Assembly: GCA_017549815.1 (NCBI GenBank)
Contig: JAFYNH010000025.1
Span: forward strand, 1 to 32,244
Direction of reading: 5' to 3'
Source: Selenomonadaceae bacterium
GTDB taxonomy: Bacteria > Bacillota > Negativicutes > Selenomonadales > Selenomonadaceae
Length of the DNA: 32,244 nucleotides
Positions 1 through 32,244 of this stretch are shown here, one piece after another. The notes below the pieces were generated by a model. The model saw only the letters and a list, made by a program, of their open reading frames with translations, did not search any database and was not told where the DNA came from. Position 1 is the first letter of the stretch, and the number at the start of each line of letters is the position of its first letter. A program made the translations under genes and the position numbers.

Positions 1-132
1 ATATGCGCACAAGGTCGGCGCGTCCCCTTGTTCCGTTTGATTAACGTCAACAAACGTTGCAAGCAGCCTTTCCGCAGTAATATTGTCAACAAAATAAATT
101 TTTTTGCCTGCTTGAATAGCTGCAACAACTTG
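1..132. repeat. Left copy of 132-bp terminal duplication
   Basis: These 132 bases are identical to the last 132 bases of the window. The reading frame of the minus-strand gene in this stretch continues without a break when the two copies are superimposed. The simplest reading is an assembly overlap of a circular or circularly permuted genome rather than a true short terminal repeat, because the joint lies inside a coding sequence. Confidence 0.95.
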
Positions 133-504
133 TTCGCGTGTTACCGAAACGGTATATTCAGAATTTCCGTCGTCACACTCAAATTCAATGTCGAAATCTT
201 CAACGCTTTTTTGCGCAAGCACATAACCGCCGGAACTGTCAACGGAAAGCACTTTGCCTTCGTCGGAAGCGGTTGCGGCGGGAAGTTCGGTCGGGATTGC
301 TGCAAGCGCATAACCGCCCGCCGCTTGCACGGTCGGAACTTTGCCCGCGTCAGCAGCAGCAGCAGCCGGAAGCTTTGCGGCTTCTTGCGCCTTTGCTGCA
401 AACTCCGCAAGCACTTCCGAAACGCTGTTTCCGCTATAATCGGAAAGCTGCCCGTAACCCATAGCAACCGCAGCGTTGACAATGGATTTAACTTTTCTGT
501 TCAT
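1..504 (-). CDS. Putative head fibre / capsid decoration protein, N-terminal 168 residues
   Basis: This is the first part of a gene cut by the window joint; its last 45 codons lie at 32112-31975 and the whole protein is 213 aa. The start is the ATG at 504, preceded by a GAAAGGTGG ribosome site. After an Ala-rich linker, residues about 50-85 hold two similar units of the form D-(A/E)-G-K-V...G-G-Y-(A/V)-L-A, a motif common in phage head and neck fibres. The gene lies directly after the major capsid gene and before the connector genes, the usual place for a head fibre or decoration protein. The role is inferred from position and motif; a small scaffold or a neck protein are alternatives. Confidence 0.6.
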   Translation of the reverse strand, partial: MNRKVKSIVNAAVAMGYGQLSDYSGNSVSEVLAEFAAKAQEAAKLPAAAAADAGKVPTVQAAGGYALAAIPTELPAATASDEGKVLSVDSSGGYVLAQKSVEDFDIEFECDDGNSEYTVSVTREQVVAAIQAGKKIYFVDNITAERLLATFVDVNQTEQGDAPTLCAY

Positions 505-531
505 AGCATTTCCACCTTTCCGGGCGCTTTA

Positions 532-1818
532 TTAGCTGCCCTTCTTGATAATAAGCACGCCGTAAGGATCAAGCAGCTTGCCGTCACCGATCAAAATAAC
601 CTTGTTCTTGATCGTGTTGGTGTCCTCGTCAACCCAACGCTTCGTTGTCATAGTCAGATTGCTATTAAAAGCGTAGTCGTTTGGCTTCAAGAACACGGCA
701 ACAACGTCATTCGTGGAAGCGTCGTCATAACCGGGCAGAACGTCGTCTTCCACGGTGTCAACAATGCGCCCGCCGAAACGGTAACGCTCGTCGCCGTCAA
801 TGCCGTAATTAACGCGTCCGATCGGCTGCCCGTTGTCGTCAACCATGCCGTCAATGTAGCCGTCAAAGGTGCTTTGCGCCATGTAGAACTTGCCGCCGCG
901 ATACGCCTTCTTCATCTTTGCAAAGACGTTCTTCTTCCAACCGCTCCACGTTGCAAAATCAGCAGCGGAAAGCGTGATAACATTGCCCACGGGAACGCGG
1001 GTGTCGTTGATAATGCCCATCGGCTCACCGCTGCCCGTGCCGTTCATAATAGCAATGTCAAGCGCCTTCGCCATAGCTTCCGCAGCAAGGGGAACAAACT
1101 GCTGTTGGAACATTTCAAGCGTTACAACGGAAGTCAGCAGCGTTTGGGCAATCTTGCATTCAAGCCCGTAATAGCTGAAAGTGACGGACGAATTAGCTTG
1201 CAGCTTTTGAAGGTCGCTTTCCTTCGTGCCGGTGTTCGCGGTAATCCAAGTCGCGGTCGGCTTCAAGGTCAGAATAGGAACTTGCACGCCGCCTTGAATA
1301 TTAAGGTGTCTAACCTCGTCAAACAAATTGCCATAAACGGAAACTTCCTTGATAATCTCACGAAGAATGGTCGTCGGGATCACGGCGCTTGCGTCGCTTG
1401 TGGTAGTCACCGCGTCGGTGCGGGCTTCGCGCAGCTTTGCGGGAATGGGAACGCCACGGCACACGAAGTTCATAAACGCTTCGCGGTATTCCTCGCTGTC
1501 GTAGGGATCGGCGTTGCGCTTGCCGCCCTTGTTGCCGCCGTTCATGCGCATTGCAGCGACGGGATCAAAGTTCCGATCCTCGTTCACGGTAACGTCAACG
1601 TTGCCGTCGTCGTTGCCGCCGTCGGGCTTCTTTTCGTCGCGGGGACGGTCAGCGTCGCCGTACATTGCCTTCAACTCGCGCAGATCGTCAATAATGCCGT
1701 CAATATCTTCGTTCAGCCCGCGCAGTTCGGCAATGTCTTCCGTTTCCTTCGCGCGCTTGCGCAGATCGTCAAGGCGCTTTTCCTTCTCGTCAATCAGCTT
1801 CTTGATCTTTTCTTTCAT
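532..1818 (-). CDS. Major capsid protein, HK97 fold
   Basis: The 428-aa product forms the icosahedral shell. Residues 1 to about 65 are a highly charged, heptad-like helix (Lys/Glu-rich) typical of the delta scaffolding domain of HK97-type capsids. An Asp/Asn/Gly-rich linker follows, and from about residue 120 comes the shell domain of the phage_capsid family (AVIPTTILREII, then later TGTGSGEPMGI). The upstream neighbour is the prohead protease, expected to remove the delta domain during maturation, and the downstream neighbour is the head fibre gene. The start ATG has an AAAGGAAAA ribosome site. Portal-protease-capsid order and length both fit the family. Confidence 0.93.
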   Translation of the reverse strand: MKEKIKKLIDEKEKRLDDLRKRAKETEDIAELRGLNEDIDGIIDDLRELKAMYGDADRPRDEKKPDGGNDDGNVDVTVNEDRNFDPVAAMRMNGGNKGGKRNADPYDSEEYREAFMNFVCRGVPIPAKLREARTDAVTTTSDASAVIPTTILREIIKEVSVYGNLFDEVRHLNIQGGVQVPILTLKPTATWITANTGTKESDLQKLQANSSVTFSYYGLECKIAQTLLTSVVTLEMFQQQFVPLAAEAMAKALDIAIMNGTGSGEPMGIINDTRVPVGNVITLSAADFATWSGWKKNVFAKMKKAYRGGKFYMAQSTFDGYIDGMVDDNGQPIGRVNYGIDGDERYRFGGRIVDTVEDDVLPGYDDASTNDVVAVFLKPNDYAFNSNLTMTTKRWVDEDTNTIKNKVILIGDGKLLDPYGVLIIKKGS

Positions 1819-1836
1819 GGTCTTTTTTCCTTTCTG

Positions 1837-2511
1837 TTAAATAGTTTTTGATAGAATTTCCGCGCGCAGCCGCAAAGCTGCGACAACGGCTTTTTGTCTG
1901 TTATCCAACAGACGCTTTTTCGCGTTATCCAACGCGCGCTTGTCGCTCTCCAACGATCTTGTGTCAATATTACTTCCGGCGTATGCCGGGAAGTTCACGG
2001 CGGAAACTTCAATTACCTTTTCAACCTTGAAAATTTCACGATATTGCACGCCGTCGCGTTCCGTCCACTTGTCGCCGTCTTCGGCAACATAAAAGCAAAA
2101 ACTCATTCCGTCCATGTCGCCGCGCGAAATAGCGGAATAAAGCGCCCGCGCTTGTTCGTTGTTTTCCGTGTCAAGGTCGGCTTTAATGTGCAGCCCGGTC
2201 TTGTCAATAGAAAGCTGCATTGTATTAGGTTTGTCGCTTTTGTTGTTCCGGCGGGAACGTGCAAGCGCAATCCCGGAAAAGTCGTGATTGACAAGCAGCC
2301 GAACGTCTGTAAAGTCCGTTTCGTCAAATGCGCCTTCCCGGATCACTTCGACAAACTCACCGAAGAAATCAGCAATCCGCGTTTCTTGATCGTAAACCGC
2401 CGCAACGCCTTCCACAATATGTCCGGCGTTGTTATCGTCCGCGCCCGCTGCCCGAAATTCCGCAGTAAAGCCGCGCTGCAAGAAGTAATCATTGCGTTTG
2501 CTCTTGTTCAT
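1837..2511 (-). CDS. Prohead maturation serine protease (HK97 family, U35)
   Basis: The 224-aa protease cleaves capsid scaffold sequence inside the prohead. The ATG at 2511 is chosen because AAGGGGGAA lies just upstream; the frame is open further up but without a better site. Visible family features are the RLLVNHDFSG segment with the likely catalytic His76, and MDGMSF with the likely nucleophile Ser137. The C-terminal 40 residues are basic and helical, as expected of the part lost on autoprocessing. The gene overlaps the end of the portal gene by 23 bases, so the two are probably translationally coupled. Confidence 0.92.
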   Translation of the reverse strand: MNKSKRNDYFLQRGFTAEFRAAGADDNNAGHIVEGVAAVYDQETRIADFFGEFVEVIREGAFDETDFTDVRLLVNHDFSGIALARSRRNNKSDKPNTMQLSIDKTGLHIKADLDTENNEQARALYSAISRGDMDGMSFCFYVAEDGDKWTERDGVQYREIFKVEKVIEVSAVNFPAYAGSNIDTRSLESDKRALDNAKKRLLDNRQKAVVAALRLRAEILSKTI

Positions 2512-3727
2512 CGTCAATTCCCCCTTGTGAAGAAATCTTGTTTTTATTGCTGTTGTCAAGAAGCGCGTTGTAACCTTGCGGAACAACTTGCCCCGCGCCG
2601 CCCGGTAACGGCGGATAGCCCAACAGTTCCCGCGCTTCGTCTTTCATAAACAATCCCGCCGGAAGTCCAACTTCCAACGCTTTCAATTTGTTTTCCATGC
2701 TCATAAAGTTAATTTCATTCGGATAAAACGCAATCGTGTTTCCAAACGAAATTTCCCGTTCGGTAAAAATAGCACGGTCAAACGCTTGTCCCAAAGATTT
2801 AATGTCAGCTTCAAGCGCGTGTTCGTAATATGCTTCTTTTTGCGCTTTTGTATAATCGCCGTTAAGGATCGCAAGACTTGTTCCGTTCGCCCGCAGAATT
2901 GTCATGTAAAAGAAGTCAAGCGTGTCTTTGTCAACAACCTTCACGTCGCGCGGAATGTGCGTGTATTCGGTCGAAAGATCGGTAAACAAAATCCCGCTTT
3001 CGTTGTTCTGCAACCGGCTTTCAAAGTCTGCAATCTTTTCTTCCATTGCGCCGTCGGAATGATATGTATTGTATTTAACAATTCCGTTGATCTTGCAAGA
3101 AACTTCAAGCGCTTTTGCGATCCCTTGCGTTAGCTGATCGTATCGTTTTAGCATTGTCAGCAATCCGGCGTTGTCGTTGCCGCCGAACATACTTCCGCCA
3201 AAGTAGTCATTAACGCCGTAATCTTTGCGCCAATGAATAATACTGTCCGCCGGGACGGTCGTTTGATAGCCGTTGGAAAACTGCAATTCAATATACATTT
3301 TCCCGGTTTCGTCGGTTTTATATTGCACTTCCGACGGCTTCAATGGATATAGCCCGGTATAATAGCGTTCGCCCGCGTTCGTGACGTAATACATGGGATA
3401 AATAAAGACGTTCTTGTTCAGTTCAAGCAAGATCGTGATTTTTTCCAAAAAGTCCGCCGTTGTCATGTATTCCGTCGGACGGCGCAGCGCGCGCGCAATC
3501 GAACTGTCAAGCACGCTTTCCGCAACGCCGTCAACATAGCGGATATGTCGCGGATTTAGCTTTTTGAACTCGTTTGCTTTGCAGCGAATGGATTGAACAA
3601 CCAAGTCCGAAGCGTAAATGCTGTCGCCAAATGACGTATAAAACGGCAAATTGCCGTTCATGGTCGGCGCATATACAAGCCCGGTTTGCTTGTTGTTTTT
3701 CCGCTTCCAAAAATCAAGAAAGCCCAT
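2489..3727 (-). CDS. Portal protein (HK97/SPP1-like)
   Basis: The 412-aa protein is the usual length for the phage_portal family, forming the dodecameric ring at the packaging vertex. It shows family landmarks such as SDLVVQSIRCKANEFKKL near the N-terminus, a central IIHWRKDYG stretch, and a C-terminal segment, MKDEARELLGYPPLPGG, typical of HK97-type portals. The start ATG at 3727 has an AAGGAG ribosome site. It lies 12 bases after the large terminase gene and overlaps the protease gene. Confidence 0.94.
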   Translation of the reverse strand: MGFLDFWKRKNNKQTGLVYAPTMNGNLPFYTSFGDSIYASDLVVQSIRCKANEFKKLNPRHIRYVDGVAESVLDSSIARALRRPTEYMTTADFLEKITILLELNKNVFIYPMYYVTNAGERYYTGLYPLKPSEVQYKTDETGKMYIELQFSNGYQTTVPADSIIHWRKDYGVNDYFGGSMFGGNDNAGLLTMLKRYDQLTQGIAKALEVSCKINGIVKYNTYHSDGAMEEKIADFESRLQNNESGILFTDLSTEYTHIPRDVKVVDKDTLDFFYMTILRANGTSLAILNGDYTKAQKEAYYEHALEADIKSLGQAFDRAIFTEREISFGNTIAFYPNEINFMSMENKLKALEVGLPAGLFMKDEARELLGYPPLPGGAGQVVPQGYNALLDNSNKNKISSQGGIDDEQEQTQ

Positions 3728-3739
3728 TGTTTCAACTCC

Positions 3740-5401
3740 TTATTTCACGAAGCGTTGATATTCTGCTTTGAAGCGCCGCAGCGTTTCAAACAGCATAATA
3801 AATACAACCGCGCCGTCAATTCTTTTGCTTGCCGTTGCTTTTTTGCATGAATAATTTTCTTGCCCGTCAATAAAGCAACAAGCGTTTTCCAAGCACCAAA
3901 CGTCAACGGGATTGTTGCCGAAATTAACGTTGTGCTTTTCAAATTCTTTTTCCGTCCACTTCATAGCGGTCGAAAGCGCCTTTTGATTGATCGCGTCGCG
4001 CAGCCCTTCGGAAAGTTCGTCAATAGACTTTTCAAATTCCCGCGCGTATGCCTTGTCGTAACCGATCCGCAGCACGGTTATTCCGTATTGCTTTTTTAGC
4101 TGCGCAATGTATTCCGTCACTTGCGTCAAGTCAATTATTGATCCCCGGCATATTGTCATATAACCGGCTTGCGCCCATTCTGCGTAACGCGCGCCCGCTG
4201 CCTTGTCGCTGCTGTCTGTCAACTTGCTTTCGGGTAGCCAATAATGCGAAAAGACGTAAACGGTCGGATCGTCCTTTTTCAAGAACAGCAGCTTCAAATT
4301 TGTCAAGTCCGTTGTTTGCGAACAATCCAACGCAGCCAAGCAAACGCAACCGCGAAAGTCTGCAAGACTTTTCTTTTCTTGCGTGTATGATATATCTTCC
4401 GCGCGAAGCCATGCTTGCGCGCTGTTCTGCTTTATGTTGAAATCCTTGCAAAGCAAGTGAAGCCGCGCTTCTTTGTCTGTCCGGGCAATTTCAACGTCCC
4501 GGCGCAGCTTCGCAATTTTCTTCACGCCGTAGCGCAACGACGGATTGCTTTTTTCCCAACTGCTTTCGTCCGTCCAAATTTCGCTTTCGCTGTCTTGTTC
4601 GTAAAGGAACGGTAAAAAATGCGGATCGTCAATTTCGCCGTCGATCACAGCTTTTGCGCGGGCAACCTTTTTGTCAAGATAACAACCGTCGCGGGAAAAT
4701 CCTTGCGTCGTGCAGTTTATAAAAAGCGGATCGTCCTTTGTAGACATTCCACGCCAACACGCTTCCGCAATTTCGCAGTTTCCGCTTTCTTCGTCAACGT
4801 CGTGACTTTCGTCTTGATATGTCTTCGTATAGTTTCCGCCGTCTTTGTTCTGCGTTTTGCTGCTCATGCGCGAAATCAAAATGTTTTTCGCGTCGTTCCG
4901 AATTTCGGTCAAGTTTTGACTTGTCAACGCGCGCTTTGGATCAAGCCGCGCCCGCATTCCGGCAATTTCGCGCCAAATATAACGGCATTGTTTGTCGTCG
5001 TTGGAAGCGCAGCAGATTTCCGCGCCGCCCGCGCCAATAAATAAATCCGTGTTGCCGTCTGCTGCAAGCATAGTCGATTTTCCATTTTTACGCCCGATTT
5101 CAAGCAGCACTTCCACGAAACGCCGCAGCCCGGTTTCCCGCATTTTGAACGAATAAAGCGCTTCAAAGAAAGCAAGCTGCCACGGCATAAGTTCAACCGG
5201 CTTCCCGAAATACGGGTGCTTTGATTGCAAACACAGCGTTTGCATGAATTTAATTCGCTTGTGCGCTTCCGTGGTGTCGTATATATACGCGGGATCGTTC
5301 ATGTCGGCAATTAAATTTTCAATTTCTTTTCTTATCCAATAGCCAACAACAACGCCGCCGGTCTTGATTAAGTCGTTGTATTGTTCAAGATATGTTTTCA
5401 T
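3740..5401 (-). CDS. terL: Terminase large subunit (ATPase and nuclease)
   Basis: The 553-aa packaging motor protein has an N-terminal ATPase with Walker A GRKNGKST at residues 103-110, a Walker B/acidic region YQDESHD at about 195-201 and a coupling motif in NCTTQG at about 229-234. The C-terminal RNase H-like nuclease has acidic candidates Asp359 and Asp365 (LAALDCSQTTD), Asp449 (IGYDKAY) and Asp529 (KRIDGAVV). Length and layout match the Terminase_1 / HK97-like group, which is consistent with cohesive-end packaging but does not prove it. The start codon overlaps the stop of the 100-aa gene upstream (ATGA), so they are coupled. Confidence 0.95.
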   Translation of the reverse strand: MKTYLEQYNDLIKTGGVVVGYWIRKEIENLIADMNDPAYIYDTTEAHKRIKFMQTLCLQSKHPYFGKPVELMPWQLAFFEALYSFKMRETGLRRFVEVLLEIGRKNGKSTMLAADGNTDLFIGAGGAEICCASNDDKQCRYIWREIAGMRARLDPKRALTSQNLTEIRNDAKNILISRMSSKTQNKDGGNYTKTYQDESHDVDEESGNCEIAEACWRGMSTKDDPLFINCTTQGFSRDGCYLDKKVARAKAVIDGEIDDPHFLPFLYEQDSESEIWTDESSWEKSNPSLRYGVKKIAKLRRDVEIARTDKEARLHLLCKDFNIKQNSAQAWLRAEDISYTQEKKSLADFRGCVCLAALDCSQTTDLTNLKLLFLKKDDPTVYVFSHYWLPESKLTDSSDKAAGARYAEWAQAGYMTICRGSIIDLTQVTEYIAQLKKQYGITVLRIGYDKAYAREFEKSIDELSEGLRDAINQKALSTAMKWTEKEFEKHNVNFGNNPVDVWCLENACCFIDGQENYSCKKATASKRIDGAVVFIMLFETLRRFKAEYQRFVK

Positions 5402-5700
5402 TCAAAATCACGCAGCTTTGAAAGCAGTTCGTCCGCTGCGCTGTTTTCCACGCGGTACAAAATGCGCAGCAGCGTTCCGCGCTTCGCGTCCAAAACTTGC
5501 GAATAGTCCTTGATAAGCTTTGCCGCCGGTGTTGCGGCTTGCCGGGAAGCGTCCTTTTTGCTAACGCGGATCAACGGAAGCTTGCGCAGCCGGTCGATTT
5601 GATCTTTGAAATACAAGTATTCGTCAATGGTGTCAAGCGCAAACGCGCGCTTGTCTTCGTCAACAATGTCGAAGTATGCTGCAAGTTCGTCCCGCGTCAC
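5398..5700 (-). CDS. Probable terminase small subunit (P27-like)
   Basis: The 100-aa helical protein starts at a GTG (5700) behind a G-rich ribosome site and overlaps terL by an ATGA junction. Size, position directly upstream of terL, and the pattern of an acidic N-terminal helix followed by basic RKLPLIRVSKKDASRQ and a C-terminal helical bundle fit the P27 group of small terminases, which bind the packaging site. A second protein of small-terminase type is encoded at 8848-9315, so which one recognises DNA is unsettled. Confidence 0.65.
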   Translation of the reverse strand: MTRDELAAYFDIVDEDKRAFALDTIDEYLYFKDQIDRLRKLPLIRVSKKDASRQAATPAAKLIKDYSQVLDAKRGTLLRILYRVENSAADELLSKLRDFE

Positions 5701-5939
5701 GTTTCCGCCCCCCCGTCAAGGTTTTTTCAAGTTTATTTCCATAGTTTTCAAACGATCCGGCTTTTTCAAAAATTTTCTGAATTTTTTTCGGAAATTTTGA
5801 AAATTTTGTTCCGTATGCACAAGACGGGGGGCGCACAGTATTTCAGCGCTTCCCGTTTTTCCCTTTTAGGGGGGATCATTTTGCAGCCGTTCCCGGATCG
5901 GATAAATTATTTTTTGCGTCAACGTTTTATTTTGCGAAC

Positions 5940-5966
5940 GCAGTATTATTCACCGCTGCGCCGCCG
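5940..5966. repeat. Direct repeat copy 1, with internal dyad
   Basis: This sequence recurs at 6453-6479 with single-base indels. It holds a short dyad (CGCAG ... CTGCG) around an AT-rich centre. A weaker relative is seen near 5831-5850. Possible roles are terminase binding or a recombination scar flanking the tRNA-like and membrane-protein genes. Confidence 0.7.
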
Positions 5967-5969
5967 GTG

Positions 5970-5986
5970 TTGAATGTTGCATTCAA
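5970..5986. repeat. Short perfect hairpin beside the tRNA-like gene
   Basis: TTGAATG, a 3-base loop, then CATTCAA. In the minus-strand transcript it sits about 10 bases after the CCA end of the tRNA-like sequence. It could mark a processing boundary. Confidence 0.5.
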
Positions 5987-5996
5987 TGGTGGTGCA

Positions 5997-6070
5997 TGGT
6001 AGGGAATGAAGGTGCTGCCCCTTCTTCCCACGGGTCAAAGCCGTGTGCATTGCTGCTATGCTAATTCCCT
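5997..6070 (-). tRNA. Atypical tRNA-Gln(TTG)-like gene with encoded CCA
   Basis: Read on the minus strand, the 74-nt sequence folds as a full cloverleaf. It has a 7-bp acceptor stem (AGGGAAT with ATTCCCT), U8-A9 spacer, 4-bp D stem (GCAT/ATGC), 5-bp anticodon stem (CACGG/CCGTG), loop CTTTGAC with anticodon TTG, 4-nt variable loop, 5-bp T stem (GAAGG/CCTTC), discriminator A and encoded CCA. All 21 stem pairs are Watson-Crick. The D loop is AGCAGCA and the T loop GGCAGCA, so the usual GG and TTCRA bases are missing. The anticodon would read CAA, the Gln codon I see most often in the integrase gene. It is either a divergent tRNA or a tRNA mimic. Confidence 0.6.
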
Positions 6071-6083
6071 TCGTCGGTATATG

Positions 6084-6144
6084 ATATATATAATTATAAA
6101 TTATAATTATTATATTATTATAATTATTATATATATATTATTTT
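6084..6144. other. 61-base pure A/T tract
   Basis: Sixty-one consecutive A or T bases, largely built from TATAATTAT-like units, start 13 bases before the 5' end of the tRNA-like gene (in its direction) and run into the last codons of the membrane-protein gene. It would melt easily and may carry promoter -10-like sequences for the tRNA-like gene, but no -35/-10 pair is decisive. Confidence 0.6.
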
Positions 6145-6410
6145 GCAGCGTGTTCAAGGTCTTCAATTCTGTGATTGATAACTTTTATTTGTTCTTCATT
6201 AACTGCAATCTTTTCTTCCGCATGATACATTCGATCAATCAAGCCGTTATGCTTGTCTTGCTTTTTTTCAAGTTCCCCGATCCGATAAAGCGTCAAATCG
6301 GATTGAGCTTTTAGCTGCTTTTCTGTTTTTCTGTTCCCGGCAATAACCGTCACAACAACGCCCGCAAACGTTAGAATGCCGGTAATTAAAGCAACAATAA
6401 CTTCGTTCAT
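6138..6410 (-). CDS. Small membrane protein with coiled coil (holin/lysis-accessory-like)
   Basis: The 90-aa product has one N-terminal transmembrane segment (about residues 3-24, VALITGILTFAGVVVTVIAG) followed by a charged coiled coil to the C-terminus. The ATG at 6410 is preferred over the one at 6419 because the AGAAGG ribosome site is 9 bases away from it. Holin or XhlA-like lysis accessory proteins with a single TM and coiled coil are often placed beside amidase genes, as here. A more typical holin is encoded at 29486-29794, so this may be an accessory or spanin-like partner. Confidence 0.55.
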   Translation of the reverse strand: MNEVIVALITGILTFAGVVVTVIAGNRKTEKQLKAQSDLTLYRIGELEKKQDKHNGLIDRMYHAEEKIAVNEEQIKVINHRIEDLEHAAK

Positions 6411-6452
6411 TTCGTTCATGCCTTCTTGCAGTAAATCTTTTTATTGTTCGGC

Positions 6453-6479
6453 GCAGTATTATTTCACCGCTGCGCCGCC
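6453..6479. repeat. Direct repeat copy 2, with internal dyad
   Basis: Second copy of the 5940-5966 element. Here the dyad is longer: GGCGCAG at 6450-6456 pairs with CTGCGCC about 13 bases on. No T-run follows on either strand, so it is not a typical intrinsic terminator. It lies between the HNH-kinase gene and the membrane-protein gene. Confidence 0.7.
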
Positions 6480-6508
6480 CGGTTAGGAAGGAAACAGTAT
6501 GGAACAAC

Positions 6509-7207
6509 CTATTCTTGAAAGTCTGCGAAATATTGATTGATATATTCCGCCCACGCTTTAACGTGCTGTTTTTGCCGCTTGCAATCGCCATACAAGCGTT
6601 TCAAGCATTCTTCCTTGTCCGTATCTATGTGTATTAGTTCCGCCCCGTAGCGGTCAATATAGCGCCTTCTATCGCTTGCCCGTGGCGCGCCCGTGATAAT
6701 ATATGCTTTTTCCCATTTCCCCGCGCGCGTCTTTACCATGTCAAGCAAACAATCCCGGACGTTAAACGCAATCACTTTCAGCGCGTCCGGCTTTTCGTAG
6801 CGGTCGCCGCCGGTAATGCAAGCCCATATATTATCCATGTCAACAACAAGGTCGCTATTGCCTTTTATGCTGTCAACAAACGTCGTTTTGCCGCTGCACG
6901 GCGCGCCATACACAAGATAAACTTTGCGTTGCGCAACATAGCCGAAACGCGCGTGAATTTCGTTGTGCGCAGCTTGCGAAACGATCATTATATTTTCGGG
7001 ATTTAGCGAAACGTTAAAATCGTTCACGTTTTGCATTGTCAGCGGCGTTTTGTGGTGCGCCACAATGTCAAACGCTTGCACAAGCATTTTCCCGCTATAT
7101 TCGCAGTAAAGCGCGCCGTCTTCCTTGTTTCGCCGGTCGTTTATCAATCCGGCGCGGAACTTCCGCCATTGATCCGAATTGTAAAACTGCGCAAGTGACG
7201 TAAACAT
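6509..7207 (-). CDS. HNH endonuclease fused to a P-loop kinase domain
   Basis: The 232-aa protein has two domains. Residues about 30-88 form an HNH nuclease: Cys35 region, VAHHKTPL with His51/His52, ENIMIV with Asn72, and His81/His85 in AAHNEIH. Residues about 95-232 form a P-loop NTPase: GAPCSGKT at 101-108, VVDMDN at 121-126, ITGAPRASDRRRY (lid-like arginines) at 171-183 and a C-terminal helix. The second part resembles the polynucleotide/nucleoside kinase type rather than the AAA type. The start codon overlaps the amidase stop by one base. HNH proteins near terminases are needed for packaging cleavage in several phages; the attached kinase could act on 5' DNA ends. That link is inference. 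Confidence 0.75.
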   Translation of the reverse strand: MFTSLAQFYNSDQWRKFRAGLINDRRNKEDGALYCEYSGKMLVQAFDIVAHHKTPLTMQNVNDFNVSLNPENIMIVSQAAHNEIHARFGYVAQRKVYLVYGAPCSGKTTFVDSIKGNSDLVVDMDNIWACITGGDRYEKPDALKVIAFNVRDCLLDMVKTRAGKWEKAYIITGAPRASDRRRYIDRYGAELIHIDTDKEECLKRLYGDCKRQKQHVKAWAEYINQYFADFQE

Positions 7208-8001
7208 TACTTTTTAGCCGTTGTAATGTACGCGTCCGGGAAATACTTTTGAACGGTCTTCAAATACGCTTCCGCGTTCGCTTTTACTCTAAACGCGCCA
7301 ACTTGAACGCGGTAAATCGTGCTATTTTGATTTAGCTGCGCGGTAACGTCTTTGCGAACGTCTGCCATTGTCTTTCCGTACTTGCTAAACCATTGCAAAA
7401 CGTCCTTGTGATTGCTGCCAAGCCCCAATTTGTACGCGTCAGCATGACAAAGGATCGTCGGCACGGTTACGCCGTTATATTGAACGCTGCCGTTCGGATC
7501 AATGTTGAACATTTTGCAAAGAAACGCGGTAAACTCGACGGCTTCTTTGTAAACCTTGTCAAAATATTCTTTTGTTCCGTTTGCGTAATCGTTCTTTGCG
7601 TTGCTCCACGCGTCGTCGCAAATCTCAAATTGCAGCCAAAACGGGGAATTTTTCACGTTTGCGTCGCCGTTGCAGCTTCCCTTTGATCCCTTGCCGCAGC
7701 CCCACGGACGATAATTCCACGGCAAAGCTTGAACGGTTGCAATGCTGCCGTCCGCAAGCTTGCCGATCCAAGCGTTAAGTCCGGCTTCAACGGGCGTGTT
7801 GTTCCAATCGTTGCCGTACTGATTAACGCCAAGCAGCTTCAACAGCTTTTCACGGTCGGGATCGTCCTTTGACGGTTGAACGTAACGCTTCAAGTCGGGA
7901 TTGCCCGCAGCGGTATCATGCCAAAGAATGCCCACGGGAACGCCGGTCGTTGTTCTTTTATAACAACTGCTGTTTGTCATAATACATTCAATCAAGTTCA
8001 C
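7207..8001 (-). CDS. N-acetylmuramoyl-L-alanine amidase (endolysin) with SPOR-like C-terminus
   Basis: The endolysin cleaves the amide bond between MurNAc and the stem peptide. The GTG at 8001 is the preferred start because AAAGGGG lies 8 bases upstream; this gives 264 aa. An Amidase_2/PGRP-type zinc domain occupies residues about 20-220, with zinc-ligand candidates His28 (GILWHDTAAGNP) and the His of LCHADAYKLG. The last about 38 residues (YRVQVGAFRVKANAEAYL) form a SPOR-like peptidoglycan-binding repeat. No signal peptide is seen, so release depends on a holin. Confidence 0.9.
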   Translation of the reverse strand: MNLIECIMTNSSCYKRTTTGVPVGILWHDTAAGNPDLKRYVQPSKDDPDREKLLKLLGVNQYGNDWNNTPVEAGLNAWIGKLADGSIATVQALPWNYRPWGCGKGSKGSCNGDANVKNSPFWLQFEICDDAWSNAKNDYANGTKEYFDKVYKEAVEFTAFLCKMFNIDPNGSVQYNGVTVPTILCHADAYKLGLGSNHKDVLQWFSKYGKTMADVRKDVTAQLNQNSTIYRVQVGAFRVKANAEAYLKTVQKYFPDAYITTAKK

Positions 8002-8017
8002 GCAAAACGCCCCTTTC

Positions 8018-8122
8018 TTAATTCTGCGGAAGAATAATAACAACTTCCCGCTTTACTGATCCGAAATAAATTTTTGAAACGGTAAGATTTCCGTTTTCAA
8101 TCTTGCGAATACGAATAACCAT
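8018..8122 (-). CDS. 34-aa basic protein of unknown function
   Basis: A complete small gene with an AGGGGC ribosome site before its ATG, tightly placed between the fibre gene and the amidase. The product begins MVIRIRKIENG and is basic with beta-type alternation. Small conserved genes of this kind are often found after fibre genes. Function unknown. Confidence 0.6.
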   Translation of the reverse strand: MVIRIRKIENGNLTVSKIYFGSVKREVVIILPQN

Positions 8123-8134
8123 TGTTTCAGCCCC

Positions 8135-8836
8135 TTAAACAATGCCGCGAATTTGCGTGATCTTCGCCGTTGTCGTGTCATACACGGGCGCAGAAAACGG
8201 CGCTGTTACAACAACAATATGTGTCGTTGTATTAATGTTTCGCTGCGAATATTCAACGTTTACAGAAAACATCTTGTCGGCTTCGTTTCGCCCGTATTGA
8301 TAAAAACTGCCGTCAAAAACAAGATAGCCCGCTGTTGTAAATGGATTTTTACGAACGCAAAGAACTTCGTAACTTGCGTCGTCAACTTCGATTGTAACGG
8401 AAATCAAATAATAATAATTTAGCGCCGTTGTAAATGCCGCGTATGTTTCCAACGTTTCCCCGGTTGTCACGCCGTCGCTATAACTCCAAATAACAGCGCC
8501 TTCCCGGTTTGCTCTTGCATTTAGCGCGGAAACGTCTGTTAAAAGCCCGTCAACGTCCGTTTCAAGCCCGTCAACTTGACTTTGCAATTCGCTTGTTTCT
8601 GTTGGATCGGTCACAATGTAAAGCGTGTTTGCGTCCGGGCTTTGAATTGCGTTATATTCGTTTTGTGTGCCAACCCATAATTTAACGCCCGTCTGCGCGT
8701 TCTGTTCCTTTATCTGCGTTACAAACGCTTCAAGTCCCGACGGCGTAACGCCTGTCGCTTCCGCGATTGCCGCCGTGATCTGTTCGCGCGTCATGCCTTC
8801 AAACTTGTTTTTCCCGTCGTCAAAAACGTAATACAT
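8135..8836 (-). CDS. Tail/upper fibre-type structural protein
   Basis: The 233-aa protein starts with a helical segment, then has a domain around residues 52-78 (KLWVGTQNEYNAIQ...DANTLYIVTD) found at the N-terminus of many phage fibre and baseplate proteins. A short coiled coil follows (LQSQVDGLETDVDGLLTDVSAL, about 85-106), then a beta-rich C-terminal domain of about 120 residues. This is the architecture of a trimeric fibre with a receptor-binding head. It lies far from the other tail genes in the linear layout, at the head of the late operon between a small-terminase-like gene and the lysis genes. Target unknown. Confidence 0.65.
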   Translation of the reverse strand: MYYVFDDGKNKFEGMTREQITAAIAEATGVTPSGLEAFVTQIKEQNAQTGVKLWVGTQNEYNAIQSPDANTLYIVTDPTETSELQSQVDGLETDVDGLLTDVSALNARANREGAVIWSYSDGVTTGETLETYAAFTTALNYYYLISVTIEVDDASYEVLCVRKNPFTTAGYLVFDGSFYQYGRNEADKMFSVNVEYSQRNINTTTHIVVVTAPFSAPVYDTTTAKITQIRGIV

Positions 8837-8847
8837 AGCTTTTCCCC

Positions 8848-9315
8848 TTATACGTCAAGATCAAAATTCGTTGCTTGTGCGATTGCCTTTTTCAAGTCGT
8901 GTTCTTGCTGCTTCAAGCGCGCCGCTGCGCTGTCGTTATCTCTCCAAGCGCTGTCGTAATTGCGAAGAAGCATTGCTGCCGCTGTTTCGCTTGCCGGTTG
9001 GTGCTTTCTGTACGTTTCCACAAGCACAACGTTTTCGCCGTCTTTGTCTTTCTTTGCAACGGCTTTTTCTTCCGTGTATTCGTAGCCAAGCGCTTTTTTC
9101 AGCAGCGCGGCTTTGATCTCAATAACAACTTTTTCCCGTCCGCGCGCGAAAGCTTCCGCAAACTCCGGGTATTTTTTCTTGTATTCGTAAAGCGTACTTT
9201 CCGCAACGCCAAACGCGCGCGCAATCTCTTTGTCTGTCGCGCCGCTTTCAACCGCTTTTCGTATGTCGTCCAAATACGGCTTTATTTCTTTGTCATATCG
9301 TGTCGGACGTGCCAT
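8848..9315 (-). CDS. HTH protein, terminase-small-subunit-like
   Basis: The 155-aa product carries an N-terminal helix-turn-helix (about residues 20-47, ATDKEIARAFGVAESTLYEYKKKYPEFAEAF) followed by a conserved block (ALLKKALGYEYTEEK ... KHQPASETAAAMLLRNYDSAWRD) typical of Firmicutes phage proteins annotated as small terminase or HTH/transposase-like. It is the first gene of the late operon behind promoter and terminator signals. Because another small terminase candidate sits next to terL, this one could instead be a DNA-binding packaging or late-control factor. Confidence 0.6.
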   Translation of the reverse strand: MARPTRYDKEIKPYLDDIRKAVESGATDKEIARAFGVAESTLYEYKKKYPEFAEAFARGREKVVIEIKAALLKKALGYEYTEEKAVAKKDKDGENVVLVETYRKHQPASETAAAMLLRNYDSAWRDNDSAAARLKQQEHDLKKAIAQATNFDLDV

Positions 9316-9333
9316 TTCCCCCCGCGCCCCTTC

Positions 9334-9382
9334 AAAAAAAGGACGTTACGCAAACGGTATTCTTTTAACCGGGCGCACGTCC
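9334..9382 (-). terminator. Terminator-like hairpin in the late operon leader
   Basis: On the minus strand, GGACGT (9382-9377) pairs with ACGTCC (9346-9341). Inside these are GCG/CGC and CGGT/ACCG helices and a 9-nt loop, followed at once by seven T residues (9340-9334). It lies downstream of the late promoter candidate and 19 bases before the first late gene, so it could be an attenuator opened by antitermination, or the end of the upstream transcript. Confidence 0.6.
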
Positions 9383-9404
9383 AACAAACTATACTTCTAT
9401 TTTG

Positions 9405-9438
9405 ATTATAAAATATTTAATTTATGTCTACTTGTCAA
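9405..9438 (-). promoter_or_regulatory. Late promoter candidate
   Basis: A perfect -35 TTGACA (9438-9433) is followed after 17 bases by TATTTT (9415-9410); a better -10, TATAAT, lies 5 bases further at 9410-9405. The AT-rich block points leftward into the 19-kb late operon. The spacing ambiguity means the exact start is unknown. Confidence 0.6.
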
Positions 9439-9468
9439 GTCTTTCAATGCAAATGAAACGCTTTGCAA

Positions 9469-9756
9469 TTATTCCGTTACAAAGAACGTTTGCAGCTTTG
9501 CTTCGCGCAGTGCTTTCATTTTCAATTCGTATTCCATAGCGTCACGCGACAAACGCGCGCGATCCTTAATCACAACGCCGTCAAAGTCCGCAGCCGCTTC
9601 AATAAGCTGTTCAAAACTGCGTCCGTCCGTGTCAAGATCGTCAATAAATTCGTTTGCGATTTCATAATTTTTTTGTTCTGCATATTCGCGGCATTGTTGA
9701 ACTTGCGCGTCAATGTCGTTTTGTCCGTTAGTTTTTCCGTAAATTGCAATTTTCAT
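9469..9756 (-). CDS. Stand-alone serine-recombinase-like domain lacking the catalytic serine
   Basis: The 95-aa protein resembles the N-terminal catalytic domain of resolvases: a beta strand MKIAIYGKTN, then IDAQVQQCREYAEQKNYEI, FIDD, GRSFEQLIEAA and VVIKDRARLSRD. In active enzymes the first strand reads like YARVS; here it is YGKTN, so the serine nucleophile and the preceding arginine are replaced. There is no DNA-binding domain. The ATG at 9756 is chosen because homology begins there and AAAAGGA precedes it. It lies between the terminator after rusA and the late promoter, a place often used by late regulators. Function unknown; a regulatory or dimerising role is inference. Confidence 0.65.
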   Translation of the reverse strand: MKIAIYGKTNGQNDIDAQVQQCREYAEQKNYEIANEFIDDLDTDGRSFEQLIEAAADFDGVVIKDRARLSRDAMEYELKMKALREAKLQTFFVTE

Positions 9757-9797
9757 TTGTGGATCATTCCTTTTTGTTAAATTTCTAATACAGAATA

Positions 9798-9820
9798 ACA
9801 AGAAGCGTTCGTTTTTGCAA
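9798..9820 (-). promoter_or_regulatory. Possible promoter for the recombinase-like gene
   Basis: TTGCAA (9820-9815) and TATTCT, 17 bases apart, lie directly after the rusA terminator and point toward the gene at 9756. The match is moderate. Confidence 0.35.
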
Positions 9821-9821
9821 C

Positions 9822-9847
9822 AAAAAAGACAAGCGTTCCCGCTTGCC
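9822..9847 (-). terminator. Intrinsic terminator after rusA
   Basis: The minus-strand RNA has an 8-bp stem (GGCAAGCG with CGCTTGTC, one G-U pair), a GGAA tetraloop, and then six T residues. It is 14 bases beyond the rusA stop and probably ends the early operon. Confidence 0.85.
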
Positions 9848-9860
9848 TTTTCTGCCGCCG

Positions 9861-10253
9861 TCATACCGTGTTATCAGTATTGCCCGCAGCCGGTGTAATA
9901 TATACTTCCGTTCGCGGATTTTGTTTGTCGTACAAAACCCGGCTTCCGTCGTGGGATTGAATAACCGTGCAGCAATCGTCCGCAAGCAATCCGGCTTTTA
10001 CAAGCGCGTCGTCAAGCGCTTCAAGCAAATTCGTTAAATCCACGCGCCGCCGCGTTTCCATGTAAAACAGCGCTTTCACGTTCACGGCAAAGTCAATTCT
10101 TTTTCCGCGCGGAATGTACCAAACCGCAGCAGCTTCATATTGCTTGTATTTCTTCGACGGCATAATGAACGGCTTGCCGGTCTGTCTGTTTACAAAGATT
10201 TGCTGCGAATTTTTCTTGCTGATCGGCGCAAGCGGGATTGTAAAACAAATCAT
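9861..10253 (-). CDS. rusA: RusA-family Holliday junction resolvase
   Basis: The 130-aa endonuclease resolves four-way junctions arising in replication and recombination. The family signature is clear: PLAPISKKNSQQIF near the N-terminus, and VDLTNLLEALDDAL followed by LLADD, giving acidic metal ligands Asp72, Asp81/82 and Asp92/93 in the spacing of RusA. The start overlaps the upstream stop (ATGA), and an intrinsic terminator follows, so this is the last gene of the early operon. In some phages RusA helps prepare DNA for packaging. Confidence 0.9.
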   Translation of the reverse strand: MICFTIPLAPISKKNSQQIFVNRQTGKPFIMPSKKYKQYEAAAVWYIPRGKRIDFAVNVKALFYMETRRRVDLTNLLEALDDALVKAGLLADDCCTVIQSHDGSRVLYDKQNPRTEVYITPAAGNTDNTV

Positions 10254-10528
10254 TTCTTTTGTTCCTTCGTTGCTTGTTCAACTTCCGCTTTTACTGTCTG
10301 CTTCATAATTTCCGTCATTGCTTTGTGCAGCGTGTCGTTTTGACGAAGCAGCGTTGAACGGCTGTCTTTCAGTTCCGACATAATATCTTCTTTCGTTGTC
10401 CGCAAGTCTTGTTTTTGATCTAAAACCGTTTGTTTCTGCGCGTTGCTTGTCGCAATGCTAACAAAAATATACGATCCCAAAAGCTGAATTATAAACGCCA
10501 ATATGTCCGTTTGCGTCAAGTTTATCAT
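10250..10528 (-). CDS. Small membrane protein with coiled-coil tail
   Basis: The 92-aa product has an N-terminal hydrophobic helix (about residues 9-26, ILAFIIQLLGSYIFVSIA) and then a long charged coiled coil rich in Lys, Glu and Gln. Both ends overlap neighbours by ATGA junctions, so it is translated as part of the rusA unit. Such proteins are common in Firmicutes phage replication modules; function unknown. A membrane anchor for replication or an exclusion protein are possible. Confidence 0.6.
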   Translation of the reverse strand: MINLTQTDILAFIIQLLGSYIFVSIATSNAQKQTVLDQKQDLRTTKEDIMSELKDSRSTLLRQNDTLHKAMTEIMKQTVKAEVEQATKEQKK

Positions 10529-10659
10529 TCCTTTTCTTTTAATTCGCGTTTCAATATCTTCAAGTATTGCTTCAATTCCTTCTTGATAAACTGCCCGCTT
10601 TTATTTTGCAGCGCGTTTTCTATCCGTTCAATTTCAGCTTTTAGCTTGTCTTTGTCCAA
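10525..10659 (-). CDS. 44-aa charged helical protein
   Basis: A small gene with a TTG start and an AAGGACGG ribosome site. The product (LDKDKLKAEIERIENAL...LKRELKEKE) is a single amphipathic Lys/Glu helix. Its stop overlaps the next start (ATGA), which supports it being real. Function unknown. Confidence 0.6.
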   Translation of the reverse strand: MDKDKLKAEIERIENALQNKSGQFIKKELKQYLKILKRELKEKE

Positions 10660-10678
10660 GTCGTCACCGTCCTTTTAT

Positions 10679-10951
10679 TTAATAAATTTTATCCCGTGTA
10701 CTATCAAAAATTAGATCTTCAATTTTGAAAACTTCTGTAATTTCGTTATTCATATTACTTGCAAAATGATTAAAAAGCATAATCATTTCAACAATGTCGT
10801 CTTTTGCAAAACCTTTTATTGCTTTACTAAAAAGATTATTGCTAACGCCCGTATATTTAGCCGTTTCAAGTAAAGCGTCTTTGAATGATACGGCGTTCAT
10901 GTCATATAATCCACCGTCACGAAAAACAAACAAAAATTTTTGATATTCCAT
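10679..10951 (-). CDS. Unknown 90-aa protein, AT-rich gene
   Basis: The product (MEYQKFLFVFRDGGLYDMNAVSFKDALLE...) is acidic and mostly helical with no recognised motif. The gene has a good AAAGGAAA ribosome site. Its codon use is much richer in A and T than most neighbours and like that of the PAPS-reductase-like gene upstream, which suggests that both were acquired together. Function unknown. Confidence 0.6.
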   Translation of the reverse strand: MEYQKFLFVFRDGGLYDMNAVSFKDALLETAKYTGVSNNLFSKAIKGFAKDDIVEMIMLFNHFASNMNNEITEVFKIEDLIFDSTRDKIY

Positions 10952-10994
10952 TTCTATTTCCTTTCATTCGTTGCGTCAAGCAGCATTTTCCCGG

Positions 10995-11010
10995 TGTTTC
11001 ACGTTAAACA
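10995..11010. promoter_or_regulatory. parS-like ParB-binding sequence
   Basis: TGTTTCACGTTAAACA differs from the Bacillota parS consensus TGTTNCACGTGAAACA at one base. It lies in the 87-base gap between the PAPS-reductase-like gene and the AT-rich orphan gene, outside any long reading frame. By a rough count (49 permitted words out of 4^16, over 32 kb) a match this good is not expected by chance. No ParB gene is visible here, so the host ParB would be the partner. Confidence 0.6.
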
Positions 11011-11038
11011 TTTTCGTTTTAGTTGCCTTCCGCAGCAA

Positions 11039-12064
11039 TTAACGCGCAAAGTCGTAAAACAAATCGTTCATTGTTATTTGATCGGGATTGTCTTTTTCTT
11101 CGCTTTTCTTTGCAACGCAAAATTGCCTATATTGTTTTGTGTATTCGTAAGACGCGCCAAATATCTTCATACAAGCTTTGTAAAGTTTCGGCTCAAACAT
11201 TTTCATTGATTTTAATTCGTCTTCAACATCTTTTCCATAAGGACAGCCAACGCAACCCGTCCTTTTCAATCCGTATTTTGTATAGCAAGCGCTGTGTGTT
11301 ACACCATTCTTTTTTTCATAAAATTTTTTGTCATTGTCCGTCAGCCAAAAAATCGGTCTAAATGTGTCAATGCTTCCACGTTTTGCGTGTGTATAACACT
11401 CTTTATATGCTGTTGCTCTTGTTCCGCCCTCTGATCTACGAACGCCGTAAACGTTCAAGTCCTCGTCTGATTTTTTCAAGTATTCTTTTGCCGGTTTTTT
11501 CTTTCCATAAATGCAACATTTATTTGATATAGGAATAGTCGGCGGATTTGCAATCAAAAAATCTTTTAGATGTTTGTTGTAATCAATGTTAAATCGTTTT
11601 CCTGTTTTACCTGCTGTATTACACCACCATTTAACAGCCCTTTTGCACTTTGGATATTCTTGCAACAGTTCTTCTTCCGGCTTGTCTTCAAACTTAAAAC
11701 CGTATTTTTGCAACCTTGAAAGCATTTCACTAACGTTTTTTGACAAAAACGGAACGCCATATTCACGAACGCAATTAGGAATGGGCTTAATCGGCGGCAA
11801 TCGCGTAATTGTTACGCCGTACTTTTTTTCTAAAAAGTCCAAGTGGTCTTTTGTTGCTTGATATTCAATCCCTGTATTAAACCAAATATATTGAATTTTT
11901 TTGTCACCTTTAACTTTTTCACATATATCTATCACAATATCGCTGTCGCTTCCGCCGCTGATAGAAACAACAATTTTTCTGTGTCCCATCAATACGTGTT
12001 TAGCTTTTACAATAGCGTCAAACACAGCAAAATTTTCTTCTGTGCCATCAATATAATTTTCCAT
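11039..12064 (-). CDS. PAPS-reductase-family (PP-loop) protein
   Basis: The 341-aa protein has an adenine-nucleotide alpha-hydrolase/PP-loop fold: SISGGSDSD at residues 35-42, then IQYIWFNTGIEYQATKDHLDFLEKKYG, the pattern of phosphoadenosine phosphosulfate reductase-like enzymes. The C-terminal half has paired cysteines (NKCCIYG; TGCVGCPYG), suggesting a metal or Fe-S site. The ATG at 12064 follows an AGGGGGAAAAAAG ribosome site. The gene is noticeably AT-richer than its neighbours, a sign of transfer. Relatives include DndC (DNA sulfur modification) and IbrA; no dnd partners are nearby, so the substrate is unknown. Confidence 0.75.
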   Translation of the reverse strand: MENYIDGTEENFAVFDAIVKAKHVLMGHRKIVVSISGGSDSDIVIDICEKVKGDKKIQYIWFNTGIEYQATKDHLDFLEKKYGVTITRLPPIKPIPNCVREYGVPFLSKNVSEMLSRLQKYGFKFEDKPEEELLQEYPKCKRAVKWWCNTAGKTGKRFNIDYNKHLKDFLIANPPTIPISNKCCIYGKKKPAKEYLKKSDEDLNVYGVRRSEGGTRATAYKECYTHAKRGSIDTFRPIFWLTDNDKKFYEKKNGVTHSACYTKYGLKRTGCVGCPYGKDVEDELKSMKMFEPKLYKACMKIFGASYEYTKQYRQFCVAKKSEEKDNPDQITMNDLFYDFAR

Positions 12065-12080
12065 TCTTTTTTCCCCCTTT

Positions 12081-12938
12081 TTATGCTTCGTCCGCAGCAT
12101 TCAAGCCAAGCAGCGCGTTCATTTCGTCAAAGTCTGCAATCAGCTTTTCTTTGCGCCGGTCTTTGTGCTTTACTTCAAGCGGAACGCACATTTCAAAAAG
12201 CCGGGAATAAATGCGTTGCTTGCGGATTTCTTGCGGGTGCTTCAATTCGTCGCTTGTCAAGTTCGTCGTAACGATCAGCGGCAAACCGGCGCGGTAACGG
12301 CTGTCAATTATGTTCTGCACAATTTCGCCCATGTATTCCGTGTCACGTTCCGAAGCAAGATCATCAATCACAAGCAAGTCAAATCTGTTCAGCCCGTCAA
12401 TATAGTCTTGCTTCCCGTCGTACATTCCCGCAATGGTATTCACAAGCCGCGCAAAGTTCGTCACCAAGCACGGAACGCCCTTGTCAATCAATGCGTTTGC
12501 AATGCAAGCCGAAGCAAACGTTTTTCCCGTGCCAACCTTCCCGAACAGCAGCAGCCCTTTTCCGCGCTTTTTCATTTCGGCAAAGTTCGCAACGTAGTTT
12601 CGCGCAGCCGTGGAAAGCTTTTCGTCCGTCCCGTCGTCGTTGTCAAATGTCCAACGGGAAAGTTCAGCGTCCGGGAAACCAAGTCGCCGCAGCTTTTGAA
12701 CTTCTTGCATTTTCTCGACGCGCTTTCTTTCCGCTTCTTCCGCGTCCCGCTTTTCCGCTGCACATTTGCACAAGCAAAAAGGCGTTCTTATCTCGCCAAA
12801 CAATTCAACGCGGCATTGCTTCGGTGTAAAGCATTTCCCGCAGTATAGCAAACCGTCCTTCACAAAGTCGCCGTCGTCCGGCGCGCTTGACTTTGCTGCC
12901 GCTTTTTCAAGCGCTTCAAATATCGGCTTCATGTCCAT
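12081..12938 (-). CDS. dnaC: DnaC/DnaI-like helicase loader ATPase
   Basis: The 285-aa AAA+ protein loads the replicative helicase at the phage origin. It has an N-terminal Cys-rich region (LYCGKCFTPKQC ... FCLCKC, residues 32-59) likely to bind zinc, a Walker A GKVGTGKT at 133-140, Walker B LLVIDDL at 188-194, and a sensor region LIVTTNLT. The ATG at 12938 is preferred to the upstream TTG since the AAAGGAA site is about 10 bases away. It overlaps the upstream zinc-protein gene by 23 bases. No phage helicase gene is seen, so it presumably recruits the host helicase. Confidence 0.92.
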   Translation of the reverse strand: MDMKPIFEALEKAAAKSSAPDDGDFVKDGLLYCGKCFTPKQCRVELFGEIRTPFCLCKCAAEKRDAEEAERKRVEKMQEVQKLRRLGFPDAELSRWTFDNDDGTDEKLSTAARNYVANFAEMKKRGKGLLLFGKVGTGKTFASACIANALIDKGVPCLVTNFARLVNTIAGMYDGKQDYIDGLNRFDLLVIDDLASERDTEYMGEIVQNIIDSRYRAGLPLIVTTNLTSDELKHPQEIRKQRIYSRLFEMCVPLEVKHKDRRKEKLIADFDEMNALLGLNAADEA

Positions 12939-13161
12939 TGCTTTCAAGTTCCTTTCTTGCGTTGATCGCGTCCCGCCACGCCTTCAACATAGCTGCTTCA
13001 AAGTCCACTTTTGCGCCCACGCGCGCGCAAGCGCCGCAAACGTCTTTTCCTTGCGTTAGTCCGCCGAAATAGCCGGTATATTTGGAATATGCGCCGCAGA
13101 TCGCGTCCGCGTCGTTGTCGCTGATAACCTTCCCGCAAACGTCGCACTTATAAATTTTCAT
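12916..13161 (-). CDS. Small zinc-finger-type protein
   Basis: The 81-aa product has CDVCGK near the N-terminus and KDVCGACARVG later, a likely four-Cys zinc ribbon, followed by a helical tail. It overlaps its neighbours on both sides, consistent with coupled translation. Possibly a nucleic-acid or protein adaptor in replication; function unknown. Confidence 0.65.
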   Translation of the reverse strand: MKIYKCDVCGKVISDNDADAICGAYSKYTGYFGGLTQGKDVCGACARVGAKVDFEAAMLKAWRDAINARKELESNGHEADI

Positions 13162-13336
13162 TTTCTTTCCCTTTCTGTATTTTCAACAATAGTTCAATAA
13201 CGTCTTTTTCGTACAATTCCCGCGTTCGGAAGTTCTGCCCGCACGCAATACACTTTCGCCGCCGGAAAACGTAATTGCTTCTTTCCCGGCTGTCTGTAAC
13301 CTTTACTTGTGACGATCCGCAAAGCGGGCAATTCAT
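13148..13336 (-). CDS. NrdR-like zinc-ribbon protein
   Basis: The 62-aa protein reads like the isolated DNA-binding zinc ribbon of the ribonucleotide reductase repressor NrdR: MNCPLCGSSQVKVTDSRE, then RRRKCIACGQNFRTRE. The ATP-cone domain of NrdR is absent. It has a GGAAAGGGG ribosome site. It may bind DNA alone, perhaps at NrdR-like boxes; the function is inference. Confidence 0.7.
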   Translation of the reverse strand: MNCPLCGSSQVKVTDSRERSNYVFRRRKCIACGQNFRTRELYEKDVIELLLKIQKGKENENL

Positions 13337-13338
13337 AA

Positions 13339-13566
13339 TTAAACGCCCCTTTCCCGCTTCATACGCCCCGCAAGATAGCTTTTCTTTTTATAGCAAACCG
13401 GCGGGCAAGTTCTTTCGCGGCATTTGTTACACGGCGACATAAAAAGCCGCATTCTTTCAGCGCGCTTTTTTGCGCAATCCGGGCAAAGATAAACGTTCAC
13501 GCTGCCGCGAAAATAACGGTCGCAGCTTTCGCAGCGCGTCACGGCTTTCAACGGTTTTTCTGTCAA
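13339..13566 (-). CDS. Cys-rich small protein
   Basis: A 75-aa basic protein with two Cys clusters (CESCDRYF...CPDC and CNKCRERTCPPVC), probably two zinc sites. The TTG at 13566 is preferred because it overlaps the upstream stop (TTGA) and has a GGGGGGA ribosome site. Function unknown; it is one of three adjacent zinc proteins before the helicase loader. Confidence 0.6.
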   Translation of the reverse strand: MTEKPLKAVTRCESCDRYFRGSVNVYLCPDCAKKRAERMRLFMSPCNKCRERTCPPVCYKKKSYLAGRMKRERGV

Positions 13567-13715
13567 TCTTCGTCCCCCCAATCCGGCAAGTCGTCAAAGA
13601 ATTGTTCCGCCGTTTCGGAATACTTGATTGCAAGCTTGCAGATCACTTCCCCAAGCACAACAAGAAGCCCGATCACGCCGACAACAATGATCCCGCAAAT
13701 CACGTCCGAAAGCAT
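13563..13715 (-). CDS. 50-aa single-pass membrane protein
   Basis: The product starts MLSDVICGIIVVGVIGLLVVLGE, a strong transmembrane helix, and ends in an acidic cytoplasmic-type tail (DDLPDWGDED). It has an AAAGGGGGAA ribosome site and a TTGA overlap with the next gene. Function unknown. Confidence 0.65.
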   Translation of the reverse strand: MLSDVICGIIVVGVIGLLVVLGEVICKLAIKYSETAEQFFDDLPDWGDED

Positions 13716-13732
13716 ATATATTCCCCCTTTAA

Positions 13733-14482
13733 TCAAAAAATATCGTCCAAGTCGTCCGTCTGCCGGTCGTCCAACAAAACGCCGTTTGCGCCGCGTCTGC
13801 TGCCGCTGCCCGTCCTTGCGTTCAAATAGCTTTCAAACTTTGATCCAAACAGCGTTTCCGGGCGCAAATATTTTTCCATGTCCCCGCCTTTCCATTCTGC
13901 GCACTTCTTGTCGATCACGGCAAAAAAGTCTTCCACGGAAAAACCTTCGTTCAGCCGCGCTTCAATATGTCGCGCCGTTGCTTTGCTGCTTGCGCGGTAA
14001 TTCGTCCCGGCTCTTTCGTTCAAGTGTTGAACGATTGCAGCTATATTATTTCGCCTTTCCTGTCCTATCTCTAAACTATCCTTAACTAACCTATCCTGTG
14101 TATCCATGTTGGATACAGATTGTATACACGGCTTTTTTTCGGCTTCTGTATATGCGTTTTTATCGTCAATCGCAAGACGGCTTTTTTCTTCCGTGTAAAG
14201 CGTTTCTTTGTAGCGGTCTTTTTGAATGTAGTTATGAATGCGCCAATGCTTAATTACAATCACGCCGCTTTCAAAAGCAAGAATAAACCGCTTCATTATC
14301 AACAATTTGCAATCGTCGTCGCTTGCGCCGATCATGCGTTGAATTTTTTTCGGATTGTTCACAAAGCCGTCGTCGTCTGCCCGCATTGACAAATGAAAAT
14401 ACAACGCTTGCGCAGAAAGCGGCATATCAAGAAACGCGTCGCTGTCAATAATCGTTTTTGCAAACATTCTTCTTTCTGCCAT
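13733..14482 (-). CDS. Replication initiation (replisome organiser) protein
   Basis: The 249-aa product has an N-terminal winged-helix type domain (MAERRMFAKTIIDSDAFLDMPLSAQALYFHL, FVNNPKKIQRMIG) and a C-terminal domain at about 148-223 (VQHLNERAGTNYRASS...IEARLNEGFSVEDFFAVID...YLRPETLFGSKFESYLNAR) that matches the conserved phage C-terminus found in replisome organisers. It would bind the origin and recruit the DnaC-like loader encoded downstream. The linker DNA (14064-14125) carries repeated GGATA words that may be the origin. The leader holds two interacting hairpins. Confidence 0.88.
   Translation of the reverse strand: MAERRMFAKTIIDSDAFLDMPLSAQALYFHLSMRADDDGFVNNPKKIQRMIGASDDDCKLLIMKRFILAFESGVIVIKHWRIHNYIQKDRYKETLYTEEKSRLAIDDKNAYTEAEKKPCIQSVSNMDTQDRLVKDSLEIGQERRNNIAAIVQHLNERAGTNYRASSKATARHIEARLNEGFSVEDFFAVIDKKCAEWKGGDMEKYLRPETLFGSKFESYLNARTGSGSRRGANGVLLDDRQTDDLDDIF
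14064..14125. other. Candidate replication origin (GGATA repeats) inside the initiator gene
   Basis: On the minus strand GGATAC or GGATAG/GATAG words occur at 14105-14100, 14096-14091, 14081-14076 and 14070-14065. An adjacent GTATCC-AACAT-GGATAC dyad and AT-rich DNA are also present. They fall in the sequence for the poorly conserved linker of the initiator, where many phages keep their origin. Spacing is irregular, so confidence is limited. Confidence 0.4.
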
Positions 14483-14505
14483 TGTTTCACACTCCCAACA
14501 AGAAA

Positions 14506-14544
14506 CCCGTATTGCAAAGCGGGATCGGCGCTTTACAATACGGG
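14506..14544. ncRNA. Hairpin 1 of a kissing-loop pair in the initiator leader
   Basis: CCCGTATTG and AAAGCG arms pair with CGCTTT and CAATACGGG (9 bp, one C-A mismatch, 6 bp), leaving a 7-nt loop, GGATCGG on the plus strand. The loop is the exact reverse complement of the loop of hairpin 2 at 14573-14599. On the minus strand it sits just upstream of the ribosome site of the replication initiator. Confidence 0.75.
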
Positions 14545-14572
14545 TATAATTAGCCGCTATTCATTTTTAGGT

Positions 14573-14599
14573 CGCTGTGCGTCCGATCCACGAACAGCG
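14573..14599. ncRNA. Hairpin 2 of a kissing-loop pair in the initiator leader
   Basis: CGCTGT and CGT arms pair with ACG and ACAGCG (6 bp, one G-A mismatch, 3 bp) around a 7-nt loop, CCGATCC on the plus strand. An alternative 6-bp helix (14553-14558 with 14596-14601) would break its base, so two exclusive folds are possible. On the plus strand GGCTTTTT follows at once, so it could also terminate an antisense RNA. Confidence 0.75.
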
Positions 14600-14613
14600 G
14601 CTTTTTATAGGTC

Positions 14614-14641
14614 TATTTTACTAATAGCAACGCAAAATTCA
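14614..14641 (-). promoter_or_regulatory. Possible promoter of the structured initiator leader
   Basis: On the minus strand TTGAAT is followed after 16 bases by TAAAAT, just upstream of hairpin 2. If used, the RNA would begin shortly before the two hairpins. Confidence 0.35.
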
Positions 14642-14661
14642 AGTATAATATCTGTCGCATT

Positions 14662-15198
14662 TCAAAAATATATTTCCGTGTCGATAAGATCACGCGGCGC
14701 GCAGCGATAAATTTCCGCAAGCGTGACAAGCTGAAACGGTGTCGGGAAGCAAATTCCGTTTTCCATTTTTGACAACATTGCAACGTCAAAATGCGGATCG
14801 CAGTTTTTCCGCATAAGATAGCAAACAACCTTTTGCGTCATGTTCAGCCCTTCCCGCATAACGCGCAAATTGTTTTCAAAGCTGAATTGATCCTTGTTCA
14901 TGCGCAAGACGCGGTTGCACTTCTTAACCGGCGCAAATACGCTTCGCCCCTTGTTCAAGCATTCTTGCTTGTATGCAATGATTTCTTCCAAGTCGTCCGT
15001 TTTATAAAAGCCCTTGTGCTTCCCGGATCGGATCAAAATATAATTGTCGCCGTTGTCGAACGCGCTTAATTCGTGCAATATGCTTCGCACGGAACGTTCG
15101 TCTTTGTCCCACGCGGCGCAAAGTTCCGCGTATGTTGCGGCGTTTTCCCGTCCAACCGGGATTTCCGCCCAAAAGATTTCAAGCGTTAATTTGTCCAT
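14662..15198 (-). CDS. HTH regulatory/DNA-binding protein
   Basis: The 178-aa product has an N-terminal winged-helix-like part (YAELCAAWDKDERSVRSILHELSAF) and a C-terminal XRE-type HTH (FENNLRVMREGLNMTQKVVCYLMRK...VAMLSKMENGICFPTPFQLVTLAEIYRC, about 105-170). A basic stretch joins them. It has an AAAGGGC ribosome site and lies directly upstream of the structured leader of the replication initiator, so it may regulate early or replication genes. It is divergent from the secreted LysM-CAP gene, with 59 bases between starts. Confidence 0.6.
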   Translation of the reverse strand: MDKLTLEIFWAEIPVGRENAATYAELCAAWDKDERSVRSILHELSAFDNGDNYILIRSGKHKGFYKTDDLEEIIAYKQECLNKGRSVFAPVKKCNRVLRMNKDQFSFENNLRVMREGLNMTQKVVCYLMRKNCDPHFDVAMLSKMENGICFPTPFQLVTLAEIYRCAPRDLIDTEIYF

Positions 15199-15257
15199 AA
15201 TTGCAGCCCTTTCTTTTGTTATGTTTTGATTTGCAGCAATCGGGATATATTAAAAGC

Positions 15258-15947
15258 ATGAAAAAACAACTTTTAACTTTGTCGGTTGCTGCCTTTGTCT
15301 TTGGTGGATCGTCCCTTGCTTCCGCGCAGCATTGCACAGTTCAAAACGGGGACAGCTTGTGGAAGATCGCGCAGCGGTACAAAATACCGTTTGAAGAAAT
15401 CTTGAAACACAACGCGCACTTCAAAAACCCGCATTTGATTTTCCCGCTTGATAAAGTCGAATTGCCGGATCACACGGAACACGGCACGTCAACGGATCAA
15501 CATTCAAAGTCGGACAACATAGAAACCGGCGACAAGAAGGTTGAACAAAGCGCCCCGTCGGAACAAGCGGAAGCCGTGCTTGCGTTGGTAAACCAAGAAC
15601 GCGAAAAAGCCGGATTGAAGCCGCTGAAAATGTCGGAAGAACTGCGGTCGATCGCAAATCTAAAAGCGCGCGACATGGCAGAAAATAATTATTTCAGCCA
15701 TACTTCCCCGACATACGGCACGCCGTTTCAAATGCTGCAAGACTTCGGCGTTCATTATCGCGCAGCCGGGGAAAACATTGCAGCCGGTCAGCGCACGCCC
15801 GAAGAAGTTATGAACGCATGGATCAATTCAAGCGGTCATCGTGCCAACATTCTAAACGCGAACTTTGATACGTTGGGCGTTGGTGTATATTCCGGCGGAT
15901 CATACGGCATTTATTGGACGCAGCTTTTCACGGGCGACGGGGAATAA
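15258..15947 (+). CDS. Secreted LysM-CAP domain protein (possible lysogenic conversion gene)
   Basis: The 229-aa precursor has a signal peptide (MKKQLLTLSVAAFVFGGSSLASA, cleavage likely after residue 23), a LysM domain at about 26-69 (TVQNGDSLWKIAQRY), a polar linker, and a CAP/SCP domain at about 105-225 with His148 (YFSHTSP), GENIAAG and GHRANILN motifs. It resembles host-type YkwD/SafA-like cell-wall proteins. It is alone on the plus strand inside a minus-strand early operon, and a hairpin follows its stop: features of a moron expressed in the lysogen. The start at 15258 is chosen from the signal peptide; the ribosome site is weak. Its target is unknown; cell-wall localisation is likely. 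Confidence 0.85.
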   Translation: MKKQLLTLSVAAFVFGGSSLASAQHCTVQNGDSLWKIAQRYKIPFEEILKHNAHFKNPHLIFPLDKVELPDHTEHGTSTDQHSKSDNIETGDKKVEQSAPSEQAEAVLALVNQEREKAGLKPLKMSEELRSIANLKARDMAENNYFSHTSPTYGTPFQMLQDFGVHYRAAGENIAAGQRTPEEVMNAWINSSGHRANILNANFDTLGVGVYSGGSYGIYWTQLFTGDGE

Positions 15948-15958
15948 TCCCCGCCGCC
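15933..15958. terminator. Convergent terminator candidate
   Basis: GGCGACGGGG, loop AATAAT, CCCCGCCGCC: ten pairs with one mismatch, over the stop codon of the LysM-CAP gene. A weak T-rich tail (TTGTTC) follows on the plus strand. It separates that gene from the convergent nuclease gene. Confidence 0.55.
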
Positions 15959-15966
15959 TTGTTCAA

Positions 15967-16887
15967 TTAAAGCCGCTTGATTTGAACGCGCCATTGTACG
16001 CTTTCCGGGACAGTAAACGCCTTTTTGACAAATGATTTGCGTTCGATTAAATAATGTCCCGTAATGACTTTTTCCCGATCCCCGACGCGCTGCTTTATTT
16101 CCTTGTCAATCTGTTCGTATTCCTTCTTTGCTTCGGAAAGCTGCTGTTTGCGATCAATCAGCGCGTCAAGTTCTTCGTCAATGTCCACGTCCGCCGGAAC
16201 GCGCCGACATTCGCCGCAGATATGCGCAAGGGAACAACCTTCACAAACGGAAATGTCGTCGCAAGCTGCGGGAATTTCGTTTGCTGCAAGCGCCGCGTAA
16301 ATGCGTTCTGCTTTGTTTAGCAGTTCGTCGCCGTAATCGTAGTCAAACGGAACTTCAATAAATTTCGTTTCGCCGGTCAACTTGTTCGTCAGCGCGAAAA
16401 AGCCCTTTTCCTTCCCGAACTTCAACATATAAACGAATAGCTGCGCCGGATAGCCGCGAATATACGGACGTTTGCTTTTCAAAAAGTCGTCAACGCTGTT
16501 CAGCTTGTCGAACTCAAACGGGGAAATTCCCTTGATTTCAACGGGCAGCAGTTCGCCGTTTTCGTCCTTGATCCGTATATCTTCGCGCCCGGTAATGATC
16601 CCGCCGCGCACTTCTTCTTTCCATGAACGCACGGACGGCGTGACAACTTCAAAACCGGCTTCTTTTATGTTTTGTATTGTGTGCGCTTCAAGCGTGTTCC
16701 CCAAGTCAAAAACGTTCTGCAAGCCCACGTCATGCGGCTTCTGTTCGTCCCAATGCTTGATTAACAAAAACAAATATCTTTCGCACGGAAAGCCAAGATT
16801 TGAAGCGCGAAGGTTGTTGCACGGATAAACCTTGATTTTGTCGGCTTTTGCCTTGAAAAGCTTTGCGTTGATTTCGGTTGCGTTCAT
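15967..16887 (-). CDS. Cas4-like PD-(D/E)XK exonuclease
   Basis: The 306-aa nuclease has the order of Cas4/AddB-type enzymes: Cys35 (FPCERY), His69 (GNTLEAHT), an active site with Asp103 (GREDIRI), Glu117 and Lys119 (VEIKG) and Gln149 (YPAQLF), then a Cys cluster C209...C215-x2-C218...C224-x2-C227. One N-terminal and several C-terminal Cys fit a 4Fe-4S cluster. It follows the annealing-protein gene and overlaps a small gene by ATGA, so it is probably the exonuclease partner in phage recombination. It is not a CRISPR gene; no array or other cas gene is present. Confidence 0.8.
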   Translation of the reverse strand: MNATEINAKLFKAKADKIKVYPCNNLRASNLGFPCERYLFLLIKHWDEQKPHDVGLQNVFDLGNTLEAHTIQNIKEAGFEVVTPSVRSWKEEVRGGIITGREDIRIKDENGELLPVEIKGISPFEFDKLNSVDDFLKSKRPYIRGYPAQLFVYMLKFGKEKGFFALTNKLTGETKFIEVPFDYDYGDELLNKAERIYAALAANEIPAACDDISVCEGCSLAHICGECRRVPADVDIDEELDALIDRKQQLSEAKKEYEQIDKEIKQRVGDREKVITGHYLIERKSFVKKAFTVPESVQWRVQIKRL

Positions 16888-17045
16888 TGTCCTTTCCTCT
16901 TTCTTTTAATTTCTTCGCCCAACAAATGAAACACGGCTTTGCATAACGCGTACATAATAGCGCCTTGCCATGTGTCCCGATCAACAGCAAGCCGCGACAT
17001 TGCTTCTTCCATTTCGCTTCTGTCTTGCAAAAGGTCGTCTGTCAT
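16884..17045 (-). CDS. 53-aa protein between recombination genes
   Basis: The product (MTDDLLQDRSEMEEAMSRLAVDRDTWQGA...EEIKRKRKGQ) is helical with a basic end. The ATG at 17045 overlaps the upstream stop (ATGA), and its stop overlaps the nuclease start the same way. The coupling supports a real gene linked to recombination; function unknown. Confidence 0.65.
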   Translation of the reverse strand: MTDDLLQDRSEMEEAMSRLAVDRDTWQGAIMYALCKAVFHLLGEEIKRKRKGQ

Positions 17046-17797
17046 TGCTGCGCCCCTTCCTTTTGACAATCCATGCAAAGGATCGCGCCAAACTTGCCTT
17101 GTGAATAGCTTGCAACCTTTTGTGTTACGGCTTTTCCGCAGCGGGAACAAACAAGCCCGGTTGCTTCTGCCGCTTTGCTTGCGCCGCCTTTGTTGCCGTC
17201 CTTGAATGTATAACCGGCGATTTTCTGCGGATCAAGCCCCGCGCGTTGCAGCGTGTCAATGTCAATGTTGCGCAAGTTTGGAATAAGCCGCTTTATTCCG
17301 TTGTTCAAGCAATTCGTATATGCCGCCATTTTCACATCACGTTCGTCAATTTCGTCGGGCTTTTTCAGCGGCTTGTCTTTGCCTTGCTTTGCAAAGAAAT
17401 CTTCCTTCATGCTGCGCGATCCTTCGCATTCAATGAATTGATCTTTCAGCATAAACCGGGCTTTATATGTGTATGTCTTGTAACCTTCGCCGTCAAATTC
17501 GACGGTCGGCTTGCCGATCAACTGAATTGAAATCCCAAACAAGCGCGCAACCTTCGTCGTTCCGCTTTCTTGCAAGTACGGCTTCCCGCCGATCAAAACC
17601 CAATCCAATTCGTTTGTGATCCGAAGCGCAGCGTCCATAATTCTATTCATTGCGGCAATATACTTGTCCGCTTTTTCCGCTAAATAAAGTATATTGTCGG
17701 TGTTGGTGTCAAGCAGCCCGCCGCCGTTCTGCTGCTGCGGGCGCGCGGTCAAGTCCACAATGTCCGCGTCAACAATTTCAACTTCGTTATTGTTCAT
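17042..17797 (-). CDS. Single-strand annealing protein (Rad52-like) with zinc ribbon
   Basis: The 251-aa protein has a core (DWVLIGGKPYLQESGTTKVARLFGI, then YKARFMLKDQFIECEGSRSMKE and DVKMAAYTNCLNNGIKRLIPNL) like phage annealing proteins of the Rad52 fold, and a C-terminal zinc ribbon (LVCSRCGKAV...ILCMDCQ). The ATG at 17797 has an AAAGGGAAA site. It sits just upstream of the Cas4-like nuclease, a usual pairing for phage homologous recombination. Family assignment is from pattern only and is moderately sure. Confidence 0.65.
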   Translation of the reverse strand: MNNNEVEIVDADIVDLTARPQQQNGGGLLDTNTDNILYLAEKADKYIAAMNRIMDAALRITNELDWVLIGGKPYLQESGTTKVARLFGISIQLIGKPTVEFDGEGYKTYTYKARFMLKDQFIECEGSRSMKEDFFAKQGKDKPLKKPDEIDERDVKMAAYTNCLNNGIKRLIPNLRNIDIDTLQRAGLDPQKIAGYTFKDGNKGGASKAAEATGLVCSRCGKAVTQKVASYSQGKFGAILCMDCQKEGAQQ

Positions 17798-17960
17798 ATA
17801 CTTTCCCTTTCTGCGCAGTATGCGCAACGCCTTCTTCTGCTTCGTGCAGCTTGTCTTTCAGCGCTTTAATTTCTTCGTGCAGCTTGTCAATCTCAACGTT
17901 TTTCGTCGCCATGATCCGCGCTATCGCTTGCAGCAATTCGTTGTAACGTTCGTTTATCAA
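17787..17960 (-). CDS. 57-aa coiled-coil protein
   Basis: The TTG start at 17960 follows a GGGGGGAAG ribosome site. The product (INERYNELLQAIARIMATKNVEIDKLHEEIKALKDKLHEAEE...) is a continuous heptad helix. It overlaps the start of the annealing protein gene by 11 bases. Function unknown. Confidence 0.55.
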   Translation of the reverse strand: MINERYNELLQAIARIMATKNVEIDKLHEEIKALKDKLHEAEEGVAHTAQKGKVYEQ

Positions 17961-18081
17961 TGTTGTTCACTTCCCCCCGGTTTATTTTTTGAACAAGCAG
18001 CTTGCAAAACAAACGCAAATCCGGCGGCGCGTCGCTTTCAACAAGGATCGTTTCAAAGCGCCGGTCGTGTTTAGTCTTCAT
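17893..18081 (-). CDS. 62-aa basic protein
   Basis: The product (MKTKHDRRFETILVESDAPPDLRLFCKLLVQKINRG...) overlaps the Cro-like gene end by 11 bases and the following coiled-coil gene by 68 bases. Size and position fit an early operon gene; the long overlap makes it less certain. Function unknown. Confidence 0.45.
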   Translation of the reverse strand: MKTKHDRRFETILVESDAPPDLRLFCKLLVQKINRGEVNNIDKRTLQRIAASDSADHGDEKR

Positions 18082-18274
18082 TTCGGATCAACGCCCACAT
18101 ATCCGCGTCGTCGATCCCGAACGCCTTTTGCACGTCTTCCCAAAACGCAAGCCGTCCGTCACGCTTGCCGCTTTCAATGCTTGAATACGTCGCGCGCGTG
18201 CAGCCGATCGCGTCCGCAAATTCGTCTTGCGACATTCTCTTTGTTACGCGAAAAAGCTTCAAATTTGTTCGCAT
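18071..18274 (-). CDS. Cro-like HTH regulator
   Basis: The 67-aa protein is almost entirely an XRE-type helix-turn-helix (LKLFRVTKRMSQDEFADAIGCTRATYSSIESGKRDGRL). The AAAGGGGGAA ribosome site is strong. A perfect 9-bp dyad at 18328-18350 lies just upstream and is a good operator candidate. It is probably a repressor that tunes early transcription. Confidence 0.8.
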   Translation of the reverse strand: MRTNLKLFRVTKRMSQDEFADAIGCTRATYSSIESGKRDGRLAFWEDVQKAFGIDDADMWALIRNED

Positions 18275-18327
18275 GGTAATTCCCCCTTTCTTTCATTTAT
18301 TCCCCGTTGTGCGGCTTTTTTATTCAT

Positions 18328-18350
18328 AAATGTTGCTAAACGCAACATTT
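18328..18350. promoter_or_regulatory. Operator-like dyad and internal promoter upstream of the Cro-like gene
   Basis: AAATGTTGC, 5 bases, GCAACATTT: a perfect 9-bp inverted repeat overlapping the stop codon of the preceding gene. On the minus strand TTGCGT inside it is followed after 17 bases by TAAAAA, a weak promoter, so the dyad would cover its -35 region. Confidence 0.55.
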
Positions 18351-18606
18351 ACGGCGCAGTTTTATTTCCGTTGTCCGTGTTGCGCAAATCTTCGCATAAA
18401 CCGGCATGACCGCAAAACAAACACATTGCGCCGCGTGTCATTACAATGCAACGATTACACATAACGCGCAAAACTTTGTATTGCACTTTAATAATGTTTT
18501 CTGCTTCTTCAAGCTGCTTTTCCAGCGCTTGAATTGTCTTTTCTTGTTCCTTTACCTTTTCCGTTGCGTCCGACGCAAGCGCTTTCCGCAGTTCTTCAAT
18601 GTTCAT
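18349..18606 (-). CDS. Coiled-coil protein with Cys-rich end
   Basis: The 85-aa product has a long N-terminal heptad helix (about residues 3-42) and a C-terminal part with CNRC and CLFCGHAGLC, probably a zinc site. It has an AAAGGACGG ribosome site and follows the previous gene by 3 bases. Function unknown. Confidence 0.6.
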   Translation of the reverse strand: MNIEELRKALASDATEKVKEQEKTIQALEKQLEEAENIIKVQYKVLRVMCNRCIVMTRGAMCLFCGHAGLCEDLRNTDNGNKTAP

Positions 18607-18609
18607 TGT

Positions 18610-18924
18610 TTAACCGTCCTTTCTTGCGCCCCAAGCGCAAAAACCGTCGCTTTGCGTGTCGTGTCTGTCTAAACTGCACCATTCCCACGTTTCGTCGTTA
18701 TTCTCGCCAACATAATAATAAAAACAATCTTTGCACCGCACAACTTCCACAACGTCAGCAGCGGGATAGTTCGCCATTACAATTTGTCCGGCTTCAAATC
18801 CGTCTTGAATATTTGTCCGTTCTTTCAAATCAAGCCCGTGTTCGGCTTCGCGCCGATCTTCCAACGCAAACAAAGCGTTCCACATAGCTTGAAGCGCCGC
18901 AGCGCGTTCAACATATTCTTTCAT
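18610..18924 (-). CDS. Conserved-type phage protein with CxxC motif
   Basis: The 104-aa product contains YPAADVVEVVRCKDCFYYYVGENN and later WCSLDRHDTQSDGFCAWGARK. This pattern (DVVEVVRCKDC, then a late Cys) is frequent in small proteins of Firmicutes phage early regions. The four Cys likely bind zinc. Function unknown. Confidence 0.65.
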   Translation of the reverse strand: MKEYVERAAALQAMWNALFALEDRREAEHGLDLKERTNIQDGFEAGQIVMANYPAADVVEVVRCKDCFYYYVGENNDETWEWCSLDRHDTQSDGFCAWGARKDG

Positions 18925-18929
18925 GCTTT

Positions 18930-19016
18930 TTATTCCCCCTTGTCAAACTTGTCGATCACGTCAACGATCTTCCACGCTGCGAACGCGGCAACGGCAATCA
19001 TAACGACGAAATACAT
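18930..19016 (-). CDS. 28-aa membrane peptide
   Basis: A complete gene with an AAAGGGGGAAG ribosome site. The peptide is a single hydrophobic helix with a short charged tail (WKIVDVIDKFDKGE). The strong ribosome site and tight spacing argue that it is expressed. Function unknown. Confidence 0.55.
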   Translation of the reverse strand: MYFVVMIAVAAFAAWKIVDVIDKFDKGE

Positions 19017-19030
19017 TATTCTTCCCCCTT

Positions 19031-19231
19031 TCAATTCAAAACCGTCGTGTGAATTTCTGTGTTTCCGTCCGTACAAAAACGCCCGCTTTTTGTGATCTCC
19101 GTTGCGGTAAATCCTTCTTGCGTGTACCGGGCAATTTCAGCAGCAAGCTTTTCTTTGTCCGTACACATGACAAGCGTTCGCACGCCGTAACGGGATTTAA
19201 TAACGCTGCGCCACATATAAAAACGTTTCAT
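19031..19231 (-). CDS. 66-aa early protein of unknown function
   Basis: The product (MKRFYMWRSVIKSRYGVRTLVMCTDKEKLAAEIARYTQEGFTATEITKSG...) looks like a small alpha/beta fold. It has an AAAAGGAAGGGG ribosome site. Not recognised. Confidence 0.55.
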   Translation of the reverse strand: MKRFYMWRSVIKSRYGVRTLVMCTDKEKLAAEIARYTQEGFTATEITKSGRFCTDGNTEIHTTVLN

Positions 19232-19248
19232 AACTTGTCCCCTTCCTT

Positions 19249-19539
19249 TTAATTTTTCTTAAATCCGCCAAAGCGCTTCATAAGTGAAATAAAGCATTCG
19301 TTCGCCTTGTCCCGATCCGTGAAATGGTGTCTATATGTAACCGCGTCTTTATAGTTCACTTCTAAAATGTCGTAGTAGTCGCCCACGGGCTTTCCGTTTA
19401 CCAAAACGCCCATTTCCCGTTCGTCGCTGTTGTCAATCACATAGCAACGAAATTCGACGGGGACGTGATAATGATTTATTTTGCTATGCCCGCAATAAGT
19501 GTCTTCCCGCTTGTACGTTGCAATCAAAATTTCTTTCAT
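19249..19539 (-). CDS. 96-aa early protein of unknown function
   Basis: The product (MKEILIATYKREDTYCGHSKINHYHVPVEFRCYVIDNSDE...) is beta-rich at first and ends with a helical basic part. It follows a strong intercistronic hairpin and an AAAGGGAAA site. Not recognised; possibly a host take-over protein from its early position. Confidence 0.55.
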   Translation of the reverse strand: MKEILIATYKREDTYCGHSKINHYHVPVEFRCYVIDNSDEREMGVLVNGKPVGDYYDILEVNYKDAVTYRHHFTDRDKANECFISLMKRFGGFKKN

Positions 19540-19561
19540 AGCTTTTTCCCTTTCCCTTTCT

Positions 19562-19585
19562 TCCGGGACGGTTGCCCGTCCCGGA
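19562..19585 (-). repeat. Very stable intercistronic hairpin with GCAA tetraloop
   Basis: The minus-strand RNA has TCCGGGACGG, loop GCAA (a GNRA tetraloop), CCGTCCCGGA: ten perfect pairs. There is no T-run after it, so it is not a standard terminator. It lies just before the ribosome site of the 96-aa gene and may stabilise or partition the early mRNA. Confidence 0.75.
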
Positions 19586-19598
19586 TCGCCCTTCGTTT

Positions 19599-19796
19599 TT
19601 ATCTGTAATCTTTTTCAATAACTTCGCCGTTGTTGTTCTTGTGTACTTTGTAAACCGTCTTGCGAAGTTCGGTGTCTTTAATTGTCTTCCCCCATTTCCG
19701 CAAGCCCTTTTTTGCAAATGCAAGCGCGTCTTCAAACGTGTCGCATTCTTTCAAAGCGGTTACGGTATCTACTCCATACACAGCATACTTTTTCAT
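19599..19796 (-). CDS. 65-aa first gene of the early operon
   Basis: The ATG at 19796 is set by an AAGGAGATC ribosome site. The product (MKKYAVYGVDTVTALKECDTFEDALAFAKKG...) looks like a small alpha/beta protein. It is first behind the leftward promoter. Function unknown. Confidence 0.6.
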   Translation of the reverse strand: MKKYAVYGVDTVTALKECDTFEDALAFAKKGLRKWGKTIKDTELRKTVYKVHKNNNGEVIEKDYR

Positions 19797-19918
19797 CTTT
19801 TGATCTCCTTCCATTGTCCTATTTTTGGGACACTAAATAGCTTGTTTTTTTTGCGTTTTTTATTTAATTATATCGCTTTTTTTCCGATTTGCAACAGATA
19901 TTTTACATTTGTTATCAA

Positions 19919-19946
19919 ATTATAGGTATTTTGTATCATTGCACAA
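19919..19946 (-). promoter_or_regulatory. Leftward early promoter with overlapping operator
   Basis: TTGTGC (19946-19941), 16 bases, TATAAT (19924-19919) on the minus strand. The -35 is part of an operator-like word, TTGTGCAA. Downstream is a leader of about 115 bases before the first early gene. Confidence 0.65.
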
Positions 19947-19997
19947 AAACCTCGTCGGGAATTGTGCAAAATGTATAATTGTTGCTCGTTGTGGCAA
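19939..19997. promoter_or_regulatory. Operator-like sites between the divergent promoters
   Basis: TTGCACAA (19939-19946) and its inverted copy TTGTGCAA (19962-19969) lie 23 bases apart; a relaxed third site, TTGTGGCAA, is at 19989-19997. One overlaps each promoter. They are candidate binding sites for the CI-like repressor; this is inference. Confidence 0.5.
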
Positions 19998-20010
19998 ATT
20001 GCTTTATAAT
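19982..20010 (+). promoter_or_regulatory. Rightward lysogeny promoter
   Basis: TTGCTC (19982-19987), 17 bases, consensus TATAAT (20005-20010), about 48 bases upstream of the repressor start. It would drive the repressor and integrase genes. Confidence 0.65.
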
Positions 20011-20057
20011 GCAATCCGTAAGCAACACAAAACAGAATAACGAAGGACGGTGAAACC

Positions 20058-20384
20058 ATGTCAAACGAAATCGGCGCAAAGCTGAAAAACCTTCGGAAAA
20101 GCCGCAGATTGACGCAAGAAGAATTTGCGGAAATGATCGGCGTTTCCCGGTCAACGCTTTCATGCTATGAAATCGGGCAGCGCACGCCGTCAATGAAGAC
20201 GCTTCAAGCGATCGCGGAAAACTGCGGCGTTGGGCTTGACTATTTTGGCATATCAGCAAAAGACGAAGCTTTTGATTTGCTTGCACGCGGGAAACTTGTT
20301 TTTGAAAGCAAAATGATCCCCCGCGAAACAAAAGAGGAACTTTACACGGAATTTATGAAACTGTATTTGAAAATGAAGGAATGA
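20058..20384 (+). CDS. CI-like repressor (XRE family)
   Basis: The 108-aa protein has an N-terminal XRE HTH (residues 5-59: IGAKLKNLRKSRRLTQEEFAEMIGVSRSTLSCYEIGQRTPS) and a short helical C-terminal part, with no LexA-type peptidase domain, so induction by self-cleavage is unlikely. It is divergent from the early operon and 7 bases before the integrase gene, the standard place for the lysogeny repressor. The ribosome site is GAAGGACGG. Confidence 0.85.
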   Translation: MSNEIGAKLKNLRKSRRLTQEEFAEMIGVSRSTLSCYEIGQRTPSMKTLQAIAENCGVGLDYFGISAKDEAFDLLARGKLVFESKMIPRETKEELYTEFMKLYLKMKE

Positions 20385-20391
20385 AAGCAAA

Positions 20392-22002
20392 ATGATTATT
20401 TACAATGACAAACACGAAGAAACGCGCCAAGTGATCCGCGCGGTCGTTTATATCCGCTTTTCTTCGCACAAGCAGCAAGACAGCTTTTCGATTGAATATC
20501 AACAAGAAGAATGTCTGCGCTATCTTGAAGCAAAAGGATATAAATTCGTAAAATTTTATATTGATGAAGCCAAAACAGCGAAGGAAACCGCCGGACGGGA
20601 AGCGTTGGAAGAAATGCTTTTTGACGCGGGACGCAATAAATTTGATCGGATCGTTGTTTTCAGCTTTTCCCGTTCTTTCCGTAATACGCGGGACGCGCTG
20701 AACACAAACCACGAATTATATTCAAAGTACAAAATCCCGATTGAAAGCGTTATTGAACCGATAGACTTGACAACGGCGCACGGGAAGTTCAGCGGGACAA
20801 ACCTTTTCGCAATGCACGAATTACAATCCGACATAACAGCGGCGCACGTTCGTTCGGGAATGTATGTCGCAGCAAAACAAGGTTATTATTTGGGCGGTTA
20901 TGTGCCTTTCGGTTACGGGCTTTATGAAACCGGGGAATTGACGCGCGGGAAGGCGCGGAAAAAGTATTGCGTCAATGAAGAAGAAGCGCAAATTGTAAAG
21001 CTGATCTTTGAAATGTACGCAAACGATTATTCTTTGAATTACATTCGGGACGAAATGATTAAACGTAACGTGATCGCCCGCAAGGGAAATGTCATGTCAA
21101 TTCAAACAATGTGCCGTATTCTGCGCAATCCGTTTTATATCGGAACGCGGGAATATCAAATTCAAGGTTACGAAAAGCTATTTCTTGAAGGTGCTGTTCC
21201 GGCAATCATTGACGTTGATATTTGGAACACAGTTCAACAGAAAAACAAAGCGAACGCGCTTGCTGCGCCACGCAAAACAAAGCGCTTTTATGCTCTCACG
21301 GGAAAGATTTTCTGCGCAGCTTGTAACGCGCATTATTTCGGAATGTATAAGACGCAAAAACAAGATAATATCGACGGTTACGCATATTATACTTGCAGCA
21401 CAAAGAAGACATATCACACTTGCAAAGCAAAAAATATCCGCAAAGACATTCTTGAAGCATATTGCATTGAACAGATCAAGAAGCACGTTTTAACGCCGGA
21501 CAAGATCAAGGAAATTGCCGCGTTTATCGTGTCGCAGACAGACAGCACGCCGGATTTGCTGATTGAAGAACGTGACAGCGCGGAAAAGCGCAAGCGCGTT
21601 GTTATGGACGCATTGAAGCAAATTGAAGTAAAAAAAATCGAAGCCAACGAAGCAATGCAAGAAGTTTATTCGGAAATGATTGCGGATTATTCCAAAGAAT
21701 TAACCGCGCTGAACGAAAAGCTTTCCCGCCTTGAAACAATCGAAACAACGGTTATTTCTGCGGAACTTGTAGAACAATATTTGCAAGATTGCGCTTTGAA
21801 TATCGAAAGCAACGATCCGCACGTTTTGAAAAGCGTGTTTGACAAACTCATTGACAAGATCGTTATACATGACGACAAGGTTGAATTATTCTTGCTCGTC
21901 TTTCCTTATCCCCACATTAGGGACAACGCCCCGCAAGGACAACCATGTTGGACGTTATGTGCAGAAGTAAAGCGTAAAACGTTAAACCCGTTTGAACGCT
22001 AA
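20392..22002 (+). CDS. int: Large serine integrase
   Basis: The 536-aa site-specific recombinase integrates the phage. It has an N-terminal resolvase domain (about 15-160) with catalytic Ser24 in YIRFSSHKQ and the FSFSRSFRN arginine region, then a recombinase domain (about 180-285; VPFGYGLYE, RILRNPFYIG), a zinc ribbon (FCAACNAHYFG...YYTCSTKKTYHTC), and a coiled-coil segment (about 375-450). These are the standard domains of large serine integrases. It is co-transcribed with the repressor. The attP site is usually next to the gene but cannot be picked out by eye. Confidence 0.95.
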   Translation: MIIYNDKHEETRQVIRAVVYIRFSSHKQQDSFSIEYQQEECLRYLEAKGYKFVKFYIDEAKTAKETAGREALEEMLFDAGRNKFDRIVVFSFSRSFRNTRDALNTNHELYSKYKIPIESVIEPIDLTTAHGKFSGTNLFAMHELQSDITAAHVRSGMYVAAKQGYYLGGYVPFGYGLYETGELTRGKARKKYCVNEEEAQIVKLIFEMYANDYSLNYIRDEMIKRNVIARKGNVMSIQTMCRILRNPFYIGTREYQIQGYEKLFLEGAVPAIIDVDIWNTVQQKNKANALAAPRKTKRFYALTGKIFCAACNAHYFGMYKTQKQDNIDGYAYYTCSTKKTYHTCKAKNIRKDILEAYCIEQIKKHVLTPDKIKEIAAFIVSQTDSTPDLLIEERDSAEKRKRVVMDALKQIEVKKIEANEAMQEVYSEMIADYSKELTALNEKLSRLETIETTVISAELVEQYLQDCALNIESNDPHVLKSVFDKLIDKIVIHDDKVELFLLVFPYPHIRDNAPQGQPCWTLCAEVKRKTLNPFER

Positions 22003-22012
22003 AAATAAAGCA

Positions 22013-22040
22013 GCACGGGCGTTTTGCCCGTGCATTTTGA
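22013..22040 (+). terminator. Hairpin after the integrase gene
   Basis: GCACGGGC, loop GTTTT, GCCCGTGC, then ATTTT: eight perfect pairs with a short T-run. It is 10 bases after the integrase stop and may reduce transcription into the 51-aa gene, or hide its ribosome site. Confidence 0.7.
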
Positions 22041-22050
22041 AGGTGATATT

Positions 22051-22206
22051 ATGAACGAAAAACAAAAACAATTATTTGAATTGACGCGTCTTGCTTTTAT
22101 AGAAAAATACGGCGTTGCTTTTCTAAAACTAACAGACAAGCAGCAAGCCGATTTGATTTGCAGCAAGATAATTGAAGAACTGAAAAAAGGAAAAGCGCGG
22201 GATTAA
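22051..22206 (+). CDS. 51-aa protein of the lysogeny block
   Basis: The ATG at 22051 has a GAAGGTG ribosome site. The product (MNEKQKQLFELTRLAFIEKYGVAFLKLTDKQQADLICSKIIEELKKGKARD) is one or two helices, highly charged at the end. It sits between two hairpins after the integrase. Its stop lies in the loop of the bidirectional terminator. It might be a recombination directionality factor or a lysogeny accessory protein, but nothing in the sequence proves it. Confidence 0.6.
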   Translation: MNEKQKQLFELTRLAFIEKYGVAFLKLTDKQQADLICSKIIEELKKGKARD

Positions 22207-22218
22207 ACCCGCGCTTTT
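22191..22218. terminator. Bidirectional terminator between lysogeny block and late operon
   Basis: AAAAGCGCGGG, 6-base loop, CCCGCGCTTTT followed by more T residues on the plus strand and by an A/T-rich run on the other. It closes both the plus-strand lysogeny genes and the minus-strand late operon, whose last stop begins at 22222. Confidence 0.9.
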
Positions 22219-22219
22219 T

Positions 22220-23968
22220 TTACGCTTTGGATTGCCAAATTTGACTTGTGATTGTGTTATAATTTCCGGCGCTGTTCATGGTGGAAACAACAAAGTCAAT
22301 GAACGTCTTGCCCGCGTAAGAAACAGAAAGATATTGCTGAAAATAGCCGGTCTTTGAAACCGTCGGGCAAGAAATGTTTTGCGCAATAATAATCGCGTTT
22401 GTTTCCGTGCCGTAAGTGTAAAATATCGCCGGTGTTTTCCCGCTTGCTTTGCAGTACGCGTAAAACGTTCCGCCAATAACGCGGATCATGTATGCGCTAT
22501 CCGGGCAAAAAATCAAAACGTGTCCGCCGGTCGAAGCGCCGGTGAACTTGCAAGCCGTGTAATTGCCGTTTGCTGCAAATTTTACGTCGCCCGTGGTAGA
22601 AATATCAACTTCGCAATTCTCAACGTCACAGCGCCCGTAATTGCTTCCGGCGAATACTTGAATATTAACGCCCGCGTTGCTTTCGTCAACGGACAGCTTG
22701 CAATTTTTAATCTGCAAGTCGGTTGAATAAAAGATAATGTTTGACGTGTTTGCCGTGAAAGAAACGTTGATCGTGTCGCATTTGGCAAAGTCGAAAATCA
22801 AAGTCTTTGCGCTTGTCTGCGGCTGCGGCGCAAGATTGAAATAACGGTAACGGCTTTGCGCTGTTCCCGCGCCGTAAGCAGCAGCGCCAACGCCGCACGT
22901 TCCCACAACTTCAATCGTCATTTTTGCATTGTCAGCAAGCCCCGCAAGGAACGTATTTCCGCCAAGCGCAGAAAGAAACGCTGCTGCTGCTGCCGTGACG
23001 TTTGCCGCCGTATAACTGCCGGTATAGAACGCTTGCGCAATTTCCGAAAGCGAAACGTTGTCATTGCTGCCGGTGCAGTAATAAATATATTTCTGCGCGC
23101 CGGAAATAGTCGCATATTGATTTTGCAGCGCCGTGATCTCATCAGCAACGCTTTCAATGCCCGTTCCGTCAAGCGATTTGTAAACGTTGACAATCACTTG
23201 CGCCCCGGCTTGAAGCTGCGCGTTAAAAACAATCACGTTTGCAGCGCTGCCGACGGTGAAAGCGTTTGTCAAAAAGCCGTTTACATAGACTTCATAAAAG
23301 CAAGTTTCCGCGTCGTATTGCGGGACATTAAATTGCACGGTGTCCGTTGCAGACGCAAGCACGGTCGCCCATGTGTAACGCTTGAACAGCGTGACGCTTG
23401 AAAGCGTGTCTTTTGCGCTTTCAAACCAAGTGTTAAAAGCGTTGTCAAGCGAAGTAAAAAAGCTGTCGTCGCCGGAAGTCGAATAAACCCAACCGCACAA
23501 GTCGGCGTTGCTGCGCTGATCTGTGATCGTGACGCTTGTTGCCCCGGACGAAATAGCAACGTCCGCAAGCACAAGATCGTAAATGTCGCCGCTGCGCGTG
23601 ATCGCGGGCGCAACAGGCGAAGTCGCAGCCGTGCCGGTCAAATATTGAATTGAAATTGCACGCACGGAAAGCGTGTTGTCAAGCCGAAGAACAACGCGGT
23701 CAATCCGGCTTCCGCCGGTCGGCGGCGTAAGCGCCGGAAGCGCGTATGCGCTGTCGTTGAAGAAATACTTTCCGTTGATCCATGCGCGCCCCGCTGCAAC
23801 GCTTAAATTCAAGCCGCTTGCGGTAACAAGCAAGTCGTCGTTTTCGCTGCGCAGAACGCCGTTTGAAATTACGACGGCAAGGTTGTCCGAATAGTCGTCC
23901 GCGTTGTACGTCCGATCATAAACGCCCGCGTTCAGCAACGCGTTAAAAAATCCGCTTTTTTGTGCCAT
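22220..23968 (-). CDS. Tail fibre / baseplate receptor-binding protein
   Basis: The 582-aa protein is the last late gene. The ATG at 23968 (AAAGGAG site 9 bases away) is preferred over a TTG at 23977. The N-terminus (KSGFFNALLNAGVYDRTYNADDYSDNLAVVISNGV) is typical of baseplate/fibre proteins of Firmicutes siphophages, residues about 150-280 look like a shoulder with a short coiled coil, and the C-terminal half is Ser/Thr/Asn-rich and repetitive, like a beta-helix (KNCKLSVDES, VENCEVDIS, KFTGAS, IRVIGGTF). That form suits glycan recognition. The receptor is unknown. Confidence 0.8.
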   Translation of the reverse strand: MAQKSGFFNALLNAGVYDRTYNADDYSDNLAVVISNGVLRSENDDLLVTASGLNLSVAAGRAWINGKYFFNDSAYALPALTPPTGGSRIDRVVLRLDNTLSVRAISIQYLTGTAATSPVAPAITRSGDIYDLVLADVAISSGATSVTITDQRSNADLCGWVYSTSGDDSFFTSLDNAFNTWFESAKDTLSSVTLFKRYTWATVLASATDTVQFNVPQYDAETCFYEVYVNGFLTNAFTVGSAANVIVFNAQLQAGAQVIVNVYKSLDGTGIESVADEITALQNQYATISGAQKYIYYCTGSNDNVSLSEIAQAFYTGSYTAANVTAAAAAFLSALGGNTFLAGLADNAKMTIEVVGTCGVGAAAYGAGTAQSRYRYFNLAPQPQTSAKTLIFDFAKCDTINVSFTANTSNIIFYSTDLQIKNCKLSVDESNAGVNIQVFAGSNYGRCDVENCEVDISTTGDVKFAANGNYTACKFTGASTGGHVLIFCPDSAYMIRVIGGTFYAYCKASGKTPAIFYTYGTETNAIIIAQNISCPTVSKTGYFQQYLSVSYAGKTFIDFVVSTMNSAGNYNTITSQIWQSKA

Positions 23969-23983
23969 GTTTTTCAACTCCTT

Positions 23984-25111
23984 TTAACTGTAAACCACGT
24001 CCACGGAATAACCGTTTTCGTCTTGAACTTCCGTTGCTTCCATGATCCGAACGGTTGCATATTTATTTATTGCGTTGTCTTGCAGCGTCACAAGGTCGCC
24101 AAGAAAGAAATCACGTCCGAAAATCCAATTACCGAACGAAGCGTTGATTTCGCCCGTGAATGTTTCCGGCGCGGGAAGCGCTGCAAGCTGCTTTTTCCCG
24201 GCTTGATCCAACATTGATTTATATTCCGCGTCGGTGTAACTTTGTTCTTCGTCGTTGCTGTCGGTGTACGTCTTGTTTATCGAAGACGCGTCAAACCACA
24301 TTTCGCGTAATTGCAAGCCCGTTTTGCCCGCCGTAAGCAGCGAATAAAACCGTTCAAGCCCTTCGCCTTCCCCGCCGATCAAAACCGCGTTACGGGCGTT
24401 CTGTGCGTTGTAAGAATAGTCGCTTGAAGTTAAGTTTTCGTATTCGGTGCTAAATATAACGGGCGCGTTGCCGTCGGTGTTTTCGGTGCTGCGATCCGTC
24501 CCGGAAAAAACAACGTAAAGCAGCTTTTTATTGCTTGCGTTTAGAATGACTTTTGCGGCGTAACCGTATTCTTGCAAAAATTCGTCTGTGTAAGACATTA
24601 ACGGTTGATATGAAACTTGCTTTTGCGCAGCGTTTCCGTTTCCGTCAACAATGATCGCCGGAAGGTTGGCAAGCGCGCCAAGCCCCAAAACGTCAATGTT
24701 TCTTCGGCTGTCAAAGCTGCAATCAATCGCGTTGTCAAGCACAAGCCGTCGCGCGGCAATTTCAACGCTGCCGTTTAGAATTGTCGGCGTGTTGGTATGA
24801 TCGGAAAGCTTGTAAATCAAGCGCCGGTCAAGAATAGACTTTGCAAAACGCCCGCTTGCCGTAATCATATAGCCGTCTTGAACGGAATATGAAACGTTGA
24901 TTTCTTCAATAATTCCAACTTCGTCATTGTCGGAACGTGTCACATAATTTCCGATTTCTAAAAACGCCAAATGCTGCGGCGTTAGCTGCGCGTAAATCTC
25001 AAAGTCGCCAATTCCAAAATATACGGAATGCCAAATTACACTTTTTGCCGTGTCAATAACGCCGATCAATTCCCGGCTGCTGTCGCGGATTTCAAGAACG
25101 TCAATCGCCAT
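23984..25111 (-). CDS. Gp37-like tail protein (tail hub/Tal-type)
   Basis: The 375-aa product resembles the siphovirus ReqiPepy6 Gp37-like family: MAIDVLEIRDSSRELIGVIDTAKSVIWH, FEIYAQLTP, a central part LLYVVFSGTDRS, NAQNARNAVLIGGEGEG and an end with GRDFFLGDLVTLQDN. It follows the distal tail protein, where the tail-tip hub is normally encoded. No peptidase domain is visible. The ribosome site is AAGGGGG. Confidence 0.82.
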   Translation of the reverse strand: MAIDVLEIRDSSRELIGVIDTAKSVIWHSVYFGIGDFEIYAQLTPQHLAFLEIGNYVTRSDNDEVGIIEEINVSYSVQDGYMITASGRFAKSILDRRLIYKLSDHTNTPTILNGSVEIAARRLVLDNAIDCSFDSRRNIDVLGLGALANLPAIIVDGNGNAAQKQVSYQPLMSYTDEFLQEYGYAAKVILNASNKKLLYVVFSGTDRSTENTDGNAPVIFSTEYENLTSSDYSYNAQNARNAVLIGGEGEGLERFYSLLTAGKTGLQLREMWFDASSINKTYTDSNDEEQSYTDAEYKSMLDQAGKKQLAALPAPETFTGEINASFGNWIFGRDFFLGDLVTLQDNAINKYATVRIMEATEVQDENGYSVDVVYS

Positions 25112-25126
25112 TTATAAACCCCCTTG

Positions 25127-26008
25127 TTAAACGTAACGCTGTTTATAAATTAGCGTGAACGCCATGTTGTCAACGTCTGCGTCGTCGCTGTTAATGGAAA
25201 ATTCATTTTCCCCGGCTTGCAGCAAAAGCCAAGTCGAACGCGGCTTGATCTTGTCAATGATATTTGTTCCGTTCAGCGTAACGCCTTTTTGTCCGGCTTG
25301 CGTGTTAATAACGATCTTGTCCCCGGCGGACAATACAACTTGTTTGTCGTCCGTGCCGTAGCCAACGCCGAAAAAGTTTCCGTTTTGATCGTAAATAATG
25401 GGATTTGTTGCCGTTGAAAACGCCATGATTTCAATTTGCATTCCAACGGCAACGTCCCCGGTATTTACAAACGTTCGCGTCCGGCTTGTGTCGTATTCGC
25501 CCAACGCTATTCCGTCAGCGGGAAAATAAAGCATATCCCCCGGCGTAGTCGTGAAATAATGCAAGTTTTTTGACGCGCTGATTTCGGAAAGAATGTAATT
25601 TACATCTTCCCAAAACGCACGCGGGCAATGAAGGGAAATTTGCATTGCAACTTCGCCTTTTTTTGTCCAACGTGGCATATCAATAGTTTCAACAACGCCG
25701 TCAATTTTAATTGTGCGCCCGTTTTGCGTCCACACAAGCGAACACGTCTGTTTCAGTTTTACAAAGCTTAAAATATAGCGCTTTGCGTCTTCAACGTTTA
25801 CATAGTCTTTAATGCGCAGATCAAGAACAATTCCGCGCGGCTGCGCTTGAATGTTGTTGATCGTGTCGCCGTCAACGCCGCCGATCACGATTGACGAAAT
25901 ACTTGTGTTGCCGGTCGTCATTCCGTCCACGTTTGTCAAGTCAAACCATGCGTTTTTGACAAGGTGCAGCGCTTGTCCGCTTTTTGAAACAAAGTCAAGT
26001 GTCAGCAT
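25127..26008 (-). CDS. Distal tail protein (Dit-like)
   Basis: The 293-aa protein fits the siphovirus tail-component family that forms the ring joining tube and tip. It has the early ISSIVIGGVDGDTINN, QPRGIVLDLRI region and the typical CPRAFWEDVNYI segment near residue 130. It lies between the tape measure and the Gp37-like genes. Start ATG at 26008, two bases after the tape measure stop. Confidence 0.85.
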   Translation of the reverse strand: MLTLDFVSKSGQALHLVKNAWFDLTNVDGMTTGNTSISSIVIGGVDGDTINNIQAQPRGIVLDLRIKDYVNVEDAKRYILSFVKLKQTCSLVWTQNGRTIKIDGVVETIDMPRWTKKGEVAMQISLHCPRAFWEDVNYILSEISASKNLHYFTTTPGDMLYFPADGIALGEYDTSRTRTFVNTGDVAVGMQIEIMAFSTATNPIIYDQNGNFFGVGYGTDDKQVVLSAGDKIVINTQAGQKGVTLNGTNIIDKIKPRSTWLLLQAGENEFSINSDDADVDNMAFTLIYKQRYV

Positions 26009-26010
26009 AA

Positions 26011-28926
26011 TTAAACCCCCGCAAGCGCAAGCCGGATCGCCGCCGCCGTCTGCTGCTTCGATTTGTAAAGTTCATAGCGGCTATGTGCTTGCGAATAATT
26101 GTTTGTTTGATAGACGTTGACGGTCGGCTGCTGTTCTGCTGCGATCTCTTGCGCAACCTTCTTGATCCATTCCGTGTTGCGTTCAAGCGGAACAATCGCT
26201 TCTTCGCCCGCTTCACCGACAACCGCCGTTGTCGCTTCCTTCACAACGCCGCCGCGTGCCAACTGCGGAATTTGCGGAACGGGCGCACGCCAAGAAAGAA
26301 AGCTGAACGGGGAAATTCCCAAGAAGGACAAATGCTGAATTTTGTTCAAAATGCCGTTCAAGCCATTAAACGGAATTGCAACGATCGTGTTAATTCCGCG
26401 AATAATGGTATTAACAACGGCTTTGAACGCGTTAATAATGCCGTCCTTAATCCCGCTGAAAATCTGTCCGCCAACGGAAAAGACGTTTTTAACTTTTTGC
26501 CATGCCGTGCTGAAAATGTTTCCGAAGAACGTTGCGACGGAAGAAAAAATGTTTTTGATCCCTTCCCAAGCGCCCGCAGCGCCCTTTTTCAGCTTGTCCC
26601 ACATTCCGCCGAAGAAGTTTGAAACCGGCTTTATAATTTTGTCATTAAACCAATTCCCAACAACGGAAAAGACGTTTTTAATCCCGTTCCAAAGCGCGGA
26701 CGCGCCCTTTTTCACGCCGTCCCACAAGCCGGAAAACAGATTTGCGATCGGCTTTACAAGCGCGCCAAGAACGGAAGTCACGATTTGCGGCGCGGCTTTT
26801 ACCAATTCAAGCGCAATAACCGGGATTGCTTGAACAAGCGCCATAAAAAGCTGAATTGCGCCTTCAAGTATTACGGGGAAATTGTCAATAAACGCTTGAA
26901 TAATTGTTTCAATGATCTGCGGCAAAGCTTCCGTCAGCAGCGGAATAAACGCCGGTATCGCGTCAATAATTGCGTTCAAAAGCTGAATTGCGCCTTCAAA
27001 AATCTGCGGCAACGCGCCAAGCAATCCGTTGTAAACCGCGTCATAAATTTGCGGCAAAGCTTCAACAAGCGCGTCAACGATTGTCGGGATCGCTTGAATA
27101 ATTGCCATAAAGAATTGAATTGCGCCGTCTATCAATTCCGGGATCGCGTTTGCAAGCGCTTGAACGATCTGCGGCACGATTTCAATTACTTGTTGAATTA
27201 GCTGCGGGATTGTTTCACCAAGTCCGTCAATCAGCGCAAGTATAATGTCAACGCCCGCCGTTATTACGGACGGCAAAGAAGAAATTATGCCTTGTACCAA
27301 CGACATAATCAGCGTAAAGCCCATTTCTGCCATTTGCGGCGCAGCGTCAACAATAGTCGTCAATATGTTATTGACAATATTTCCGACGGCTTCACCAACG
27401 CGCGCGCCCGATCCTTCAACGCCGTTCACAAAGTCCGTCAGCGCCGGGATCAATTCGGTTGAAACTTGCTGCACAAGTCCGCGCAGCGGAACGTTTGCGC
27501 CTTCAAAAACGGCAAGCTGCAAACCTTCAAACGCAGAACTTAAATTTGAAAGATCGCCTTGCAAATTGTCTTGCATAATTGCGGACATTTCTGCCGCAGC
27601 GCCGGACGAATTGCGCAACTGATCTTCAAAGTCTGCCGCGTTGTCAACGCCCGCATTCAAAACCAAGTTCAAGCCCTTTATGCTGTCGCTTGTAAACGTA
27701 GACGAAAGCGCCGCTGCGCGTTCCGCGTCGCCCATGCCGTCCGTCGCCGCTTCCACGTCCGCCAAAATATCCGTCATGTCGCGGTAATTTCCGTTTGCGT
27801 CCATAACGGCAACGGTTGTGTCACCGATTGCAATTTTTCCGTTTTCCATTTTAGCCGTCATGTCGCGCATCATGGCGGTTAATGCTGTTCCGGCTTCCGA
27901 TCCCTTCAAACCTTGATTTGCCATCATGGAAAGAAGCGCGGTCGTCGTTTCAATGTCTTGTCCGGCTGCGTTCATGTTGGCAGCGCAATTTTTATATGCT
28001 TCGCCAAGCCCTGCCGCCGTTGTGTTTGCGTTTGCTTGCGCAAATGCTAACAGATCGGCAAAATACGCGCTGTCGTCCGCTTCCATTCCAAACGCGGAAA
28101 GATAGTCCGTCACCATGTCGGACGCTTCCGCCAAGTCCATATTTGAAGCGGCTGCAAGGTTTAGCACGCCGCCAAGCGACGAAGCGCTTTGTTCTGCGTC
28201 CCAACCGGCAAGCGCCATATAACCCAACGCGTCAGCGGCTTCACTTGCGGAAAACTTCGTTGTTGATCCAAATTCTTTCGCCGTGTCGCGCAGCATTTCA
28301 AGTTCTTCGCCGGTTGCGCCGGAAAGCGCTGCAACGCTTGACATGGACGCGTCAAAGTTTTTTCCAACTTCAAGCGTATCGGAAGCAAAGTCTTTCAGCG
28401 CGCCAACCGCCAAATTTATTCCTTGCGTGACAAGGTTTGCAAGCGCGCCTTTCATCACGGTGAAACCGTCGCTTGCGTCTTCCGCCGCGTTGCCCGCGTT
28501 TGTTACGTTTTCTTCAAGATCGTCGGAAGCGTCGGAAGCGTCTTCGCTTTCGTTTCCCATGTCGTCAAGCTGCTTGTTGTATTTTTTAATTTCTGCTTGC
28601 GTTGCGCCAAGCGCAGCTTTTTGATTGTTTATGTCTGTTCGCAGCTTTACGGCTTGCGCGCTTGTCGGATCAAGCCCGTCGTCAATAAGACGGTCATATT
28701 CTTGTTGCAGCGCATTGACGGTCTTGCTTTGAATGTCCGCGATCGTGTTTAACGATTTTAGCTTTGCGTTCAGCCCTTCTTCCGATTTGCTCCAATCGTC
28801 CAATCCCGCCGCCGCTGCTTTGAACTCGCTTTTGCTTTCTTTGATTAAACGGTTTGCTTCCGCAAGTCCGGCTTTTAGCTGCGTAACGTCAATAGAAAAC
28901 GACGCGCCAAGACGTTCATTCGCCAT
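26011..28926 (-). CDS. Tail tape measure protein (TP901 type)
   Basis: The 971-aa protein sets tail length. Residues about 20-150 are coiled coil with Asp/Glu-rich stretches. The TP901 core follows at about 190-520 (MSSVAALSGATGEELEMLRDTAKEFG, FSASEAADALGYMALAGWD). A hydrophobic region at about 540-730 is built of repeated units of the type GAIQL(L/F)xAI(I/V)xAIP...ALPQI. Then come Trp-rich repeats (GLWDGVKKGASALWNGIKNVF, GGMWDKLKKGAAGAWEGIKNIF) and a C-terminal linker. By the rule of about 0.15 nm per residue the tail would be near 145 nm. The ribosome site is AAAGGGGG. Confidence 0.95.
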   Translation of the reverse strand: MANERLGASFSIDVTQLKAGLAEANRLIKESKSEFKAAAAGLDDWSKSEEGLNAKLKSLNTIADIQSKTVNALQQEYDRLIDDGLDPTSAQAVKLRTDINNQKAALGATQAEIKKYNKQLDDMGNESEDASDASDDLEENVTNAGNAAEDASDGFTVMKGALANLVTQGINLAVGALKDFASDTLEVGKNFDASMSSVAALSGATGEELEMLRDTAKEFGSTTKFSASEAADALGYMALAGWDAEQSASSLGGVLNLAAASNMDLAEASDMVTDYLSAFGMEADDSAYFADLLAFAQANANTTAAGLGEAYKNCAANMNAAGQDIETTTALLSMMANQGLKGSEAGTALTAMMRDMTAKMENGKIAIGDTTVAVMDANGNYRDMTDILADVEAATDGMGDAERAAALSSTFTSDSIKGLNLVLNAGVDNAADFEDQLRNSSGAAAEMSAIMQDNLQGDLSNLSSAFEGLQLAVFEGANVPLRGLVQQVSTELIPALTDFVNGVEGSGARVGEAVGNIVNNILTTIVDAAPQMAEMGFTLIMSLVQGIISSLPSVITAGVDIILALIDGLGETIPQLIQQVIEIVPQIVQALANAIPELIDGAIQFFMAIIQAIPTIVDALVEALPQIYDAVYNGLLGALPQIFEGAIQLLNAIIDAIPAFIPLLTEALPQIIETIIQAFIDNFPVILEGAIQLFMALVQAIPVIALELVKAAPQIVTSVLGALVKPIANLFSGLWDGVKKGASALWNGIKNVFSVVGNWFNDKIIKPVSNFFGGMWDKLKKGAAGAWEGIKNIFSSVATFFGNIFSTAWQKVKNVFSVGGQIFSGIKDGIINAFKAVVNTIIRGINTIVAIPFNGLNGILNKIQHLSFLGISPFSFLSWRAPVPQIPQLARGGVVKEATTAVVGEAGEEAIVPLERNTEWIKKVAQEIAAEQQPTVNVYQTNNYSQAHSRYELYKSKQQTAAAIRLALAGV

Positions 28927-28942
28927 TCACGCACGCCCCCTT

Positions 28943-29191
28943 TCAAAAGTCCCAAAAGCCGTCGTTTTTGTGCGGGCGCGTTGCCTTTCTTTTTTGCGGC
29001 GCGCCCGTAATCTGCGGCTTTTTGCCTTTTTCGATAAAGTAGTTTATAAGCATAATAACGCGGTCTTTGTCGCGTTCCATAATGTCAAAAAGCGGAATGT
29101 TGTGTTGAACTGAAAGCGTGTATGTAAAGTCCATCAGTTCAAAAAATACGCTGTCCGGGCAAGGGGAATAATTCCCCCCGCCCGTTACACG
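28943..29191 (-). CDS. Tail assembly chaperone extension (gpT part of gpGT, -1 frameshift product)
   Basis: The frame is read by a -1 shift at A-AAA-AAC from the gpG gene, giving a fusion of about 183 aa. The 82-residue extension contains FFELMDFTYTLSVQH, DKDRVIMLINYFIE and a basic end (QKRKATRPHKNDGFWDF). The frame needs no start of its own; an internal ATG at 29134 lacks a ribosome site. gpGT-type proteins chaperone the tape measure during tail assembly and are made at a low ratio to gpG. Confidence 0.82.
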   Translation of the reverse strand, partial: RVTGGGNYSPCPDSVFFELMDFTYTLSVQHNIPLFDIMERDKDRVIMLINYFIEKGKKPQITGAPQKRKATRPHKNDGFWDF

Positions 29192-29197
29192 TTTTTT
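29156..29197 (-). promoter_or_regulatory. Programmed -1 ribosomal frameshift site
   Basis: The slippery heptamer A AAA AAC (29197-29191) is in the gpG frame, two codons before its stop. After a 6-nt spacer comes a hairpin (29184-29156): 5-bp CGGGC/GCCCG, a 2x2 internal loop, and GGGGAA/TTCCCC with a 3-nt loop. Position, spacer and overlap match classical tail-chaperone frameshifting. Confidence 0.85.
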
Positions 29198-29493
29198 GAC
29201 GCGCTGCTGCTGCTGCCGCCGCTGCGCACGGTCTGTCCGCCGGTCGTGATCTGCTTAAAAGTATTCATCACGTCGCCGCCGTCAGCGTGCAGCAGTTCTT
29301 CGTCTGTCAAGCCCACAAAGACGGATTTCAGAATACTTCCAACGGCTTCAAGCTGTTCGCGCGGCGTTCTTTCTTTCAGCGTTTCGGAAATGTCTGCCGC
29401 TTCGATATAAACCGCCCACGGGCAAACGTTGGTCTTGTACTCTTTCACAATCGCGTCGTCTTCGCCGTAGATCGGCAATTCGTATTTAGCCAT
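29185..29493 (-). CDS. Tail assembly chaperone gpG-like
   Basis: The 102-aa protein (MAKYELPIYGEDDAIVKEYKTNVCPWAVYIEAADI...) ends in a Gly/Ser-rich tail just after the slippery site. It lies before the tape measure gene. Its start overlaps the holin stop by 8 bases, and the ribosome site GGAAAGGAAG lies inside the holin gene end. Most ribosomes should stop here, with some shifting to make gpGT. Confidence 0.82.
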   Translation of the reverse strand: MAKYELPIYGEDDAIVKEYKTNVCPWAVYIEAADISETLKERTPREQLEAVGSILKSVFVGLTDEELLHADGGDVMNTFKQITTGGQTVRSGGSSSSASKNV

Positions 29494-29794
29494 TTAGTTC
29501 ATCTTCCTTTCCGGCTTTTGTAGCTTGTTTATAAATTTGGTGTGCATACACAGAAGCGCCCGCACAAAGAACGCCTTGCGTGAATGCCGTAAAAACGGCG
29601 GTTGCAACGGCTTGTGATCCGTTTACGGGATCGGTTGCGAATACATATAGCCCCGCAAGCAGAACGCCCACAGCGCCCAAAATAAGCGGAATAGACGTGT
29701 CTTGAATGTTGCTTTTCTTAATCCCCGCGCCCACGCAAAGCAGAACGGGGATCAAAACCAAAAGTTCCGGCTTGATAAATTCTTGATAGTCCAC
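29486..29794 (-). CDS. Holin (Hol44/holin superfamily V-like)
   Basis: The 102-aa protein starts at a GTG with an AAAAGGGGC ribosome site. It has an N-terminal EFIKPELLVLIPVLLCVGAGIKKS helix, a second TM (SIPLILGAVGVLLAGLYVFA) and a third (VATAVFTAFTQGVLCAGASVYAHQ), then a charged tail, which fits holins of the Phage_holin_5_2 type. It would make the pore for the amidase. Its place, between the tail tube and the chaperone genes and about 10 kb from the amidase on the circle, is unusual. Confidence 0.78.
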   Translation of the reverse strand: MDYQEFIKPELLVLIPVLLCVGAGIKKSNIQDTSIPLILGAVGVLLAGLYVFATDPVNGSQAVATAVFTAFTQGVLCAGASVYAHQIYKQATKAGKEDELNG

Positions 29795-29837
29795 GCAAAG
29801 CGCCCCTTTTCGTTAAATCTGTTCGTCGTCGTCGTCG

Positions 29838-30500
29838 TCAAACGATCTTCTGCACAACGTCCGTCAAATTGTCGGGCGTGACAACTTGCGCCGTCCAATC
29901 TTGCCCGCTCTTGACTTCGGTAATGCTTGTGTCAATGACAACGCGCTTGCACACTTCGTTTTTCAGCGTGAAAATGTGCTTCGTGGAAACAGCGGAAAAA
30001 GTAAGCTGCATTCCGTTTGTGTCGGTGCTGTCGTCAATGGTCTTGTCGGCTTGCTCCGGGATCGTAAAGCTGCCCTTCATAAACCAAAACAGTTCCGAAG
30101 TTCCGTCAAGGTTTTCAGTTTCGCCGCCAAGCGCAAAATACTTCGGCTTAAACTTTCCGCTATCAACGATCGCGCCGGTCGTGTCGTCAACGTCCTTGTT
30201 GTTGATCCGGGCAAGCGCGTCCGGGCGCAGCGCAGCGCCGGTAATGGTAACTTCCGTCGCGGCTTCCTTGCCGACGGTCGCAAACACGGTGTCGTCAAAA
30301 TAAATGTCTTGCTTCTCGTTGTCCGCTTTGCGGCTCATTTCTCCGGCGGGGATAAGGTGAAACGGCGTGCCGGTCGTGTAGCCGCTGCCGGTTTCGTTGT
30401 CGTCGGTCAGAATTTCCGCCGCAAAAACGTTCTTCAAACCGCGCTTCAAAGTAAAAGCGCTTTCGCTTGAAGTCTGCACAATGTTTTCATTGTCTGCCAT
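29838..30500 (-). CDS. Major tail (tube) protein
   Basis: The 220-aa protein forms the tail tube and resembles the phi13-type major tail proteins: ESAFTLKRGLKNVFAAEILTDD, PAGEMSRKADNEKQDIYFDDTVFAT, GAALRPDALARIN, YFALGGETENLDG. It has an AAAGGAG ribosome site. The stop is in the context GTT TGA C, and a +1 shift there would add eight acidic residues (DDDDDEQI). The gene lies between the tail completion gene and the holin. Confidence 0.88.
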   Translation of the reverse strand: MADNENIVQTSSESAFTLKRGLKNVFAAEILTDDNETGSGYTTGTPFHLIPAGEMSRKADNEKQDIYFDDTVFATVGKEAATEVTITGAALRPDALARINNKDVDDTTGAIVDSGKFKPKYFALGGETENLDGTSELFWFMKGSFTIPEQADKTIDDSTDTNGMQLTFSAVSTKHIFTLKNEVCKRVVIDTSITEVKSGQDWTAQVVTPDNLTDVVQKIV

Positions 30501-30517
30501 GTTGTAATTTCTCCTTT

Positions 30518-30871
30518 TTACAGATTTTCGTTTTCACGAATAACAAAGTCCATTGCCCAACCCGTATAACCGGGCGCGTTGCTGATTATGTCGCGCCCCT
30601 TGCCTTGCGGGATAAATCCGGCTTGCTTCAAAGCTGCGTAAATCTGCGCGGGAATTGTGTTCACTTCGGCGGGATCGTTTGAATAGAAAATTACAGAAAA
30701 GTTCCACGCCGTAGCAACAAGCGCGTTGTCGTAAAACTCCAAGTCGTCCGTTGTTGATACAAAGAACGTAATAAACTTTTGCGGAAACGCGCTTTCTTCG
30801 TTCAACGTGCCTTGCAAATAAACGTTGTCCGGGCAAAATCTTTCAAGAATTGAAATCAGCAGTTCTTTCAT
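30518..30871 (-). CDS. Tail completion/terminator-like protein
   Basis: The 117-aa product (MKELLISILERFCPDNVYLQGTLNEESAFPQKFITFF...) has the size, beta-alpha pattern and position (between the gp10-like protein and the tail tube) of siphovirus tail terminators. Its ATG overlaps the upstream stop. Sequence motifs are weak, so the call rests mainly on gene order. Confidence 0.7.
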   Translation of the reverse strand: MKELLISILERFCPDNVYLQGTLNEESAFPQKFITFFVSTTDDLEFYDNALVATAWNFSVIFYSNDPAEVNTIPAQIYAALKQAGFIPQGKGRDIISNAPGYTGWAMDFVIRENENL

Positions 30872-31299
30872 TTCTTCAACCTTTCAATTACTTTTTCAAG
30901 CGCTTCTTTTTGCGCTTTTTTGATTTTCGGACGCGCTTTTTTCTTTGCCTTTGCGATATATCCCCGCGCGGCTTCTTTTCCGTGCTTTGATCTGTTCGGC
31001 GTTCCGTAGTTCAAAAAGATTGCTTTGAAATAATCGGCGGGCTTTCGCGGATTGTACGGCGCGGACGGGAAACCGACGCTTGCGCTATAATTTCCGCCGT
31101 CGTTTGTGACGGTCGGCTTTGGCATACGCCGCGCAAGGTCGTTTTCCCCAACCGCTTTCAATTCTTCCCGAAGCGCGTTGTCCATGATCTGCGCCGAAGC
31201 ATTAACCGCAGCTTCCGCGCCCCGGTCAGCGCTTCCGGCTGCTTCTTCAATCTGTTTCAGCAGATCGTCAAACCCTTCAAGTTTTAGCTTGATCGCCAC
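30868..31299 (-). CDS. HK97 gp10-like neck/tail component
   Basis: The 143-aa product (MAIKLKLEGFDDLLKQIEEAAGSADRGAEAAVNASAQIM...) shows the N-terminal pattern of the HK97 gp10 family, SAPYNPRKPADYFKAIFLNYGT in the middle and a basic helical C-terminus (KAKKKARPKIKKAQKEALEKV). It starts at a GTG with an AAGGGCGG site. It probably joins head completion to the tail. Confidence 0.85.
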   Translation of the reverse strand: MAIKLKLEGFDDLLKQIEEAAGSADRGAEAAVNASAQIMDNALREELKAVGENDLARRMPKPTVTNDGGNYSASVGFPSAPYNPRKPADYFKAIFLNYGTPNRSKHGKEAARGYIAKAKKKARPKIKKAQKEALEKVIERLKK

Positions 31300-31301
31300 G
31301 G

Positions 31302-31658
31302 TTACGCGCCGCCCTTCACGCGCTTGACTTTCAGTTTCAAGAACTGATTTCGGCGGTTTATGTTTTCCGGCTCGCCAAGTATTTCATAACGTGCGCCGGG
31401 ATCGTCAGCAAGCGCAATTTGACAATCGCTTGCAATGTCCGGGCGAAACCACGTCACGATTTCCGCCGTGTCAATCACGGAAAAAACGCCGTCAACAACT
31501 TGTTCCGTTCCGCCGTAAGTCTTGAAACTGCCGTAAATCAAAGCGCTGTTTGCCACGTCAAACGTTTTCGTCCGCACGCCGCCCGTTTTGGTGTACGTCG
31601 GCGTAAGCAGCAGCAGCGGAACGGAAAACGGTTGGGACGGTCTAAAATTATTCGCCAT
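31302..31658 (-). CDS. Head closure / head-tail adaptor protein
   Basis: The 118-aa beta-rich product (FSVPLLLLTPTYTKTGGVRTKTFDVANSALIYGSFKTYGGTE...) ends with EPENINRRNQFLKLKVKRVKG, matching the stopper/adaptor proteins that cap the portal ring. It overlaps the upstream connector gene by 11 bases. Confidence 0.78.
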   Translation of the reverse strand: MANNFRPSQPFSVPLLLLTPTYTKTGGVRTKTFDVANSALIYGSFKTYGGTEQVVDGVFSVIDTAEIVTWFRPDIASDCQIALADDPGARYEILGEPENINRRNQFLKLKVKRVKGGA

Positions 31659-31944
31659 TGTCGCCGTCCCCCGTCACCGTTTCCGTTTGCGCTGTTAATT
31701 GCAACATTCGTTGTGTGAAATACGGCGAAAGCTTGCCGTTGCCGCTGCCGTAATTCCAAAGATCGGCAACGCCGCGCACAACGCAGCCGACGGACGCAGC
31801 GCTTTCAACAACAGCAGCGGGAACGCCCGCGTCCGTCATAAAACCGCGCACGTCGGCAATATAAACTTGCAGCGTCGCGTCTTGAAATGTGCCGGTAATG
31901 CCAAGCGCCGCTTTTACGTTTGTTAAAAGTTCTGCGTCCGTCAT
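31648..31944 (-). CDS. Head-tail connector (gp6/gp15-like adaptor)
   Basis: The 98-aa all-helical product (MTDAELLTNVKAALGITGTFQDATLQVYIADVRGFMTDAGVP...) matches the phage gp6-like connector family that binds beneath the portal. It has an AAAAGGAG ribosome site and follows the head fibre gene by 30 bases. Confidence 0.85.
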   Translation of the reverse strand: MTDAELLTNVKAALGITGTFQDATLQVYIADVRGFMTDAGVPAAVVESAASVGCVVRGVADLWNYGSGNGKLSPYFTQRMLQLTAQTETVTGDGDNGE

Positions 31945-31974
31945 TGTGTGTTTGCTCCTTTTGCTTATGTGATA

Positions 31975-32244
31975 TTAGTTCGCTGTGAAAAGTGTTGCTG
32001 TATCAACGGAAACGTGTTTTTCCCAAGTTTCTTCCTTGCCGTTATATTCCCAACTCAAATCATAAGTCATAAAACGACAACTTGTCGGGCTTCCTTCGGT
32101 AATGTCAAACGTATATGCGCACAAGGTCGGCGCGTCCCCTTGTTCCGTTTGATTAACGTCAACAAACGTTGCAAGCAGCCTTTCCGCAGTAATATTGTCA
32201 ACAAAATAAATTTTTTTGCCTGCTTGAATAGCTGCAACAACTTG
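31975..32244 (-). CDS. Putative head fibre / capsid decoration protein, C-terminal part
   Basis: This continues the gene that begins at 504; bases 32244-32113 repeat the coding of positions 132-1, and 32112-31975 give the last 45 residues (TFDITEGSPTS...VSVDTATLFTAN). It reads through as one 213-aa frame on the circle. The C-terminal half (from about residue 100) looks like a globular beta domain without a recognised motif. Confidence 0.6.
   Translation of the reverse strand, partial: QVVAAIQAGKKIYFVDNITAERLLATFVDVNQTEQGDAPTLCAYTFDITEGSPTSCRFMTYDLSWEYNGKEETWEKHVSVDTATLFTAN
32113..32244. repeat. Right copy of 132-bp terminal duplication
   Basis: Exact copy of bases 1-132. Joining at this repeat gives a circle of about 32,112 bp and restores one intact 213-aa gene across the joint. 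Confidence 0.95.

Follow-up and report, generated by a model that had tools for sequence, protein, structure and literature searches.

Does the short interval ahead of a phage replication initiator gene hold an RNA control of the kind that sets plasmid copy number and, if so, on which strand and through which pairing would it act? We considered this question in a contig from a Selenomonadaceae bacterium, analysed over its whole length of 32,244 nucleotides (referred to here as the window). The two ends of this 32-kb stretch (positions 1–132 and 32113–32244) consist of 132 identical bases, because of which the contig is probably a complete circular or terminally redundant phage genome and not a prophage with host flanks. 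The phage carries terminase, portal, capsid and tape-measure genes, together with a serine integrase gene (20392–22002) adjoined by an XRE-type repressor gene (20058–20384), and its replication block lies on the minus strand.

The presumed controlled gene (13733–14482, minus strand) encodes a DnaD-like replication initiator of 249 residues, which matches phrog_5708 ('DnaD-like helicase loader', E 4.8e-74) and phrog_428 ('replication initiation protein', 4.5e-36) in PHROG as well as Phg_2220_C in Pfam (3.1e-30). Its start is supported by many relatives that begin at the same residue, among the matches listed, and a Shine-Dalgarno-like GGGAG (14492–14496, minus strand) stands 9 nt before the ATG at 14482–14480. 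Upstream and also on the minus strand lies a gene for a 178-residue regulator (14662–15198), a probable C-terminal-part HTH protein that matches Pfam HTH_31 with an E-value of 2.8e-4, under the curated cut-off, and phrog_3 ('transcriptional repressor') with 2.1e-4. The gap between the two ORFs measures 179 bases (14483–14661). Elsewhere in the neighbourhood, a LysM and CAP-domain gene (15201–15947, plus strand; 'sporulation protein' in PHROG) stands beside the HTH gene on the opposite strand, and occupies the same position in a relative, L098 (63%); a PAPS reductase-like gene (11039–12100, minus strand) adjoins the helicase-loader gene.

The preliminary description had reported two hairpins with exactly complementary 7-nt loops in the gap between regulator and initiator. 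An inverted-repeat search recovered both in these places: one repeat at 14505–14521/14529–14545 (17 nt, 94%, plus-strand loop GGATCGG) and one at 14573–14582/14590–14599 (10 nt, 90%, plus-strand loop CCGATCC). On the minus strand, the first forms hairpin B (14505–14545, −26.2 kcal/mol), whose 17-bp stem is uninterrupted and includes one U-G pair, so that the single mismatch ascribed to each stem does not hold for this hairpin on that strand; the mismatch of the second, smaller hairpin is unpaired on either strand. Hairpin B presents the loop CCGAUCC (14522–14528), is followed by UUUCUUGUU (14505 counted as the first U) and leaves 22 nt between its end and the initiator start codon, with the GGGAG outside both hairpins. 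The smaller hairpin (14573–14599; −11.1 kcal/mol, or −12.6 kcal/mol with flanks) presents the complementary loop GGAUCGG (14583–14589), and a 7-bp duplex between the two loops is predicted at −10.8 kcal/mol.

Folding of the gap was stronger than that of shuffled sequences on both strands (z −5.25 plus, −6.33 minus), with none of 200 shuffles as good on either. Among 1606 overlapping 140-nt segments of the minus strand of the phage, the gap has the lowest GC-corrected energy, and the three best segments all lie on it (z −4.9, −4.6 and −4.4; next region −3.5); on the plus strand it ranks fifth among 1606. All three imperfections in the stems of hairpin B and of the larger hairpin A described below can pair as G-U on the minus strand, one of them (U-G) in hairpin B and two (G-U) in hairpin A; at the same places the plus strand has A-C mismatches. 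Because the minus-strand fold is the stronger and the imperfections can pair on this strand, the modelled structure most probably belongs to the initiator mRNA. Two other structured places were seen in the window: a plus-strand hairpin-rich stretch (5741–6142) with the lowest plus-strand z (−3.65), holding a terminator-like site (5825–5855) and AT-rich tandem repeats (6084–6142), and a 19-bp hairpin, uninterrupted if G-U is allowed (9817–9858, minus strand), which has a strong terminator-like site (d 39.1) and adjoins a RusA-like gene (9861–10253).

A 6-bp pairing had been proposed to compete with the smaller hairpin and to give two exclusive folds. The pairing exists, but only as part of a 13-bp stem (14590–14602 with 14552–14564) that encloses the smaller hairpin, and the two alternative folds, although both predicted, are unequal: the enclosing structure, hairpin A (14552–14602), is the minimum-energy and centroid fold on the minus strand, and 12 of its pairs give −24.0 kcal/mol, compared with −12.6 kcal/mol for the inner hairpin. 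In stepwise folding of the growing RNA, the inner hairpin appeared when transcription had reached 14560 and was gone once the outer stem formed from 14552 onwards, while hairpin B folded at once on transcription in the nascent lengths examined, and blocking hairpin A did not prevent this. Stepwise folding of the leader predicted no nested antiterminator or pre-emptor pairing against hairpin B; any switch in this leader must therefore be loop-loop pairing.

Such pairing appears geometrically possible. In the outer fold, hairpin A has a 25-nt loop with GGAUCGG at its beginning, where the motif is predicted to be mostly free to pair with the CCGAUCC loop of hairpin B. The inner hairpin lies 27 bases from hairpin B and the outer form leaves 6 bases between the stems; the outer form could still kiss despite this short spacing because its large loop supplies slack, and by our own estimate from rough helix dimensions, intramolecular loop-loop pairing is possible in either fold. 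A stretch within the initiator coding sequence (14325–14341, minus strand) is complementary to the loop region of hairpin B over 17 nt (82%, −20.2 kcal/mol); it lies in a conserved protein stretch, and we set it aside as a third pairing partner, its complementarity being probably coincidental. A four-codon ORF inside hairpin A was likewise put aside, with no ribosome site visible by eye.

For terminators, we used a score d of T-tail and stem energy, following the d'Aubenton-Carafa formula and applying a T-tail filter of our own. In the window, sites with d > 14 number 5 on the minus strand and 7 on the plus strand. Hairpin B, whose T-tract is interrupted, scores d 24.6 on the minus strand, third of the 5; on the plus strand, hairpin A gives a terminator-like hairpin (14571–14609; stem 14571–14601, loop CCGAUCC, tail TTTTTATA) with d 14.9, the weakest of the 7, and the T-run noted earlier after the smaller hairpin is present (GGCTTTTT at 14599–14606). 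When the gap was shuffled 1000 times with dinucleotides preserved, no shuffle reached d 24 in the sense direction, 4 reached d 14 in the antisense direction and none did both. The earlier idea of an RNA leader gains support from this combination of a favoured initiator-sense strand with two opposed terminator-like hairpins. An unconditional terminator at hairpin B would silence the initiator, and therefore partial or regulated read-through is to be expected.

Promoter-like sequences occur on both strands, at positions that would suit such a leader. On the minus strand, TTGAAT-16-TAAAAT (14615–14642; a weak 9/12 match) predicts an RNA that starts near 14608, with hairpin A following after about 6 nt, and on the plus strand TTGCAA-16-TACAAT (14512–14539; 9/12, chance level) lies within hairpin B. 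Since 13600–15400 contains 3 promoter-like sites against a shuffle mean of 3.2, which equals chance, it is their placement alone that is suggestive. Hairpin B has one stem irregularity, and it falls on position 2 of the −10 box of the plus strand, as might be expected if stem and −10 box both constrained the sequence. Taken together, the plus-strand promoter-like and terminator-like sites would delimit a putative antisense RNA of about 63 nt (14546–14608), complementary to the whole of hairpin A. Five plus-strand ORFs at 13.4–15.1 kb, one of them spanning hairpin A, matched nothing in PHROG, and in Pfam only one of them had a match, below the cut-off; because no recognised plus-strand gene lies there, the plus-strand terminator signal suggests a local counter-transcript and not a gene end. 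The idea of a terminated antisense RNA, raised in the preliminary description, gains support from the terminator-like site; the promoter-like match is at chance level.

How surprising is the loop match itself? A random 7-mer of the phage finds its full complement within a random 25-mer with P = 0.0036, and a random 25-mer of the phage contains CCGATCC with P = 0.0046. GGATCGG occurs 15 times in the window, both loops counted, against 1.75 expected, and 501 of the 5064 strand-merged 7-mers in the window are at least as frequent. Among neighbouring minus-strand hairpins, a 7-nt loop match was seen in 2/50 pairs with stems of at least 10 bp, one of them this element, and in 5/282 pairs with stems of at least 9 bp, two of them from this element; with stems of at least 12 bp, a loop match of at least 6 nt was seen in 1/5 pairs, namely here. 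The complementarity is therefore suggestive: it is unusual, not negligible as chance and no proof, and the proposed kissing interaction depends on one 7-nt match of a motif common in this phage.

Relatives were taken from the best 80 of 295 initiator matches and from genome loci. At 98 loci the initiator match begins within the first 12 residues, and 77 distinct upstream stretches, the window's included, were kept as leaders, leaving out loci with less than 120 nt upstream or with an identical stretch. The projected start is TTG or GTG in 18/77 leaders and no start codon in 2/77 (L054 and L095). L008, L010 and L042 align from ATA or ATC but have a GTG in frame three codons earlier, so that these starts are probably ordinary; at L099:2863, the alignment of the initiator begins with ATC, a TGA stands in frame two codons before it, and a rare start codon is possible.

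In this set (best 80 of 295 matches and genome loci), the hairpin element was absent from the 76 other leaders folded, a sense terminator-like site was present in the window's leader only (1/77), and antisense terminator-like sites were present in 8/77, window included, the other seven having d 2–7 and six of these being near-identical sequences. The nearest syntenic relatives among the matches listed, L098 and L099, carry extra ORFs between the HTH and initiator genes. L098 shares 83% with the window in the exonuclease, 60% in the HTH protein, 71% in the helicase loader and 47% in the initiator over residues 56–249, and L099 shares 81% in the exonuclease, 58% in the HTH protein and 82% in the initiator over residues 1–113. 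Hairpins A and B are missing in both, stems and loops alike, and the best terminator-like site has d 5 in the stretches scanned. This outcome is neither of the two named in the preliminary description as refuting, namely stems kept with the loop complementarity lost, or a region that no RNA covers. In L102, the HTH gene adjoins the initiator across an unstructured gap (z 0.26), while L082 (3583–3764) has the HTH-gap-initiator order with a three-way-junction leader of unrelated sequence (z −2.8); neither gap has a terminator-like site. L030 has a strong leader fold unrelated to that of the window (z −4.88). As a class, initiator leaders are not more structured than other starts preceded by a gap (16 with gaps of at least 40 nt versus 43 control starts, one-sided P = 0.77), and values below the lowest control (−4.3) belong to the window (−6.0), L030 (−7.1) and L038 (−4.5).

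Searches for second copies returned the same picture. The stem pattern had 0 matches in viral_contigs, and the paired-loop pattern search and the hairpin A arm search had 0 matches each. A 201-base region around the element found only itself in its own genome and among 66 genus genomes (own included), no DNA similarity in plasmids (PLSDB) and 7 short, chance-like matches in phages (E 0.6); no Rfam 15 covariance model reached its gathering score anywhere in the window, and the 6 sub-threshold matches within 14450–14680 each scored far under it. The HTH protein matched nothing in phages or PLSDB plasmids and only itself in 189 family genomes. The order-level search took in these same 189 genomes as the family-level one. 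As a single query, the HTH protein found 1 locus in viral_contigs, and its alignment A1 found 7 loci there, 0 confirmed among 86 candidate stretches in genome_contigs, and 5/380 in class genomes, four of them weak partial matches and the fifth the window. Within the data searched, the element is therefore confined to this phage, which fits a quickly evolving regulatory RNA; PMC12112137 remarks on the poor conservation of small RNAs.

The most likely reading of these observations, which we put forward tentatively, is an attenuator leader of the initiator mRNA under the control of a short counter-transcript. It builds on the computed features, namely two strong structures, a strand preference, opposed terminator-like signals and loop complementarity; the two promoters, the existence of an antisense RNA, contact between the loops inside the cell and the direction in which control would run are inferred. 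The initiator mRNA would have the gap as its 5' leader, an RNA brake on the replication genes, with transcription beginning just upstream of hairpin A and hairpin B, directly ahead of the ribosome site, serving as an intrinsic terminator (attenuator) that only a fraction of transcripts would pass to reach the initiator and the genes behind it. In the nascent RNA, the hairpin A loop would pair with the hairpin B loop and disturb the terminator. The short counter-transcript would start inside hairpin B, end at hairpin A and pair with hairpin A, for which it would compete because it carries the same CCGAUCC loop as hairpin B; by displacing hairpin A from hairpin B, it would close the leader as genome copies rise. 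The full loop-competition version, in which a phage with an integrase and a DnaD-like initiator lets loop-loop pairing, with no nested antiterminator, decide termination, is doubtful. Against the attenuator with a counter-transcript stand the missing nested antiterminator, the chance-level promoters, the interrupted T-tract, the lowest rank of the plus-strand site among its seven, the common loop motif and the absence of the element from L098 and L099, the nearest syntenic relatives found; the gaps of L102 and L082 and the ordinary degree of structure of initiator leaders as a class also speak against it.

A structured leader or attenuator that works without any antisense RNA, the loop match being coincidental, is a rival reading that we regard as possible but rather unlikely. 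Here, hairpin B might be an early-operon terminator, passed by antitermination or leaky, or the hairpins might protect the 5' end of the mRNA or insulate the ribosome site. The terminator-like character of hairpin B, the minus-strand promoter-like site just before hairpin A and the frequency of GGATCGG in the phage all agree with it, as do the strong hairpins that precede the initiator in L086, L030 and L038 with no sense terminator-like site; however, it gives no account of the terminator-like signal on the plus strand, at a place with no end of a recognised gene on that strand, and it has to accept a loop match with a probability of about 0.004.

That same plus-strand signal is accommodated by a convergent promoter like that of lambda OOP, acting through transcription interference or through antisense pairing towards the HTH gene, with the sense structure of minor importance. 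The position, in the interval between a regulator gene and an initiator gene, does match pO-oop-tO as outlined in PMC3985674 and PMC5869508, but the putative RNA here ends 53 nt before the HTH stop codon, where OOP in these accounts overlaps cII by 52 bases, and the minus-strand structure is stronger than that of the plus strand, so we judge this explanation improbable.

Equally improbable in our estimation is an element acting at the DNA level, as an operator of the HTH protein or part of a replication origin, in which the palindromes would function as duplex or extruded DNA. A 17-nt inverted repeat next to the HTH and initiator genes would suit such a role; yet the region 13600–14720 lacks a tandem array, its direct repeats are all short and in two copies, its GC skew keeps its sign, and the imperfections of the stems fit RNA pairing on one strand. 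Least probable is that two ordinary terminators, one per strand, lie side by side by chance with a fortuitous loop match and no regulation, since, although both hairpins score as terminators and none of the relatives examined has the element, an ordinary terminator as close as 22 nt to the initiator start would silence a gene presumably needed for replication, and 0/1000 shuffles yield both signals.

If the attenuator with its counter-transcript is correct, RNA control in the style of plasmid copy number would reach the replication switch of an ordinary temperate phage with a protein initiator and an integrase, and the gap would constitute a compact natural attenuator tuned by loop-loop competition. 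Such controls would also come and go quickly, as the other arrangements in the nearest relatives found suggest.

The likeness to plasmid copy-number logic, raised in the preliminary description, extends to a terminator-like hairpin directly 5' of the initiator and stops at the pre-emptor, of which none is predicted, and at the ribosome site, which is unsequestered. In I-complex plasmids (IncI/IncB/IncK), a pseudoknot joins the upstream loop to a second stem-loop close to the start of rep; this second stem-loop sequesters the ribosome site, and the leader encodes a peptide. For such a pairing, the window offers the 7 complementary nt of its two loops. The YUNR loop motif of this group is missing from both loops here, GGGAG at 14492–14496 lies outside hairpin B, and no convincing leader peptide was seen by eye. 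What the window would share with them, its own RNA being putative, is the plan of their RNAI, an antisense RNA of about 60 nt directed against an upstream stem-loop, in the portions of PMC10724649 consulted. With pT181 repC it has in common a short antisense RNA against the leader (87 nt in pT181, putative here) and a terminator-like stem-loop directly before the initiator, whereas in pT181 the ribosome site is predicted to lie within this stem-loop, which a pre-emptor can pair with, according to the relevant passages of PMC5703833; in the window, the ribosome site is outside hairpin B and no pre-emptor was found.

Closer in layout is the copR-RNAIII-repR cassette of pIP501 (Inc18). Staphylococcal plasmids of this kind, as portrayed in passages of PMC5703833, have an HTH gene upstream of rep, a rep promoter, a leader with an antisense promoter within it and, just 5' of the start of rep, an inverted repeat that carries a T tail, and the window has the same layout, its promoters being putative. 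The window differs in being a phage with a DnaD-like initiator, in a leader of about 126 nt against about 320 nt in the staphylococcal plasmids (PMC5703833, same passages), in having no predicted antiterminator and a putative antisense RNA, and in the lack of similarity of gap DNA or HTH protein to PLSDB plasmids; where pIP501-type copy control uses an HTH (XRE) gene, the upstream gene here matches HTH_31 only below the cut-off (E 2.8e-4).

Among phages, the preliminary description knew of no such element, but the lambda pO-oop-tO region between cII and O, at least as outlined in PMC3985674 and PMC5869508, is comparable. It produces a convergent, short, terminated RNA, and the convergent promoter affects replication, while OOP RNA is reportedly without effect on O-P mRNA stability (PMC3985674, PMC5869508, in part); OOP is found at the same place in prophage BTP1, from what PMC7067206 says of it. 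Like the window, this is a regulator/initiator interval of a temperate phage with a short convergent RNA, putative in our case. Unlike OOP, which in these accounts overlaps cII and is antisense to it, the putative RNA here would cover the initiator leader only; the window has in addition a sense terminator-like hairpin, and its plus-strand site stops 53 nt short of the HTH ORF, into which some read-through may occur.

An RNA antisense to the 5' UTR of an initiator is also known from a chromosome: ArrA of Bacillus subtilis, a 267 nt antisense RNA overlapping the 5' UTR of dnaA and conserved only in some Bacillus species, resembles the putative RNA here in its target and differs in serving chromosomal dnaA and in having no kissing hairpins described, in the sections of PMC12112137 drawn upon. 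Extrachromosomal mycobacteriophages share a non-coding RNA in prophage replication, but these are parABS phages without repA, whose RNA is required for replication and does not restrain an initiator, so far as the excerpts of PMC7157519 go. Among the matches listed from the open-access literature, no paper dealt with a phage initiator of the DnaD-like kind controlled by antisense RNA or by an attenuator. Overall, the gap holds a real, unusually structured leader, which we consider a candidate variant of plasmid- or lambda-type RNA control.
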